From positions 62,001-126,000 of the forward strand of contig VGVY01000001.1 of the NCBI GenBank assembly GCA_016873835.1: DNA of 64,000 nt, given 5' to 3'. A program made the translations under genes and the position numbers. The notes beneath the pieces are model-generated. The model was not told where the DNA came from. It searched no databases and saw nothing but the letters and a program-made list of their open reading frames with translations. Source of the DNA: Ignavibacteria bacterium. Lineage in GTDB: Bacteria > Bacteroidota > Ignavibacteria > Ignavibacteriales > Melioribacteraceae. Of the stretch, positions 1 to 64,000 are shown piece after piece; position 1 is the stretch's first letter, and every line of letters begins with the position of its first letter.

Positions 1-49
1 CCTATGGAGATGTAATGTTTTAATTAACTTCCAAACAGTGAGGTTGTAG

Positions 50-2767
50 ATGAAGAAATACTATTTAGCTTTAATGATGCTTGTTAATTGTGCTTTTTTT
101 AATCTATCGGCGCAACAGAAAAAAGCATTGACTCTCGAAGATGTAATGAAATTTAAACAAATAAGAGAGACTGTTATTTCCGACAATGGAAGTTGGTTAG
201 CTTATAGTATAAAACTTGATAGAGGTAACGGCGAACTGATAATTCAATCATCATCCAGCGAAAGAAAATATTCGGTTGAAAGAGGAATAAAACCAATATT
301 CAGTTTGAATGAACAATGGCTCAGTACTGTAATTGAACCTGATTTTATTGACCTTGATAAAAGTGAAAAGGATAGACCAAGAAATAATTTGGGTATTATT
401 AACCTTAAGAACGGAGTTACCGAAACTATAGTTGAAGTAAAATCATCTGAGTTTACTAAAAATTCAGGTTGGATTGCTGTTCATTTTTTTGAAAAAAAAG
501 ATACTTCTAAAAATGCAAAACCAAAGAAAAATATTGGCAGCCGATTGTTGGTCAAGAATCTAACTTTGAATTTTTCTGATACGCTTGATTTTGTTCACTC
601 ATATTCTATTGATAGTCTTTCAAATTATATCGCATATTCTGTGTCTGATACAAATAAGAATAATAATGGACTCTACTTTTATGATTTGAAGAAAAAAATT
701 TTTGAGGTTATTGATAAAGAAAAAAATTCATTTATTGATGGTCTTAAATGGAATAAAGATCAAGAATTATTATATACAAAAACGTTTTTAATTAAGGATG
801 ATAAAAAAGATAGTGCAGTTGTTTATTTGTGGTCGAAAGAAAAATCAAATAAAATAGCAGAATCTTCTCAATTAATAACTGATTGGTATATCCCTTCTGA
901 AAATACTTTAAACTGGACAGAAGACGGAACAAAAATATTTTTCGGCATCAAACCGGTAATTAAAAATAAAAAAGCTGAGCCTGAAAAGAATAAAAAGAAA
1001 AACCCTTATGATTTTGAAGAAATACTTTCAAAAAGTGAAATTGATGTTTGGCATTGGAATGATCCGCTCATTAAATCAAATGAAATTAAAGAATGGAAAA
1101 GCAAAGAAAAGTTTTCTTACACAACTTTATTTGATAAGAAAAGTAAAAGAATTATCTACTTAACAGACCTTAGCATTCCTAATTTGATTGTCAATAAGAA
1201 TAATAACGTAGGATTACTTTCAAGTGAAATTCCATATCAAAAACTTAAAACTTGGGACGGTAATTATGCAGATTATTATGTGACAGATTATGATAACGGA
1301 GAGAAAAATTTAGTAGCTAGAAAATTGAGTGATAGAGTTTATCTATCCCCGCATGGGAAATATGTTTTATTTTTTGAAAGAGGGGATTGGTACATTTATT
1401 CAATCAAGTCAAGGTCTACTAAAAACATAACTGAAAATGTAAAAGCAAATTTTGCAGATGAAGATAATGATACGCCTTCTGAACCTAATAGCTACGGAAT
1501 TGGTGGTTGGACTAAAGAAGACGAATCAATTTTTATTTATGACAAATATGATATTTGGAAATATAATACTGAAAGTGATTACATATCATGTCTAACTGAT
1601 CACTATGGTCGGCAAAATAAATTAACTTTACGGATTCAAAAACTTGATAAAGATAAACAATTCTATGACAAGCAAGAACAAATACTCCTTACCGGATTTA
1701 ATCATAAAACTAAATCAACTAATTTATTCAGCGCTAACATTACAAAGAAAGGGATAAACACTTTAACAAATGAAAACAAGAAATATTCCTTCACTGCCAA
1801 AGCTGCTAAGTCAGATAAAATAATTTTTACAAGAGAAAGCTATGATGAATATCCAGACTTATGGTTTTCTACTATGAAGTTTGAAAACCCAATAAAAGTA
1901 ACAGATTTAAATTCTCAGCTTGAGAAATATGCCTGGGGTAGTTCAACACTTATTGAATGGAATAGCATTGACGGTAAAAAGTTAGATGGTGCAGTAATTC
2001 TTCCAACTGATTTTGCAGCTGGTAAAAAATATCCGGTATTAATCTATTTTTACGAAATCTCTTCACATAGAGTTCATGAGTTCAATGAAATGGTTGTTAA
2101 TCACCGCCCTAATTTTCCATTTTATGCGAGCAATGAGTATATAATTTTTTTACCTGATGTAAAATATGATGTTGCTCGTCCGGGTTATTCTGCTATAAAA
2201 TGTATTATGCCTGGAATACAAAAATTAATTGATCTAGGTTGGGCAGATCCAAATGGAATTGCTCTGCATGGTCATTCATGGGGCGGCTACCAAACAGCAT
2301 TTATGGTTACTCAAACTGATTTGTTCGCATGTGCAATAGCTGGTGCTCCCGTTGGAAATATGACAAGTGCTTATAGCGGAATTAGATGGGGAACTGGTTT
2401 AGCACGTCAATTCCAGTATGAAAAATCCCAAAGCCGCATCGGTGGAACATTGTGGAATAAAACAATAAGCTATATAGAAAATTCTCCAGTGTTTTTTGCA
2501 GATAAAATAAATACTCCTTTACTTTTAATGCATGGTGATGAAGACGATGCAGTACCATGGTATCAAAGTATAGAAATTTATTTAGCATTAAGAAGACTTG
2601 GTAAGGATTGTATCTTTTTGCAATACAGAAAAGAACCACATCATCCAAGAAAATATGCAAATAAACTGGACTACTCAATAAAGATGAAAGAGTATATAGA
2701 TTTTTATTGTAAAGGAGCTTCACAACCAGAGTGGATAAAAAACGGTATTCCTTATAACGGGAATTAG
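50..2767 (+). CDS. Secreted S9 family (prolyl oligopeptidase-like) serine peptidase
   Basis: 905-residue exported peptidase. A signal peptide ends near residue 22 (LSAQ|Q). A long region of about 600 residues that looks like an irregular beta-propeller follows, then a C-terminal alpha/beta-hydrolase domain. Visible catalytic triad candidates are Ser743 in HGHSWGGYQ, Asp832 in HGDEDDAVP and His864 in EPHHPRK, in the order typical of family S9. It probably degrades peptides in the periplasm or at the cell surface. The ATG start follows a GAGG-like stretch. It converges on the M28 peptidase gene, with only a hairpin between. The propeller part is divergent, so the substrate is unknown. Confidence 0.88.
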   Translation: MKKYYLALMMLVNCAFFNLSAQQKKALTLEDVMKFKQIRETVISDNGSWLAYSIKLDRGNGELIIQSSSSERKYSVERGIKPIFSLNEQWLSTVIEPDFIDLDKSEKDRPRNNLGIINLKNGVTETIVEVKSSEFTKNSGWIAVHFFEKKDTSKNAKPKKNIGSRLLVKNLTLNFSDTLDFVHSYSIDSLSNYIAYSVSDTNKNNNGLYFYDLKKKIFEVIDKEKNSFIDGLKWNKDQELLYTKTFLIKDDKKDSAVVYLWSKEKSNKIAESSQLITDWYIPSENTLNWTEDGTKIFFGIKPVIKNKKAEPEKNKKKNPYDFEEILSKSEIDVWHWNDPLIKSNEIKEWKSKEKFSYTTLFDKKSKRIIYLTDLSIPNLIVNKNNNVGLLSSEIPYQKLKTWDGNYADYYVTDYDNGEKNLVARKLSDRVYLSPHGKYVLFFERGDWYIYSIKSRSTKNITENVKANFADEDNDTPSEPNSYGIGGWTKEDESIFIYDKYDIWKYNTESDYISCLTDHYGRQNKLTLRIQKLDKDKQFYDKQEQILLTGFNHKTKSTNLFSANITKKGINTLTNENKKYSFTAKAAKSDKIIFTRESYDEYPDLWFSTMKFENPIKVTDLNSQLEKYAWGSSTLIEWNSIDGKKLDGAVILPTDFAAGKKYPVLIYFYEISSHRVHEFNEMVVNHRPNFPFYASNEYIIFLPDVKYDVARPGYSAIKCIMPGIQKLIDLGWADPNGIALHGHSWGGYQTAFMVTQTDLFACAIAGAPVGNMTSAYSGIRWGTGLARQFQYEKSQSRIGGTLWNKTISYIENSPVFFADKINTPLLLMHGDEDDAVPWYQSIEIYLALRRLGKDCIFLQYRKEPHHPRKYANKLDYSIKMKEYIDFYCKGASQPEWIKNGIPYNGN

Positions 2768-2777
2768 ATGAACGATT

Positions 2778-2800
2778 AGGAACGCTTAATTAGCGTTCCT
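2778..2800. terminator. Hairpin between convergent peptidase genes
   Basis: A perfect 9-bp inverted repeat (AGGAACGCT / AGCGTTCCT) with a 5-nt loop fills the 44-bp gap between the stop codons of the S9 and M28 peptidase genes. The position suggests a bidirectional terminator. Neither side has a strong T-run, so intrinsic termination is inferred, not shown. Confidence 0.5.
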
Positions 2801-2811
2801 ATTGAAAAGAT

Positions 2812-4614
2812 CTATTTTGCGGTTAACTCAAGGTTTACGGTTACTTCTTTTTCATCCCTAATAATTACGACATCTACTTTATCGCCTGGCGAAAATTCAC
2901 CCATTGCATACATAAAATCATAAATATTGTTTACAGTTTTCGAACCAAATTTTATAATAATATCTCCAGCTTTCAATCCAGCTTTTGCTGCTGGCCCTCC
3001 GTCAGTAACTCCTGATAATTTGTATCCGTTTCCGTTATAACCGAATTCTGGGACTGTACCAACAGTAACTCTTGATCTAACTGCACCTCTTTGAGCTGGT
3101 TCTTCTATTTTTACATAATCGGGTTTACTCTCTAACTTTTGAACAGAATTAGCAACTTCGAATACAAAATTTACAACAGCTTGTGTGCCCTCATAATTAA
3201 TTTTATCTGCATCATCACTTGGTTTATGATAATCTGTATGTGTTCCGGTGAAAAAGAAAAGAACCGGAATATTTTTGTTTGTAAATGCTTGATGGTCACT
3301 TCCTCCAGAACCACTGTCGTTGAAAGCTAGTTTAAGGTCGTACTTATTTTTTTCATTCAACAGATTTTTCCATAGTGATGATGTTCCAGCACCAATAATT
3401 GTTAAAGATTTTTCATCATTTAATCTGCCAACCATATCCATATTCAACATCGCAACAATATTTTTAATGTCGATCACTGAATTGTTTGTAAAATATGTAG
3501 AACCAAGAATGCCAAGTTCTTCGCCGCTGAATGCAATGAAAATAATGCTTCTTTTAATTTCTGATTTCAGAGCACAAAATTTTTCTGCAACTTCAAGCAG
3601 TCCGGTTGTACCCGAAGCATTATCATCTGCACCATTATGAATTTGTAAATCATTTCCTTTATACATTGAAGATGTTTTGAGTTGATCGATTCCGAGATGA
3701 TCATAATGTGCACCTATAACAATATATTCGTTTTTTAAAATTGGATCATTTCCTTCAATATAACCAACAACATTTCTTGCAGTTTTTTCTAATTCTTTTA
3801 CTTCAGTTGACAAATTCACAGAGATATTATTAAATAAAAATGAGTATGGTTTTTTATTTAAATCGATTTTTTTCTGGTATTGAGCAAAGTCTAAGTTTTG
3901 AGATTTGAAAAGTTCATTAACCAAGCTTCGTTTAATTTGCAACACCGGAAAATCATTTATTCCCCCGGCACCGTCATACCTTAACTCCATAAGTAGATCT
4001 TCATCATTTCTTGGTTCGTGACCATTCACAAAAATAATTCCAGCGGCGCCTTTATCACGTGCTGCTGATGCTTTTTGACGATATGTGGAATACCGATCAA
4101 ATTCTGATTTAGAGCTATCATGTTCTGGATGGTATCTCATTACAACAACAACTTTCCCATGTACATCAATTCCATCATAATCATCATAATTTAACTTGGT
4201 TGAAGTAATTCCATATCCCGCAAAAACAACCGCTGTAGATATTTTTGATTTACCAGAAAAGGGAGCAGTTATAAAATTTTTATGAATAGATAATTCTTTC
4301 GACTGCTTATTAATTGTAAATTGAAGTGTATTTGATTTTGTTAATTCAACTTTTTCAATAAATGGAAATTTTTGGAAGTATGTGTTTGGGAAAAAAGGTT
4401 TCAAGCCATAAGATTCAAATTGTGTTTTAATATAATCGCCAGATTTAATTTCCTCTGGTGAACCTGAAAACCTTCCTTTCATATCATCTGAAGCTAAATA
4501 ATAAAGATGAGCTTTTATATCTTTTAAAGAAATCTCTGAATCTTTCCAGGTTTTCTGCGAATAAAGATTTATAGTAATAACAAGTGAAAATAGTATAAAT
4601 GATATTTTTTTCAT
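2812..4614 (-). CDS. Secreted M28 family zinc aminopeptidase with PA and PDZ domains
   Basis: 600 residues. The N-terminal signal peptide ends near residue 19. A protease-associated (PA) domain lies roughly at residues 110-260 and the M28 catalytic domain roughly at 280-490. Zinc ligand motifs are visible in order: HYDHLG, NGADDNASG, SGEELGILGS, NMDMVGR and a late GTHTDYH. The C-terminal ~80 residues (GGPAAKAGLKAGDIIIKFG) are a PDZ domain. It is likely a periplasmic or surface exopeptidase that works with the S9 peptidase on peptide scavenging. The ATG is preceded by AGAGGA. It follows the MBL gene by 42 bp on the same strand. Confidence 0.9.
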   Translation of the reverse strand: MKKISFILFSLVITINLYSQKTWKDSEISLKDIKAHLYYLASDDMKGRFSGSPEEIKSGDYIKTQFESYGLKPFFPNTYFQKFPFIEKVELTKSNTLQFTINKQSKELSIHKNFITAPFSGKSKISTAVVFAGYGITSTKLNYDDYDGIDVHGKVVVVMRYHPEHDSSKSEFDRYSTYRQKASAARDKGAAGIIFVNGHEPRNDEDLLMELRYDGAGGINDFPVLQIKRSLVNELFKSQNLDFAQYQKKIDLNKKPYSFLFNNISVNLSTEVKELEKTARNVVGYIEGNDPILKNEYIVIGAHYDHLGIDQLKTSSMYKGNDLQIHNGADDNASGTTGLLEVAEKFCALKSEIKRSIIFIAFSGEELGILGSTYFTNNSVIDIKNIVAMLNMDMVGRLNDEKSLTIIGAGTSSLWKNLLNEKNKYDLKLAFNDSGSGGSDHQAFTNKNIPVLFFFTGTHTDYHKPSDDADKINYEGTQAVVNFVFEVANSVQKLESKPDYVKIEEPAQRGAVRSRVTVGTVPEFGYNGNGYKLSGVTDGGPAAKAGLKAGDIIIKFGSKTVNNIYDFMYAMGEFSPGDKVDVVIIRDEKEVTVNLELTAK

Positions 4615-4656
4615 CTGTTCCTCTCATTATTGAAAAATTTGATGCGTAAAATAATA

Positions 4657-5379
4657 TTATTCTGGTACATGAACCAGATAATATTCCTTTGCTGTCATCC
4701 CAATTTCTGTAGCTTGTTGAATGGTCATATGTAAATCCGAGCTTTCAATATCCTCAGCTCCCGCTTCAATAATTGCTAGATCCGATCCTTTTGAATTCTT
4801 AACAAGACTATCACAAAATGCAGTGTCGCCACCATAACAAATGCTTTTTGCATCATAAAAAAATTTAAAACCAAGCGAAGGAATTAATTCTGATGATATA
4901 TTGTCAGAACTTAGTTCACGATGATTTACCTTAAATGGTTTGATTTTAATTGAATGTCTTGTGAAGGTTTTTTCATTTTTAATTGGGTAAAGTTTAATTT
5001 GATAGGATAATTCTTTCCCATATACTTCATTAAATGCTTTATAGATACTCTCAATTTCGGCGCATCCAAATGGGTAATAAATTTTTAACTCGGCTTTTCT
5101 TCTGAGAACTGACAAATAAGTTAAAAGCGACCAAACGCCTCCTACATGATCATGATGACCATGGCTAATAAAAATATCTGAGACTTTTAAAATTATTTCT
5201 GAACCAACATCTTTATTCAAGTCTCTAAGTATTCCGTCTCCGGGATCTATAATAAATGTAGCTTTAGATGTTGTTAGAAGTATTCCGGTAGCAACATTTG
5301 GTATTGAACAGTAGATTTTTATAAAAAAATCGTCTTTTCGCCAAATTATTGGATATTTATTCAATTCAGATTTTTTCAT
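4657..5379 (-). CDS. Metallo-beta-lactamase-fold hydrolase at the end of the iron operon
   Basis: 240 residues with the MBL-fold metal motif SHGHHDHVGG, an upstream DPGDG strand and a later GGDTAF motif, which suggests a ribonuclease Z/phosphodiesterase-like member. No signal peptide is seen, so it is probably cytoplasmic. It starts 7 bp after feoB and is the last gene of fur-feoA-feoB-MBL, so it is probably made together with the iron importer. The protein stops at LVHVPE, soon after the last conserved strand. Substrate unknown; a role in iron metabolism is inferred from position only. Confidence 0.8.
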   Translation of the reverse strand: MKKSELNKYPIIWRKDDFFIKIYCSIPNVATGILLTTSKATFIIDPGDGILRDLNKDVGSEIILKVSDIFISHGHHDHVGGVWSLLTYLSVLRRKAELKIYYPFGCAEIESIYKAFNEVYGKELSYQIKLYPIKNEKTFTRHSIKIKPFKVNHRELSSDNISSELIPSLGFKFFYDAKSICYGGDTAFCDSLVKNSKGSDLAIIEAGAEDIESSDLHMTIQQATEIGMTAKEYYLVHVPE

Positions 5380-5386
5380 TACAAAA

Positions 5387-7423
5387 TTAAATTATTATTT
5401 GTGCTACGATTCCGCCTATAGTGAAAGCTGAAATCCATGTTGCAACCCATATTGCAAAACCTTCTTTTAGGCCGCGTTCTTTTAGCATAACTATAAAGGA
5501 TGCGATGCATGGGACAAAAAGAGTTATTGTAATTATTGCTACCGTTACTTGCATTGACGTTAAATTCAAATCAAATAAGCCAGCAGCACCAAAGTCACGT
5601 CTTACCATACCCATTACAAATGCTGTAGCAGTTTCTTTTGGAAGTTTTAACCACTCAGTAGTTAAAGGAGCCAGAATATTTTGCCAAATTTCTAGAATCC
5701 CAAAAATTTCAAAAATCCCAATTATTATTGCACCTATAAAAAACCAGACTCCAGCTTCTTTCATAAATCCGTAACTTCTAAAAAAAGTTTTTTTCAAAAT
5801 ATTGTCTAACCTAGGAATTCTCATCATAGGCAGATCAAGTAAAAGTGGAGAACTTTCGCCAGGGAGCAATTTATGCATGAGTGTAGATAACGTAATAAGT
5901 ACTATTGTTATAACGGTAACAAAAATTAAAAGCGGCTTCAGCCCAGCACCGCTTAATAAAACTGTAATGACTGCAAGTTGAGCAGAACATGGAATTACAA
6001 ACTGCAATATTGCCGTAACAATTGTTTTTTCTCTACTTGTGCCAAGTAATCTTGTTGTAACATTTGCCATTGTTATGCATCCAAATCCAAGCATAATAGG
6101 GATTACAGCTTTGCCGTTTAATCCAATCTTATTAAATGCGCGATCCATCATGGTTGCTAATCGGGGTAAATAACCACTGTCTTCTAAAATAGCCATGACA
6201 AAATAAAATCCAATCACCAGCGGCAACAGAAGAAAAAACAGATAAGTTATGGTCATAGTAATGACACCAAACTCGCCAAAGAATAAACGTAAAATTGGAT
6301 TTGAAAATTGGAAATCAATAGCTATTTCTTGTTTATTTGAAAATGTGAGAAATTCATTTTTTAGTTTTGTATCTGATGCCATTCCATTTGGGAACCTAAA
6401 CGTTTTATTTTCTACAACATTTCCAGGTTCATCCAAAGAACTAACAAGAATAGTAGACTCATTAAAATTTGCAATAAATGACTTAACGTTAAATTCAAAT
6501 AATTCTTTCCCAATTTTATTTTCTGTAAAATCAACCACTTGTTGAGAAACAAAATCACCTATAAAAAAATACACTAATGAAAGAATAACTATTAAAATTG
6601 GGACCCCAGTTTTAGGATGTAAGGATAATCTACCCAACTGGTTAAAAATCTCTCCCTTTTTAGAATCTTCATACTCAACTAGCGTAACTATTTCATTCAC
6701 TTTTGAGCGACGTGTAATGTAAATTTTTTCTCTATCATCAGATAATCCTGGTTGCATGAAGTTCTTTGAAGCAGTTATACTATCGCCTTCTATAATAAGC
6801 AATGCTTCAGCTTTTGAGATTCCTTTATCAATCAAGTGTTGGAGCATAAATTGAAGGTCTAAATTTTGATTTCCGACTTTAGCAAGCTTAACCGCATTTT
6901 GAAGCTGATCAAATCCTTTTTTAGTAACTGCAGAAGTCTCAATTATTTCAACTCCAAGAAGCTCTGACAACAATTGCGTATTAATTTTTATTTTTTTCTT
7001 TTGGACAACATCTGAAAAATTCAAAATGAGAGTTACTTTTTTACCCATTTCAATTAATTGTTGAGTTAAAAAAAGATCTCTCTCTAAATGAAGTCCATTT
7101 ACTACATTGATAACAACATCAGCGGATAAAATAATATCCTTTGCAACTCTCTCTTCATCATTAAAAGAGGATACGCCATAAATTCCGGGTGTGTCATAAA
7201 GTTCTGCACCTTGAAAAAAACTTTTTGTTATTGAGACAGTTGTTCCTGGAAAATTTGAAACATCAACATACATGCCGCTCATGTGGTTGAAGATACACGA
7301 TTTCCCAACATTTGGATTTCCAACTAAAACAACCTTTACAACTTTATCTAAGTTTGTTTGGTAATCATTAATGTGTTCTTTCGTTTTCTTTATTTGAGGT
7401 ACATCAATTAAATCATTCTTCAC
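5387..7423 (-). CDS. feoB: Ferrous iron transporter FeoB with divergent gate motifs
   Basis: 678-residue inner-membrane Fe(II) importer. The N-terminal G domain shows G1 GNPNVGKS (residues 35-42), G3 DTPG and an NxxD-type G4 (NFSD). A helical spacer and a multi-TM permease follow. The first TM is followed by a long hydrophilic stretch of about 80 residues before the next TM. The gate motifs differ from the usual GCNVPA and CSARLPVY: here they are GFGCITMA (Cys449) and CSAQL (Cys479), so the cysteines are kept but the prolines are lost. GTG start, 9 bp after feoA. The family call is sure; transport of iron and not another metal is inferred. Confidence 0.9.
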   Translation of the reverse strand: MKNDLIDVPQIKKTKEHINDYQTNLDKVVKVVLVGNPNVGKSCIFNHMSGMYVDVSNFPGTTVSITKSFFQGAELYDTPGIYGVSSFNDEERVAKDIILSADVVINVVNGLHLERDLFLTQQLIEMGKKVTLILNFSDVVQKKKIKINTQLLSELLGVEIIETSAVTKKGFDQLQNAVKLAKVGNQNLDLQFMLQHLIDKGISKAEALLIIEGDSITASKNFMQPGLSDDREKIYITRRSKVNEIVTLVEYEDSKKGEIFNQLGRLSLHPKTGVPILIVILSLVYFFIGDFVSQQVVDFTENKIGKELFEFNVKSFIANFNESTILVSSLDEPGNVVENKTFRFPNGMASDTKLKNEFLTFSNKQEIAIDFQFSNPILRLFFGEFGVITMTITYLFFLLLPLVIGFYFVMAILEDSGYLPRLATMMDRAFNKIGLNGKAVIPIMLGFGCITMANVTTRLLGTSREKTIVTAILQFVIPCSAQLAVITVLLSGAGLKPLLIFVTVITIVLITLSTLMHKLLPGESSPLLLDLPMMRIPRLDNILKKTFFRSYGFMKEAGVWFFIGAIIIGIFEIFGILEIWQNILAPLTTEWLKLPKETATAFVMGMVRRDFGAAGLFDLNLTSMQVTVAIITITLFVPCIASFIVMLKERGLKEGFAIWVATWISAFTIGGIVAQIII

Positions 7424-7432
7424 AAAATTGTC

Positions 7433-7660
7433 CTAATGAAGTATTATTTTTATTTTTTTTGCTAAATCATAACCTATAGCTATTTCTTGCCGATTTTTCT
7501 GAATTACAATAGTTCCACCGGGTAATCTTTCAATACATTTTATTGAATCGCCCTCTGTAATTCCCAGTCTTATTAAGTGAGCTCTTAGCTCTCCAAATGG
7601 TAAATTTATGATTGTTACTAATCTTCCTTTTTGCGCTTTATCAAGAGTACTATTCGACAT
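7433..7660 (-). CDS. feoA: FeoA, SH3-like partner of FeoB
   Basis: 75-residue FeoA-domain protein (LPFGELRAHLIRLGITEGDSI..RLPGGTIVIQ), the small beta-barrel that binds and supports FeoB at the cytoplasmic face. Length fits the family. The ATG at 7660 overlaps the 3' end of fur by 11 bp and the stop lies 9 bp before feoB, so the three genes look translationally and transcriptionally coupled. Confidence 0.92.
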   Translation of the reverse strand: MSNSTLDKAQKGRLVTIINLPFGELRAHLIRLGITEGDSIKCIERLPGGTIVIQKNRQEIAIGYDLAKKIKIILH

Positions 7661-8105
7661 TTTTTTTCAGTTTACAGTTTGGATTTGTACATTTTCCAAA
7701 TATATTGAATGAGTATCCAGATGTTTCGAATCCTAATTTCTCTGCAACTTCAGAAACAATATTTTCCATTCTTGGTTCAGAAAATTCTTTAATAGCTCCA
7801 CAACTAATGCAAATTAAATGGTCGTGTGTTTTACGATCATAGTTCGATTCGTACCTAGTTTTATTTTCACCAAAATTTCTTTTTGCTAACAAATCGCAAG
7901 CGGCTAACAGTTCTAATGTATTATAAACTGTCGCTCGAGAAATGTTGGAATGATTAGTCTTCATTTCAAGGAATAATTCATCTGCACCGAAGTGACCTTT
8001 ATAATTTAATGCATAGTCTAAAACTTCAAATCTTTCTGGTGTAATTCTGTGATTTTCCTTCTTAAGGTACTTTCGGAATGATTCGTGAGCAGAATTTAGA
8101 TTCAA
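7650..8105 (-). CDS. fur: Fur family metal-responsive repressor
   Basis: 151 residues. The N-terminal winged helix (ITPERFEVLDYAL; NISRATVYNTLELL) is followed by the dimerisation domain with the metal-binding run THDHLICISCG and a C-terminal CTNPNC pair, which together with CISC would form the structural zinc site. A TTG start is used. It heads the feoA-feoB-MBL operon, so it likely controls its own transcription and ferrous iron uptake; a palindrome overlaps the predicted promoter. PerR or Zur specificity cannot be excluded from sequence, but the feo context favours iron. Confidence 0.9.
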   Translation of the reverse strand: MNLNSAHESFRKYLKKENHRITPERFEVLDYALNYKGHFGADELFLEMKTNHSNISRATVYNTLELLAACDLLAKRNFGENKTRYESNYDRKTHDHLICISCGAIKEFSEPRMENIVSEVAEKLGFETSGYSFNIFGKCTNPNCKLKKNVE

Positions 8106-8120
8106 TTTGTATTAATTATT

Positions 8121-8133
8121 TAGATTTAGTCTA
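8121..8133. promoter_or_regulatory. Candidate Fur operator
   Basis: TAGATTTAGTCTA is an imperfect palindrome (5 of 6 arm positions match) lying 15 bp upstream of the fur start. It falls at the expected transcription start of the promoter at 8136-8166, a position where a bound repressor would block initiation. Autoregulation by Fur is inferred. Confidence 0.35.
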
Positions 8134-8135
8134 CA

Positions 8136-8166
8136 TAAAAATAGAAGTTATTCCTCTTATTTGCAA
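8136..8166 (-). promoter_or_regulatory. Candidate fur-feoAB promoter
   Basis: On the minus strand, TTG (8166-8164) is followed by 20 bp and then TATTTTTA (8143-8136), close to the Bacteroidota -33 TTG / -7 TAnnTTTG form. The last base is A instead of G. Supported by the same layout before several other operons here; not proven. Confidence 0.4.
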
Positions 8167-8218
8167 ATCCAATCTGCAAGTCTTTTTTGTAATTAAGGGA
8201 ATTATCGGTCTTGATTTA

Positions 8219-8845
8219 CTATAAATACTTTTGAATTTGCTTAAAATCTACCTTCAAAGATTTTGACGGATTTTTATTTAACTCTTCATAAAGCAATAAC
8301 TTATTCGCAATCGGAAGTAGACCTTTAAGATGTGGATTATTACGATATGAATTCTTTGTTACTTTTATTTGATATTTTTCAGCTAGTCTAAATACCTGAT
8401 TTGAAGATTGAAAATCATATTCAATTACAATTTCCTCAAAAAGTGTGTGTTCAATTGTATTAGCATTCTCTAAGCAATTGAAAGCAGTTTTGTAGTAAGT
8501 TTTGCCAAGTGACCCAATTCCTAATTTAGTTCCTCCAAAATATCTTGTTACAACTACGCAAATATTTTTCAGCTTAAAGTGGTTAATTGCATTAAGAATT
8601 CTAATTCCAGCTGTTCCGTTTGGTTCTCCATCATCAGAATATTTAAGATTACCATTAGCAACTAAATAAGCAAAACAATTATGGTTTGCATTGAAATGAG
8701 CTTTCTTTTGCTTCAGAACAAAACTACTTGCAGACTTTTCATCAGTAATTTGAATTGCATTAGCAACAAATAATGATCCTTTCTCCTTTAATTGAAATTT
8801 AGCTAATTCTTTAATGGATTTTATTTTGAAAGGAAGCTGTGACAT
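8219..8845 (-). CDS. YigZ/IMPACT family protein
   Basis: 208-residue UPF0029 (IMPACT/YigZ) protein. The family core motif is visible as NCFAYLVANG..SDDGEPNGTAG and RYFGGTKLGIGSLGKTY, followed by a C-terminal ferredoxin-like domain. It is a cytoplasmic protein of poorly known role; eukaryotic IMPACT regulates GCN2, and bacterial YigZ has been linked to nucleic acid or peptide handling. The ATG is used. It stands alone, divergent from uvrA with a 73-bp gap between. Confidence 0.87.
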   Translation of the reverse strand: MSQLPFKIKSIKELAKFQLKEKGSLFVANAIQITDEKSASSFVLKQKKAHFNANHNCFAYLVANGNLKYSDDGEPNGTAGIRILNAINHFKLKNICVVVTRYFGGTKLGIGSLGKTYYKTAFNCLENANTIEHTLFEEIVIEYDFQSSNQVFRLAEKYQIKVTKNSYRNNPHLKGLLPIANKLLLYEELNKNPSKSLKVDFKQIQKYL

Positions 8846-8918
8846 TTTTTAGCTGATAATTGCTTTTCGTTAATAGTTTATCTAAAATAACCATTTGAAC
8901 TTCAGCAAATTTATCTAA

Positions 8919-11747
8919 TTGGACGCTATTAATAAAATATTAATAAAAGGTGCCAGGGAACACAACCTTAAAAACATTGATTTGGAGATTCCACGTGATT
9001 CACTAGTTGTTATTACCGGGCTTTCTGGATCTGGCAAGTCATCACTGGCTTTCGATACAATTTATGCTGAGGGTCAAAGGCGATATATCGAATCCCTATC
9101 CTCTTATGCAAGACAGTTTCTTAACATGCTGGAAAAACCTGATGTTGATTTAATTGAAGGATTGAGTCCGGCTATATCGATTGAACAAAAATCAACTTCA
9201 GGAAATCCTCGATCAACTGTTGGAACGGTTACAGAAATTTATGATTACATAAGGTTACTTTATGCAAGAATCGGGAAAGTCTATTGCTATAATTGCAAAA
9301 GACCGGTTGAAAAACAATCTTCAGATCAAATAATTGAAAATATTATTCGTGAATTTGATGAGAAGAAAATTCAATTATTTGCTCCAGTTGTTAGAGGTCG
9401 AAAAGGTCATTATAGAGAATTGTTTCAAGAAATTTTACGAGATGGTTTTTTAAGGGTTAGAATTGATGGCATGGTACAAGAATTAATTGATGATTTTAAA
9501 GTTAGCCGCTACAAAACACATGATATTGAAATAGTTGTTGATCGACTATCAGTTTCGTCTAATTCAAGATATAGAATTAGACAATCTGTTGAAGTTGCTT
9601 TGAACTATGGAAATGGAAATCTAATAGTAAATGATGGAAATGCAGATCATTGGTATAGCAGAAATTTTGCATGTGCCCACTGTGGAATTGGATTTCAAGA
9701 ACTTGCACCCAATTCTTTTTCATTTAATTCTCCATATGGGTCATGTCCAGATTGTGATGGCTTAGGTGAGAAGAGAGAACTTGATCTGAATTTAATTATT
9801 CCTGATTGGAGTAAATCCATAAATGAAGAAGCGATTTCACCATTAGGCAAACCGCGTAATATTTGGTTTTATAATCAACTCGAAGGGATTTCCGAACGAT
9901 TTGGTTTTACATATGACACGAAGTTACATGACTTGTCATATGAGCAGAAAGAAATTCTTCTCAATGGTTCAAAAGAAAAAATTCCTTTTAAATATACATA
10001 TGGTGGCGGAAGAACAGTTACTTATATGCATAAATTCAGCGGAGTAATTAATTACATTAAGCATTATTACAATAATACTTCCTCAAACAAGATCCGAGAA
10101 TGGGCTGAAGCATATATGAACACCCAAATTTGTTCTACTTGCAATGGAGGGAGGTTAAAAAAAGAATCTTTATCTGTAAAGCTTAACGAATTAAATATAG
10201 CAGAAGTAACATCTCTGTCAATTGAAAAATGTCTAATCTTTTTTACTAATATTAAGTTGAATGAGCGAGAGGAAAAAATTGCAAAACAAATTCTAAAAGA
10301 AATTACTTCTAGATTACAATTTCTTTTAAATGTTGGATTAGACTATTTAACGTTAGACAGATCTGCAAGGACACTTTCTGGAGGTGAGTCACAAAGAATA
10401 AGATTAGCAACACAAATAGGCTCTCAGCTTGCCGGTGTTTTGTATGTTCTTGATGAACCAAGCATCGGACTTCACCAAGCTGATAACATAAAATTAATAA
10501 AGTCGCTCCATAATTTGCGTGATCTTGGGAATACAGTAATTGTTGTTGAGCATGATCGTGAAACAATTGAAAATTCGGATTATATTATAGACCTTGGTCC
10601 TTTAGCCGGTGAACATGGCGGTGAAGTATGCTTACGCGGAATTACAAGTGAAATTTTAAAATCTAAGAATGGGATAAATTCATTAACCATTGATTACCTA
10701 AAGAGTAAAAAGAAAATTTTAATCCCTACGAAAAGAAGAAAAGGGAACGGAAAGTTTGTTGAATTAATCGGTGCAAATGGGAATAACTTAAAAGATGTAA
10801 AAATTAAAATTCCCTTATGTAATTTAACAGCGATAACTGGTGTTAGCGGATCTGGCAAATCTACATTAATTAACGAAACATTAGTTAAAATATTGTTTAA
10901 AAAAATTTACAATTCTAAGGTTGTACCTTTACCATTTAAAGAAGTAAAAGGACTTGAAGAAATTGATAAAATAATAGAGATTGATCAAACACCAATTGGC
11001 CGGACTCCACGTTCTAATCCGGCTACGTATACGGGATTATTTACTCATATTCGTGATTTGTTTGCGCAACTGCCAGAATCAAAAATAAGGGGATATTCAT
11101 CCGGCAGATTTAGTTTTAATGTTTCAGGTGGTCGATGCGATGAATGCCAAGGTGACGGATTAACAAAAATTGAAATGAACTTCTTGCCAAATGTTTATGT
11201 GCTATGTGAAGTGTGTAACGGTAAGAGATATAATCATGAGACTTTGGAAATACTTTATAGAACAAAGAATATTTCAGACGTTTTAAATATGACAGTTGAA
11301 GAGGCTCTCAGTTTTTTTGGTGATTTCCCAGCATTAAAAAGAAAAATTAAATCATTAAACGATGTTGGACTTGGATATATAAAACTTGGGCAACAAGCTA
11401 CAACCTTATCTGGAGGAGAAGCACAAAGAGTTAAATTAGCAACTGAACTTAGCAAAGTTAGTACCGGAAAGACTTTATACGTACTCGACGAGCCGACTAC
11501 TGGTTTGCATTTTGAGGATGTGAATATTCTTCTTAAAGTTTTGAACAAATTAGTTGATAAAGGGAATACTGTTATTGTAGTTGAACATAATTTAGATGTA
11601 ATTAAAGTAGCTGATAATATAATTGACTTAGGTCCTGGCGGCGGCGAATATGGCGGAGAAATTATTGCAACTGGTACACCAGAAGAAATATCTCAATCAA
11701 ACAAAAGTATTACTGGACAATTCTTAAAAAAAGAACTTAATAGGTGA
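8919..11747 (+). CDS. uvrA: UvrA, excinuclease ABC subunit A
   Basis: 942-residue DNA-damage recognition ATPase of nucleotide excision repair. Two ABC ATPase halves are visible: Walker A GLSGSGKS at residues 34-41 and GVSGSGKST in the second half, each with an LSGGE signature ([18 protein letters not shown]) and a VLDEP Walker B. Zinc-finger cysteine pairs occur (CYNC, CAHC..CPDC, CDEC..CEVC). Full length for the family. The TTG at 8919 gives a start one residue from the usual UvrA N-terminus. uvrC lies 18 kb away in this window; uvrB is not present. Confidence 0.97.
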
Positions 11748-11750
11748 TAA

Positions 11751-12119
11751 ATGAAATCAAATGTTAAAGAATTTCGTGCTTATAGAACTGAAATGAATGA
11801 GCGAATATTGAATTCAGGTTTTCGTGATTTCAATAAATTTTTTGCTCTCGACAACAAAGCATATATTGATGGTGCGTTATCTGCAAAGAGTAAAGAATTA
11901 ATGGGATTAGCAGTCTCAATGGCATTACGCTGTAATGACTGTATATTATATCATATTGATCGTGCAATTCATGAAGGTGCAACGGAACAAGAATTATACG
12001 AAACTTTCAATGTAGCTTTAATTGTTGGCGGCTCAATTGTAATCCCTCATTTAAGGTATGCTGTCCAACAAATGGATGAAATATTTATAGAGAAAAATAA
12101 AAATGAAAAAACTGATTAG
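11751..12119 (+). CDS. AhpD-like/carboxymuconolactone decarboxylase family protein
   Basis: 122-residue all-helical protein with the AhpD-type motif CNDCILYHID: the CxxC pair and downstream His that form the redox-active site in AhpD-like peroxidase partners. It starts 3 bp after uvrA and its end overlaps the next gene by 17 bp, so it belongs to a uvrA-AhpD-deaminase-rdgB run. The likely activity is alkylhydroperoxidase or a related disulfide exchange; a true decarboxylase role is unlikely given the CxxC. Substrate not determinable. Confidence 0.85.
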   Translation: MKSNVKEFRAYRTEMNERILNSGFRDFNKFFALDNKAYIDGALSAKSKELMGLAVSMALRCNDCILYHIDRAIHEGATEQELYETFNVALIVGGSIVIPHLRYAVQQMDEIFIEKNKNEKTD

Positions 12120-13434
12120 TCCAAAATCAATAGTAACAGTTGACTCAAAAGAAAATATTTTTAATGGATATTCTGTTGAAGTAGAAGATGGAATTATTAA
12201 GAAAATTGCTCCAACTTCAGAATTTGATTTGCTAAAGTTTGATGGAGAAATTATACGGTGCTCTGGTTATACTTTAATTCCAGGGTTTGTGCAAACTCAC
12301 CTCCACTTGTGCCAAACTCTTTTTAGAGGATTGGCTGATGATTTAGAATTACTCGATTGGCTGCAAAAGAAAATTTTTCCATTTGAAAATGAACACACTG
12401 CAGATTCCCTCAAGTTATCCACTCAACTTGGGCTAAATGAACTGATTTCCAGCGGTACAACTGCCATAGTAGATATGGGAACTCTACGCTATCAAGAAGT
12501 AATATTTGAAGAATTAATTTCAACCGGAATAAGAGGCTATTCCGGTAACTGCATGATTGATATAAATGAACTATATCCAAAATTTTGCATTTCTACTGCA
12601 GATAATTTATCAATGTCTCGTGATTATGCAAAATCGTTCCATAATTCATCTAATGGAAAAATAAAATATGCTTTTTCTCCTCGCTTTGTTTTAAGTTGCT
12701 CTGAAAGACTGCTTAAAGAGACTAAAGAAATGATGATAGATTTTGACGGCTCTATGTTGCATACACATTCTTCTGAAAATAAAAAGGAATTAGAGATAGT
12801 AAAACAACAGCATGGACTGCGGAATATAGAATATTTTGACTCAATAAATTTGTTAAATGATAAATCAATACTTGCACATTGTGTTCATGTGGATGAATCA
12901 GAAATTAATATTCTGAAAAAGAAAAATGTAAGAGTTGCTCATTGTCCATCCTCAAATTTAAAACTTGGTTCAGGCATAGCTAACATACCTCTCTTTATAA
13001 AAGAGGGTATTTCAGTTTCTATTGGTGCTGATGGTGCCCCGTGCAATAACTCACTAAGTATTTTTAAGGAAATGCATATTGCCGCATTAATTCAGAAACC
13101 TAGTCATGGACCAACTGCAATGGATGCTAAAACCGTTTTTAAATTAGCTACAATTGAAGGTGCTAAAGCGCTCTATTTAGAAAATGAAATCGGAAGTATC
13201 GAGGAGGGGAAGAAAGCAGATTTTGTATTACTTGATTTGGAAGATGCTGAGCAGTCTTTAGATGAAAATAGTATCTATTCAAAAATTGTTTATTCAGCTG
13301 ATAAAAATTGTGTGAGAGAAGTTTTTATTGATGGGAAGAGAATTGTTGAAAATGGGAAATGTATTTTCTATGATGAAGAAGAATTGTTATCTGTTGGTAA
13401 AGAAAAATTAGTAGAATTATTAAAGAGAATTTAA
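12103..13434 (+). CDS. Amidohydrolase of the MTA/SAH/5'-deoxyadenosine deaminase type
   Basis: 443 residues, cytosolic metal-dependent deaminase. Metal-binding motifs in order are H66-L-H68 in QTHLHLCQT, H220-T-H222 in HTHSSEN, HCVHV, and Asp310 in GADGAPCNN, followed by a C-terminal beta-sandwich (EEGKKADFVLLDL). This pattern is typical of MtaD/DadD and related TrzN/SsnA enzymes, which deaminate adenosine derivatives such as methylthioadenosine or S-adenosylhomocysteine. Translationally coupled to the AhpD-like gene. The exact substrate is inferred from the family; other aryl or purine deaminases are possible. Confidence 0.85.
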   Translation: MKKLISPKSIVTVDSKENIFNGYSVEVEDGIIKKIAPTSEFDLLKFDGEIIRCSGYTLIPGFVQTHLHLCQTLFRGLADDLELLDWLQKKIFPFENEHTADSLKLSTQLGLNELISSGTTAIVDMGTLRYQEVIFEELISTGIRGYSGNCMIDINELYPKFCISTADNLSMSRDYAKSFHNSSNGKIKYAFSPRFVLSCSERLLKETKEMMIDFDGSMLHTHSSENKKELEIVKQQHGLRNIEYFDSINLLNDKSILAHCVHVDESEINILKKKNVRVAHCPSSNLKLGSGIANIPLFIKEGISVSIGADGAPCNNSLSIFKEMHIAALIQKPSHGPTAMDAKTVFKLATIEGAKALYLENEIGSIEEGKKADFVLLDLEDAEQSLDENSIYSKIVYSADKNCVREVFIDGKRIVENGKCIFYDEEELLSVGKEKLVELLKRI

Positions 13435-13442
13435 GGAAGCAA

Positions 13443-14027
13443 TTGAAAATAATATTCGCATCCCAAAATCAGGGAAAGGTCAAAGAAATAAAAGAAATAT
13501 TCAAGTCAACACCATTCGAAATAGTATCATTAAGAGACCTTGGCAACAATATTAATATTGAAGAGAGCGGAAATACCTTTTATGAAAATGCATTTATAAA
13601 GGCTAAAGCAGTATTCGAAATTTATAATGAACCAGTATTTTCAGATGATTCTGGTTTAGTAGTGGAACAGCTTGATGGAAGACCCGGCGTTATATCCGCA
13701 AGATATGCTGGCGAGTACTGTTCTTATAATGACAATAATATAAAAGTAATAAAAGAGTTAGAAAATTTTGCAGAACCGCATAAAGCAAAATTTGTAAGCA
13801 CTGCTGTGTATTACGATGGCGATCAAGTAATTGAATCAGTTGGAGAATTACACGGAATAATTATAAAAGAACAACGAGGTTCTAATGGATTCGGGTACGA
13901 TCCTATTTTTATTCCCAACGGATATTTAAAAACTATAGGTGAACTTGATTTTGAATTGAAAAATAAAATAAGTCATAGGTCAATATCCTTCAATAAAATG
14001 AAGGAATTGCTGTCTAAAAAATTTTAG
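13443..14027 (+). CDS. rdgB: XTP/dITP diphosphatase RdgB (HAM1 family)
   Basis: 194-residue house-cleaning pyrophosphatase that removes non-canonical purine nucleotides (XTP, dITP, ITP). Family motifs are FASQNQGKVKEI at the N-terminus, FSDDSGLVVEQLDGRPGV with the catalytic acidic residues, and NGFGYDPIF and SHRSISFNKM near the C-terminus. TTG start, 8 bp after the deaminase gene. Sitting next to a purine-type deaminase is a sensible pairing, since deamination generates hypoxanthine-type nucleotides. Confidence 0.96.
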   Translation: MKIIFASQNQGKVKEIKEIFKSTPFEIVSLRDLGNNINIEESGNTFYENAFIKAKAVFEIYNEPVFSDDSGLVVEQLDGRPGVISARYAGEYCSYNDNNIKVIKELENFAEPHKAKFVSTAVYYDGDQVIESVGELHGIIIKEQRGSNGFGYDPIFIPNGYLKTIGELDFELKNKISHRSISFNKMKELLSKKF

Positions 14028-14037
14028 TGTTAATAGC

Positions 14038-14583
14038 ATGAATCAAATTCTTATTTTTTTGATTTTTTTCTCTACATTTTCTAATGTAACGGCTCAAGCC
14101 ATTAGTGATTCAACAAAAACTACTGTTCCAATATCAATTAAAGCTGGCGTGAAATTTTCCGAAGATTATTTTTATAGAAGCACAACCTTTGGGTTTGCGT
14201 CAAATGTTTCTTTAAAGTTAGATATAGGAAGAAGTTGGTATTTGGTGCCAACATTCACATTGTGGCATTCGAATTATAAGTACATTGATTTGAATCATAA
14301 AAATGTTACTGTAACAACATTTACTGGCATAGTATCATATGAACATAAACTTAGTTTATTTTCTATCATGCCAAAAGTTGGAATGGGATTTGGTAACTCA
14401 ACTGAAAGTAATAAAAAATTACTTGTGTTAATCTATGGCGCTGCTTTAAGTTACTTTTATGAGAAAAATATTAATATACAATTAGATTTGTTAAAACAAC
14501 ATTCTGCAGCATTTGATCTTGGCGGTTCTGGACCATCATTTAATGTTTTGCTTTTAATGATAGGAATAGAATTTGAATTATAA
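14038..14583 (+). CDS. Small outer-membrane beta-barrel-like protein, function unknown
   Basis: 181 residues. The signal peptide ends near residue 20 (NVTAQ|A). The rest alternates in short amphipathic strands (SWYLVPTFTLWHS, VTVTTFTGIVSYEHK, LLVLIYGAALSYFYE) and ends in an aromatic/hydrophobic strand (LLLMIGIEFEL), as in small outer-membrane barrels. No enzymatic motif. It follows rdgB by 10 bp, so it is probably the last gene of that run, and converges on ubiE with 6 bp between stops. Barrel fold is inference. Confidence 0.6.
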   Translation: MNQILIFLIFFSTFSNVTAQAISDSTKTTVPISIKAGVKFSEDYFYRSTTFGFASNVSLKLDIGRSWYLVPTFTLWHSNYKYIDLNHKNVTVTTFTGIVSYEHKLSLFSIMPKVGMGFGNSTESNKKLLVLIYGAALSYFYEKNINIQLDLLKQHSAAFDLGGSGPSFNVLLLMIGIEFEL

Positions 14584-14589
14584 TTTTGA

Positions 14590-15282
14590 CTACTTAGTTG
14601 CAACCACAATTTGAACAAGTCCAAAAGTTAAAGAGTATTTCTCAATCCTTGAAAATCCACACTCTTTAAATAAATTGATTAAATCAATTTTTTCATCAAA
14701 CTCACCAACTGACTCTGGCAAATAAGTATACGCTTCTTTGTCCTTAGAAATAATTCTCCCAAGAAGTGGCAATATTTTATTAAAATAGAAAAGATAGAGT
14801 TTCTTTATTAATTTATTTGATGGCAGTCGGAACTCTAAAATTGTTACCATTCCGTTTTCTTTCAAAACTCTGTGAAATGATTTGAATCCTTCTTGAAGGT
14901 TATAGAAATTTCGAACACCGAATGCAACTGTAATATTTGTAAAAGATTTATCTCTGTAAGGAAGGAATTCTGCAACACATTGAGTAGTTTTTCCAGAAAT
15001 CCAGTTTGCTTTTTTTTTGAATAGATTTAACATGTTTGACGATAAATCTGCTCCGAATATAAAATGTACTCCAGATTTTTTTGCTGCTATTGCAAAATCA
15101 CCTGTACCGCATGCTAGATCTAGTAGAATTGATTTCTCAGTCATGTTTGAATAATGAATTGCTTTTTTACGCCAATAAAAATCTACTCCAAGGCTTAAAA
15201 AATGATTTAAGAAATCGTACTTATGCGAAATTGCATCAAAAATTCTTTTTACTTTATATTTTTTATCTATGGTTTCTTCCAT
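14590..15282 (-). CDS. ubiE: Menaquinone/ubiquinone C-methyltransferase MenG/UbiE
   Basis: 230-residue SAM-dependent methyltransferase with the UbiE/MenG signatures: YDFLNHFLSLGVDFYWRK near the N-terminus, SAM motif LLDLACGTGDFAI, AFGVRNF and REFLRVL-like FHRVLKENG..TILEF. It would catalyse the last methylation of demethylmenaquinone in the quinone pathway; menaquinone is the expected quinone in this lineage (inference). ATG start. Single-gene unit between convergent and divergent neighbours. Confidence 0.93.
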   Translation of the reverse strand: MEETIDKKYKVKRIFDAISHKYDFLNHFLSLGVDFYWRKKAIHYSNMTEKSILLDLACGTGDFAIAAKKSGVHFIFGADLSSNMLNLFKKKANWISGKTTQCVAEFLPYRDKSFTNITVAFGVRNFYNLQEGFKSFHRVLKENGMVTILEFRLPSNKLIKKLYLFYFNKILPLLGRIISKDKEAYTYLPESVGEFDEKIDLINLFKECGFSRIEKYSLTFGLVQIVVATK

Positions 15283-15332
15283 TTATTAAAAGTTATTGTT
15301 ACTTTAAAATATAATATATAGAAAGCTAATTA

Positions 15333-15656
15333 ATGAATAATTATCTAAAAGCTGTTAAAGAAAATGTCTGTTCAATTTGTGTTGATTCTAACGATAAAGG
15401 CATCTGTACATTAAATTCTAATGAATCATGTGCGGTTGAGATTTATCTTCCACAAATAGTTGAATTAATTCACAAAAATGAAAATGAAAAATTGTCTGAT
15501 ATACAAAAAAAACTAAAAGAAACAATCTGTGTAGAATGCGAAACACAAAGTGAATCCGGTGTTTGTTATCTTCGCGAGGATGCAAATTGTTCACTCGATA
15601 GATATTTCTCACTTATTGTTGAAACAATTAATCGTGTTGATAATGGTTTAACTTAA
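15333..15656 (+). CDS. Small cysteine-rich protein with a duplicated CX2CX8CX7C unit
   Basis: 107 residues; I do not recognise a characterised family. It consists of two copies of one ~35-residue unit. Cysteines are at 13, 16, 25, 33 and again at 66, 69, 78, 86, so the spacing CX2CX8CX7C is identical and the period is 53 residues. Each unit is followed by a similar helix (EIYLPQIVELIHK; DRYFSLIVETINR). Eight cysteines in two sets of four suggest two metal sites, zinc or an iron-sulfur cluster. No signal peptide, so cytoplasmic. It overlaps the end of the PAP2 gene by 4 bp and lies 50 bp from ubiE (divergent). Confidence 0.8.
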   Translation: MNNYLKAVKENVCSICVDSNDKGICTLNSNESCAVEIYLPQIVELIHKNENEKLSDIQKKLKETICVECETQSESGVCYLREDANCSLDRYFSLIVETINRVDNGLT

Positions 15657-16576
15657 ACACGAAATCTTGTCCACTTACGATAAATAACTTTACCGCTTAA
15701 AAAAGTAAAGAACATAAACATTGCACCGGCAATCAAATCTATAACATAGTGATAGCGCAAATAAACAGTTGCAAATATTAAAAGCGTTCCATTTATCAAA
15801 AAGAAATATTTTAATCTACTATTGAAAATAAAAGATAATATTATAACAATTAAAGTCATTTGTGTATGTCCGCTTGGGAATACGTCACGTTGTACGACAA
15901 GGTGCGGATTAATTGTACCAAATGGAATTGATTCACTGAAGTTTACAATTTCTCGCAAAAAATCCGTTAATAACAATCCGGGCATTTCAATATTGTTCAT
16001 ACCGAAATCATGAAGTGTGAATCTTGGACCAATTGCTGGGACTAAAATGTAACCGAGATAGGAGAGTAAAAAACCGTAAACAATGTAAAAGGCACTTTTA
16101 TCAAATTCATTTATTTTTCTTTGAAGTAATAGGTCAATTCCAAGAATCACCGGTAAAAAAAAGAATGTTCCATAAACAATCTGAAGAAGTTCAGTAAGTA
16201 TTGGATTAGAAATCTTGTATAGTTCATTTGTTGGGTCAAAGCCAAAAATATATCGGTCAATCCAAATTAGTTGTTCATCATAAACTACATTCCGAATTGG
16301 GTCAATCATAGTATATAATTCTTTGAAAAAAAGGAAAATTAGAATAACTAAATACCAATAGTGGAGGTGCATCCATATTTTGTTATTTGATTCTTTCTCT
16401 TTTTTTGCAATAAAGAAAATATAAAGAATAATTGCTGTATTGATTAAAATGTTGATATGCCAAACATCAACTTTGTGAGAGAAAATTAAATTAATAGTAG
16501 AAAGTAAGATGCAAAATAAAACTACCACTAAATCAGTTGAATTGAGATTTTTTATTAGAGAGAATAGTTTATTCAT
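15653..16576 (-). CDS. PAP2 superfamily membrane phosphatase
   Basis: About 307 residues with some six to eight TM helices. PAP2 motifs are visible in the second half: PSGHTQM (motif 2, catalytic His) and RYHYVIDLIAG (motif 3). Motif 1 is not obvious. The layout, with long periplasmic segment before motif 2, resembles the inositol-phosphorylceramide synthase/lipid phosphatase branch, so it could act on undecaprenyl or lipid phosphates or transfer a phospho head group. The ATG at 16576 overlaps the mgtE stop (TGATG), so it is preferred over the TTG three bases upstream. Confidence 0.82.
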   Translation of the reverse strand: MNKLFSLIKNLNSTDLVVVLFCILLSTINLIFSHKVDVWHINILINTAIILYIFFIAKKEKESNNKIWMHLHYWYLVILIFLFFKELYTMIDPIRNVVYDEQLIWIDRYIFGFDPTNELYKISNPILTELLQIVYGTFFFLPVILGIDLLLQRKINEFDKSAFYIVYGFLLSYLGYILVPAIGPRFTLHDFGMNNIEMPGLLLTDFLREIVNFSESIPFGTINPHLVVQRDVFPSGHTQMTLIVIILSFIFNSRLKYFFLINGTLLIFATVYLRYHYVIDLIAGAMFMFFTFLSGKVIYRKWTRFRV

Positions 16577-17955
16577 CAATGCATGTAAAAGAATGTAATT
16601 ATGCTAAGATAAATACTTAGACCAAAAATATCGTTCATAGTTGTTACAAATGGTCCAGTTGCAATTGCCGGATCTGCACCGAATCTTTTTAAAAATAACG
16701 GAACTGTTGCGCCGACAACTGTAGCAAAAACCATAATCACTATTAACGAAACTGAAAGCACAAATGAAAATTGAATTTCTGTTTTAAAGAGAAAATGTGT
16801 TGCTAGAATTAAAATTATACCACAAATAAATCCATTAAACAGCCCTACAAAGAATTCTTTTAGAATTTTTTTAAAACTATCTTTAATCCAGATTTCGTGC
16901 TCAGCTAAACGTCGAACCATTACAATTGCTGCTTGAGTTCCAGAACTGCCGCCCATTGCCATTACAATTGGAATAAAAAAACTAGCAATCAAAATCTTTT
17001 CGATTGATGCTTGAAATGAAGAGAGAACAACTGCGCTAACAAGTTCGCCAAACAAAGCTACGAATAACCAAGGAAGACGAATTCTTGAGATCTTAAATGA
17101 ACTATCACTGATTTCTTCTTCTTCAGATAAACCGGCAAATTTTTGAATATCCTCTTCAGCTTCTTCACCGATTACATCAACAACATCGTCGATTGTAATT
17201 CTGCCAAGCATTATTCCATGTGAATCAACAACTGGAATTGAAACAAGGTCATATTTCTTCATTAATTTTGCTACAATTTCTTGATCATCATGAGGATTGA
17301 CTGTAATTAGGTCTTCTTCAAGAATAGTATTTATCTTAGTAGTGAGGGGATGAATTAATAACGATTTAATATGTACAAAACCAACTAACTCATCATGATG
17401 TTTTAAAACATATACATGATATATGTGGTCAATATCATCGGCTTTATGTCTAACTTGGTCAATTGCATCAGCGATTGTTGCATTTTCATATACATGAACA
17501 AAATCGCTGTTCATTATACCGCCGGCAGTATCTTCCTCATATTTTAACAGTTCTTTTACATCTTCTGAGGATTCCGGTTCAATATTTTCAAGGACTTGCT
17601 CAGCGATTTGGTCTGGTAGTTCGCTTACAATATCAGTTGCGTCGTCTGTATCAAGTTCATCAACTATGTCAGCTATTTTTAAAGCATCAATTTCTTCTAG
17701 AATTTTTTCTCGAATGTTCTCATCAAGTTCAACGAGCACTTCACTTGCTGTTTCTGTGTCGAGCAATCCGAATACATATCTTGCGTGATCAACATCAAGG
17801 TGGTTTATAATTTCGGCTATATCAGCCGGGTGGATATCTGCAAAAATTGTTAATAGACTTTGAGCAGCCTCTTCTTCAATTAATACATTAATGTTATCCA
17901 GAATTTCCGGATCTTCATCAAGCAAATCATGTAGGCTTTTAATCTCTTCTGCCAT
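16576..17955 (-). CDS. mgtE: Magnesium transporter MgtE
   Basis: 459-residue Mg2+ channel/transporter. The N-terminal acidic helical domain (ADIAEIINHLD, LLDTETASEVL, ELDTDDATDIV) is followed by two CBS domains around residues 140-265, and then five TM helices with the conserved PIVMAMGGSSGTQAA and ATGPFVTTMND stretches that line the pore. Full length. ATG start, overlapping the rsmA end by 17 bp. Gating by cytosolic Mg2+ through the N and CBS domains is known for the family. Confidence 0.96.
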   Translation of the reverse strand: MAEEIKSLHDLLDEDPEILDNINVLIEEEAAQSLLTIFADIHPADIAEIINHLDVDHARYVFGLLDTETASEVLVELDENIREKILEEIDALKIADIVDELDTDDATDIVSELPDQIAEQVLENIEPESSEDVKELLKYEEDTAGGIMNSDFVHVYENATIADAIDQVRHKADDIDHIYHVYVLKHHDELVGFVHIKSLLIHPLTTKINTILEEDLITVNPHDDQEIVAKLMKKYDLVSIPVVDSHGIMLGRITIDDVVDVIGEEAEEDIQKFAGLSEEEEISDSSFKISRIRLPWLFVALFGELVSAVVLSSFQASIEKILIASFFIPIVMAMGGSSGTQAAIVMVRRLAEHEIWIKDSFKKILKEFFVGLFNGFICGIILILATHFLFKTEIQFSFVLSVSLIVIMVFATVVGATVPLFLKRFGADPAIATGPFVTTMNDIFGLSIYLSIITFFYMH

Positions 17956-18730
17956 CTAACTGCTCTTTAATTTTAGTGGATAACTCTAAAAAATCAGAAA
18001 CTGAAAGTTCTTCTGCTCGTCTCTTAAGCTTTAGTGTGTCTGAATCTAAATTTATATCTGCAAATATACTATTAGTCAATGAATTTTTTAAGGTTTTTCT
18101 TCGATGCCCAAATGAAGCTTTAACAACATTAATAAAAAATTTGTCTTCTAGTTTTGAATCGGTTTGTTTGTTAAAAATAATATGTATTAAAGCAGACCAA
18201 ACTTTAGGTTTGGGATAAAAAACATTTGGAGAAATTTTGAAACATATTTTAACATCTGCAAAATAATTCAACAAGACACTTAATATTCCATAATCCTTTG
18301 TGCTAATGTTTGCAGTCATTCGCTTCGCTACGTCATATTGAACCATTAGTAGTGCATCGTGAACACTGAATCTGTTTTCAATCAACTTAAATAATATTGG
18401 GGACGTAATATTGTATGGGATATTCCCAATAATACGGATTTTATTTTTTGAGGGATATACCTTTGCTAACTCAAGTTTTAGAAAGTCCTGATTTATGATT
18501 TCTAAACCTGGCATTTCATTTACTAACGAATCAATAACTCTAGTATCTATTTCAACAGCTTTGAATTGCATTACTTTATTAGATATTTCACGTGTTAGTG
18601 CGCCAGTTCCGGGTCCAATTTCAATTATGGAATCATTTTCTTGAGGATTAAATTCAGAAATTATTTTTTTAATTATATTTTTATCAGTAAGATAGTTTTG
18701 ACCAAATTTTTTCAATGGCTTCAATTTCAT
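17939..18730 (-). CDS. rsmA: 16S rRNA (A1518/A1519) dimethyltransferase RsmA/KsgA
   Basis: About 263 residues. Starts with KKFGQNYLTDKNII, then SAM motif IIEIGPGTGALT, the catalytic NIPYNITSPILF (motif IV) and C-terminal helical domain with FGHRRKTLKNSL. It dimethylates two adenines in helix 45 of 16S rRNA during 30S maturation. The ATG at 18730 is preferred; a GTG at 18739 would add three residues. First gene of rsmA-mgtE-PAP2. Confidence 0.95.
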   Translation of the reverse strand: MKLKPLKKFGQNYLTDKNIIKKIISEFNPQENDSIIEIGPGTGALTREISNKVMQFKAVEIDTRVIDSLVNEMPGLEIINQDFLKLELAKVYPSKNKIRIIGNIPYNITSPILFKLIENRFSVHDALLMVQYDVAKRMTANISTKDYGILSVLLNYFADVKICFKISPNVFYPKPKVWSALIHIIFNKQTDSKLEDKFFINVVKASFGHRRKTLKNSLTNSIFADINLDSDTLKLKRRAEELSVSDFLELSTKIKEQLDGRRD

Positions 18731-18842
18731 CTTTACCACTCTTACTTGAGAAATTTAGAATTCAATATAATGTTTAGAATCATAATTTTAATCCTAATCT
18801 TAATTAGTTATATTTATCCCTGAAAATTGAATACCATATACA

Positions 18843-19934
18843 ATGTTTGAAATTATTTTTCTAATTGCACTCTCATTATACTTTTTACAACTAGTATTTT
18901 TTATTATTGGTGCGAGTAAAAAATATTCAAAACTTGATGTAAGCGAATTACCTTTTCTTTCAATTGTTGTAGCTGCAAGAAATGAAGAAGGTAATATTCT
19001 TGATTGTATCAAATCACTTGATGACTTAGTCTATCCATTAGATAAAATCGATATAATTATTGTTAATGATAATTCCACAGATAAAACTGGAGAATTAATA
19101 GAAAGTTTTATTAAGGATAAACCAAAATTCCGGACAATAATACCAAAGGAGTCGATTGGCAATTTAAAGGGAAAGACAAACGCATTAGCAAATGCTATAA
19201 GAATTGCTAAAGGGGAAATAATTCTTACAACTGATGCGGACTGCATAGTATCCCCTACATGGGCAAAAACTTTAGCCTCATATTTCACTAAAGAAGTAGG
19301 ATTTGTAGGAGGATTTACTACACAGCAAGACAATACTGCATTTCAAGGAATGCAAGCTGTTGACTTTATTTATTTACTTACTGTTGCCTCTGGAGCAATA
19401 AATTTGAATAAACCTCTTAGTTGTATTGGGAATAATATGGCTTATAGAAGAGATGTATATAATGAAATTGGTGGTTATGAGGGGCTTCCATTTTCGGTAA
19501 CGGAAGATTTCAATTTATTGATGGCAATTCATAAACTAAAAAAGTATAAGATTATCTATCCGCTTGATAAGGAGTCATTAGTAGTTTCAAAGCCTTGCTT
19601 GGATTGGAAAACTTTATACTGGCAGAAAAAAAGATGGGGTGTTGGAGGGATGGCAAGTGATTTAGTTGGCTATTTAGTTATGACTTGGGGTTATATTGCG
19701 CATGTGTGCATACTATTGCTGCCGTTCTTTTTTTCAATTGCTGCGTTATATTTAACGCTTTTTAAGATCATCATTGATTATTTTTTTGTTAGTCCAGTGT
19801 ATAAAAAACTTAAACTGAGGCTCAAGTTTTTTCATTTTTTAGCTTTTGAAATATATTTTATCATATATGTTATCATACTTCCATTTATAGTTTTACCAAA
19901 TAGGAAAGTCAAATGGAAGGGAAGACAATTCTAA
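18843..19934 (+). CDS. Family 2 glycosyltransferase, membrane-bound
   Basis: 363 residues. An N-terminal TM helix is followed by a GT2 domain (SIVVAARNEEGNILDCIKSL; VNDNSTDKTGE; TTDADC as the DxD-like nucleotide-sugar site; EDFNLLMAI; QKKRWGVGG as the QxxRW motif). Two or three C-terminal TM helices close the protein. This is the processive-type layout, so it may build a polysaccharide or glycolipid at the inner membrane. Divergent from rsmA. Acceptor unknown. Confidence 0.87.
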   Translation: MFEIIFLIALSLYFLQLVFFIIGASKKYSKLDVSELPFLSIVVAARNEEGNILDCIKSLDDLVYPLDKIDIIIVNDNSTDKTGELIESFIKDKPKFRTIIPKESIGNLKGKTNALANAIRIAKGEIILTTDADCIVSPTWAKTLASYFTKEVGFVGGFTTQQDNTAFQGMQAVDFIYLLTVASGAINLNKPLSCIGNNMAYRRDVYNEIGGYEGLPFSVTEDFNLLMAIHKLKKYKIIYPLDKESLVVSKPCLDWKTLYWQKKRWGVGGMASDLVGYLVMTWGYIAHVCILLLPFFFSIAALYLTLFKIIIDYFFVSPVYKKLKLRLKFFHFLAFEIYFIIYVIILPFIVLPNRKVKWKGRQF

Positions 19935-19952
19935 TAATGTTATTCGGTTTTT

Positions 19953-20780
19953 ATGAAAAATAAATTTATTCTATTAGTTATCATAATTACATCTAACTTA
20001 CTTGCTCAATCGACTGTAAATTTTTTCCCTTCGAAATTAAACGTGCATCCGTTTACTGCAAATTTTCTTGAACCTAAGCTTGGATTTCTTTTTCACTTTT
20101 CAAAAAATGATTTACGTCTTGATATCGGAAATTCACTAGATATCCTACATATTGAAAATGCTGAACAAGAAATTATTTCTATTGGAGCGGATCTTTTCAC
20201 TTATTCGTTATTAAGAGGTGAAGAAAAATTCCATTTTCCAGTCGACGCAATTGATTATTTATTTGGACTTAACGCTTCTTACAAAAGAATTAAAGAGAAT
20301 TATGAATATGGATTTCGTTTTCGATTAAGTCACATTAGCGCTCATTTTGTAGATGGTCATTATGATGGTCCAAATCAGCAATGGAGAGGTATGGTAAACC
20401 CAATTGTATACAGTAGAGAATTTATTGAACTAATGCCTTTTTATACCTTTAATTCTTTTCGGGTATATGCTGGAATTACATTTATCTTTCATATCGATCC
20501 GGCAGAATTAGGAAAAACTGATTTTCAAATTGGATGTGACTATTTCTTGAATGAAATTTTTTCAAATTCTTGTGTACCATTTTTCGCTTACGATTTAAAG
20601 CTTAACAAAATTGATAAATATGCTGCAAACAATACATTGATGGCTGGATTGAAATTCGGTAAACCCTTCTCGAAAGGATTTAAATTATATTTTCAATACT
20701 ATTCTGGTAAAAATTTTCATGGTGAGTATTATTATGAAAACAAAAAATATTTTTCATTCGGCTTAAATTTGGATTTATAA
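19953..20780 (+). CDS. Outer-membrane protein, probable DUF1207 family
   Basis: 275 residues with a signal peptide ending near residue 19 (NLLAQ|S). The rest looks like paired beta-strands of an outer-membrane barrel, with the stretch FRFRLSHISAHFVDGHYD and an aromatic last strand (KKYFSFGLNLDL). The former resembles DUF1207 proteins of Bacteroidota and Chlorobi; this assignment is from memory of the family pattern. Function unknown. Located 18 bp after the GT2 gene and 1 bp before the S2P gene, so probably co-transcribed with both. Confidence 0.6.
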   Translation: MKNKFILLVIIITSNLLAQSTVNFFPSKLNVHPFTANFLEPKLGFLFHFSKNDLRLDIGNSLDILHIENAEQEIISIGADLFTYSLLRGEEKFHFPVDAIDYLFGLNASYKRIKENYEYGFRFRLSHISAHFVDGHYDGPNQQWRGMVNPIVYSREFIELMPFYTFNSFRVYAGITFIFHIDPAELGKTDFQIGCDYFLNEIFSNSCVPFFAYDLKLNKIDKYAANNTLMAGLKFGKPFSKGFKLYFQYYSGKNFHGEYYYENKKYFSFGLNLDL

Positions 20781-20781
20781 A

Positions 20782-21783
20782 ATGAGCAATACTTTTTCCG
20801 ATTACTCACAATCATCTGCAATTATTCCACAAAAGAAAAATTCGTTCATTATTCACATAATACTGTTTATCATTACATTCATAACTACAATCATTGCCGG
20901 CTTAGAGTGGACAACCGGCAAAATGGGTCCATATGAATTCAATGATCTTGTTCATGGACTTCCATATTCCCTATCAATTCTTTTTATTTTAGCGTGTCAT
21001 GAGTTTGGTCATTATTTTGCAGCAGTATATCATAATGTAAAAGCTACACTTCCATTTTTCATACCATTTCCACCAATCGCTGGGTTTTTCAATTTTGGGA
21101 CGATGGGTGCTGTGATAAAAACCAAATCAGTAATTCCAAATAATAAAGCCATGTTCGATATTGGTGTTGCTGGTCCTATTGCTGGATTTATTGCATGCTT
21201 AATTGTATTGATTTATGGTTTTACTCATTTACCCACTGTCGATTATATTTTAAAAATTCACCCGGATTATTTTAGTCCTGAATATGGAAAGGAAGGGATT
21301 AATTTAGAATTTGGCAGTACTTTTCTTTTTGAAATTCTACGATATCTATTTACAAACCCTCAAGATTTCATTCCTCCAATGTCTGAAATTTATCATTATC
21401 CCTATTTGTGCGTTGGCTGGTTTGGTTTATTTGTAACAGCGATGAATTTAATTCCAGTTGGTCAGCTGGATGGCGGACATATTCTTTACGGGATGTTTGG
21501 TGATAAGATTCATGAAGCTTTTGCAAGCATTGCAATGTTACTGCTCGGTGCGTTAGGGCTAATTGGGCTGCTGAATGCTTTTATAAATTTAAATATAACT
21601 TTCGGTTGGAGCGGTTGGTTATTTTGGGCGTTCATTTTATATTTCTTCATTAAAGTGAAGCATCCCCCGGTTCCTTATTTCGAAAAACTAGATATTAGAA
21701 GAAGAATTATTGGTTATTTAGCTATGTTGATTTTTATACTGTCATTTTCGCCAACGCCATTTATTATATCTCTAACTAATTAG
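20782..21783 (+). CDS. Site-2 protease-like M50 membrane metallopeptidase
   Basis: 333 residues, about seven TM helices. Zinc ligands are H73 and H77 in CHEFGHYFAA and Asp230 in NLIPVGQLDGGHI, the family M50 arrangement. A PFFIPFPP loop and GVAGPIAGF TM segment follow the first motif, as in the FtsH-independent S2P group of Bacteroidota and plants (EGY-like). It would cleave TM segments of other membrane proteins inside the bilayer. No PDZ domain is seen, so it is not RseP. Last of the GT2-DUF1207-S2P run. Confidence 0.9.
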   Translation: MSNTFSDYSQSSAIIPQKKNSFIIHIILFIITFITTIIAGLEWTTGKMGPYEFNDLVHGLPYSLSILFILACHEFGHYFAAVYHNVKATLPFFIPFPPIAGFFNFGTMGAVIKTKSVIPNNKAMFDIGVAGPIAGFIACLIVLIYGFTHLPTVDYILKIHPDYFSPEYGKEGINLEFGSTFLFEILRYLFTNPQDFIPPMSEIYHYPYLCVGWFGLFVTAMNLIPVGQLDGGHILYGMFGDKIHEAFASIAMLLLGALGLIGLLNAFINLNITFGWSGWLFWAFILYFFIKVKHPPVPYFEKLDIRRRIIGYLAMLIFILSFSPTPFIISLTN

Positions 21784-21798
21784 TGATTGAAAAGTAAC

Positions 21799-21830
21799 TT
21801 GACTTGTGTGCAAATGATTAATTACCTTTG
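21799..21830 (+). promoter_or_regulatory. Bacteroidota-type promoter of the T9SS-related cluster
   Basis: TTG (21799-21801), 21 bp, then TACCTTTG (21823-21830), an exact match to the -7 TAnnTTTG consensus known from Bacteroidota. It sits in a 119-bp gap with transcription expected near 21837, ahead of the lipoprotein gene. No other clear signal is in the gap. Confidence 0.55.
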
Positions 21831-21902
21831 CCATGAAAAAAAGAGGAAGTTATAGAGACACTGTTACAATTTTATATTTTTTAATGAAACAGCTTAAACT
21901 CT

Positions 21903-22790
21903 ATGATTAATTCTTTTTTAATACATACCAAATCCGCATTCCTTATGATTATGAAATTATGCCCGCTTAGAGTTTTTGCTTTTATATTTTTTTCAATTGG
22001 ATTATTGTTAATTACATCTTGCGATGAAATAGGGAATGAAACAATTGAACAAACGACATTAGAATATAAGATTATTGGGATCACTGCCCCTACAAATTAT
22101 TTCTATTCTGCTTCTGACTCGTTATTGATAACATCAATTCAGTTTCAAGATTCAGACAACATTGATAAAATTTGGGCTAGTATTAAATCTATAGATAGTA
22201 AAGTTACTATAACATCGAGATCTGATCTTTTTGATGACGGGAATAATCAAAAAAATGGCGATGTAAAAGCAAATGACAATATATATTCTGGAAGGATTGC
22301 AGTAAGTAAAAAATATTCTTCTGGTAAATATCACATCGAATATTTTCTTGAGGATAAAGTCCGAAAATCTCCGGAGAACGTTACTAAAGTAGCATCACAC
22401 ATTTTTAATTATAATAATAACCAAATTCAGTATTCTCCAATTATTTCTAATTTGTCAATTCCTAATGCTGTTAATCGTGAACAGTCCTTTGTATTTACAA
22501 TTAAGGTTGAAGATCAAAATGGCCTTGCAGACATTTCACAAGTATATTTTAAGCTTTATAGACCAGATGGTTCATTGGTTGATCCACAAAACGGATTAGG
22601 TTATTTCTTAATGGTTGATGATGGAAATTTAAATGTATATGGCGATCAAATTGCCGGTGATGGGATTTACTCATTCAAAAATTTATTCAGTGCTACAGCT
22701 CAACTAGGAAAATGGAAATTTGAATTCCAAGCTGCTGATAGATCAAATAGAACTAGTAATATTATTATTCATGAAATGACTGTTAATTAA
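21903..22790 (+). CDS. Lipoprotein of unknown function
   Basis: 295 residues from the first ATG, but ATGs at 21945 and 21951 are also in frame. The second of these would place a clean lipoprotein signal peptide at the N-terminus with lipobox LLITSC, Cys at residue 24 (residue 40 from the first ATG), followed by Asp-Glu. The mature part has two repeats of an Ig-like beta-domain type (SNLSIPNAVNREQSFVFTIKVED; GIYSFKNLFSATAQ) with DGxxxxGD loops. Immediately followed by the sorting-domain protein, so the two probably act together at the cell surface. Confidence 0.75.
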   Translation: MINSFLIHTKSAFLMIMKLCPLRVFAFIFFSIGLLLITSCDEIGNETIEQTTLEYKIIGITAPTNYFYSASDSLLITSIQFQDSDNIDKIWASIKSIDSKVTITSRSDLFDDGNNQKNGDVKANDNIYSGRIAVSKKYSSGKYHIEYFLEDKVRKSPENVTKVASHIFNYNNNQIQYSPIISNLSIPNAVNREQSFVFTIKVEDQNGLADISQVYFKLYRPDGSLVDPQNGLGYFLMVDDGNLNVYGDQIAGDGIYSFKNLFSATAQLGKWKFEFQAADRSNRTSNIIIHEMTVN

Positions 22791-22792
22791 CC

Positions 22793-24376
22793 ATGATAAA
22801 CTTTTTTTCTAATAATAAGAATTACATATTGATTGTTAGCATTGTATGCTTGGCAGCTTCTTTAAATGCACAAAACTTACCATTGGATTTTAAGCTAAGT
22901 ACAAATGTATTGAATAAAACCGCAGATAAAACTCCGCTTGGTAATACTGTTGAAAAAATTGAATTTGTTGCTGATACAATTTGGATAGCAACTTCAAAAG
23001 GATTAAGCAAATCAACAGATAACGGAAATTCATGGACCAACTTCTATAAAACAGAAGCATTTGGAGAAGAAGGAATTTCTGCTATTGGTTACCAGAATGG
23101 TGTTGTTTGGACTTCTACATGGCATCTGGAAGAATTATTTGGAAGTAGCATAGGTGTTGGCTCTGGATTACGTTATTCTGCATCTGGTGGAAAATCTTGG
23201 ATTAAAATTGAACAACCGGTTGATAATAAATCTGATACGATCATTGTTTATGGTAACAATAATTTGAAAGCAAATCCTACTACTGTTCCACAAGAAAATT
23301 TTATTTATGATTTAGCTTTCACAACAAATACTATTTGGTATGCCGCTAAAGCTGGCGGATTAAGAAAATCGACTGACATGGGTAAAACATGGAAGAAAAT
23401 TGTTCTTCCACCTGATAATCTCAATTCTATAAAACCAACAGATCAGTTAAATTTCAAGTATGACCCAAGTATTCATTTGAATCATAGAGTATTTTCAATT
23501 TTGGTTATTGATGATAACACACTTTATGTCGGCACAGCAAATGGGATTAATAAAACTACTGACGGTGGAATTTCTTGGGTAAAGTTCAATCATACAAATC
23601 AATCTAAACCGATAAGCGGAAATTTCGTTCTTTCTCTTGAGCAAAATAAATTTGATAATTCTATTTGGGCTGCAACGTGGAAAGCAGAAGGAGCTACTGA
23701 GTATTGGGCAGTTAGCTCCTCAACCAATAGTGGCAATACTTGGGAAACTTATTTATCTGATTCACGAACATTGGACTTTGGTTTCAAATATATTCAACAG
23801 AATAATCAGATAATTTCTGCAGATATATTTGCAGCAACTCAAGACGGGATGTTCCGTTCCAGCAATAATGGTATTACTTGGATTTCAGCACCAACAATTG
23901 TTGATCAAGCTACTAACATTTCATTAGGGACAAGACATTTTAGAACTGTTGAAGTAAAAAAGAAGAATGATAACACATATGATATTTGGCTAGGTTCAAA
24001 TCGTGGACTTGCAAGACTTAACGAATCAACTGGATTTTGGACTGGAATTTGGAAAGTGTTTCTTGCTTCGCCAGAATTGAAATCAATTACAGAAGTGTTT
24101 GCTTTTCCAAATCCTTTTTCGCCTCTTAAAGAAAAAACCAATATTAAGTATGGTACAACACAATCAACTAATGTAACTATAAGATTATTTGATTTTGGTA
24201 TGAACTTAATCAAAACTTTAATTCAAAACGCTCCTCGTGGTGAAAGTACAGAACAAATTGAAACTTGGGATGGAAAAGATGAATTTGGTAAAGTTGTACC
24301 AAACGGAGTATACTTCTATCGGTTGGATTTTGGCAACGGTGAACCGTTATTCGGCAAATTAATTGTATTAATGTAA
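22793..24376 (+). CDS. Surface protein with Asp-box repeats and T9SS type A sorting domain
   Basis: 527 residues. Signal peptide ends near residue 26 (SLNAQ|N). The body shows six degenerate Asp-box/BNR-like repeats (NGNSWTNF, GGKSWIKI, MGKTWKKI, GGISWVKF, SGNTWETY, NGITWISA), as in beta-propeller glycosidase-like proteins. The last ~85 residues have the FlgD-like/T9SS C-terminal domain pattern FPNPFSP .. VTIRLFDFGMN .. WDGKDEFGKVVPNGVYFYRL .. GKLIVLM. The expected route is Sec, then T9SS with the sorting domain as signal. Catalytic residues are not visible, so it may bind instead of cut. Two PorV/PorQ-type genes follow. Confidence 0.8.
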   Translation: MINFFSNNKNYILIVSIVCLAASLNAQNLPLDFKLSTNVLNKTADKTPLGNTVEKIEFVADTIWIATSKGLSKSTDNGNSWTNFYKTEAFGEEGISAIGYQNGVVWTSTWHLEELFGSSIGVGSGLRYSASGGKSWIKIEQPVDNKSDTIIVYGNNNLKANPTTVPQENFIYDLAFTTNTIWYAAKAGGLRKSTDMGKTWKKIVLPPDNLNSIKPTDQLNFKYDPSIHLNHRVFSILVIDDNTLYVGTANGINKTTDGGISWVKFNHTNQSKPISGNFVLSLEQNKFDNSIWAATWKAEGATEYWAVSSSTNSGNTWETYLSDSRTLDFGFKYIQQNNQIISADIFAATQDGMFRSSNNGITWISAPTIVDQATNISLGTRHFRTVEVKKKNDNTYDIWLGSNRGLARLNESTGFWTGIWKVFLASPELKSITEVFAFPNPFSPLKEKTNIKYGTTQSTNVTIRLFDFGMNLIKTLIQNAPRGESTEQIETWDGKDEFGKVVPNGVYFYRLDFGNGEPLFGKLIVLM

Positions 24377-24388
24377 AATGAGCAATAT

Positions 24389-25381
24389 GTGAAAAAAACT
24401 CTAATTCTAATATTACTTTATTGCACTGCATTTGCTCAGTCAAAAGTTGATGAAATTAACAGTATGCCCGGTGTTTTTAGTCGAATGGGATTTGGTGCTC
24501 GTGGAATAGGAATGGGCAATGCAATCTCTTCAATAACATCTGGAAATTTAGTTTCATATTACAATCCAGCCTTGCCAGTTTTTCAGGAAGGAAATTTATT
24601 TCAAACTTCTTATTCATTTTTAAGTTTGGATAGATCGCTTAATTTTTTGAATTTTACTCGAAAATTTGAGTTCGGAAAAGTTGAAGCAGACGATGGAACT
24701 ACAAAACCAAGATCAATAGCTGGAATTAGTGCCGGCATAATTAACTCTGGTGTTTCAAATATTGATGGTAGAGATAATCAAGGGCGAAAATTTGCAACTT
24801 TATCTACATCAGAGAATCAATTCTTTGTTGCTGTTGCAAATCGATTTTCAGATAGACTAGCAATTGGAATTGCATTTAAATTTTACCATTACAAACTATA
24901 TGAAAATTTTACATCTAGCGGACTTGGTTTTGATGTTGGTGCAATTTATAGTTATAATGAATCACTCACTGTTGCTCTAATGATTTCAGACCTTAACACC
25001 AAATATGAATGGGATAGCGGAGCAATTTATGGTTCTTCCGGCACTACGACAAAGAATAGATTTCCTCTTCTAAAAAAACTCGGTGTTTCATACAGATTCA
25101 AAGAGCAAAAAATAATTGCTGCAATAGAAATTGAAAACAGCAATGCTAAAACAAATTATTTAAGGGTTGGAGCAGAATACAATATTTATCAAGATTTATT
25201 TTTCAGAGCTGGGTTGGATAAGCTGAATTTATCAAACTTTGAAAATTCGGTTCGACCTTCAATTGGGTTTTCTTATTTTTATAACGTAAGATCATTGAGA
25301 CTCGGATTAGACTACGCTTTTGTTTTAGAACCCTATTCTTCGAGTGATCAACATATAATTGGTGTAAATATTAATTTTTAA
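24389..25381 (+). CDS. PorV/PorQ family outer-membrane barrel protein
   Basis: 330 residues. GTG start. Signal peptide ends near residue 17 (CTAFAQ|S). N-terminal ARGIGMGNAISSITSGNLVSYYNPALP is the FadL/UPF0164/PorV-PorQ-type barrel motif, and the C-terminus ends in an aromatic strand (HIIGVNINF). PorV is an outer-membrane part of the T9SS that hands cargo to the attachment complex; PorQ relatives are linked to cargo modification. Directly after the sorting-domain protein, so a dedicated cargo-handling role is reasonable inference. Confidence 0.75.
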   Translation: MKKTLILILLYCTAFAQSKVDEINSMPGVFSRMGFGARGIGMGNAISSITSGNLVSYYNPALPVFQEGNLFQTSYSFLSLDRSLNFLNFTRKFEFGKVEADDGTTKPRSIAGISAGIINSGVSNIDGRDNQGRKFATLSTSENQFFVAVANRFSDRLAIGIAFKFYHYKLYENFTSSGLGFDVGAIYSYNESLTVALMISDLNTKYEWDSGAIYGSSGTTTKNRFPLLKKLGVSYRFKEQKIIAAIEIENSNAKTNYLRVGAEYNIYQDLFFRAGLDKLNLSNFENSVRPSIGFSYFYNVRSLRLGLDYAFVLEPYSSSDQHIIGVNINF

Positions 25382-25384
25382 ATT

Positions 25385-26287
25385 ATGAAAAAAGCATTAT
25401 TCTTTTTTTATTTTCTTACTACAATAGCATATGCTCAAACATCGAGTAGCTCAGGCTTATCGTTCCTAAAACTTGGTTCCGGAGCAAAAAATATTGCAAT
25501 GAGTGATCTTGGTGTTGTTGGAAATAATGATTTATCATCAGCTTATTACAATCCTTCTTTATTAATTCATAACAATACTTCTCAAATTTCTTTTACACAT
25601 AATAGTCTGTACATCGATTTATCATCAGAAGTTGTGAATGCTAGTTTCAGATTGTTTGGTATACCGTTCGTATTAGGTTTGAATACTACAACTATTTCTA
25701 ATATTGAGGTGCGCTCTCGTCCTGGAGAAATTGAATCAACTTTTAATGCAAATTACTTTTCTGCTGGAATATCTACAGCATTTAGTTTTTGGGAAAATAT
25801 TAATACTGGAATTACATTCAAATTTATTTATGAAAATCTGTTTAGTGATGAAGCCTCAGGATTCGGAATTGACTTAGGTGCAACTTATTCTGCGCTGATG
25901 GACAACTTTACCTTAGGTGCTTCTTTAAGAAACATTGGTTCAATGAACCAATTACGATTAGAATCTACAAAACTGCCAATTGATCTTAGAGCCGGTGCAC
26001 AGTATAAACTTGATTTTAATGATTATATGATTTCTCTTAATTCTATAGCCGGAATTCAAAAATATTTACACGAGAGTGGAATTCATGCTCATTTAGGCGG
26101 CGAACTTTCATATAATAAATCATTCTTTCTTAGAATTGGTTTCATTTCTGGACATGACTCCAAGAACCTAAGTACTGGTTTTGGAATTTTGTGGAAAAGC
26201 TTAAATATTGATTATGCATATGTTCCAGTTAAATATGGTCTTGGAGATTATCATATACTAACATTTATATATACATTTGATAATTGA
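25385..26287 (+). CDS. Second PorV/PorQ family outer-membrane barrel protein
   Basis: 300 residues, starting 3 bp after the first PorV/PorQ gene and sharing its layout: signal peptide ending near residue 18 (AYAQ|T), then GLSFLKLGSGAKNIAMSDLG and SSAYYNPSLL, then alternating strands and an aromatic last strand. The pair look like diverged paralogs; the second is shorter. Probably ends the lipoprotein/T9SS operon: an 84-bp gap follows with no obvious signal. Whether it is functional PorV, PorQ or another UPF0164 member is not decided by sequence. Confidence 0.75.
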   Translation: MKKALFFFYFLTTIAYAQTSSSSGLSFLKLGSGAKNIAMSDLGVVGNNDLSSAYYNPSLLIHNNTSQISFTHNSLYIDLSSEVVNASFRLFGIPFVLGLNTTTISNIEVRSRPGEIESTFNANYFSAGISTAFSFWENINTGITFKFIYENLFSDEASGFGIDLGATYSALMDNFTLGASLRNIGSMNQLRLESTKLPIDLRAGAQYKLDFNDYMISLNSIAGIQKYLHESGIHAHLGGELSYNKSFFLRIGFISGHDSKNLSTGFGILWKSLNIDYAYVPVKYGLGDYHILTFIYTFDN

Positions 26288-26371
26288 GGCTGCAATTTTA
26301 CTTTCTACAAACATCAATTCGCTGTTTAAATCAAATTCATTATTTTTACAAAAATTATAATTAGTGATATT

Positions 26372-27334
26372 TTGATAGAAGTAATAAAATATACCGAAGA
26401 ATGGAATGAAAAGTGGGATGACTTTGTTCATTCTTCAAACAATGGAACGATGTTTCATCTTCAAAAGTTTCTCGAATATCATGTTCCTGGGAAGTTTCAG
26501 TTTAATCATTTATTATTTATTAAAAAGAAAAAAATATTTGCTGTTTTACCTGGTTCATTAATTGATGGAGTATTTGAGTCTCCGATTGGTGCAAGTTATG
26601 GGTCAATCGTTACAAAGGATATAAAATTTTTTGAAGCAATGGAAATTGTCTCTTCACTATTGGAATATGGCAGAAAAAATAGAATCAGAGAATTTTTACT
26701 AACTCCAGCGCCAATGATTTATGAAAAGTATCAAAATCAGAATTTAGATTTTGCTATGTTATGGCAAGGTTTCAATTTCCAGCTGCACTATATTTCAAGT
26801 GCTATTAAACTACATGATGAAAAAGAAATTTTAGAGAGGTTTTCGCCCACTGTCCGTAGAAATATCAGAAAGACATTTAATGATTTCAAGTTAAGAGTGG
26901 AAGTGAATGATAAGTATGATGAATTTTATCCCATTTTAGTTGAGAACAAAGCTCGTCACGGCGTAAAGCCGACACATTCATACGAAGATTTAATAAAACT
27001 GAAAAAGTTACTGCCCAATAGATTGAAACTATTTATGGTTTATCATGAAGAAGAGCCGATTGGCGGTTCACTTATGTTTTATCCAAATAGACAAGTCGCG
27101 TTGTGTTTTTATAATATGTTGAAGTACGAATATTCTGATTATAAACCGATTCATAGAGTAATGTATGAAGTTGTTAAAGATGCTAAAGAAAATGGATACC
27201 AGTATGTAGATATTGGGGTGTCACAAGATACTAAAGCAGTTAACCCAATGACTCCATCTATGAGCTTGATAGAATTCAAAGAGAAGTTTGACGCAAAAAC
27301 AATTATGCGAAATACCTTTCATATCAAACTATAA
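26372..27334 (+). CDS. FemAB/GNAT-like acyltransferase
   Basis: 320 residues; two GNAT-like folds typical of the FemAB-type superfamily can be followed: an N-terminal one with GTMFHLQKFLEYH and PIGASYGSIV, and a C-terminal one with EEPIGGSLMFYPNRQVALCFYN and GYQYVDIGVSQD. Members transfer amino acids from aminoacyl-tRNA to peptidoglycan stems or acyl groups to surface sugars. It is followed 8 bp later by two glycosyltransferase genes, so a role in surface polysaccharide or cell wall is likely. Start is TTG at 26372; an ATG is not available nearby. Substrate unknown. Confidence 0.75.
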   Translation: MIEVIKYTEEWNEKWDDFVHSSNNGTMFHLQKFLEYHVPGKFQFNHLLFIKKKKIFAVLPGSLIDGVFESPIGASYGSIVTKDIKFFEAMEIVSSLLEYGRKNRIREFLLTPAPMIYEKYQNQNLDFAMLWQGFNFQLHYISSAIKLHDEKEILERFSPTVRRNIRKTFNDFKLRVEVNDKYDEFYPILVENKARHGVKPTHSYEDLIKLKKLLPNRLKLFMVYHEEEPIGGSLMFYPNRQVALCFYNMLKYEYSDYKPIHRVMYEVVKDAKENGYQYVDIGVSQDTKAVNPMTPSMSLIEFKEKFDAKTIMRNTFHIKL

Positions 27335-27342
27335 TTTTTCAG

Positions 27343-28461
27343 ATGCAGATAAAAAAAGTTTGCATAGCATTTCTTGGTAATTCACTTCATGATTCTCGAA
27401 TTGTCAATCTTACAAATTCACTTAAAGAAGAGAAATGTACCGTATCAGTTATTTCATTTGATTGGTTTATTTCTGATAATGAATATTTTGATGATACATA
27501 TAAAATATTCAAACTTCATAAAGGTCATTACTCTTTATTTTTCTATTTGAGGTTTGCATATCTTTTAATAAAGGAGTTATTTAAAAATAAATCTGACATT
27601 TACTTTGCGGAAGATTTGTACACTCTGCCATTCGTAGCAACGATTGCAAAAATTAGAAAAGCTAAATTATATTACAACAGCCGTGAACTATATGCATTCT
27701 TAGGAGGATTGAGGAATAGACCTTTCTTACAAAAAATGGTGAAATCAATTGAGCAATTTTATATTAAAAAGGTTGACTTGGTGCTTACAACTGGAGAAAT
27801 GGATTCAGAATTTTTAAAGAAATTTTATAAGATTACAAACACAATTGAAATTAGAAATATTCCTTTACTGCAAATGCCAGCACAGACTGTTAATTATAGA
27901 GAAATGTTTGATATACCAAGGAATAGTTTAATTATGATTTATCAAGGAGTTTTGTTAGTAGGGAGAGGAATTCCAATCATTTTACAAGCTATGAAAGAAC
28001 TGCCGGAACTTTATTTAATTATAATTGGTGACGGTGAACAGAAAAATAATTTTGCACAAATGACAACTGAATTAGGTATTTCATACCGTGTATTTTTTAT
28101 TGGGACAATAAATCAGAAAGAATTAATCAACTTTACAGCCGGCGGTGATATCGGTCTTTCATTAATTGAAAATATTAGCATCAGTTATTATCATGCATTA
28201 CCTAATAAATTATTTGAATACATCATGGCTGGTATTCCAGTTCTTGCCAGTGCTCTTCCTCAAATGAAAAAAATCATTGATGATTATAATGTTGGCGAAA
28301 CAATTCAATTAGAAAAATCTGAAGAACTCATTAACTCTCTTAGTAAATGGATTGATCAGCCACTACTTCTAAAAGAATATAAAAAGAATTGCTTAGTTGC
28401 AGCTCAAGAATTGAATTGGCAAAGCGAGTTCAAAAGAGTCCGTAATATTTTATTGTATTAA
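27343..28461 (+). CDS. Family 4 glycosyltransferase
   Basis: 372 residues, GT-B fold. The N-terminal half has a weak start (CIAFLGNSLHDSRIVNL), and the C-terminal half shows the GT4 nucleotide-sugar motifs: YQGVLLVGRGIPIILQAM, LIIIGDGEQ and the EX7E-type region around NKLFEYIMAGIPVLAS. Cytosolic or peripheral. It lies 8 bp after the FemAB-like gene and 2 bp before a GT9, so these three genes form a small surface-glycan run. Donor and acceptor unknown. Confidence 0.88.
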   Translation: MQIKKVCIAFLGNSLHDSRIVNLTNSLKEEKCTVSVISFDWFISDNEYFDDTYKIFKLHKGHYSLFFYLRFAYLLIKELFKNKSDIYFAEDLYTLPFVATIAKIRKAKLYYNSRELYAFLGGLRNRPFLQKMVKSIEQFYIKKVDLVLTTGEMDSEFLKKFYKITNTIEIRNIPLLQMPAQTVNYREMFDIPRNSLIMIYQGVLLVGRGIPIILQAMKELPELYLIIIGDGEQKNNFAQMTTELGISYRVFFIGTINQKELINFTAGGDIGLSLIENISISYYHALPNKLFEYIMAGIPVLASALPQMKKIIDDYNVGETIQLEKSEELINSLSKWIDQPLLLKEYKKNCLVAAQELNWQSEFKRVRNILLY

Positions 28462-28463
28462 TA

Positions 28464-29486
28464 ATGGCTAAACAAAAAAGAATCTTAATTGTAAGACCAG
28501 ATAGAGTTGGTGACGTTGTTCTTTCAACACCTCTTCCAAGAGAAATTAAAAAAGAATTCCCCAATAGTTTTGTCGCTGTATTATTGAAAAAATACACAGC
28601 TGATATATATTTGAATAATCCTTACGTAGATAAAATACTTTTGATTGATGATGAAGATGATAATTCATTGATATCCTTTTTTAGACAAGTAAAAGAAATT
28701 CGAAAATATAAATTCACACACTCTTTAAGTCTTCTTCCTAAAGAAAAAATAAATTACCTATTATTTTTTGCCGGAATACTTAATCGTATAGGAGTTGGGC
28801 ATAAATTTTATCAGTTTATAACCTTTTCAAGATATGTTTCAAGAAATAAATACATTCCGCTTAGACACGAAGCAGATTATTGCATGGACCTTGCCCGAAA
28901 GATTGGAATTAAAACGGATGATATAGCTACAGAAATATTCTTGACTGATGAAGAGAAAAAGCAATTTGCAAATAAAAGAAAAGAATTGTTAGGTGATAAA
29001 AAATTTTTAGTTGGTATCCATGGCACCAGCGGTAATTCATCACCAAACTGGACTCTAACCAGATATAAAGAATTAGCTGAAATGCTTTGTAACAAAGATA
29101 ACCTAAAAGTTTTAATAACAGACAACATAAAGCATGATATTATTGACAATCCGAAAATTATTTTTCCGACTTTGAGTAACAATCTTAGAGAATTAATTTT
29201 CACAATTGCTTGTTTAGATGTTATGATTTCATCTAGCACTGGGCCAATGCATTTGGCTGCAGCATTAAAAGTGAAAACAATTTCCTTATTTTGCCCAATG
29301 ACTGCTTGCTCTCCAAAATTATGGGGTCCGATGGGGAATGAAAAAAGAATAATTCTCCCTGATGAAAATTATTGTAGTAACAAATGTCCTGGAGACCCAA
29401 AGATTTGTAATTTCGAAGGAGAAGGGGGTATTAATGTATCAAGTGTTTACAATATTGTAATTGAAGAGCTCACAAAATTTAAGTGA
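28464..29486 (+). CDS. Family 9 glycosyltransferase (heptosyltransferase-like)
   Basis: 340 residues. ILIVRPDRVGDVVLSTPLPREIK at the N-terminus is the GT9/WaaC-F signature; the C-terminal half has the sugar-nucleotide motif SSTGPMHLAAALKVKTISLF. Such enzymes add heptose to the lipopolysaccharide core from ADP-heptose, on the cytosolic face. A four-cysteine cluster near the end (CSNKCPGDPKIC) is common in GT9 proteins. The next features are the SRP RNA and the uvrC end. Confidence 0.88.
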   Translation: MAKQKRILIVRPDRVGDVVLSTPLPREIKKEFPNSFVAVLLKKYTADIYLNNPYVDKILLIDDEDDNSLISFFRQVKEIRKYKFTHSLSLLPKEKINYLLFFAGILNRIGVGHKFYQFITFSRYVSRNKYIPLRHEADYCMDLARKIGIKTDDIATEIFLTDEEKKQFANKRKELLGDKKFLVGIHGTSGNSSPNWTLTRYKELAEMLCNKDNLKVLITDNIKHDIIDNPKIIFPTLSNNLRELIFTIACLDVMISSSTGPMHLAAALKVKTISLFCPMTACSPKLWGPMGNEKRIILPDENYCSNKCPGDPKICNFEGEGGINVSSVYNIVIEELTKFK

Positions 29487-29512
29487 TTAAATTATTATAT
29501 TTCTTTTAAGAA

Positions 29513-29608
29513 TTGCCAGGCTGCAACCGGCAAGTTAATACCCAACTCCGCTAGGTCCGGAAGGAAGCAACGGCAAGTATGTTACTTGGGTGGTTGTAAG
29601 TCTGGCAT
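29513..29608 (+). ncRNA. ffs: Signal recognition particle RNA, small bacterial type (4.5S)
   Basis: About 96 nt. The SRP RNA hallmark GGTCCGGAAGGAAGCA lies at 29554-29569, in the apical region that binds Ffh. TGCCAG (29514-29519) pairs with CTGGCA (29602-29607) to close the long hairpin. Compact 4.5S form without an Alu domain. Its last base is the first base of the uvrC stop codon on the opposite strand. The exact ends are uncertain by a few bases. Confidence 0.95.
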
Positions 29609-31428
29609 TATTCTTTTTGATTGAAATAATCTACTATTAAATTTGCTTTTACACTTCCAACAATTTCTTCTAATGCTTCGACTGATGCAGTTTTAATTTC
29701 TTCGAGGCTAAATTTTGTTAATAATTTTTCAGCTGCTTTTTTCCCAATTCCTTTAATATTTGTTAACTCAGTTTCAAAAGTTCTTTTACTTCTTCTATTG
29801 CGATGGAAAGTTATCGCAAAACGATGTGCTTCATCTCTAATATGCTGAAGTAATTTTAAACTGTATGAAGTTTTAGGAATATTAAACGGATCGGATTCAT
29901 CTGGGATAAAAACTTCTTCCAACTTTTTTGCTAATCCAATAATTTGATAGTTAGTTATTTGCAGATTTTTTAAAGTTTCAACTGCACTCGATAACTGACC
30001 TTTTCCACCGTCAACCATTATAAGATCTGGTAAATTATGATTATCTTCTAATAATCTTTTATACCTTCTTTCAATCACTTCACGCATACTTGCAAAGTCA
30101 TCTGGTCCTTCAACAGATTTAATAATAAATTTTCGATACATACTTTTCTTTGGTTTACCATCAACAAAAACGACCAAGCTCGCTACTGCATCGCTTCCTT
30201 GGATATTCGAATTATCAAAACATTCGATGACTTTTGGTAATTTTTTTAAACGAAGGTCTCTTTGGAGTGCCATCAATGCATAAGGGGCATTACCTTCTTT
30301 TTTCATTTTTTGTAATTGAATTTCTTTGAGCTGCAGTTGAGCATTTTGATTACACATCAAGAGCAAAGCTTTTGCATCGCTTTGTCTCTTAGGTATAATA
30401 AAACTACATTTCTTTATAGCTTTTGAATTTAACCATTCTAACAGTGCGTTTGAATCTTCCGGTTCTTGATCGAGTAATATTTCTTTTGGCACTTCTACAA
30501 ATTCATCATAATAAAATTTTATGATTGAAGAATAAATATTTGATGGTGTTTCATTACTAGGAGTTGATAAATTTAACTGCTTTTTGCCAACTAATTTGCC
30601 AGACCTAACATTTAATATTGTTGCGGCAATATCTTTTCCTTCAAATGCTGCACTTATTATATCTTTATCTTCAAAATCACTTGTTAGTACTTTTTGTTTT
30701 GAAGTATAAATTTCAAGCTGATTTATTCTATCTCTAATTTCCGCTGCCTTTTCAAATTCTGTATTTGAAGAAGCGTCAAGCATTTCTTTTTTTAGCTCTG
30801 AAATTAAATCATCTGTTTTTCCTTTCAATACTTTTACAACTTGGCTTACCATATTATTGTATTGTTTTTCAGTCACTAGTCCTTCACAAGGACCGTCACA
30901 CTTTTTAATATGATAATCAAGACATACCTTTATTTTTTTCTTATCTATAATTTCTTGAGTAATATCATATTTGCAGCTTCTAATTTTGAATACTTTATTT
31001 ATCAAACGTAGTGAAGCTTTCATATTTTTAACATCAGTAAACGGACCAAAATACTTTGAGCCATCTATAATTACATTTCTTGTTGGGTAGACTTGTGGAT
31101 ATGGTTCGCTGGTTACTCTAATGTATGGGAATGACTTATCATCTTTCAGGTTTACGTTGTATCTTGGTTTTAATTGCTTAATGAGGTTATTCTCTAATAC
31201 TAGAGCTTCTATTTCACTATCTGTAATTATTAATTCTACATCGTCAATTTTTGAAACAAGGATCTCTGTCTTTGGATTATCAATTGATTTTGTAAAATAT
31301 GATCTGACCCGGTTTTTTAGATTTTTAGCTTTACCGATATAAATAACTTTACCGTTGGTACCCTTAAATTGATAGATTCCTGGAAGTGGTGGTAAATTTT
31401 TTATTTTATTTTGAATTTCATCACTCAT
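29608..31428 (-). CDS. uvrC: UvrC, excinuclease ABC subunit C
   Basis: 606 residues. N-terminal GIY-YIG nuclease (PGIYQFKGTNGKVIYIGKAKNLKNRVRSYF), then a UvrB-binding UVR motif around ELKKEMLDASSNTEFEKAAEIRDRI, RNase H-like C-terminal nuclease with CFDNSNIQGSDAVASLVVF and DLIMVDGGKGQL, and a terminal helix-hairpin-helix pair (NIKGIGKKAAEKLL). It makes both incisions in nucleotide excision repair. The stop codon touches the 3' end of the SRP RNA gene on the other strand. Confidence 0.97.
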   Translation of the reverse strand: MSDEIQNKIKNLPPLPGIYQFKGTNGKVIYIGKAKNLKNRVRSYFTKSIDNPKTEILVSKIDDVELIITDSEIEALVLENNLIKQLKPRYNVNLKDDKSFPYIRVTSEPYPQVYPTRNVIIDGSKYFGPFTDVKNMKASLRLINKVFKIRSCKYDITQEIIDKKKIKVCLDYHIKKCDGPCEGLVTEKQYNNMVSQVVKVLKGKTDDLISELKKEMLDASSNTEFEKAAEIRDRINQLEIYTSKQKVLTSDFEDKDIISAAFEGKDIAATILNVRSGKLVGKKQLNLSTPSNETPSNIYSSIIKFYYDEFVEVPKEILLDQEPEDSNALLEWLNSKAIKKCSFIIPKRQSDAKALLLMCNQNAQLQLKEIQLQKMKKEGNAPYALMALQRDLRLKKLPKVIECFDNSNIQGSDAVASLVVFVDGKPKKSMYRKFIIKSVEGPDDFASMREVIERRYKRLLEDNHNLPDLIMVDGGKGQLSSAVETLKNLQITNYQIIGLAKKLEEVFIPDESDPFNIPKTSYSLKLLQHIRDEAHRFAITFHRNRRSKRTFETELTNIKGIGKKAAEKLLTKFSLEEIKTASVEALEEIVGSVKANLIVDYFNQKE

Positions 31429-31464
31429 ATTTAGAAATTGTTGCAGTATTTAACAGATTTAAAA

Positions 31465-31549
31465 TAAAAATAGGCTGACCTTAAATCCAATAATGCAAAC
31501 TGAAATTTTTAATTGAGTTAATTTCAGATTGCAATCGAAAGACAGCCTT
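31465..31549 (-). terminator. Long stem-loop after glgC
   Basis: Outer arms AGGCTG (31472-31477) and CAGCCT (31543-31548) enclose a near-perfect 14-bp inverted repeat (31494-31507 with 31520-31533, one mismatch) with a 12-nt loop. On the minus strand it is followed by ATTTTTATTTT, so it is a plausible terminator for glgC. It occupies most of the 138-bp gap between glgC and uvrC. Confidence 0.6.
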
Positions 31550-31566
31550 TTATATATAATTAAAAA

Positions 31567-32805
31567 TTATTTGAATTTATAATTCTTAGCAATCACAACT
31601 ATGCCGGTATCAGAAACTGTAAACCTTTTTTTATCATCTTTTGGATTAAAACCGATTTCTGTCCCTTCTGGAACAGTTACGTTTTTATCAATTATAGCTC
31701 TACTTACTCTTGCATGCCTACCTATGTTGCAGTTATCAAAAACGATTGAATCGGTTATATAAGTATAGCTATTAACACGAACATTAAAACCAATTATAGA
31801 CCTTTCAACTAATCCACCAGAAATAATTGTTCCATCAGATACAAGGGAATTAAATGCGCGGCCAACTCTTTCTCCTTCATGCGAAACTGTTTTTGCTGGT
31901 GGGAATTGCATCTGCTGAGTTCTTAAAGGCCAGTTTGCATCATATAAATTGAAGTGAGGGCTAACTTGTATTAAATCCATGCTGGCAGCGTAGTAACTAT
32001 CTAATGTGCCAACATCAATCCAATAAGGATCATCTTTTTTATTTTCATCAATAAAATTGTATGCATGAACGTCATAGTTGTTTTTTATCATGTATGGTAT
32101 GATATCTTTACCGAAATCAAGATTGCTGACTTTTTCTTTTTCCGTTTTCGCAAATACTTCTTTTATTGCAGATATATTAAAAACATAAATTCCCATATTC
32201 ACATAAGAATAATTTTCATTTCCCTGAATCACGGGCGGTTTTTCTGGTTTTTCAACGAAAGAATTTATTTTAAGAGATTCATCAGATTGGACAACCCCAA
32301 ATCTAGAAGCTTGTGATTTTGGAACTTGAATGCAAGATATGGATAGCTGAGTTTTCTTTTCAATATGAGCTTGAATCATTTTCAAGTAATCCATTTTGTA
32401 AATATGATCGCCGGAAAGTACAAGCAGCCATTCGTAAGAATCATCATCAAGCAAATTTAAGTTCTGATGAATTGCATTTGCAGTTCCAAGGTACCAATTA
32501 TTACTAGTTTTGAATTGAGGCGGAATAGAATAAATAAATTCTCCAAGTTCAGGATTAAAGATGCTCCAAGCCTCATATAAATGTCGGTTCAGTGAATCAG
32601 ATTTGTATTGAGTCAGTACAAATATTTTCCTGAACCCGGAATTCAGACAATTAGATAAAGTAAAGTCAATTATTCGATATTTACCGCCGAAGGGAACTGA
32701 AGGTTTAGTTCGTAATTTTGTAAGAGGGAACAGTCGTTCTCCTTGACCTCCGGCTAATACCATTGTCAAGGTTTTTCGTAAAATTGTCGATCCAGTATAA
32801 GGCAT
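31567..32805 (-). CDS. glgC: Glucose-1-phosphate adenylyltransferase GlgC
   Basis: 412 residues, nucleotidyltransferase fold with C-terminal left-handed beta-helix. Signatures are VLAGGQGERLFPLTKLRTKPSVPFGGKYRIIDF, LVLSGDHIYKMDY, VEKP and DPYWIDVGTLDSYY. It makes ADP-glucose for glycogen synthesis; usually allosterically regulated. Divergent from the M1 aminopeptidase gene, with overlapping candidate promoters. No other glycogen gene lies in the window. Confidence 0.95.
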   Translation of the reverse strand: MPYTGSTILRKTLTMVLAGGQGERLFPLTKLRTKPSVPFGGKYRIIDFTLSNCLNSGFRKIFVLTQYKSDSLNRHLYEAWSIFNPELGEFIYSIPPQFKTSNNWYLGTANAIHQNLNLLDDDSYEWLLVLSGDHIYKMDYLKMIQAHIEKKTQLSISCIQVPKSQASRFGVVQSDESLKINSFVEKPEKPPVIQGNENYSYVNMGIYVFNISAIKEVFAKTEKEKVSNLDFGKDIIPYMIKNNYDVHAYNFIDENKKDDPYWIDVGTLDSYYAASMDLIQVSPHFNLYDANWPLRTQQMQFPPAKTVSHEGERVGRAFNSLVSDGTIISGGLVERSIIGFNVRVNSYTYITDSIVFDNCNIGRHARVSRAIIDKNVTVPEGTEIGFNPKDDKKRFTVSDTGIVVIAKNYKFK

Positions 32806-32828
32806 AGCGAATTCCTACTATTTAGTGT

Positions 32829-32859
32829 AAAATATATCTATTTAAGAATTGATTGGCAA
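32829..32859 (-). promoter_or_regulatory. Candidate glgC promoter
   Basis: Minus strand: TTG (32859-32857), 20 bp, TATATTTT (32836-32829). The final base deviates from TAnnTTTG. It overlaps the promoter of the divergent aminopeptidase gene by 11 bp. Confidence 0.35.
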
Positions 32860-32880
32860 TTATGGAAATCATTAATTTTG
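32849..32880 (+). promoter_or_regulatory. Bacteroidota-type promoter of the M1 aminopeptidase gene
   Basis: TTG (32849-32851), 21 bp, TAATTTTG (32873-32880): an exact match to the TAnnTTTG form with the same spacer as the promoter at 21799. Transcription would begin near 32887, ten bases ahead of the ATG. Confidence 0.5.
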
Positions 32881-32896
32881 AAATGATCATAGTATA

Positions 32897-34639
32897 ATGC
32901 TTGGCAAATTTTTTATGCAGTTAAAAACTAAAGTATTATTATTCATTGCTACTTTAATTTTAATGGGAATGATATTAACCGTTTTCATTGTTATTCCCCA
33001 GCTTAAGAATTATTCGGTTTTTCTTAAACATGCTAATGAAAATTTTTCCGTTGGGATTAGCTTATCTGAAGTTGATGAAATTTATTTAGATGATTATAAA
33101 CCCAAATATCTGCGATCATTTGATGTTTTGCACTACAATATTCATATTCAACTTTTTCCTGACAAAGAAGAAATTAAAGGCGATGTTGAAATAAAAATTC
33201 TTGTGAATGATAAATCCCAAAAAGAAATTGAATTAAATTTTTATGAAAATTTAAAAATTGACTTGCTAACGTTAAATTCAAAAATTTTACGATTCAAAAG
33301 AGAAGAAAAAAAAATAACTCTTGTTGGAGGAAATATTTTTACTGATACAATCTTGATTAAAGCTGTATATCATGGTAAACCAAAAAGACTAGGCTTCGGT
33401 TCTTTCACATTCGATAAGTCATATGGAAAGCCATTAGTATATACATTAAATGAACCGGTCTTCGCGTCAACATGGTTCCCATGTATTGATGTGCCTGATG
33501 ATAAAGCAATGGCTGATATTTTTATAACAAATGACTCAGCATACTCATCTCTCTCAAACGGTAAATTAATATCAGTAAAAAATGTAGAAAACAAAAAAAC
33601 CTATCATTGGAAAACTTATTATCCAATTTCGACATATTTAATCTCAATCTATTCTGCGATTTATAAATCACATTCGGATAAATATATAACAGCAAAAGGT
33701 GATACAATTGATCTGTACTGCTATGCTACGCCAGAAAATTTTGAGAATGCTATAAAAGATTTTTCAGACCATAAAGAATATCTAAGTGTATTTGAAGAAC
33801 TATTTGGTGAGTATGCTTTCCAAAAAGAAAAATATGCAGTTGCTGAGTTTGGATGGAATTTTGGAGCAATGGAACATCAGACGATTACTGGATTAGGTAC
33901 AAGGTATATTACTGGTAAAAAATTTTTCCAGGATATGATTATTCACGAACTTGCTCATCACTGGTGGGGAAATGCGGTCGGTTTAAAAACCTGGAAAGAT
34001 GTCTGGCTCAATGAAGGCTTTTCAACTTACTCTGAAGCACTCTATTGGGAAAAGAAAAGCGGATTTGATGCATTGAAAACAACTTTACAACCAAAGTTTG
34101 GAGATTTTTCAACTGGCACATTATATAATCCTGAAATTAATTTGTTCATTAAAATGATTTATGATAAAGGAGCTTGGGTTTTACATATGCTTAGAAAAGA
34201 AATTGGAGATGAACTGTTTTTTAAGTTATTGAGGATTTACTATGATACTTTTAAATATAAAAATGCTTCGACTGAGGATTTTAAAAATCTTGCCCAAAAT
34301 ATTTCTAATAAGAATTTAGCCCATTTTTTTGATCAGTGGGTATATAAAGGGGTTGGAATTATTGACCTTGACATTAAATGGACTGTAAATAAAGAAACTG
34401 GCAGTTATTTGAATAAGATTTATTTAAATCAGGTACAAAATGGCTATGATATTTATAAATTTCCGATAGATATTAAATTTGTTTCAGATAGTTCTATTAA
34501 TTCGCTGTTGAAGACTTTTTATGTTAATGATAAAACGGAAACTTTTTCGGTGGTTACAAAATACAAACCAAGAGAAATAATTATTGATCCAGAAAAATGG
34601 CTCTTGGCAAAATGCAAAGTCGCTAAAGGCAGTAACTAA
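32897..34639 (+). CDS. Membrane-anchored M1 family aminopeptidase
   Basis: 580 residues. An N-terminal TM helix (about residues 12-34) and no cleavage site suggest anchoring to the membrane with the enzyme outside the cytosol. The zinc site is H350-E351-x3-H354 in HELAHHWWGN with E373 in NEGFSTYSE. The substrate-binding motif that is usually GXMEN reads GAMEH (residues 323-327), followed by QT. The sequence ends after the catalytic domain, so it lacks the long C-terminal helical domain of PepN. It heads a run into lpxH and the penicillin-binding protein. Confidence 0.9.
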   Translation: MLGKFFMQLKTKVLLFIATLILMGMILTVFIVIPQLKNYSVFLKHANENFSVGISLSEVDEIYLDDYKPKYLRSFDVLHYNIHIQLFPDKEEIKGDVEIKILVNDKSQKEIELNFYENLKIDLLTLNSKILRFKREEKKITLVGGNIFTDTILIKAVYHGKPKRLGFGSFTFDKSYGKPLVYTLNEPVFASTWFPCIDVPDDKAMADIFITNDSAYSSLSNGKLISVKNVENKKTYHWKTYYPISTYLISIYSAIYKSHSDKYITAKGDTIDLYCYATPENFENAIKDFSDHKEYLSVFEELFGEYAFQKEKYAVAEFGWNFGAMEHQTITGLGTRYITGKKFFQDMIIHELAHHWWGNAVGLKTWKDVWLNEGFSTYSEALYWEKKSGFDALKTTLQPKFGDFSTGTLYNPEINLFIKMIYDKGAWVLHMLRKEIGDELFFKLLRIYYDTFKYKNASTEDFKNLAQNISNKNLAHFFDQWVYKGVGIIDLDIKWTVNKETGSYLNKIYLNQVQNGYDIYKFPIDIKFVSDSSINSLLKTFYVNDKTETFSVVTKYKPREIIIDPEKWLLAKCKVAKGSN

Positions 34640-35368
34640 ATGATTGATAACAAAAAATATTTTTTCATATCAGATATTCATCTTGGTTTACAAGATTTAG
34701 AAATTGAAAAATTAAAAGAGAAAAAATTGATTTCATTTCTGAATTACGCAAAAGACAATTGCGATGAACTTTTTATTGTAGGCGACTTATTTGATTATTG
34801 GTTTGAATACAAAAGAGTTATTCAAAAAGGGTTTTATAAATCTTTGTCAGCACTTATTGATTTTGCCGAATCAGGGAAAAAGATTCATTACTTTATTGGC
34901 AATCATGATTTTTTGCATCAGGATTTCTTTTCAAAAGAATTAAAAGCTATAGTTTATCATAAACCAATTGAAATTATCCTTAATGATAAAAAATTTTTTA
35001 TAGGGCATGGAGATGGATTAGTAAAAAATGATATTGGCTATAAAATTCTAAAATCAATATTAAGGAATGAAATTTTACAGAAAATATATTCCGTCATACA
35101 CCCGGATTTGGGGATTAGAATTGCAAGTTCAACCAGCAAAAAGAGTAGAGATTATACTGGTCAAAAAGATTATGGCAAAATTGATGGATTATTGGAAACT
35201 GCAAAAGTAAAAATCGAGAATGGTTATGATTATGTTATTTTTGGACATTCACATGTTAGGAATAATAATAAATATAGGAATGGATTTTATATAAATTTAG
35301 GAAGCTGGCTTGATAAGCCATGCTATGGCAAATTTGAAGACACATTTGAAATAATTGATTGGGAATGA
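34640..35368 (+). CDS. lpxH: UDP-2,3-diacylglucosamine diphosphatase LpxH-like
   Basis: 242-residue calcineurin-like phosphoesterase. Metal motifs: D12-x-H14 in ISDIHLG, VGDLFDYW, IGNHDF, GHGDG and GHSHV. The order and length fit LpxH, which cuts UDP-2,3-diacylglucosamine to lipid X in lipid A synthesis at the inner membrane. It begins directly at the stop of the aminopeptidase gene and ends 1 bp before the pbp1A start. LpxH2-type relatives or UDP-sugar phosphatases are the alternatives. Confidence 0.85.
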   Translation: MIDNKKYFFISDIHLGLQDLEIEKLKEKKLISFLNYAKDNCDELFIVGDLFDYWFEYKRVIQKGFYKSLSALIDFAESGKKIHYFIGNHDFLHQDFFSKELKAIVYHKPIEIILNDKKFFIGHGDGLVKNDIGYKILKSILRNEILQKIYSVIHPDLGIRIASSTSKKSRDYTGQKDYGKIDGLLETAKVKIENGYDYVIFGHSHVRNNNKYRNGFYINLGSWLDKPCYGKFEDTFEIIDWE

Positions 35369-35369
35369 A

Positions 35370-37658
35370 ATGGCTAAAATTCAATCTTCTTCAATACAGA
35401 AAAATAAACCTAAAAGAAAATCAAAAAGAATATATCTAATTGGATTTCTAATTTTATTTATTGCTGTTTTTGTAATATTCATGAAATATATTTTCGAAGG
35501 TCTTCCTTCGTTAGAAGAATTAGAAAATCCTCGCCAACAATTAGCAAGTAATGTTTATAGTATTGATGGTGAAATGATAGGGCAGTTTTTTAAACAAAAT
35601 AGAGTAGAAGTAAGTATTGATAGTATTCCTCACCACGTTATAGAAGCTTTAATAGCTACTGAAGACAAAAAATTTTACTCACATTGGGGAGTTGATGTTG
35701 AAAGATTGGTTAAAGCTATTTTCAAAACTGTCTTCCTCTTTAAAAGGGAGGGTGCAAGTACTATCACTCAACAGTTAGCAAAAAATTTATATGAATTGAA
35801 ATCTAGGAATGAATCAAACTTTGATACTGTTGTTAGAAAAATTCGAGAATGGATTACAGCAATCCAAATTGAAAAAACATACACAAAAAAAGAAATATTA
35901 GAAATGTATTTTAATATTTCTTGGTTCGGCAAAGGTGCATACGGAATTAGCATGGCTTCAAGAGTCTACTTTGATAAAGATGTAAAGCAATTGACAATAT
36001 CTGATGCCGGTGTATTAGTTGCATTACTGAAATCAGCAGTGATTTATAATCCTTTCGATAAGTATGACAATGCTTTTAAACGAAGAAACCTCGTATTGCA
36101 TAACATGGTTCAAGATGATTATCTCAGTCAGGAAGAATATGATAATTTAAAAGTACTTCCGGTTAAATTGTCTATGAAAAGAATTGAGGAAGGAATAAAA
36201 GCTACTATTGCCCCTCATTTTCTAGAATATGTTCGTCAGCAAATGGAAAAACTCTCAGCTAAATATGGATTTGATTTATATCAAGATGGTTTGAATATTT
36301 ATACTTCGCTGGACAGCAGAATGCAAAGAATTGCAAATAATGCCGCAGAAACACACTTGAACAGTTTCCAAAAACAGTTTGACAGAACTTGGAGTTGGAA
36401 TAAATATAAAGGTATATTAAATGAATTAATTGATAGAACGATAAAAAATAGCATTGAATATAAATCTGCATCTTCACAGCAAGAAAAAAAAGAAGTGTAT
36501 AGTCGTTTGTTGAACAACAAAATATTCATTGACTCCTTAAAGAAAGCTGGTGAACAAATTGAAGTAGGATTTATTGCACTTGATGTAAAAACTGGTGAAA
36601 TACGTGCTATGGTTGGCGGAAGAGATCAAAAATTTTTATATGGATTAAATCATACTACTCAAATTAGAAGACAGCCCGGCTCATCTTTCAAACCAATTGT
36701 CTATGCTGTCGCCGTTGATAACGGTTTATATCCAGCTTATCCAATTATGAATCAACCATTTGATTATAATGGGTGGAGTCCTCGCAATTTTGATTTAAAA
36801 ACTGGAGGATTCACAACATTAAGATATGGTTTGACTCATTCGATTAATATTGTTTCTGCTCGATTAATAATTGAAGATTACGCTCCATTGTGGAAGATAG
36901 GCAGATTTGCTGAGAGAATGGGAATCAAAAGTAAACTTGAACTATATCCATCTATTGCTTTAGGAACCTCTCTTGTAACACCTCTTGAAATGACTGCTTC
37001 ATTTGCAACGCTCGCAAACAAAGGAGTATATAATGAACCAATTTCCGTTTTAAGAATTGAAGATAAAAATGGAATGCTGATTGAAGAATTTAGTAATTAT
37101 GCTAGTGAAGCAATTCCAGAAGAAACTGCATACATTGTAACAGATATGATGCGATCAGCGATTGATCAAGGAAGCGGTATTGGTGCACGATATACATATA
37201 ATTTCCAAAGGCCCGCAGCCGGAAAAACTGGGACTACTCAAGATTATTCTGATGCATGGTTTATCGGATTTACTCCTCAAATAGCAGCTGGTGCTTGGGT
37301 TGGTTTTGATGATCACAGAATTTCATTTACCGGAGATTATGGGCAAGGCGCAAGAGCTGCAATGCCAATCTGGGCAATTTTTATGCATGATGTATATGAA
37401 AAATTACAGTTACCAGTTGAAGATTTTCAGTTACCAGCAAGTGGGAATGTTGTTTCAGCAAGATTCTGCAGAGATACAATTTATGAATTAGGTGATCCAA
37501 AATTATTTTCTGGTGATTGTAGAACTGGTGTAATGGAAGATATTATCAATATACGCGATATGCCCTCAACCTATGATGCTTTTCGTGATACAACTATGAG
37601 AATTTTTGATAGGTATTCGGTTAAAGATACATCTCATGAAGCACGTGAGATAAGGTAA
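35370..37658 (+). CDS. Class A penicillin-binding protein (PBP1A-type)
   Basis: 762 residues, bifunctional peptidoglycan synthase. TM helix at about residues 20-45, then a GT51 transglycosylase domain (ATEDKKFYSHWGVD, EGASTITQQLAKNLY, KEILEMYFN) and a transpeptidase domain with SxxK in PGSSFKP, SxN in HSIN and KTG in GKTGTTQ. The ATG at 35370 just after the lpxH stop is preferred over a TTG at 35355 that would overlap it. Followed 17 bp later by tRNA-Leu. Confidence 0.95.
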   Translation: MAKIQSSSIQKNKPKRKSKRIYLIGFLILFIAVFVIFMKYIFEGLPSLEELENPRQQLASNVYSIDGEMIGQFFKQNRVEVSIDSIPHHVIEALIATEDKKFYSHWGVDVERLVKAIFKTVFLFKREGASTITQQLAKNLYELKSRNESNFDTVVRKIREWITAIQIEKTYTKKEILEMYFNISWFGKGAYGISMASRVYFDKDVKQLTISDAGVLVALLKSAVIYNPFDKYDNAFKRRNLVLHNMVQDDYLSQEEYDNLKVLPVKLSMKRIEEGIKATIAPHFLEYVRQQMEKLSAKYGFDLYQDGLNIYTSLDSRMQRIANNAAETHLNSFQKQFDRTWSWNKYKGILNELIDRTIKNSIEYKSASSQQEKKEVYSRLLNNKIFIDSLKKAGEQIEVGFIALDVKTGEIRAMVGGRDQKFLYGLNHTTQIRRQPGSSFKPIVYAVAVDNGLYPAYPIMNQPFDYNGWSPRNFDLKTGGFTTLRYGLTHSINIVSARLIIEDYAPLWKIGRFAERMGIKSKLELYPSIALGTSLVTPLEMTASFATLANKGVYNEPISVLRIEDKNGMLIEEFSNYASEAIPEETAYIVTDMMRSAIDQGSGIGARYTYNFQRPAAGKTGTTQDYSDAWFIGFTPQIAAGAWVGFDDHRISFTGDYGQGARAAMPIWAIFMHDVYEKLQLPVEDFQLPASGNVVSARFCRDTIYELGDPKLFSGDCRTGVMEDIINIRDMPSTYDAFRDTTMRIFDRYSVKDTSHEAREIR

Positions 37659-37675
37659 ATTATATTTTAATATTT

Positions 37676-37759
37676 GCCCGGATGGCGGAATTGGTAGACG
37701 CGTTAGTTTCAGGAGCTAATTGGCGCAAGCCAGTGGGGGTTCGAGTCCCCCTTCGGGCA
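37676..37759 (+). tRNA. tRNA-Leu(CAG)
   Basis: 84 nt. Acceptor GCCCGGA pairs with TTCGGGC; discriminator A. The D arm, a five-base anticodon stem TTAGT/GCTAA with the loop TTCAGGA (anticodon CAG at 37710-37712), a long variable arm and a T arm GGGGGTTCGAGTCCCCC are visible. The long variable arm supports leucine. The 3' CCA is not encoded, so a CCA-adding enzyme must supply it. Confidence 0.97.
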
Positions 37760-37788
37760 CTAAAAAATAATAATGAAGTTTTAGTTGA

Positions 37789-38643
37789 ATGAATAAAGAA
37801 GAATTATTAAATGACGCCTATCGTAACGCATTGCAATTTACAACATCCCATTATGAAAACTTTCCAGTCCTTTCATTTTTCATTCCAAAACATTTAAAAA
37901 AACATATCGCGATTATTTATCAATTTGCAAGGCAAGCTGATGATATTGCTGATGAAGGAAATTTTTCTATAGAAGAAAGATTGTATAAAATTCATATGTA
38001 TAGAGATGATTTATTTAAAACAGTAAATCATAATCCGCCAAGTGAATTTTGGAAAGCATTTCAATTTACTTGCCAGCAATTTTCTTTAACATATAAAAAT
38101 TTTTATGATTTATTGAGTGCTTTTGAACAAGATATTACAGTTATAAGATATTCCACTTATAATGATCTATTAGATTATTGCAAGAGATCTGCAAATCCAA
38201 TTGGGAGGATTATTTTAGAATTATTTAATTGCTCTAATGAAAAGAATAATGAATATTCTGATTTAATTTGTACTGCACTTCAATTAACAAATTTTTATCA
38301 AGATATTGCAGTAGATTTTAATAAGGGTAGAATATACATTCCAATTAAAGAAATGAAAGCGCATGGTGTAAATGAAAATCTATTTGAGGTAAAAGAAAAT
38401 AATGTTAATTTTAACAAGCTATTAGGTTCTCAGATCACAAGGACCAGATTTCTTTTTGAAGAAGGGAAAAAACTAATAGGGGTACTTCCTTTAAAACTCA
38501 GATACCAAATTAAGTTAACAATACTTAGTGGAATGGAAATTTTAAGTAAAATAGAAAAAGTAAATTTTGACATTTTCAGAAATAGACCAAAACTTTCTAA
38601 ATTTGATTTTATTAAATTGACTTTTAAAATGGCAGTGATGTGA
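37789..38643 (+). CDS. hpnC: Squalene synthase HpnC (hydroxysqualene synthase)
   Basis: 284 residues, all-helical trans-isoprenyl diphosphate synthase fold. Two aspartate-rich motifs are visible: ADDIADEG and NFYQDIAVD. Position first in hpnC-hpnD-hpnE supports assignment as HpnC, which turns presqualene diphosphate into hydroxysqualene. HpnC and HpnD are similar in sequence, so the split relies on gene order and motif details. It overlaps hpnD (ATGTGA-type junction). Confidence 0.88.
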   Translation: MNKEELLNDAYRNALQFTTSHYENFPVLSFFIPKHLKKHIAIIYQFARQADDIADEGNFSIEERLYKIHMYRDDLFKTVNHNPPSEFWKAFQFTCQQFSLTYKNFYDLLSAFEQDITVIRYSTYNDLLDYCKRSANPIGRIILELFNCSNEKNNEYSDLICTALQLTNFYQDIAVDFNKGRIYIPIKEMKAHGVNENLFEVKENNVNFNKLLGSQITRTRFLFEEGKKLIGVLPLKLRYQIKLTILSGMEILSKIEKVNFDIFRNRPKLSKFDFIKLTFKMAVM

Positions 38644-39485
38644 ATCTCGATAATCCAAAACAAATAGCAAAAGAAAGTAAAAGCAGTTTTTATTATGCAT
38701 TTTCTCTACTTTCAGCTCCCAAACGAGATGCCATGAATGCTGTCTATGCATTCTGTAGAAAAACTGATGATATTGTTGATGAAAGCAGTGAGTCAGACGA
38801 TATAAAATATGAGAAATTGAAAAAGTGGAGAATAGAATTTGAAAAATCTTTACATGGCAATTCAAACTATCCTTTGTTAAATAAAGTAGCATCAATTATT
38901 TCCCAATTTAACATTCCTCTTGATCCATTTTTTGAATTGATCCTAGGAATGGAAATGGATTTAAAACAGAAGAGATATTTAACAATTGAGGATTTAATAC
39001 AATACTGTTATAGGGTTGCATCTACTGTCGGCTTAATGTGTATTGAAATTTTTGGTTATAAAAATAGATCAGCAAAAGATTATGCTGTTAATCTTGGTTT
39101 AGCTATGCAAATGACAAATATTTTAAGAGATGTTGGGAAAGATGCAGAAAAGGGTAGAATCTATCTTCCACAAAAAGATTTAAGTCATTTTAATTATTCT
39201 GAATATGATTTATTAAATAAAAACTACAATCATTATTTTATTTCATTAATGAAATTTGAAACTGAACGAGCAAAGTTTTACTTCTCAAAAGCAAATAGCA
39301 ATTTGGATTTCGATGACAAGCCATCTTTATTCCCGGCTAGAGCAATGCAGCATATTTATTATAGACTGCTTAATAAAATTGAGCAATCGGATTTTAATGT
39401 TTTTGATGAGCGAATTAAAGTTAGTAAGTTTGAAAAAACTTCAATTGCATTTGGAGTGTGGGCAAAATATAGTTTAGTTTATTAA
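38640..39485 (+). CDS. hpnD: Presqualene diphosphate synthase HpnD
   Basis: 281 residues, squalene/phytoene synthase fold. Motifs DDIVDE and NILRDVGKDAEKGRIYLP fit HpnD, which condenses two farnesyl diphosphates to presqualene diphosphate. GTG start overlapping the hpnC stop by 4 bp, and its stop overlaps hpnE by 1 bp, so the three are coupled. A carotenoid phytoene synthase is the main alternative, but the neighbours favour squalene. Confidence 0.88.
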   Translation: MNLDNPKQIAKESKSSFYYAFSLLSAPKRDAMNAVYAFCRKTDDIVDESSESDDIKYEKLKKWRIEFEKSLHGNSNYPLLNKVASIISQFNIPLDPFFELILGMEMDLKQKRYLTIEDLIQYCYRVASTVGLMCIEIFGYKNRSAKDYAVNLGLAMQMTNILRDVGKDAEKGRIYLPQKDLSHFNYSEYDLLNKNYNHYFISLMKFETERAKFYFSKANSNLDFDDKPSLFPARAMQHIYYRLLNKIEQSDFNVFDERIKVSKFEKTSIAFGVWAKYSLVY

Positions 39486-40768
39486 TGAAGAAGATTGTTG
39501 TTATTGGAGGAGGTATTTCTGGATTAAGCGCTGCTGTCCTTCTCGCCGAAAAGAATTACGAAGTTACTTTGATCGAATCCTCACCTAAACTTGGTGGAAG
39601 AGCCTATTCATTTTACCATCCTAAGATAAATTCTATTATAGATAATGGTCAGCACTTGATGATGGGATGTTATACAAATACTCTATCTTTTCTTTCAAAA
39701 ATTGATTCAGCCGATTTAATAGAAATTCAAAAAAATATGAGTGTATGTTTTGTAAAAAAAAATGAGAGTGAATTTAATTTAGCTGTTTCAAATATATTTT
39801 ATCCAATAAACTTGTTATTTGCAATATTAAAATTTAATGCTATCAGCCTGAAATCTAGATTAAAGATTGTGGATTTATTTTTGGAATTGTGTTTTTGTTG
39901 GACATGCGACATAAAAGAATATTCAGTTGTTCAATGGCTGATTGAAAAAAAGCAAACAAGGGAAGCAATTCAATCTTTCTGGGAAATTATTTGTTTCGGC
40001 ACTCTTAATACTTCTATTGATAGAGCATCAGCTTCAATTTTTGCTGAGGTTTTGAAAAAAATATTTCTAGATGGGAATGATTCTACAAAATTTATTATTC
40101 CAAAGGTGGGTTTGTCTGAATTATATGTTGAAAAATGCAAGGAAAAATTAAAGAAAAAAAATAATATAATTAATACATCGGAAAAAGTGTTAGTGTTCGA
40201 ATACAGTAACTCATCATTAATTCGGGTTATAACAGATAAAAACACCTATTCTGAATTTGATCATGTTATCAGTTCTATACCATCTCATCAATTGATAAAA
40301 ATATTTAAGAATTCAAAAATACCAACCAAATGTCTTCCTGAACTCAAGTATTCACCAATTCTTAATGCTTTTATTTGGTTATCAAAGAATCCATTCACTA
40401 AAAAATTTTATGGGTTAATAGACTCAAAAATCCATTGGATCTTTAATCATGGTGAATACATCTCACTAACAATAAGTGCGGCAGAGGAGTTAATTTTATT
40501 GACAAATGATGAAATTTTCGAAATATTATATTCGGAGTTAGAGATATTTTTTTCTATTTTTAAAAAAGAATTAGTTACTAACTCAATTATTATAAAGGAG
40601 AAACGCGCAACTTTTATTTCTGATTCTGAATCAACAGCAAAAAGAGAAAATATTAAGTCCCCTTTTAATAATTTAATATTAAGTGGTGATTGGACAAATA
40701 CTGGATTACCATCAACTATTGAAGGTGCAGTGCAAAGTGCAATGACGGCTGTTGATTGTGTTTCATAA
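39485..40768 (+). CDS. hpnE: FAD-dependent hydroxysqualene reductase HpnE
   Basis: 427-residue flavoprotein amine oxidase-type. The N-terminal dinucleotide fold is VIGGGISGLSAAVLLAEKNY, with SPKLGGRAYSF just after it and the C-terminal ILSGDWTNTGLPSTIEGAVQSA typical of the desaturase/HpnE group. It reduces hydroxysqualene to squalene. ATG start overlaps the hpnD stop by one base. The downstream squalene-hopene cyclase is not in this window. Confidence 0.88.
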   Translation: MKKIVVIGGGISGLSAAVLLAEKNYEVTLIESSPKLGGRAYSFYHPKINSIIDNGQHLMMGCYTNTLSFLSKIDSADLIEIQKNMSVCFVKKNESEFNLAVSNIFYPINLLFAILKFNAISLKSRLKIVDLFLELCFCWTCDIKEYSVVQWLIEKKQTREAIQSFWEIICFGTLNTSIDRASASIFAEVLKKIFLDGNDSTKFIIPKVGLSELYVEKCKEKLKKKNNIINTSEKVLVFEYSNSSLIRVITDKNTYSEFDHVISSIPSHQLIKIFKNSKIPTKCLPELKYSPILNAFIWLSKNPFTKKFYGLIDSKIHWIFNHGEYISLTISAAEELILLTNDEIFEILYSELEIFFSIFKKELVTNSIIIKEKRATFISDSESTAKRENIKSPFNNLILSGDWTNTGLPSTIEGAVQSAMTAVDCVS

Positions 40769-40840
40769 TATTTTTTTAGATTGGATACTACTAATACTCA
40801 TTATTAACTAATAGATCTTATTGCTAACAACGGAGGAAAT

Positions 40841-42151
40841 ATGTCCGGATTAAAACAAAAACTTGAACAAAAAATTTTAGCTGAGCGTCCAAGAACTGAA
40901 AAACTAGTAAAGGAATTTGGAAATGTTAAGGCTGATGAGGTTAACATTGGACAAATAATTGGAGGTATGAGAGATATTAAGTGCTTAGTTACAGATATCT
41001 CTTATCTTGATCCTTTCGAAGGAATTCGTTTCAGAGGACTGACTATTCCTGAAGTATTAGAAAAATTACCAAAGGTAGAAGGACAAGAGATGCCTTTTGT
41101 AGAAGGCTTTTTTTATTTCTTGTTAACTGGAGAATTACCAACATCAAAAGAAGCTGACGATGTGCATGAAGAATTCAATGCAAGAAAAAAAGTACCAGAT
41201 TATGTGTTCAATATTCTTCGTGCTATGCCGGCTGATTCACATCCTATGACAATGTTTTCTGCTGCAATTCTTTCTATGAATCGTGATTCAATTTTTAAAG
41301 TCAAATATCATGAACATATTAAGAAGACTGAATATTGGCAATATTATTATGAAGATGCGATGAATCTTCTTGCTAAATTACCTGAGATTGCTGCTTTTAT
41401 TTATCGGTTGAAATATCGAGATGGAAAAATTATCGCGCCTGATCCAAAATTAGATTTTGGTGGAAACTTTGCTCATATGATGGGTATTCCAAAACCTTAT
41501 GACGATGTAGCAAGACTTTACTTCATTCTTCACAGCGACCACGAAAGCGGAAATGTAAGTGCTCATACCGGTCATTTAGTTGCAAGCGCATTATCTGATA
41601 TTTATTATGCGACTAGTGCTATGCTGAATGGTTTAGCTGGACCGTTGCACGGATTAGCAAATGAAGAAGTATTAAGGTGGATTCATGGTGTAGTTGAAAC
41701 TTTAGGTGGTAAAGTTCCAACTGAAGAAGAAATGAAAAAATTTGTTTGGGATACTTTAAAGACTGGAGTAATTCCTGGTTTTGGTCATGCTGTTTTAAGA
41801 AAAACTGATCCAAGGTACACTGCTCAAAGAGAATTTTGTTTGAAACACATGCCAGACGATTTATTATTTAAATATGTTGACTTATTATTTAAAGTTGTTC
41901 CTCCAATCTTACTTGAACAAGGAAAAGCAAAGAATCCATGGCCAAATGTTGATGCTCAATCTGGTGTTATTCAATGGTACTACGGAGTTAAGGAATATGA
42001 GTTCTATACTGTTCTTTTTGGAATAGGTAGAGCATTAGGTGTTTGTTCAAATATTATTTGGGCACGAGCTCTTGGTTATCCAATTGAAAGACCAAAATCT
42101 CTAACAACTACTATGTTGGAAAATATTGCTGCTGGAAAGAGTGTTGATTAG
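40841..42151 (+). CDS. gltA: Citrate synthase, mitochondrial-like type
   Basis: 436 residues. Catalytic residues are H270 in GPLHGLANEEV, H316 in GFGHAVLRKTDPRY and D371 in NVDAQSG. RGLTIPEVLEKLP and the GHAVLRKTDPRYTAQREF stretch resemble the eukaryotic/Geobacter type and not the proteobacterial GltA. It condenses oxaloacetate and acetyl-CoA at the entry of the TCA cycle (possibly reversible in some relatives). Strong Shine-Dalgarno GGAGG upstream of ATG. Followed by a clear terminator. Confidence 0.93.
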   Translation: MSGLKQKLEQKILAERPRTEKLVKEFGNVKADEVNIGQIIGGMRDIKCLVTDISYLDPFEGIRFRGLTIPEVLEKLPKVEGQEMPFVEGFFYFLLTGELPTSKEADDVHEEFNARKKVPDYVFNILRAMPADSHPMTMFSAAILSMNRDSIFKVKYHEHIKKTEYWQYYYEDAMNLLAKLPEIAAFIYRLKYRDGKIIAPDPKLDFGGNFAHMMGIPKPYDDVARLYFILHSDHESGNVSAHTGHLVASALSDIYYATSAMLNGLAGPLHGLANEEVLRWIHGVVETLGGKVPTEEEMKKFVWDTLKTGVIPGFGHAVLRKTDPRYTAQREFCLKHMPDDLLFKYVDLLFKVVPPILLEQGKAKNPWPNVDAQSGVIQWYYGVKEYEFYTVLFGIGRALGVCSNIIWARALGYPIERPKSLTTTMLENIAAGKSVD

Positions 42152-42178
42152 AAAAATGTATTCTTAAACTAATTAATG

Positions 42179-42208
42179 AAAGGCTGTCATTTATAGACAG
42201 CCTTTTTT
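42179..42208 (+). terminator. Rho-independent terminator of citrate synthase
   Basis: Stem AAAGGCTGTC/GACAGCCTTT, loop of 7 nt, then a six-T run. Ends 13 bp before the next start codon, so the next gene has almost no leader of its own. Confidence 0.88.
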
Positions 42209-42221
42209 ATATTTATGAGGA

Positions 42222-43163
42222 ATGGATAAAAAACTAGTTTATATAGTCTTTGCACTAAGCATATTAGTTATAGTTATTTCTGTAATTGCTGTTTTGAAAA
42301 TTAAAACTTTGGAAGAAAGTACCCCTCGGAGAATAATAGTCGAGTTAGAAAGAGGCCATCGAGAATTTATTCCGAAAGTACCTGAAGAAATGGATTTTTG
42401 TGGGGAGAAAGTTCCTCTTAATGTTCTTGATGTATTTGAACGAATGGAAAGGGAATTATTAGTTAATGTACATTGGTCATCAGCAACAATTCTCTATTTA
42501 AAAAGAGCCAATAGATGGTTCCCAATAATAGAATCAATTTTGGGAAAAAATAAAATTCCAAATGACTTCAAATATTTGGCAGTTATTGAAAGTGGACTGA
42601 CCAACGCTGTATCACCAGCTGGAGCAGTTGGATTTTGGCAATTCATGGCTCCAGCTGCAAAAAAATATGGCTTAGATGTAACTAAGGAAATCGATGAAAG
42701 ATATCATATTGAAAAATCAACTGAAGCGGCTTGTAAATACTTGAAAGAAGCTTATTCAAAATATGGAAATTGGACAATGGCAGCTGCTTCATACAATTAT
42801 GGAATTAATGGAATAGATAAGCAAATGGAGCGCCAATTATCAAACAATTATTATTCTCTTTATTTAGTAGAAGAAACAAGTAGATTCATTTTTAGATTAT
42901 TGGCAATAAAGGAAATTTTCAAAGATCCGCCTAAATATGGTTTTCAGTTAAATGAAGACGAGCTGTATCCACCAATTGAGACTAGGACTATTACTGTAAA
43001 AACAGCAATTAAAGATTTAGCAATATTTGCTAAAAGACATGGAGTTAACTATAAAGTCTTAAAAATTTTCAACCCATGGTTAAGGAATAATTTCCTACCA
43101 AATAAGAATAAAAAGACATATGATATAGTTATTCCGAAAGAGAGCGAGATTGAAATTTTATAA
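42222..43163 (+). CDS. Membrane-anchored lytic transglycosylase (SLT domain)
   Basis: 313 residues. One N-terminal TM helix (about residues 5-25), then an SLT lysozyme-like domain with catalytic Glu123 in AVIESGLTNAV and the SPAGAVGFWQFM and YNYGINGID stretches. The end (RHGVNYKVLKIFNPWLRNN..YDIVIPKE) looks like a LysM-like or related peptidoglycan-binding segment. It cleaves the glycan strands of murein with anhydro ends. Start ATG is preceded closely by GAGG, too close for a normal ribosome-binding site; no other in-frame start is near. Confidence 0.88.
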   Translation: MDKKLVYIVFALSILVIVISVIAVLKIKTLEESTPRRIIVELERGHREFIPKVPEEMDFCGEKVPLNVLDVFERMERELLVNVHWSSATILYLKRANRWFPIIESILGKNKIPNDFKYLAVIESGLTNAVSPAGAVGFWQFMAPAAKKYGLDVTKEIDERYHIEKSTEAACKYLKEAYSKYGNWTMAAASYNYGINGIDKQMERQLSNNYYSLYLVEETSRFIFRLLAIKEIFKDPPKYGFQLNEDELYPPIETRTITVKTAIKDLAIFAKRHGVNYKVLKIFNPWLRNNFLPNKNKKTYDIVIPKESEIEIL

Positions 43164-43231
43164 ATAATATAAAAAAGTTACACTTTGTTATTAATATTTA
43201 TAGACTTATGCAAAAATTTTTATATCTTTAA

Positions 43232-44890
<1,659 letters not shown>

Positions 44891-44891
44891 A

Positions 44892-46391
44892 TTGATAAAG
44901 AAAATTTGTTTTATATTCAGTGCACTATTTATAATTATTTCATCAACTCAAGCTCAGGGTATTCAATCACTTGCTGAACAAGGACTTCAAAAAGCATACA
45001 ATATGGAATTGAATGCCGCAGAAAAAATCTTTAATAAAATGATTGATCTTAAACCCGAACAGCCGGATGGATATTTTTACATTGCAAAAATTCACTTTTG
45101 GACTTACTTAGCCACACATGACCCAGGCGAATACCAAGTATTTTTAAGATTTGCAGAAATTGCAATTGAGAAAATCGAAAAGATTTTAAAAATTGATAAA
45201 AAAAATGTAAGAATATTATGTATGTCTGGTAATGTTTCATCCTATCAAGCTATGGCTTTTGCAACTAATGAATCTTCAGTTGATGCTTTCTGGGCAAGTA
45301 AAAGAGCAGTCTCAAACTTTGAGCAAGTTTTAGAACTCAATCCAAAATACTATGATGCTTATCTTGGATTAGGATTATTTGATTATGCAATGAGCTTTGT
45401 ACCAGATTTTCTAAAATGGGCTGTCAATTTAACTGGGTTATCCTCTGATAAGGCTAGAGGATTAAGGTACATTAAAACAGCATATCAAAAAGGTACAACT
45501 TCTAAAACTGAAGCTGCATTTCACCTTGCAAAAATCTATACTGATTACTTAGCAGATTATGATAGCTCCTATTTGTTCAGTAAATCATTAATTGCAAAAT
45601 ATCCAAATAATACTCTTTTTAGATATGTTCATGCTGTCAGTTTAATTCAAGACAGACAATATGAAAAAGCGATGGAATCCCTAAATTTCATTATTAGAAG
45701 TGATAATACTAAATTCCCACAGATTACAGCCTTAGCTAATTATCGAAAAGGGGAAATCTATTTTAAGAGGAACCAGTTTGCAAGAGCGGTTGATTTTTTT
45801 GATGCTTTTTTAGAGCAATCCAAAGAACTAGATTTAACTGGCATGGCTGCATATAGAATTGCTATATCTCATAAACATCTTAATAATGATACAGAATATC
45901 AAAAGTATTTAATTCAAGCAAAAAATGGGAATCAAGATATATTCGAGGATTCATACGCAAAAAGGAAGTCTGAATATTTTGTTAAAAATCCTATTGCTGA
46001 TATCGATCTCAAATTAATCAGATTTAAAAATTTTGTCGATAATAGAAGATACAAATCTGCTATCGATAGTGTGAAAATTTTGTTAAGTAATGAATTAAAT
46101 GAAAACCAAAAGGCAGAAGCCTTAACCGTTATATCAGAAGCCTCGTTGAATTTAAAGAAGTATGCCGATGCTGTAACTTATGCTGAAAATATTTTGACTT
46201 CCAAAACTGAAAATGAAAAATGGGTTTATCCTTATTCATATCTTATACAAGCAAAGGCTAATTATTATGTTAAAGAAAAGGAAGAAGCCTTAAGACTTTT
46301 GGAAATGGCAGAGGATGTTAATAGTCATGACTTTCAAGATTATATTCAATCGCAAATTGAGAACCTGAAAAGAAAGATTTCAAGGATGTGA
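44892..46391 (+). CDS. Exported TPR-repeat protein
   Basis: About 499 residues. The TTG at 44892, just after the pyrG stop, gives a signal peptide (IKKICFIFSALFIIIS) cut near residue 22 (STQAQ|G); the longer frame from a GTG inside pyrG would bury this signal. The mature part is a chain of tetratricopeptide-like helices (YDAYLGLGLFDYAM, ALANYRKGEIYFKRNQF, KKYADAVTYAENIL). It is likely a periplasmic scaffold or binding protein. No enzyme motif. Function unknown. Confidence 0.75.
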   Translation: MIKKICFIFSALFIIISSTQAQGIQSLAEQGLQKAYNMELNAAEKIFNKMIDLKPEQPDGYFYIAKIHFWTYLATHDPGEYQVFLRFAEIAIEKIEKILKIDKKNVRILCMSGNVSSYQAMAFATNESSVDAFWASKRAVSNFEQVLELNPKYYDAYLGLGLFDYAMSFVPDFLKWAVNLTGLSSDKARGLRYIKTAYQKGTTSKTEAAFHLAKIYTDYLADYDSSYLFSKSLIAKYPNNTLFRYVHAVSLIQDRQYEKAMESLNFIIRSDNTKFPQITALANYRKGEIYFKRNQFARAVDFFDAFLEQSKELDLTGMAAYRIAISHKHLNNDTEYQKYLIQAKNGNQDIFEDSYAKRKSEYFVKNPIADIDLKLIRFKNFVDNRRYKSAIDSVKILLSNELNENQKAEALTVISEASLNLKKYADAVTYAENILTSKTENEKWVYPYSYLIQAKANYYVKEKEEALRLLEMAEDVNSHDFQDYIQSQIENLKRKISRM

Positions 46392-46433
46392 CCTCCAAGA
46401 CCCCACTTTTCTTTAATATTTTCAATGGTTTTA

Positions 46434-46464
46434 TTGATTATTGATTCATATTTAGATAATTTTT
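46434..46464 (+). promoter_or_regulatory. Candidate promoter of the purN-to-pyrF run
   Basis: TTG (46434-46436), 20 bp, TAATTTTT (46457-46464), 20 bp before the purN ATG. The last base deviates from the TAnnTTTG form and the area is AT-rich, so chance cannot be excluded. Confidence 0.3.
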
Positions 46465-46483
46465 TTCGCAAATTAAAAAAGTT

Positions 46484-47095
46484 ATGTTAAATATCGCTCT
46501 ATTTGTTTCTGGAAGAGGTTCTAATCTTCACGCAATTATTGAAAAAGTATCTTCTAAAAAGATTTGCATTTGTGCATTAATCAGCGATAGAAAAGATTGT
46601 CTAGCTGTTAAATTTGCAGTAAGTAAAAATATTCCAGTTTATTTTGTAAGCAATAATGAAATTGAAGGATTTATTACTTATAATATTTTAATTGAAGAGC
46701 TTAAAAGAAAATCTGTTGGGTTAATTGTACTGGCTGGATTTCTTAAAAAGATTCCAGATCATTTTGTTGATGCATTTGAAAATATGATTATTAACATACA
46801 TCCGGCACTTCTACCAAAGTATGGCGGTTCGGGTATGTATGGTATGAATGTTCATAAATCTGTTTTTGAAGCAAATGAAAGAATTTCAGGTGCTACTGTT
46901 CATTTTGTAGATAAGATTTATGACCACGGTAATATTATTTTTCAGGAAAGTGTTGATATTTTAAATGCTAATAATCCTGAAGAAGTGGCAGAAATAGTTT
47001 TAAGAATTGAGCATAAAATTTTACCAATGATTGTTGAGAAGTTTGCTGACGGTAAAATTTCATTTATTAATAATCGAGTATTTATTAAAGAGTAA
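46484..47095 (+). CDS. purN: Phosphoribosylglycinamide formyltransferase PurN
   Basis: 203 residues. FVSGRGSNLHAI at the N-terminus, LAGFLKKIP, then the catalytic NIHPALLPKYGG and H-containing SGATVHFVD. It uses 10-formyl-THF to formylate GAR in purine synthesis. First gene of a tight run (18 bp to purH) that goes on to the cell-shape genes. Confidence 0.95.
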   Translation: MLNIALFVSGRGSNLHAIIEKVSSKKICICALISDRKDCLAVKFAVSKNIPVYFVSNNEIEGFITYNILIEELKRKSVGLIVLAGFLKKIPDHFVDAFENMIINIHPALLPKYGGSGMYGMNVHKSVFEANERISGATVHFVDKIYDHGNIIFQESVDILNANNPEEVAEIVLRIEHKILPMIVEKFADGKISFINNRVFIKE

Positions 47096-47113
47096 TTTTT
47101 TTACGGAGTCTGT

Positions 47114-48631
47114 TTGTTAAAGTATGCCCTCATCAGTGTGTCTGATAAGACGGATATTGTATTTTTTGCAAACGAGCTATATCATTTAGGATATAAAATT
47201 CTTGCCACTGGGAATACTGCCAGACTTCTTTCTGAAAATAATATTAATTGCATCGAAATTAGCAAGTTCACTTCATCCCCAGAAATTTTTTCTGGGAGAG
47301 TAAAGACTTTAAATCCAAAAATATTCGGTGGCATTTTAATGCGAAGAGGAAATGAATCTGATGTATCAGAGGCTGAAGAAAACAATATCTCTCCAATTGA
47401 TATTGTTTGTGTAAATTTATATCCATTTCCTCTAGTTGTGAATCGAGATGATGTTACTTTGGAAGAAAAAATTGAAAACATTGATATCGGAGGGCCAAGT
47501 TTAATTAGAGCTTCTGCAAAAAATTTTCAATCTGTTTCAATATTAACCAAGCCAGACCAGTATTCACAATTTCTTGATGAATTAAGAAAAGGTAGTGTAA
47601 GCATAGAAACTAGAAAAAAGCTAGCATATGAAGCATTTGCATACACATCATATTATGATACGCTCATTGCTAATTATTTGGAAAAGGAATTTAACCAGCC
47701 AATTACAGATTTAAGAATAAATCTAAAATCATTAGTGAATTTACGGTATGGAGAAAATCCTCATCAAACAGCACAACTTTTTGGCGATTTTGACAACTAT
47801 TTTGATATTCTTCATGGAAAAGAATTATCCTATAATAATATCGTTGATTTAACAGCTGCTGTTGAGTTAGTAAATGATTTACCTGATAATTCTTGTGCCA
47901 TAATCAAGCATACAAATCCATGCGGTGCTGCAGTCGGAAAGGATTCTACTGATTCTTACTTAAAGGCATTATCATGTGATCCGGTATCTGCATTTGGCGG
48001 CATTGTTGTTTTTAATTCTGTTGTTGATGATTCTTGTGCTTATAAATTAAATGAACTTTTTTTAGAAATTATTTGTGCTCCACAAATAAGTGAAAGTGCT
48101 TTTAAAATATTAATGGAGAAAAAGAATAGAAGAATTATAATTTGTAAAAAACAATTAAATAAAAACGAATTACATATAAAGAGTATTCCAGGAGGAATGC
48201 TTGTTCAGACTCAAGATGACTCTTGTAAAGAATCGATAAAATTAAATTGTGTAACTGAGAAAAAATGCTCTAAAGAGGAAATTGAAGAATTGAAATTTGC
48301 TTGGGCAGTATGTAAGCATACAAAGTCAAATGCAATTGTATTTACAAAAGATAGAAAAGTTATCGGAGTTGGAGCTGGACAAATGTCAAGAATTGATTCT
48401 GCAAAAATTGCCGCTGCAAAAGCTAAACACTTTGGCCATGATTTGAACGGGGCCGCTGCAGCATCTGATGCATTTTTCCCATTCGCGGATGGTTTATTAG
48501 AAATTATTTCGCATGGTATTAATTCTCTTATTCAACCTGGCGGTTCAGTTCGTGACGAAGAAGTAATCAAAACAGCAAATGAAAAAAATATTTCAATGGT
48601 ATTTACCGGAATTAGAAATTTTAAACACTAA
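47114..48631 (+). CDS. purH: Bifunctional AICAR transformylase/IMP cyclohydrolase PurH
   Basis: 505 residues. N-terminal IMP cyclohydrolase (ALISVSDKTDIVFFANEL, LATGNTA, VKTLNPKIFGGIL) and C-terminal AICAR transformylase (RYGENPHQTAQL, AIIKHTNPCGAA, SAFGGIVVFN, DAFFPFADG). Catalyses the last two steps of IMP synthesis. TTG start with a GGAG seven bases upstream. Eight bases separate its stop from mreB. Confidence 0.96.
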   Translation: MLKYALISVSDKTDIVFFANELYHLGYKILATGNTARLLSENNINCIEISKFTSSPEIFSGRVKTLNPKIFGGILMRRGNESDVSEAEENNISPIDIVCVNLYPFPLVVNRDDVTLEEKIENIDIGGPSLIRASAKNFQSVSILTKPDQYSQFLDELRKGSVSIETRKKLAYEAFAYTSYYDTLIANYLEKEFNQPITDLRINLKSLVNLRYGENPHQTAQLFGDFDNYFDILHGKELSYNNIVDLTAAVELVNDLPDNSCAIIKHTNPCGAAVGKDSTDSYLKALSCDPVSAFGGIVVFNSVVDDSCAYKLNELFLEIICAPQISESAFKILMEKKNRRIIICKKQLNKNELHIKSIPGGMLVQTQDDSCKESIKLNCVTEKKCSKEEIEELKFAWAVCKHTKSNAIVFTKDRKVIGVGAGQMSRIDSAKIAAAKAKHFGHDLNGAAAASDAFFPFADGLLEIISHGINSLIQPGGSVRDEEVIKTANEKNISMVFTGIRNFKH

Positions 48632-48639
48632 GGAGTAAA

Positions 48640-49665
48640 ATGGGATTTTTCGATTTTTTTGCTACTGATATTGCAATAGATTTAGGTACTGCTAACACAT
48701 TAATTTATATCAAAGGTAAAGGTATAGTGTTAAATGAACCATCAATTGTTGCGTTTGATAGAAATTCTAAGAGAATTATTGAGTTAGGAAATAAAGCAAA
48801 AGAAATGCAAGGACGCGAGCATAGAGAGATTCGTGTAACAAGACCGATGCGTGATGGTGTGATAGCAGATTTTGAAATTGCAGAAGGAATGATTCGGGCA
48901 TTTATAAAAAAAGTTACTCCAAATACTTTTACAAGCAAGAGAATTGTTATAGCAGTTCCAAGTGGTGTTACCGAAGTTGAAAAAAGAGCCGTAAGAGATG
49001 CTGCCGAACATGCTGGGGCAAAAGAAGTCCATTTAATCGCCGAACCAATGGCAGCTGCTGTTGGTATTGGTGTTGATGTTGAAGCTCCCGTAGGAAATAT
49101 GATTATCGATATTGGCGGAGGAACAACTGAAATTGCAGTAATTGCCTTAGCTGGTATTGTAAATGAAGAATCGATAAGGATTGCCGGTGATGAAATGAAT
49201 AATGCCATTATGCAGTTTTTTAAAAAGAACTACAATTTATTAATTGGGGAAAGAACTGCCGAGGCAATTAAATGTGAAGTTGGTTCTGCAGTACCTTTGA
49301 AGGAAGAAGTTACAATTCAAGTAAAGGGGAGGGATCTAGTTGGAGGTATTCCAAAAACTGCAGAGGTAAGTTCAGTTGAAGTTAGAGATGCTTTGAATGA
49401 AAATATTTCTCAAATAGTTGAAGCTGTAAAACAAACTCTTGAAAGAACTCCACCAGAACTATCTGCTGATATTTTAGACCGTGGAGTAATGGTTACCGGC
49501 GGCGGAGCATTGTTAAAAGGACTTGATGAAAGAATTAGGATGGAAACTAATTTGCCAGTTCATGTAGCAGACGATCCTTTAACGGCTGTTGTTCGAGGCG
49601 CTGGTAAAGCCATTGAAAATATTAATAAATACTCAAAGGTGTTCATTCGTAAAAGAACTTACTAA
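48640..49665 (+). CDS. mreB: Rod-shape protein MreB
   Basis: 341-residue bacterial actin. The N-terminus FFATDIAIDLGTANTLIYIKG is a phosphate-binding loop; IIDIGGGTTEIAVI and VTGGGALLKGLDE are the other actin-fold nucleotide motifs. It polymerises under the inner membrane to guide lateral wall synthesis. Its ATG is preceded by AAGGAG, and its stop overlaps mreC by one base. A long antisense frame is a codon shadow. Confidence 0.97.
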   Translation: MGFFDFFATDIAIDLGTANTLIYIKGKGIVLNEPSIVAFDRNSKRIIELGNKAKEMQGREHREIRVTRPMRDGVIADFEIAEGMIRAFIKKVTPNTFTSKRIVIAVPSGVTEVEKRAVRDAAEHAGAKEVHLIAEPMAAAVGIGVDVEAPVGNMIIDIGGGTTEIAVIALAGIVNEESIRIAGDEMNNAIMQFFKKNYNLLIGERTAEAIKCEVGSAVPLKEEVTIQVKGRDLVGGIPKTAEVSSVEVRDALNENISQIVEAVKQTLERTPPELSADILDRGVMVTGGGALLKGLDERIRMETNLPVHVADDPLTAVVRGAGKAIENINKYSKVFIRKRTY

Positions 49666-50492
49666 TGATTAAATTTTTAAAACAATTCATAAATCAATTC
49701 AAAGAATACATCCTTTTAATTTTTTTAATTGTTGTAAGCCTTTCATTTATTTCTTCCAGTGAAAAACCTCAAATAAAAAAAATAAGAACCTTTGCTCTGG
49801 GTAATTTTGCGTTTGTTTCAGATGTATTGAATAGTGTGCTTGATATTTTTAAATATGATGAGAGTAAAGAAAAATTGAAACTCGAAAATGCACGCTTAAT
49901 GCTTGAATTAAATAAACTAAGAAATCAAGAGAGTGAAAACGAAGAACTGCGTGCGAAATTATTTATGAAAGATACTTCGAAGCTCCAATTAGTAACTGCA
50001 GATGTAATTTCGAAGCATGTAAACAAACTGCAAGGATTTTTTACAATCAATAAAGGCTTAGAAGATGAAATTGAAATTGGGATGCCGGTTATTGATCAAA
50101 AAGGTTTAGTTGGAATAATCTCAAATGTTACACCAAATTTTTCATTAATTAGAACTCTTTTTAATAGTAATCTGAACATAGCTGTTACAATACAAAGAAT
50201 AAATGTGGATGGAGTATTAAGCTGGGATGGATCAGAATTAGTTATTAAAAATATTCCCACAACATATGATGTGAGAGTTGGAGACATAATTGAAACTTCA
50301 GATTTTAGTATGCTCTTTCCGCCTAATGTACCAGTTGGTATTATTTCCAAAAAAGAATCGTTGATGCTAGGATTACTGCATACTATTTCAATTCAGCCTT
50401 TTTCAAAAATAGAATCTGTGCATGGTGTATTTATTGTTAAGCAAGCGATGTCAAAGCAGATTAACAATCTTGAAATGAATTTGATTAAATAG
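49665..50492 (+). CDS. mreC: Rod-shape protein MreC
   Basis: 275 residues. One N-terminal TM helix (about residues 15-30), then a coiled coil (about residues 65-105: EKLKLENARLMLELNKLRNQ) and the MreC beta-barrel core with VISKHVNKLQGFFTINKG, GMPVIDQKGLVGII and VPVGIIS. It links MreB filaments to PBP2 and RodA on the periplasmic side. Ends one base before mreD. Confidence 0.94.
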   Translation: MIKFLKQFINQFKEYILLIFLIVVSLSFISSSEKPQIKKIRTFALGNFAFVSDVLNSVLDIFKYDESKEKLKLENARLMLELNKLRNQESENEELRAKLFMKDTSKLQLVTADVISKHVNKLQGFFTINKGLEDEIEIGMPVIDQKGLVGIISNVTPNFSLIRTLFNSNLNIAVTIQRINVDGVLSWDGSELVIKNIPTTYDVRVGDIIETSDFSMLFPPNVPVGIISKKESLMLGLLHTISIQPFSKIESVHGVFIVKQAMSKQINNLEMNLIK

Positions 50493-50981
50493 ATGACAAA
50501 CAAAATCATAAAGTTATTATTACTTTTCATTACTGCCATAATAGTTCAACTGGTTGTTGTTCCTCTAATTTCAATATCTGGTGTGGGACCAAACATCATT
50601 GTTATTCTTCTTGTTTACTTTACATTAATGAATGGACAAATGTTTGGAACAGTCTTGGGCTTTATTTGCGGTTTTGCTCTTGATTTGATATCAGGAAATG
50701 TATTTGGAGTATCGATGCTTTCCTTGACGATTTCAGGTTTTATAACCGGCTATTTTTATAATGAACCAAAAGTTGAAGTAACAACATCTTCATTCTTTTT
50801 TGTTTTTATTGTATTTTTATGTGCGAGCATTGAATCCTTTGTTTTTAATGCTGTCTCTTCTACTAATCCAGAATTCAACTTTCTTTTCCTATTAGTTGAG
50901 GGGGCAATTTTACCGGGTATTTTTACAGCAGCATTAAGTGTATTTAAAATTATTTTTATAAAACGCAAGAGATTTGAATGA
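50493..50981 (+). CDS. mreD: Rod-shape protein MreD
   Basis: 162 residues, about five TM helices, no soluble domain. VQLVVVPLISISGVGPNIIVILLVYFTLMNG and the LGFICGFALDLISGNVFGV pair are the usual MreD core. It starts directly at the mreC stop and overlaps mrdA (ATGA). Integral inner-membrane part of the elongasome; weakly conserved in sequence, so position adds to the call. Confidence 0.9.
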   Translation: MTNKIIKLLLLFITAIIVQLVVVPLISISGVGPNIIVILLVYFTLMNGQMFGTVLGFICGFALDLISGNVFGVSMLSLTISGFITGYFYNEPKVEVTTSSFFFVFIVFLCASIESFVFNAVSSTNPEFNFLFLLVEGAILPGIFTAALSVFKIIFIKRKRFE

Positions 50982-52792
50982 ATGATACACTATTAGATTC
51001 CGCAATTAGGCAGAAGATTGTGCTTGTGGTTATTGTTGGTTTTTTTGCAATTATTGTTCTTCAATTATTCAATATGCAAGTTTTGAACCAACCGGTTTAT
51101 TCAGAGAAAGCAGATGAGAATAGTGTTAAACCAATTTATCAAACTGCACCAAGAGGAGTATTCTTCGATAGAAACTTTCAAGTGCTAGTTGGCAATAAAC
51201 CTTCTTTTACCTTGCGAATCACCCCAGCCGATTATGACACAAAACTTAATCCCTATATCGAAGCAATTTTAGGTTTTGAAAGCGGATATGTAAATAAAAT
51301 CTTAAAACAAAACGAACAATATTCAAAATATATCCCTAGAAAAATTGCAAAGGATGTTAGTTTCAAAGTAATTGCCTGGTATGAAGAAAATATGAGCAAA
51401 TTACAAGGTGTTGATTATGTGATTGAAACTCAGAGAGATTATTCATTCGGTGTTATGGGTTCTCACTTATTCGGGTATTCAAAAGAAATCTCCTCCGTTG
51501 AACTTCAAAAAAGAAGAGATGAATATTCAATGGGAGACGAAATTGGTTTCAGTGGAATTGAGAAAACGTATGAAAATATTTTAAAAGGCGAAAAGGGTGT
51601 AAAGTATGTTTTGGTTGATTCACATCAAAAAACCATTGGTCAGTACAAAAGTGGAGAAGCAGATGTTAATGCTCTCAAAGGTTTTGATTTAATTTTAACT
51701 ATTGATAAAGATGCGCAAGTTGCTGCAGAAAATTCTTTTAAAGATAAACGAGGTGCACTAGTAGCCTTAGATCCAACAAATGGAGAAATAATTGCATTTT
51801 TAAGTGCACCAGAATTTAATCTTCAAGATTTTGCTTCTGTTACATTAAATGAAATCTGGTTTAAACTTAATAATGATGTAGAAAAACCAATGTTTAATAG
51901 AGCAACAATGTCAATTTATTCCCCAGGTTCTACTTTTAAAATGCTTTCAGCAATTGCTGCACTTGAAGATGGAATAATTGATAGCACTTATAAAGTCAGG
52001 TGCGGTGGTGGATTTCAATTTGGTGACCGGTTTTTTAAATGTTTGCATGTTCACGGAATAGTAGATTTAACAACTGCAATTGAAAAATCATGCAATACAT
52101 ATTTTTATCAACTAATATTAAAAGTTGGATTAGACAGATGGGCATCATATTCTAGTGAGTTTGGATTCGGGAAAAAAACTGGTGTTGATATTCCAGAAGA
52201 AATCGCTGGTATTTTGCCAACAAGAAAATACTATGATAAGGCATTTGGTATAAACAGATGGCCAAAAGGAATTTTAATAAGTTTAGGAATTGGACAAGGG
52301 GAATTAAGTGTAACTCCACTTCAATTGGCACAATATGCAGCATTGTTTGCTAATTATGGAAAAAGTGCTAAGCCTCATTTTCTTAAAGGATACGTTGAAA
52401 CGAGTAATGGCAAATATTTAGATGTTAAACCTCAATTTTTTGATTTAGGAATTAGCAATAGATCCTTTGATATCGTAAGAAATGCTATGTACAAAGTAGT
52501 ACATGGCTCTGGAACTGCTGGAAATATAAGGATGGAAGAAATTAAAATTGCTGGTAAAACTGGTACTGCACAAAATCCTCATGGAGATGATCATGCAGTA
52601 TTTATTGGTTTTGCTCCTTTTGATAATCCAAAGATTGCAATAGCAGTAATAGTCGAAAACTCTGGTTTTGGCAGTACTAATGCTGCACCTATAGCAAGAG
52701 ATGTTATTAAAGCCTACTTACTAAAAGATAAAATTCAGAATGAAAAGAAATTAGAACTTATTAGTGAGTTGAAAACTAATCGAGGTAATTAA
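50978..52792 (+). CDS. mrdA: Penicillin-binding protein 2 (MrdA)
   Basis: 604-residue class B PBP and monofunctional transpeptidase of the elongasome. N-terminal TM helix (about residues 13-33), pedestal domain, then SxxK in SPGSTFKM, SxN in KSCNTYF and KTG in AGKTGTAQ. It cross-links lateral wall peptidoglycan made by RodA. Directly abuts rodA, as in the usual mre/mrd operon. Confidence 0.95.
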   Translation: MNDTLLDSAIRQKIVLVVIVGFFAIIVLQLFNMQVLNQPVYSEKADENSVKPIYQTAPRGVFFDRNFQVLVGNKPSFTLRITPADYDTKLNPYIEAILGFESGYVNKILKQNEQYSKYIPRKIAKDVSFKVIAWYEENMSKLQGVDYVIETQRDYSFGVMGSHLFGYSKEISSVELQKRRDEYSMGDEIGFSGIEKTYENILKGEKGVKYVLVDSHQKTIGQYKSGEADVNALKGFDLILTIDKDAQVAAENSFKDKRGALVALDPTNGEIIAFLSAPEFNLQDFASVTLNEIWFKLNNDVEKPMFNRATMSIYSPGSTFKMLSAIAALEDGIIDSTYKVRCGGGFQFGDRFFKCLHVHGIVDLTTAIEKSCNTYFYQLILKVGLDRWASYSSEFGFGKKTGVDIPEEIAGILPTRKYYDKAFGINRWPKGILISLGIGQGELSVTPLQLAQYAALFANYGKSAKPHFLKGYVETSNGKYLDVKPQFFDLGISNRSFDIVRNAMYKVVHGSGTAGNIRMEEIKIAGKTGTAQNPHGDDHAVFIGFAPFDNPKIAIAVIVENSGFGSTNAAPIARDVIKAYLLKDKIQNEKKLELISELKTNRGN

Positions 52793-54022
52793 TTGCAAAT
52801 TAATTACAAATTAAATGATCGCTTCGACCTTTCAGTATTTTTCTCTGTACTAATTCTTTTGGTTATTGGTTTATTAGCAATCTATAGTTCAACAGTAAAT
52901 CATCCAACTGCAAGCGGAAATTTTCAAAAACAATTTTTCTGGGCAGTAATTTCTATTGTTGCATTTTTTATTGTTTACTTTTTACCACAGCAATTATTTA
53001 AAATGTCTGCTTTGCCATCTTATGCTGTATCACTTTTGTTTTTAATTTTAGTTCTAGTAATTGGTAAAACAGTATATGGTTCAAAGAGTTGGTTAAGTTT
53101 TGGACCATTTGGTTTTCAGCCTTCTGAATTTGCGAAATTAGGAACTATTTTATGTTTGGCTTATTGGCTTTCTTATAAAGCAAGGGATATTAATAATATT
53201 AAGGATATTGGAGTTGCGCTTTCAATTGGGTTTGTTCCAATTTTACTGATATTGTTAGAGCCTGATACTGGTACCGCAATTGTATTTTCGCTAATAACTT
53301 TTTCAATGATCTTTTGGAGTGGTATTAGTTTATTTGGTTTATTTGTTGTAGTATCTCCCGGAGTTGTTACAGTTGCATCATTGTTTGGAATAATTCCATT
53401 TATAATTTCATTGATTGGAGTTATTGCAGCGTTGATTTTTTTCAAAAGGGATCTCTTTAATAGTGTTACAGTTTTTGTTATGAATTTGGGAGCTAGTTTC
53501 TTTTTTGATTATGCTTTTAAAATACTAAAACCTCATCAACAAAAACGAATTGAATCATTTCTGGATCCCATGGCAGATCCTTTAGGTTCTGGTTATAATG
53601 CACTTCAAGCAAAACTTGCAATTGGCTCCGGTGGAGTTTTTGGAAAAGGATTTTTGGAAGGGAATCAAACACAACTTCGATTTATACCTCAGCAGTGGAC
53701 TGATTTTATTTATTGTGTAGTGGGCGAAGAATTTGGTTTTATTGGGAGCATATTGGTTCTGATTTTATTTTTAATTGTATTTATGAGATTGCTTAAAATA
53801 TCCAACCTTGCTAAAGATAAATTTTCTATTCTTGTAACTATAGGCATTTTAAGCTTGCTATTTGCACATTTCGCAATAAACATTGGAATGAATGTAGGTT
53901 TAACACCAGTAATTGGATTACCATTACCATTTTTGAGTTATGGTGGGAGTTCACTTTTGGTAGATATGGTTATGATTGGAATTGTTTTAAATATTTACCG
54001 CAATCGAAAAACTCATACTTAA
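52793..54022 (+). CDS. rodA: SEDS glycosyltransferase RodA
   Basis: 409 residues, about ten TM helices. SEDS signatures include [44 protein letters not shown], and [21 protein letters not shown] and [11 protein letters not shown] near the end. Peptidoglycan polymerase partner of PBP2. TTG start right after the mrdA stop, with no spacer. Followed nine bases later by pyrF. Confidence 0.95.
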
Positions 54023-54030
54023 AATAATCA

Positions 54031-54843
54031 ATGACTGCGCAAGAAAAATTAAAATCAAAGCTCGATAAAAATCTACACATTTGCGTTGGATTAGATTCAG
54101 ATGTAAATAAGATTCCAAAAAAATTACTATCGGAAAAAAATCCAATTCTTGCATTCAATAAATCTATAATTGAAACTACCTATGAATATGCAGCTGCTTA
54201 CAAAATTAATTTTGCTTTTTATGAAAAAGACGGATTGAAAGGAATTGAAAATTTAATTTCTACTAAAGAATTAATTCCAAATAATATTTTGACAATAGCT
54301 GATGCAAAAAGAGGTGATATCGGGAATACGTCCCAAATGTACGCAGAAGCTGTGTTTGGTAATATGAATTTTGATTCAATTACTATTAACCCTTACATGG
54401 GATTTGATTCTGTAGAACCTTTTTTAAAATATTCGGAGAAATTAATTTTTATCCTTTCATTAACCTCCAATACTGGCTCGGAAGATTTTGAAAAACAGAC
54501 ATTATCAAACGGCGTGTTTTTATATAAAAGAGTTATCCAAAAAGTTAATGAATGGAATAACTTAAATAATTGCGGACTTGTTTTTGGTGCAACAAATATT
54601 TCCGATTTGAAAGAAAGCATACCTTCATTTAACAATTTACCAATTTTATTGCCGGGAATTGGAACTCAAGGTGGAAGTTTAACAGAAGTTGTTAATTTGT
54701 TTAAAAATGCTGATTATTCAAATTTCATGTTAAATGTAAGTAGATCCTTAATCTATTGTGATTCTTCTTTAGACTTTTTAACACATATAAAAAGCGAATT
54801 AATTAGACTAAACCAATCAATTGTTCAAATTTCCTCGAATTAG
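54031..54843 (+). CDS. pyrF: Orotidine 5'-phosphate decarboxylase PyrF, type 2
   Basis: 270-residue TIM barrel. LHICVGLDSDVNKIP, then TIADAKRGDIGNTSQMYAEAVFG with the catalytic Lys-Asp region, and LLPGIGTQGG near the end. The DAKRGDIGxT motif and length mark the longer, type 2 OMP decarboxylase. Makes UMP. It is the last gene of purN-purH-mre-mrd-pyrF; an 88-bp gap follows. Confidence 0.93.
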   Translation: MTAQEKLKSKLDKNLHICVGLDSDVNKIPKKLLSEKNPILAFNKSIIETTYEYAAAYKINFAFYEKDGLKGIENLISTKELIPNNILTIADAKRGDIGNTSQMYAEAVFGNMNFDSITINPYMGFDSVEPFLKYSEKLIFILSLTSNTGSEDFEKQTLSNGVFLYKRVIQKVNEWNNLNNCGLVFGATNISDLKESIPSFNNLPILLPGIGTQGGSLTEVVNLFKNADYSNFMLNVSRSLIYCDSSLDFLTHIKSELIRLNQSIVQISSN

Positions 54844-54931
54844 AATTAGATTTTAGCCAGATATTGTATTAACTTCATTGCGGATATTCCAAGTGCAGTG
54901 AAGAATTATTAAAAGCAGTGTTAATCGAACG

Positions 54932-56410
54932 ATGAGTTCAGATACAAAAATCAAAGAAAGCATTCTTTACAATATTTGGTTCAACAAAGAATTCTCCTCT
55001 CCATTAATATCTCCTAACGGCGAAGAAATTGAAATTCTAGATTCTGGAACTCGAAATGAGGATTCCGGCGGACCTGATTTTAAAAATGCAAGACTTCGAA
55101 TTGGTAATTTAACTTATGTTGGTGATATTGAATTAGATAGAGACTTTGCTGATTGGAAAAATCATGGACATAACATTGATGCAAAATATAACAGCCTAAT
55201 ACTTCATGCAGCTTTATTCAATAAATTTAAACATCTATATGTCTATACTCGCAATGGAAGGAAAGTGCCATCTGTCTGTTTATCTACTTTTATTAACTCT
55301 GAAGTAATATCTACTTTAGGTAAACAAAAAACGGATAATGTAAAATCAAAAAATCGATTGAAATGTTTTGACCTTAATTCAAGTATTAATGAAAGTGAAA
55401 AACAGAAACTGCTTATGAATTATGGCATTCAAAGGTATAATAAAAAATGTAAAAAAATTTTTAATCGTTTAAAAGAAATCCATTATGTAAATAATTTGAA
55501 AATAAAGGAACCAAGTATAGGTTACGAACTCCCACAAGATTTTTATGAGAGGCAATTTAAAAGATCGGAGTTATCCAATAAGGAAAGTTGGCAGCAATTG
55601 TTATATGAGTTAATATTTGAAGGGCTTGGTTATTCAAAAAATAAAACTCAAATGAATCAGCTTGCGCAGTTAGCTAATGTCAATTTTTTACGATCTTTAG
55701 GCAATGGACAGTCCTCAGTTGAGAAATATGAGACAGCTCTTTTGAATATCGCCGGATTAATTATTAATGAAGAGAAAAAAATTGATGATGAATCTCATAA
55801 ATATTTGGAGCAATCTAGTATTAAGTGGGGCGCAATTAAAGAAAAATACGATAATAGATTAATGGATAGTTCTCAGTGGCATTTTTTTAGACTAAGACCT
55901 CAAAATTTCCCAACAATTAGAATTGCTGCTGGTGCAATAATTGTAAATGAAATCATCAATAATAATTTAATTGGAGTAATTGCTAAAAAATTAAAGGAGA
56001 TCCACAATTTATCAGTATTAGTTAATTCATTAAGATCTTTGCTTGTGATAAAAGCAAATGGATTTTGGAAAACACATTATGTGATTGGACAGAAATCGAA
56101 TGATGAAATTAAATATTTTGTTGGGATTGCTAGATCAGATGAATTAGTGGTAAATGTTGTACTCCCATTTTTTTCAGTCTATTTTGAAATTTTTGAACAA
56201 AAAAATCTATCTAAAAAAATTTTGAAAATGTACAGTATTTATGAACAAAAAAGTGATAATCAAATTCTATCTGAAGTCAGCATTTCGCTAGATATTAAAA
56301 ATGAATTGAAAAGAACTGTTATTTCGCAAGGAATGATAGAATTATTTAGAAATTACTGTTCAAAAAATAAATGCTTGGAATGTGAAATTGGAAAGATAGT
56401 GTTTAATTAA
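54932..56410 (+). CDS. DUF2851 family protein
   Basis: 492 residues, no signal peptide. The first ~110 residues carry the recognisable pattern DSGTRNEDSGGPDFKNARLRIG and GDIELDRDFADWKNHGHNIDAKYNSLILHAALF, as in the DUF2851 family found mostly in Bacteroidota. The rest is helical and has a terminal four-Cys motif CSKNKCLECEIG. Function unknown. The D/H/E-rich N-terminal part could bind a metal; that is inference. Stop overlaps the convergent nuclease gene by 4 bp. Confidence 0.8.
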   Translation: MSSDTKIKESILYNIWFNKEFSSPLISPNGEEIEILDSGTRNEDSGGPDFKNARLRIGNLTYVGDIELDRDFADWKNHGHNIDAKYNSLILHAALFNKFKHLYVYTRNGRKVPSVCLSTFINSEVISTLGKQKTDNVKSKNRLKCFDLNSSINESEKQKLLMNYGIQRYNKKCKKIFNRLKEIHYVNNLKIKEPSIGYELPQDFYERQFKRSELSNKESWQQLLYELIFEGLGYSKNKTQMNQLAQLANVNFLRSLGNGQSSVEKYETALLNIAGLIINEEKKIDDESHKYLEQSSIKWGAIKEKYDNRLMDSSQWHFFRLRPQNFPTIRIAAGAIIVNEIINNNLIGVIAKKLKEIHNLSVLVNSLRSLLVIKANGFWKTHYVIGQKSNDEIKYFVGIARSDELVVNVVLPFFSVYFEIFEQKNLSKKILKMYSIYEQKSDNQILSEVSISLDIKNELKRTVISQGMIELFRNYCSKNKCLECEIGKIVFN

Positions 56411-57009
56411 TTTTGTACTCCACCCATTTTTTTTATTTCATCTCTTAATTTAGCGGCTCGTTCATAATCCTCTTTTTCTATTGCTTCTCTTAATTGATTC
56501 TGTAATTGTGCCAATTTTGTTTCTTGAACATTTTTTTTACGACTTTTTGGTTCGGTTTCTTCAAGTTTGTCTTCAGGAAAAGACTCTTCAGCCTCTTCAC
56601 TTGATGGAACAAATCCAGCAATCCTCATCACTTCTTCGGAAACATAAAGCGGGGCTCCAGTTCTAACTGCGATTGCAATTGCATCACTTGGCCTGGAATC
56701 AATTTCATTAGTTAAAGTTGCAAATTGAATTTTGATCTTTGCATAAAAAGTATTTTCTCTCAACTCATCTATAATAATTTCTGAAATTGTTGCGCCAAGG
56801 TTATCAACTACATTTTTTAATAGATCATGTGTTAAAGGTCTAGGTGGTTTTATTCCTTCCATTTCCAGGGCAATTGACTGTGCCTCAAATGAACCAATAA
56901 TTATTGGAAGTCGCCTTACTCCGTAAATTTCCTTAAGTAATAGTGCATATGCTCCGCCAGCTGAAGGACTGGCGGATAACCCTAATATTTCAACTTGAAC
57001 CTTGTTCAA
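56407..57009 (-). CDS. Bifunctional nuclease (DUF151) with a C-terminal UVR motif
   Basis: 200 residues. The BFN/DUF151 core has LPIIIGSFEAQSIALEMEG, RPLTHDLLKNVVDNLGA and RPSDAIAIAVRTGAPLYV. The tail (AQLQNQLREAIEKEDYERAAKLRDEIK) is a UVR helical hairpin like that of UvrB/UvrC and ClpATPase partners, so it may bind a partner protein. The family is reported to have DNase/RNase activity in some species. TTG start; 3 bp after etfA, so co-transcribed with the flavoprotein genes. Confidence 0.88.
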   Translation of the reverse strand: MNKVQVEILGLSASPSAGGAYALLLKEIYGVRRLPIIIGSFEAQSIALEMEGIKPPRPLTHDLLKNVVDNLGATISEIIIDELRENTFYAKIKIQFATLTNEIDSRPSDAIAIAVRTGAPLYVSEEVMRIAGFVPSSEEAEESFPEDKLEETEPKSRKKNVQETKLAQLQNQLREAIEKEDYERAAKLRDEIKKMGGVQN

Positions 57010-57012
57010 TTG

Positions 57013-57981
57013 CTATGCCTTAATTTTTTTTATTTCACTTATAAGCGTTGGAACAACTTCAAATAAATCTCCAACAATTCCATAGTCAGCTACTTGGAAA
57101 ATCGGTGCATCTTTATCCTTATTAATTGCTACTATATATTTTGAAGATCGCATACCGGCTAAATGTTGAATTGCACCAGAAATTCCAAGTGCAATATATA
57201 AAGTAGGAGAAACCGTTTTGCCAGTTTGCCCGACTTGTTCGCTGTGAGATCTCCACCCAGCATCAACAACAGCTCTTGATGCACCACAAGCAGCACCAAG
57301 TGTGTCTGCTAATTCTTCAACTAATTTGAAATGTTCCGGTCCCTTTATTCCTCTTCCGCCGGAAACTATAATATCAGCTTCAGCAACATCAATTTTCCCT
57401 TCAGATTTTTTCAAATCAATTGTTTTAGTAGAAAGATTTGGTTCAGTTACATTAGTAATAACTACATCTGCTTTATTCTCATCTGGTGTTCCAGCATTAA
57501 AAACATTTGGACGCAGAGTAATAACCTTTCTTGGGCTAGCTATCTTTAAATCTAGAAGTGTTTTACCTCCATAAATTGGTCTGGTAACAACTAAACCATC
57601 TGGTAGCAAGTCAAAAAAAATGCAGTCCGTAACAACACCACAATCAAGTTTCGCAGCCACTCTGGGGGCAAGATCTTTTCCAATTGATGTATTAGAAAAT
57701 AGTATTACATCAAAGTCATTTTCTTTTATGAATTCATATACAAGATTAGCGTAAGCACTAGGAGAATAATTTTCCAACTCAGAATTTTTTAAGTGGGTAA
57801 CTTTTGCAGTACCAAAACCACCACTAACTTCTAAATTATCTATTTCATTACCAATTGCAACTGCTTCAAGTAAAAGAGATTGTTTTTTTGCGATTTCAGA
57901 AGCGGCTTTGATAGCTTCCAATGATGATTTTTTTATTTGTCCATTTCTCTGTTCGATAAAGACTAAAATTTTATTTGCCAT
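57013..57981 (-). CDS. etfA: Electron transfer flavoprotein alpha subunit EtfA
   Basis: 322 residues. The C-terminal FAD domain has GGRGIKGPEHFKLVEELAD, ASRAVVDAGWRSHSEQVGQTGK and PTLYIALGISGAIQHLAGM, the usual EtfA signature. With EtfB it forms a soluble FAD/AMP heterodimer that passes electrons from acyl-CoA dehydrogenases to the quinone pool. ATG start with an AGGGG upstream, 9 bp after etfB. Confidence 0.95.
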   Translation of the reverse strand: MANKILVFIEQRNGQIKKSSLEAIKAASEIAKKQSLLLEAVAIGNEIDNLEVSGGFGTAKVTHLKNSELENYSPSAYANLVYEFIKENDFDVILFSNTSIGKDLAPRVAAKLDCGVVTDCIFFDLLPDGLVVTRPIYGGKTLLDLKIASPRKVITLRPNVFNAGTPDENKADVVITNVTEPNLSTKTIDLKKSEGKIDVAEADIIVSGGRGIKGPEHFKLVEELADTLGAACGASRAVVDAGWRSHSEQVGQTGKTVSPTLYIALGISGAIQHLAGMRSSKYIVAINKDKDAPIFQVADYGIVGDLFEVVPTLISEIKKIKA

Positions 57982-57990
57982 TTTGTCCCC

Positions 57991-58737
57991 TTAAATTACT
58001 TTTGCTTCTTCACGTAATAATCTGACTAATTCTGGAACAGCACTAGAATCAGTACCAATGATTTTACCCGGTTGTTTAGGTGCGGGTTTCTTCATTCCTA
58101 TTACTTCAGTAAAGTTATTTGGTTTAGCTAAAGTTTTTTCTTCAATTACTTTTTTCTTGGCAGCCATAATTCCTTTTAATGAAGCATAGCGTGGATCATT
58201 TAATCCTTTTTGAGTTGTAATAACTGCTGGTAATAAAGTTTCCACAACCTCTTTTCCGCCTTCTATCTCTCTGTCTGCAATAATCTTATTTTCTTTCAAC
58301 TCAAATTCTACGACTACACTTACACAATTGTAATTAAGTAGTTCTGCAGTCAATTGACCTACAATGGAATTATCAAAGTCTACTGATTGCTTCCCAAAAA
58401 AGACAAGTCCAGAATTCTGAGCTTTGATCTCAGCAGCTAAAGCTTTTGCCACAGATAAAGAGTCATAATATTCTTCGGTTTTAAGTAGAACTGCGTTGTC
58501 AATTCCCATTGCCAATGCTTTCCTGAGAGTCTCTTTGTTAGATTCATTTCCGAGACTGATTGCAATTGTATCGCCACCAAATTTTTCCTTGGTTTTTAGT
58601 GCTTCCTCTATTGCAAATTCATCGTATGGATTAACAACATAAGTCACTCCAGTATTATCAATAGATTTTCCGTCACTGCTTATATTTATTTTTGCAGCCG
58701 TATCTGGAACGTGATTTACACATACAGCTATTTTCAT
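57991..58737 (-). CDS. etfB: Electron transfer flavoprotein beta subunit EtfB
   Basis: 248 residues. ETF-beta signatures: VNPYDEFAIEEALK, ALAMGIDNAVLL, VFFGKQSVDFDNSIVGQLTAELL and TTQKGLNDPRYASLKGIMAAKKK. It binds AMP or FAD and supplies the docking loop for dehydrogenases. Shine-Dalgarno GGAGGT precedes the ATG. First gene of etfB-etfA-nuclease; a promoter of the TTG-N21-TAnnTTT type lies upstream. The acyl-CoA ligase at 62 kb fits fatty-acid oxidation in the same cell. Confidence 0.95.
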   Translation of the reverse strand: MKIAVCVNHVPDTAAKINISSDGKSIDNTGVTYVVNPYDEFAIEEALKTKEKFGGDTIAISLGNESNKETLRKALAMGIDNAVLLKTEEYYDSLSVAKALAAEIKAQNSGLVFFGKQSVDFDNSIVGQLTAELLNYNCVSVVVEFELKENKIIADREIEGGKEVVETLLPAVITTQKGLNDPRYASLKGIMAAKKKVIEEKTLAKPNNFTEVIGMKKPAPKQPGKIIGTDSSAVPELVRLLREEAKVI

Positions 58738-58771
58738 TAGACCTCCAAATATGTTCTAAGTTACTCTAAAG

Positions 58772-58803
58772 TAAAATTATCATTCTCTAATTTCAATGCA
58801 CAA
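58772..58803 (-). promoter_or_regulatory. Candidate etfB promoter
   Basis: Minus strand: TTG (58803-58801), 21 bp, TAATTTTA (58779-58772). The spacer matches those at 21799 and 32849; the last base is A instead of G. It lies 35 bp ahead of the etfB ATG. Confidence 0.42.
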
Positions 58804-58861
58804 TATAATTAAAATTTTTTTTTAGGCGCTATTTTTATAATTTTAATTAACAAATTGAAAA

Positions 58862-59152
58862 ATGATGCTAGAAAAAAATCCAAATGAAGTTGTTGAAGAA
58901 ATTATTGAAGATACAACATCTGTAATACATCCATATAAAGTATTATTATTCAATGATGATATTCACTCATTCGAGGAAGTAATAAATCAACTAATTAAAG
59001 CTGTAAAGTGTACTTTTGAAGAAGCAAGAGATTATGCATTTGAAGCCCATGTCAAAGGGAAAGCAGTGGTATTTAATGGGGATCTTTCCGTATGTTTAAA
59101 AGTAACTTCAATTCTTGAAGAAATTGCCCTTCATACTCAGATTATTACGTAA
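58862..59152 (+). CDS. clpS: ClpS, adaptor of the Clp protease
   Basis: 96 residues. Core HPYKVLLFNDDIHSFEEV.. and EEARDYAFEAHVKGKAVVFNG match ClpS, with the NDD-type residues that bind the N-terminal amino group of N-degron substrates. It delivers such substrates to ClpAP/ClpCP. ClpA/ClpC/ClpP genes are not in the window. Divergent from etfB. Length and motifs fit well. Confidence 0.92.
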   Translation: MMLEKNPNEVVEEIIEDTTSVIHPYKVLLFNDDIHSFEEVINQLIKAVKCTFEEARDYAFEAHVKGKAVVFNGDLSVCLKVTSILEEIALHTQIIT

Positions 59153-59199
59153 TTTGATTCTAAATTCGCTTTTATAGCTCTCGACTGAAATTTTTTTTA

Positions 59200-59207
59200 T
59201 AATTTTG
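59200..59207 (+). promoter_or_regulatory. Lone -7 element TAATTTTG before the YchF-like gene
   Basis: Exact TAnnTTTG match 43 bp upstream of the ATG, but no TTG lies 20-21 bp before it, so it is a weak promoter candidate. Confidence 0.25.
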
Positions 59208-59249
59208 CATTGCATTAAAAAAAGTTTTTAAGATTACCAAAGAGGTATA

Positions 59250-60329
59250 ATGCAAATAGGTTTAGTAGGGTTACAATTTTCTGGAAAAACAACACTTTTT
59301 AATATTTTGTCTAACAAAGAAACTCATTCTCAAACTGGTCAAGAAGAAGCATCTATAGAAGTTGTAAAAGTCCCTGACTTAAGATTAGATAACCTCACTA
59401 GAATTTTCCAACCAAAAAAACAAATCAATGCAACAATAGAGATTTTTGATATCCCTGGACTTCGAATGTCTGATGATAATAGAGTTAAAATTACCAGTTC
59501 ATTTTTGAATAATGTGAGGAACAATGATGCATTATTTTATATTGTTAGAGCATTCAAAGATGAATCAGTTTCGCACCCAATGAGTTCAATCGATCCAATT
59601 AGAGATATTGCATTTTTGGAAACAGAATTTTTACTGTCTGATTTAGCATTTCTTGAAAATAGAATTGATAAGCTGAATAGAGATATTCAAAAATCAAAAG
59701 ATGAAAAACTAAAAAGAGAGCTTCCATTAATTCAAAAATGTATGGAACATTGTGAAAAGGAGTTGCCGCTACGTTCACTTAAACTAGATGATAATGAATT
59801 AAAATTATTATCTGGGTACCAACTTTTAACGTTAAAACCATTAGTAATTGCAATTAATTATGACGAAAAATCAATTCCATCTATTGAATCTGAATTGGCA
59901 AATGTTAATTCTATTAAAGAAAAATATTTTGCTTCGATTATTCCATTTTTCGCAAAGATAGAATTAGAATTATCGCAATTAAGTCTGTCTGATCAAGAAG
60001 TTTTTATGAAAGATTATGGTATTAAGGAATCAGCTCTCACACAAATTTTAAGAACGTCTTATGAAATACTTGGACTTCAATCATTTTTTACTGTCGGCGA
60101 AGATGAGTGCAGAGCATGGACAATAAAGAAAAATTATAATGCTCAGCAAGCTGCTGGTGTAATTCACACAGATTTTTTTAGTAGATTTATACGTGCTGAA
60201 GTTGTTCATTATGAAGATTTTATTCTTCACGGGTCATTCAATAAATGTAAAGATGCTGGTGCATGGAGATTGGAAGGAAAAGAGTATATAGTACAAGATG
60301 GCGACATAATAAGCATCAGGCATAATTAA
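59250..60329 (+). CDS. Divergent YchF/Obg-like GTPase or ATPase
   Basis: 359 residues. The P-loop is GLQFSGKTTLFN instead of the usual GLPNVGKSTLFN; the G3 region is DIPGLRMSDDNR instead of DIAGLVKGA; a NxxE-like AINYDE is present where YchF has NxxE and favours ATP. The C-terminal ~80 residues (AAGVIHTDFFSRFIRAEVVHYEDF, EYIVQDGDIISIRHN) are the DUF933/TGS-like domain of YchF. So it is a family member with an unusual nucleotide site, perhaps a paralog of canonical YchF. Role unknown; canonical YchF is tied to ribosomes and stress. pepD follows 17 bp later. Confidence 0.85.
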   Translation: MQIGLVGLQFSGKTTLFNILSNKETHSQTGQEEASIEVVKVPDLRLDNLTRIFQPKKQINATIEIFDIPGLRMSDDNRVKITSSFLNNVRNNDALFYIVRAFKDESVSHPMSSIDPIRDIAFLETEFLLSDLAFLENRIDKLNRDIQKSKDEKLKRELPLIQKCMEHCEKELPLRSLKLDDNELKLLSGYQLLTLKPLVIAINYDEKSIPSIESELANVNSIKEKYFASIIPFFAKIELELSQLSLSDQEVFMKDYGIKESALTQILRTSYEILGLQSFFTVGEDECRAWTIKKNYNAQQAAGVIHTDFFSRFIRAEVVHYEDFILHGSFNKCKDAGAWRLEGKEYIVQDGDIISIRHN

Positions 60330-60346
60330 AAAAAATAGGAGGAAAT

Positions 60347-61816
60347 ATGTCAGCAAAAGCAATTGAAGGTTTAGCTCCATCAGTTGTATGGAACCGCTTT
60401 CATGAGATAAGTCAAATTCCTCGTCCTTCTAAACATGAAGAGAGAATCCGATTATATTTAAGAAATTTTGCTGGAAAACATAACCGGTTGTTCAAAGAAG
60501 ATGAAGTAGGTAACATTGTAATTTATGTCCCTCCTAAACCCGGATTTGAAGATGTACCAACTGTTGTATTACAAAGCCACATAGATATGGTTTGCGAAAA
60601 AAATAAAGACACTGTTCATGATTTTAGTAAAGACCCCATTAAACTAATTAGAGATGGAGATTGGATTAAATCCGAAGGAACTACACTTGGTGCTGATAAC
60701 GGAATTGGCGTTGCAGCAGCTTTGGCACTTGTTACTGATGATCTTTTCGATCACGGTCCAATTGAATTGTTATTCACTGTTGACGAAGAGACTGGTTTAA
60801 CGGGAGCAAATAGTCTGCAGCCTGGCTTTATAGAAGGAAAATTTTTAATTAATCTTGATACTGAAGAAGATGGTGCTTTTTACATTGGGTGTGCTGGTGG
60901 GATGGACACTGCCGGAATTTTCAAGATTGAATATGAAGAGATAAAAGGCGGATATGCACCATACTCAATTTCTGTTTCTGGATTAAAAGGCGGCCATTCT
61001 GGAATCAATATTTCTGATAAAAGAGCAAATGCTATAAAGCTGCTAGGATACTTACTTAATAGCTTGAGCATAGTAGATTATCAGGTCGGGTCGATTATTG
61101 GCGGTTCAAAACGAAATGCAATTGCACGTGAAGCTGAAGCAATAATATTCATAAAGTATAATGATGAAGCTGCGGTTAGAGAAGCAATAAATGCATTTTC
61201 AATTGAATCTGTTTTAGAATTCAAAAAAACAGATAAAGAAATTAAGATTACATTCGAAAAAAATACATCAAATGTTCCAGCAAAAGTTTTCACTAAAATA
61301 TTAGTTGACAAACTTTTAAAAGTAATAATTGCTTCTCCGCACGGAGTAATTTCTATGAGTTCGGAAATGGCCGGGCTAGTTGAAACATCTACCAATCTTG
61401 CAACTATGACAATTGATAATGACAAATTAATAATCGGAACAAGTCAAAGAAGCTCGATTGAATCTGCGAAAAAAAATGTAGCTTTAATGATGAAATCATT
61501 ATTTAATTTATCTGGTGCAGAGATTAAAACGAGTGATGGCTATCCGGGCTGGCAACCAAATTTAGATTCTGAATTATTAAGAATTTCTAGAAGAGTCTAT
61601 AAAAATATTTTTAGTAATACCCCATTATTAAAAGCTGTTCATGCTGGACTTGAATGTGGAATTTTAGGTGATAAATTTCCTGGTCTGGATATGATATCAA
61701 TAGGACCAACTATTGAAGGTGCGCATTCTCCTGATGAAAAAGTTAGGATCCACGATGTTGAAAAGTTTTATAGATTGCTAAAAGCAATATTAGAAGAAAT
61801 TGCAATTATAAAATAG
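60347..61816 (+). CDS. pepD: Cytosolic aminoacyl-histidine dipeptidase PepD (M20)
   Basis: 489 residues. Zinc and catalytic motifs: QSHIDMVCEK, GADNGIGVAAALAL, DEETGLTGA, then NLDTEEDG, and the dimerisation insert (SVSGLKGGHSGINI). Length and order fit PepD/carnosine-type M20 dipeptidases. It splits Xaa-His and other dipeptides in the cytosol. Strong GGAGGA ribosome-binding site. Followed by a clear terminator. Confidence 0.92.
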   Translation: MSAKAIEGLAPSVVWNRFHEISQIPRPSKHEERIRLYLRNFAGKHNRLFKEDEVGNIVIYVPPKPGFEDVPTVVLQSHIDMVCEKNKDTVHDFSKDPIKLIRDGDWIKSEGTTLGADNGIGVAAALALVTDDLFDHGPIELLFTVDEETGLTGANSLQPGFIEGKFLINLDTEEDGAFYIGCAGGMDTAGIFKIEYEEIKGGYAPYSISVSGLKGGHSGINISDKRANAIKLLGYLLNSLSIVDYQVGSIIGGSKRNAIAREAEAIIFIKYNDEAAVREAINAFSIESVLEFKKTDKEIKITFEKNTSNVPAKVFTKILVDKLLKVIIASPHGVISMSSEMAGLVETSTNLATMTIDNDKLIIGTSQRSSIESAKKNVALMMKSLFNLSGAEIKTSDGYPGWQPNLDSELLRISRRVYKNIFSNTPLLKAVHAGLECGILGDKFPGLDMISIGPTIEGAHSPDEKVRIHDVEKFYRLLKAILEEIAIIK

Positions 61817-61820
61817 AAAC

Positions 61821-61846
61821 AAAGCCGCTTTAAAGCGGCTTTTTAA
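61821..61846 (+). terminator. Rho-independent terminator of pepD
   Basis: AAAGCCGCTTT directly followed by AAAGCGGCTTT, an 11-bp self-complementary stem with almost no loop (practically a four-base loop), and then a T run. Starts 5 bp after the pepD stop codon. Confidence 0.85.
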
Positions 61847-61901
61847 TTTATATTTAAATGGACTTTTACTCTTTGAAACCCCTAACAAACAATAGATTAA
61901 A

Positions 61902-63614
61902 ATGAAAAAAACAATTAATTATTTTGATGTGCCGAAAATTCAATCTATTCAAGATATGATTGTTCAATCGGCCAACAAATTTAACTCTAAGCTTGCATTA
62001 GAAGACTTAAACGCAACACCAATTAGTTACCTAACCTACAGAGAACTGTTAGATTCTATCCTTCAATTTGGTTCTGCGCTAAAAGAATTTGGGCTCAAAG
62101 AGAGAACTCACATTGCTGTAATTGGGGAAAATAGAGTTCAATGGGCAATTTCATTTTTAACATGTCTTTGCTTCAACTATGTAGTAGTTCCAATCGACAA
62201 AAACTTAAATGAAAATGAAATTATGAATATTATTCATGAGTCTGATGCAGAAGCAATAATTTTTTCCGAAAGTTATGCAAGTATTTTAGCTAGTGGAAAG
62301 AGTTATATGAAAAATTTAAAACACTATATCTGTATGGATAAAACAAGTGAAGATAAGAAGTTTAGAAATATGGTTGATCTTATGAAAAATGCCAGAAGAT
62401 TTACGGTTGGAGATTTACCTAAAATTGATCCAACTGACTTAACTGAAATTATTTTCACTTCCGGTTCATTGGGCAGAGCAAAAGGTGTAATGCTTTCTCA
62501 AAAAAATCTCGCTGTAAATTTAATGGATATGGTTTCTCTCGTTCAAATTACTGATAAGGATCGGTTTTTGTCTGTATTGCCAATGCACCACACATATGAA
62601 TGTACTTGTGGAATGTTATGTCCACTCTATACTGGAGCATCTATTCATTATGCAAGATCATTAAAAACAGTTGTTGATGATATTCAAAAGGTTAAGGCGA
62701 CTATTCTGTTAGGTGTCCCATTATTATATGATAAAATGTTTAAGAGAATAACAAAAGGAATTAGGGATGATAAAGTAAAATCGAAAATTGTTCCTCCACT
62801 TGTTAAGGTAACTAATTTGTTTAATTCAGTTGGACTGAAAAATATAAAAAAGAAAATTTTTGCAGAGCTTCATGAAAAATTTGGAGGTAATGTAAGAATT
62901 TTTATTGCTGGAGGAGCTGCTCCTGATCCCTTAGTAGCAAAAGGGTTAAGGGAATTTGGTTTCAATTTTATTCAGGGATATGGATTAACAGAAACCGCAC
63001 CTATTTTAACTTTGAACCAGCTCGATAATTTTAAAGATGATGCAGCTGGAATTCCTCTTCCGTCAGTAGAAATTAAAATTAATGAACCAGATGAAAATGG
63101 AAGCGGTGAGGTTTGGGCAAAAGGGCCAAATGTTATGCAAGGTTATTATAAGAATGAAGCAGCTACTAAGAATACTTTTCATGAATCATGGTTTAAAACT
63201 GGCGATATTGGGTACATTGATGGGGATGGTTTTTTGCATATTAATGGCAGAAAAAAGAATGTAATTATTTCACGGAGCGGAAAAAATATTTTTCCAGAGG
63301 AGATTGAGGATATATTAAACCGCAGTTATTTTATCAAAGAATCTTTGATATTCGGAGAAAAAGATTTGAAGCAAGGTGAAATTATTGCTGCACAAATTGT
63401 TGTTGATGCTGAAGCATTTATTGAATATGCAGAAATTAATAAAGTCAAAATATCAAACGAGTTAATAAATAAAATCATCAGCGAGGAAATTGAAAAAATA
63501 AATAAAAAATTATCGCAATTTAAACACATCAAGAAATTTTATGTGAGAGAACAAGAATTTGAAAAAACAACGACACAAAAAATTAAAAGGTATCTTGTAA
63601 ATCAAGAAAGTTAA
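61902..63614 (+). CDS. AMP-forming long-chain acyl-CoA ligase
   Basis: 570 residues, ANL superfamily. The P-loop reads FTSGSLGRAKGVMLS in place of YTSGTTGxPKGV; GYGLTETAP, TGDIGYIDGDGFLHINGRKKN and the C-terminal lysine region are standard. Likely activates fatty acids for beta-oxidation or lipid synthesis. No TM segment is obvious, so it is a peripheral or soluble form. ATG start. coaE follows two bases after the stop. Confidence 0.88.
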   Translation: MKKTINYFDVPKIQSIQDMIVQSANKFNSKLALEDLNATPISYLTYRELLDSILQFGSALKEFGLKERTHIAVIGENRVQWAISFLTCLCFNYVVVPIDKNLNENEIMNIIHESDAEAIIFSESYASILASGKSYMKNLKHYICMDKTSEDKKFRNMVDLMKNARRFTVGDLPKIDPTDLTEIIFTSGSLGRAKGVMLSQKNLAVNLMDMVSLVQITDKDRFLSVLPMHHTYECTCGMLCPLYTGASIHYARSLKTVVDDIQKVKATILLGVPLLYDKMFKRITKGIRDDKVKSKIVPPLVKVTNLFNSVGLKNIKKKIFAELHEKFGGNVRIFIAGGAAPDPLVAKGLREFGFNFIQGYGLTETAPILTLNQLDNFKDDAAGIPLPSVEIKINEPDENGSGEVWAKGPNVMQGYYKNEAATKNTFHESWFKTGDIGYIDGDGFLHINGRKKNVIISRSGKNIFPEEIEDILNRSYFIKESLIFGEKDLKQGEIIAAQIVVDAEAFIEYAEINKVKISNELINKIISEEIEKINKKLSQFKHIKKFYVREQEFEKTTTQKIKRYLVNQES

Positions 63615-63616
63615 AA

Positions 63617-64000
63617 TTGAAAAATAAATTGAAAAAGAAGATTGTTGTTGGTATTACTGGTGGAATCGGTTCCGGTAAATCCATAGTTAGTGATATTATT
63701 GAAAGTTCCGGCTATTATGTTATTAGAACGGATTTGTTAGCCAAACAATTAATGACTTCAAATAAATCTCTTGTAAAAAAAATTAAAAAAGCTTTTTCAA
63801 ATGAGTCATATAAAGATGAGCACATAAATACAAATATTTTGGCAAAAAAGGTTTTTGATAACAAATTAAATCTGAAAAAACTGAATTTATTAGTTCATCC
63901 CTTAGTTATAAAAGAAATTAAAAAACAAATTAAATATCAACACCTCTTCAATAAAGTTGTATTTGTTGAATCAGCTCTAATTTATGAAGCTAAAATTGAG
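63617..64000 (+). CDS. coaE: Dephospho-CoA kinase CoaE, 5' part
   Basis: Partial: 128 codons, cut by the window end. P-loop GGIGSGKS follows IVVGIT, then RTDLLAKQLM (RxD), then LLVHPLV and FVESALIYEAKIE, all typical of CoaE. It phosphorylates dephospho-CoA in the last step of CoA synthesis. Start is TTG at 63617 (a second TTG at 63629 is in frame). It shares a short gap with the CoA-dependent ligase gene, a sensible functional pairing. Confidence 0.92.
   Translation, partial: MKNKLKKKIVVGITGGIGSGKSIVSDIIESSGYYVIRTDLLAKQLMTSNKSLVKKIKKAFSNESYKDEHINTNILAKKVFDNKLNLKKLNLLVHPLVIKEIKKQIKYQHLFNKVVFVESALIYEAKIE

What the first reader, a model, noticed from the sequence alone, without database searches (positions are those of the whole stretch)
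21903..26287. Lipoprotein, T9SS-sorting-domain protein and two PorV/PorQ paralogs in one transcription unit
Four genes with 2-12 bp spacing: a lipoprotein with Ig-like repeats, an Asp-box repeat protein with a FlgD-like C-terminal sorting domain, and two PorV/PorQ-type barrels. PorV is normally part of the general T9SS, so a pair of paralogs beside one cargo may be a dedicated secretion or anchoring module. The dedicated role is inference.
Basis: partly seen in the sequence, partly recalled or inferred. Interest (0 to 1): 0.5.

Follow-up and report, generated by a model that had tools for sequence, protein, structure and literature searches.

The report
Conserved four-gene outer-surface protein module
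Four neighbouring genes, kept together in nearly all relatives examined, encode a lipoprotein, a propeller-shaped protein with a secretion tag, and two outer-membrane barrels that may hold the propeller on the cell surface; the module looks ancient and, as far as could be searched, undescribed.

Summary
A (lipoprotein), B (Asp-box propeller with a type IX sorting domain), C and D (FadL/PorV-type barrels) lie 2, 12 and 3 bp apart. Strong matches to C, B and D occur in 135, 135 and 134 of 146 order-level genomes, and to A in 133. In the 80 best named loci, B precedes C in 80, D follows in 79 and A precedes in 69; the rest run into contig ends. The module also occurs elsewhere in the class and phylum. 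It is therefore a conserved module, not an accessory cargo. It is not the general machinery: PorV, PorQ, PorU, PorZ and BamG matches lie elsewhere in this genome. D passes the PorV/PorQ family cut-off; C does not, though its predicted fold matches PorV and FadL equally. B's sorting domain is better conserved than its propeller and ends in GKIxV, like the PorU sortase (22 of 23) but not like this genome's PorZ or ordinary cargo. I infer that B is exported by the T9SS and stays docked on a cognate barrel. Secretion, interaction and function were not shown. Genomes with SprA but no C match exist, so the module is not needed for type IX secretion itself.

The parts
21903..22790 (+). Gene A: lipoprotein (Cys40, CDEIGNE after the lipobox) with two choice-of-anchor X (Ig-like) stretches
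   Evidence: match in 133 of 146 order-level genomes; at least 2 acidic residues in the six after Cys in 41 of 45 scored in-order sequences
22793..24376 (+). Gene B: signal peptide, Asp-box beta-propeller, C-terminal sorting domain
   Evidence: strong match in 135 of 146 genomes
22925..24067 (+). B residues 45-425: beta-propeller domain (bounds approximate)
   Evidence: model md69c5609b969, Z 24-27 to many propellers, PorZ 5m11 at 24.3 over 293 residues
24101..24373 (+). B residues 437-527: Ig-like C-terminal sorting domain; GKLIV near the end at 24353-24367
   Evidence: mean pairwise identity 58% in order and 48% outside, against 53% and 38% for the propeller; terminal GK pattern 70 of 73 and 33 of 33
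24389..25381 (+). Gene C: FadL/PorV-type outer-membrane barrel (diverged lineage), GTG start
   Evidence: strong match in 135 of 146 genomes
25385..26287 (+). Gene D: PorV/PorQ-family outer-membrane barrel
   Evidence: 132.3 bits to NF033709, cut-off 90; profile hits PorV 6h3i_F at E 1.4e-19; strong match in 134 of 146 genomes
20782..21783 (+). Upstream M50-type membrane protease gene: conserved neighbour, looser spacing to A
   Evidence: upstream in 62 of 64 named loci with room, median gap to A 115 bp
19953..20780 (+). Upstream DUF1207 gene: frequent neighbour within the order

Best explanation
A-B-C-D encodes a cell-surface complex of the attachment type. [quoted passage not shown] It is then not released: its uncleaved domain stays docked on a cognate FadL/PorV-type barrel (D slightly more likely than C), as PorU stays on PorV and PorZ on PorQ in Porphyromonas. 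The second barrel and the probably surface-facing lipoprotein A complete the complex, with B's propeller as the binding head. Shown here: gene content, predicted folds of B and C, conserved linkage, and sorting-domain sequence features. Inferred: secretion, retention of the sorting domain, the physical complex, and what the head binds.
For: Linkage: B upstream of C in 80 of 80 named loci, D in 79 of 79 with room, A in 69 of 69 with room; median A-B gap -4 bp. Matches in 133-135 of 146 order-level genomes; found in other orders and classes. C and D orthologues fall in two separate clades (C 100/99, D 98/90). C-D distances covary most after correction for M50 (partial r 0.77; 0.58 in order). B's sorting domain is better conserved than its propeller. 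Its terminal GK pattern is shared with PorU (22 of 23), while of 27 ordinary tails 21 are KK-type and 1 fits the GK pattern. A's acidic residues after Cys (41 of 45 against 7 of 42 other lipoproteins) fit a published surface-lipoprotein rule (PMC12578637, passages). Precedent: PorU:PorV and PorQ:PorZ subcomplexes (PMC5562754, abstract and one section). A review hypothesises that cognate PorV-like barrels protect CTDs from cleavage (PMC10202324, passages).
Against: No experiment. The GK ending fits PorU but not this genome's PorZ (ends SKIAVIKK), although PorZ too keeps its CTD in Porphyromonas. No control cargo family was run for the claim that the CTD is conserved above the body. C is below the PorV-family cut-off and sits with FadL-type proteins in the tree (98/98), though its profile hits PorV-family paralogues and no FadL here. 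L240-L242 have C-A-B with no D nearby. Outside the order 10 of 24 scored A sequences meet the acidic rule. B-CTD covaries with D only slightly more than with C (0.43, 0.36), and B's propeller covaries with D more than its CTD does (0.50). A hairpin shared by PorU and PorZ CTDs was reported as functionally not relevant (PMC11285876, passages).
Confidence: 0.5

Rival explanations
1. C or D is a specialised shuttle that carries B out of the translocon and hands it to PorU for cleavage, so B is an ordinary cargo with a private route.
For: Type B cargo use cognate PorP/SprF shuttles, often encoded beside them (PMC12618676, abstract and Discussion); 6 of 8 PorV-family genes in this genome lie near a CTD gene.
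Against: B's CTD does not reach the type B model (CHU_C 18.8 bits against 27) and no PorP/SprF match is listed for C or D. Conservation of B's terminal domain above its propeller is unexpected for a discarded signal (inference, no control family).
Confidence: 0.17
2. C and D are FadL-like import channels for hydrophobic or glycan ligands, with B and A as surface capture proteins, a T9SS-dependent analogue of SusCD-type uptake.
For: C's fold matches FadL and toluene channels as well as PorV (Z about 26-31). B's propeller resembles GH74 and sensor propellers. Other loci here pair a TonB-receptor-like gene, a PorV-family barrel and a CTD protein (receptor naming by eye).
Against: Near-universal presence across 2.0-5.8 Mb genomes of the order is unlike a substrate-specific uptake locus (inference), and no TonB receptor is seen among the genes flanking this operon.
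Confidence: 0.15
3. The module is an extracellular outer-membrane assembly or quality-control device, similar in layout to the Bacteroidota BAM dome (FadL-type BamG plus surface lipoproteins, one with a propeller), but with its head delivered by the T9SS.
For: BamG chains are structurally close to C (Z 25.8-26.9). BamG-BamH and the propeller lipoprotein BamI give a precedent (PMC12578637, passages). Core-gene-like distribution.
Against: C is not BamG: BamG matches of 224-277 bits lie elsewhere in 13 of 13 genomes searched, here at C1:138708-139868. The purified F. johnsoniae BAM did not include T9SS components (PMC12611786, passages).
Confidence: 0.13

Closest known systems
PorQ-PorZ and PorV-PorU subcomplexes of the T9SS attachment complex
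   Same: A FadL-type barrel plus a CTD-bearing surface protein; PorZ also has propellers; B's terminal motif resembles PorU's
   Different: PorU, PorV, PorQ and a PorZ-type protein are at other places in this genome. B has one propeller and no PF21544 match is listed for it. Two barrels and a lipoprotein are in one operon.
Type B CTD cargo with cognate PorP/SprF shuttle
   Same: Barrel encoded beside a CTD protein
   Different: B's CTD is below the type B model's cut-off and the barrels are FadL/PorV-type with no PorP/SprF match listed
BamG-BamH-BamI part of the Bacteroidota BAM
   Same: FadL-type barrel with surface lipoprotein and propeller partners
   Different: A BamG match lies elsewhere; B carries a T9SS sorting domain; no BamA among the neighbouring genes scanned
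NCBIfam PorV2 (NF052325)
   Same: PorV-family paralogue
   Different: C 40.2 and D 49.2 bits, cut-off 325

Membership tests
PorV/PorQ family (NF033709) | Score over the curated cut-off of 90 bits, gene D | tested here: met
   132.3 bits
PorV/PorQ family (NF033709) | Score over the curated cut-off of 90 bits, gene C | tested here: not met
   71.4 bits; fold matches PorV at Z 30.4-30.7, tied with FadL
General T9SS PorV (NF033710) or PorQ (NF033711) | Equivalog cut-offs 250 and 220 bits | tested here: not met
   C 17.8 and 39.2, D 60.8 and 77.1; the genuine ones score 265.3 and 275.6 elsewhere
T9SS type A sorting domain (TIGR04183) | Cut-off 23 bits for B | tested here: inconclusive
   20.8 on the protein, 23.8 in the genome scan
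PorZ | PF21544 N-terminal propeller in B | tested here: not met
   not among B's Pfam matches to E 1; the genome's match over the cut-off is at C80
Attachment-type CTD protein and barrel pair | CTD kept after secretion and bound to the barrel | not testable with these tools
   only CTD sequence features were compared
Type B CTD and PorP/SprF pair | CHU_C type CTD over cut-off and PorP/SprF barrel | tested here: not met
   CHU_C 18.8 against 27; no TIGR03519 match listed for C or D to E 1
BamG (NF053685) | C or D is the genome's BamG | tested here: not met
   best match is C1:138708-139868, 249.2 bits (cut-off 250); no match listed at the operon

The most novel reading that the evidence does not exclude
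Probability: 0.33. Interest if true: 0.75.

Novelty: new variant of a known kind. Interest (0 to 1): 0.52.

Why it matters
Why PorU and PorZ keep their sorting domains while ordinary cargo lose theirs is unsettled; the review passages seen suggest that cognate barrels protect them (PMC10202324). A conserved further candidate pair, with a terminal signature shared with PorU, would give an independent test of that idea. It would also suggest that FadL/PorV barrels have been used repeatedly as surface docking bases in this phylum (PorV, PorQ, BamG and this pair), and it names a near-universal set of four genes in the order with no assigned function in the libraries scanned here.

Tried and rejected
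C as BamG: rejected, BamG matches lie elsewhere in 13 of 13 genomes. C or D as the general PorV or PorQ: rejected. B as PorZ: rejected. Module as a required T9SS part: not supported. SprA is over the cut-off in 61 of 61 genomes searched, including 28 same-class genomes that I picked for a weak or missing C match. The C search scored at most 5 candidates per genome, so some absences may be misses, but in several of these genomes every candidate was scored without a match, for example G198, G267 and G328.

The tree puts C beside the FadL-type proteins (98/98) but has long branches and no PorV or PorQ from other species. The C profile prefers PorV-family paralogues and lists no FadL. I leave C's exact origin open.

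The Bacteroidota-type promoter-like match 21799-21830 (consensus recalled) is not above chance in the window (2 found, 2.60 expected). Sigma-70-type promoter and terminator matches were also at chance.

The acidic-residue scan scored 45 of 68 A sequences; my lipobox pattern missed the rest, several of which plainly have a lipobox. The ordinary-CTD tails are 27 read from the 30 best-scoring of 64 places, so they lean to typical ones. Papers describing this operon: none seen in the listings of searches; most subscription papers and all preprints are not held.

Full report
What is there. The window is part of a 2.75 Mb assembly in 187 contigs. It is unnamed; the best named relatives of gene C are Melioribacter, Stygiobacter and other Ignavibacteriales, mostly MAGs. 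Four genes lie 2, 12 and 3 bp apart on the + strand: A, a lipoprotein with two choice-of-anchor X stretches; B, an Asp-box propeller with a C-terminal sorting domain; C and D, outer-membrane barrels. D is a PorV/PorQ-family protein by the curated cut-off. C is a diverged relative below it.

Structures. C was modelled at mean pLDDT 87.5. It matches FadL and PorV equally (Z 30.7 to 3pgr over 274 residues at 3.0 A and to 8gl6_F over 286 at 4.4 A; 30.4 to 6h3i_F over 282 at 3.7 A), with BAM chains that I take as BamG at 25.8-26.9. B was modelled at 91.1 as a propeller followed by an Ig-like domain. Its propeller resembles many others, among them PorZ (Z 24.3, 293 residues, 3.2 A); that match alone says nothing specific. 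D was not modelled. Its profile (42 rows) finds PorV in the PDB at E 1.4e-19, while C's (14 rows) finds none at E 0.01.

Distribution. I searched 146 order-level genomes with each protein. Counting the best match per genome from the tables: C is strong (E 1e-24 or better) in 135, B (1e-40 or better) in 135, D (1e-37 or better) in 134, and A matches (E 1e-3 or better) in 133. Seven genomes lack all four: G003, G039, G054, G056, G068, G069 and G123. They are 66-93% complete; six of them are in 370-550 pieces. Below the C orthologue, the listed matches fall to 31% identity or less. One apparent break (G140) has a run of N beside it (200 N in the stretch).

Gene order. one search kept the best 80 of 174 named loci. 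B is just upstream of C in 80. D is downstream in 79, with a contig end in 1. A is upstream in 69, with a contig end in 11. The full A-B-C-D is seen in 68. These loci probably overlap the 146 genomes. Median gaps are A-B -4, B-C 8 and C-D 12 bp, but M50-A 115 (62 loci) and D to the GNAT gene 119 (54 loci), so the four are the tight unit. DUF1207 and an M50 protease commonly precede it.

Outside the order. A phylum-wide search with the C profile matched 185 of 395 genomes at E 1e-5, paralogues included. I fetched the 20 best same-class loci. C was framed in 19 (in L211 my ORF caller missed it). Of these 19, D follows in 19, B precedes in 18 (1 contig end), and A precedes in 17 (1 contig end, 1 absent). 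Of 19 further stretches (one same-class, the rest other classes), C was framed in 17. B is near it in 14 (in 3 of them as C-A-B) and absent in 3. D follows in 9, is absent in 7 and lost at a contig end in 1. A is near in 7 and absent in 10. This set was picked mostly by score, so it is no estimate of frequency. C and D orthologues form two clades (C 100/99, D 98/90) that both reach outside the class, so the pair looks older than the class.

Not the general machinery. Elsewhere the genome has PorV (265.3 bits, cut-off 250) behind a PorU gene, PorQ (275.6, cut-off 220), a PorZ-type protein (PF21544, 46.8 bits, cut-off 27), SprA, and a BamG match just under its cut-off (249.2, cut-off 250). SprA is present in 61 of 61 genomes checked, including 28 same-class genomes chosen for a weak or missing C match. 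So the module does not seem to be needed for type IX secretion.

Is a PorV paralogue beside a CTD gene unusual here? No. Eight PorV-family genes pass the cut-off, and six, this locus and PorU-PorV included, have a CTD gene within two genes on the same strand, far above a rough chance figure. What sets this locus apart is its conservation.

The sorting domain of B. Across 73 in-order sequences, mean pairwise identity is 58% in the sorting domain and 53% in the propeller; across 33 outside sequences (those scoring over 250 bits) it is 48% and 38%. A domain that is cut off and discarded would not be expected to be the better conserved part (inference; no control family was run). Its end fits a GKIxV-type pattern in 70 of 73 and 33 of 33. 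PorU of 23 chosen order-level genomes ends likewise in 22. Of 27 ordinary CTD tails from this genome, 21 end in a KK-type pattern and 1 fits the GK pattern. This genome's PorZ ends SKIAVIKK and fits neither, so the signature is PorU's, not a general mark of retained CTDs. In Porphyromonas, PorU and PorZ keep their CTDs and sit on PorV and PorQ (PMC5562754, abstract and one section; PMC10202324 and PMC11285876, passages).

The lipoprotein. At least two acidic residues follow the lipid cysteine within six positions in 41 of 45 scored in-order A sequences, against 7 of 42 other lipoprotein-like ORFs in the loci. Outside the order it is 10 of 24. The rule comes from Bacteroides work (PMC12578637, passages), so surface exposure of A is a suggestion.

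Which barrel holds B? D is closer to PorV and PorQ by sequence, and B's sorting domain covaries slightly more with D than with C (0.43 against 0.36; in order 0.32 against 0.18). But B's propeller covaries with D more than its sorting domain does (0.50), and some genomes keep C-A-B without D nearby. C and D covary most with each other (0.77; 0.58 in order), which suggests that they work as a pair. These correlations are weak evidence.

Mechanism, with confidence 0.5: B is carried out by the T9SS and stays docked through its intact sorting domain on the C/D barrels, with A alongside. What the propeller binds is unknown. Rivals are a private shuttle, a FadL-like uptake device, and a BAM-like assembly device.

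Literature. The listings of searches show no description of this operon. Of papers I saw: PMC12618676 (abstract and Discussion), PMC5562754 (abstract and one section), and passages of PMC10202324, PMC10994853, PMC11285876, PMC12578637 and PMC12611786.

Noticed in passing
G000:C4:71802-79172, C58:52-9000, C12:11717-20535, C2:94013-102853 (L089, L087, L088, L085): Other clusters pairing large TonB-receptor-like genes (by eye), a PorV-family barrel and a sorting-domain protein; possibly T9SS-dependent uptake systems.
   Followed up: partly
L151:6984-7637, L162:6984-7637, L202:6995-7642: An extra lipoprotein-like gene of 215-217 aa is inserted between C and D in these loci.
   Followed up: no
L240, L241, L242: Rearranged order C-A-B with no D found in the fetched stretch, in three genomes outside the class.
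   Followed up: no
G067:C9:35174-36709, G044:C20:34559-36067: A second, diverged copy of B lies upstream of the operon; its match stops before the final residues of the sorting domain. Second B copies also in G081, G085 and G142.
   Followed up: no
G000:C46:2406-7019: A 1767-aa frame matches the PorU sortase model in two parts, below the cut-off; similar frames are listed in at least 19 of the 23 genomes.
   Followed up: no
window 19953-21783: DUF1207 and an M50 protease gene are frequent upstream neighbours of the operon in the order; their relation to it is unknown.
   Followed up: partly
window 26372-29486: A FemAB/GNAT gene, then glycosyltransferase- and heptosyltransferase-like genes (named by eye) follow the operon; an envelope-sugar context.
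   Followed up: no
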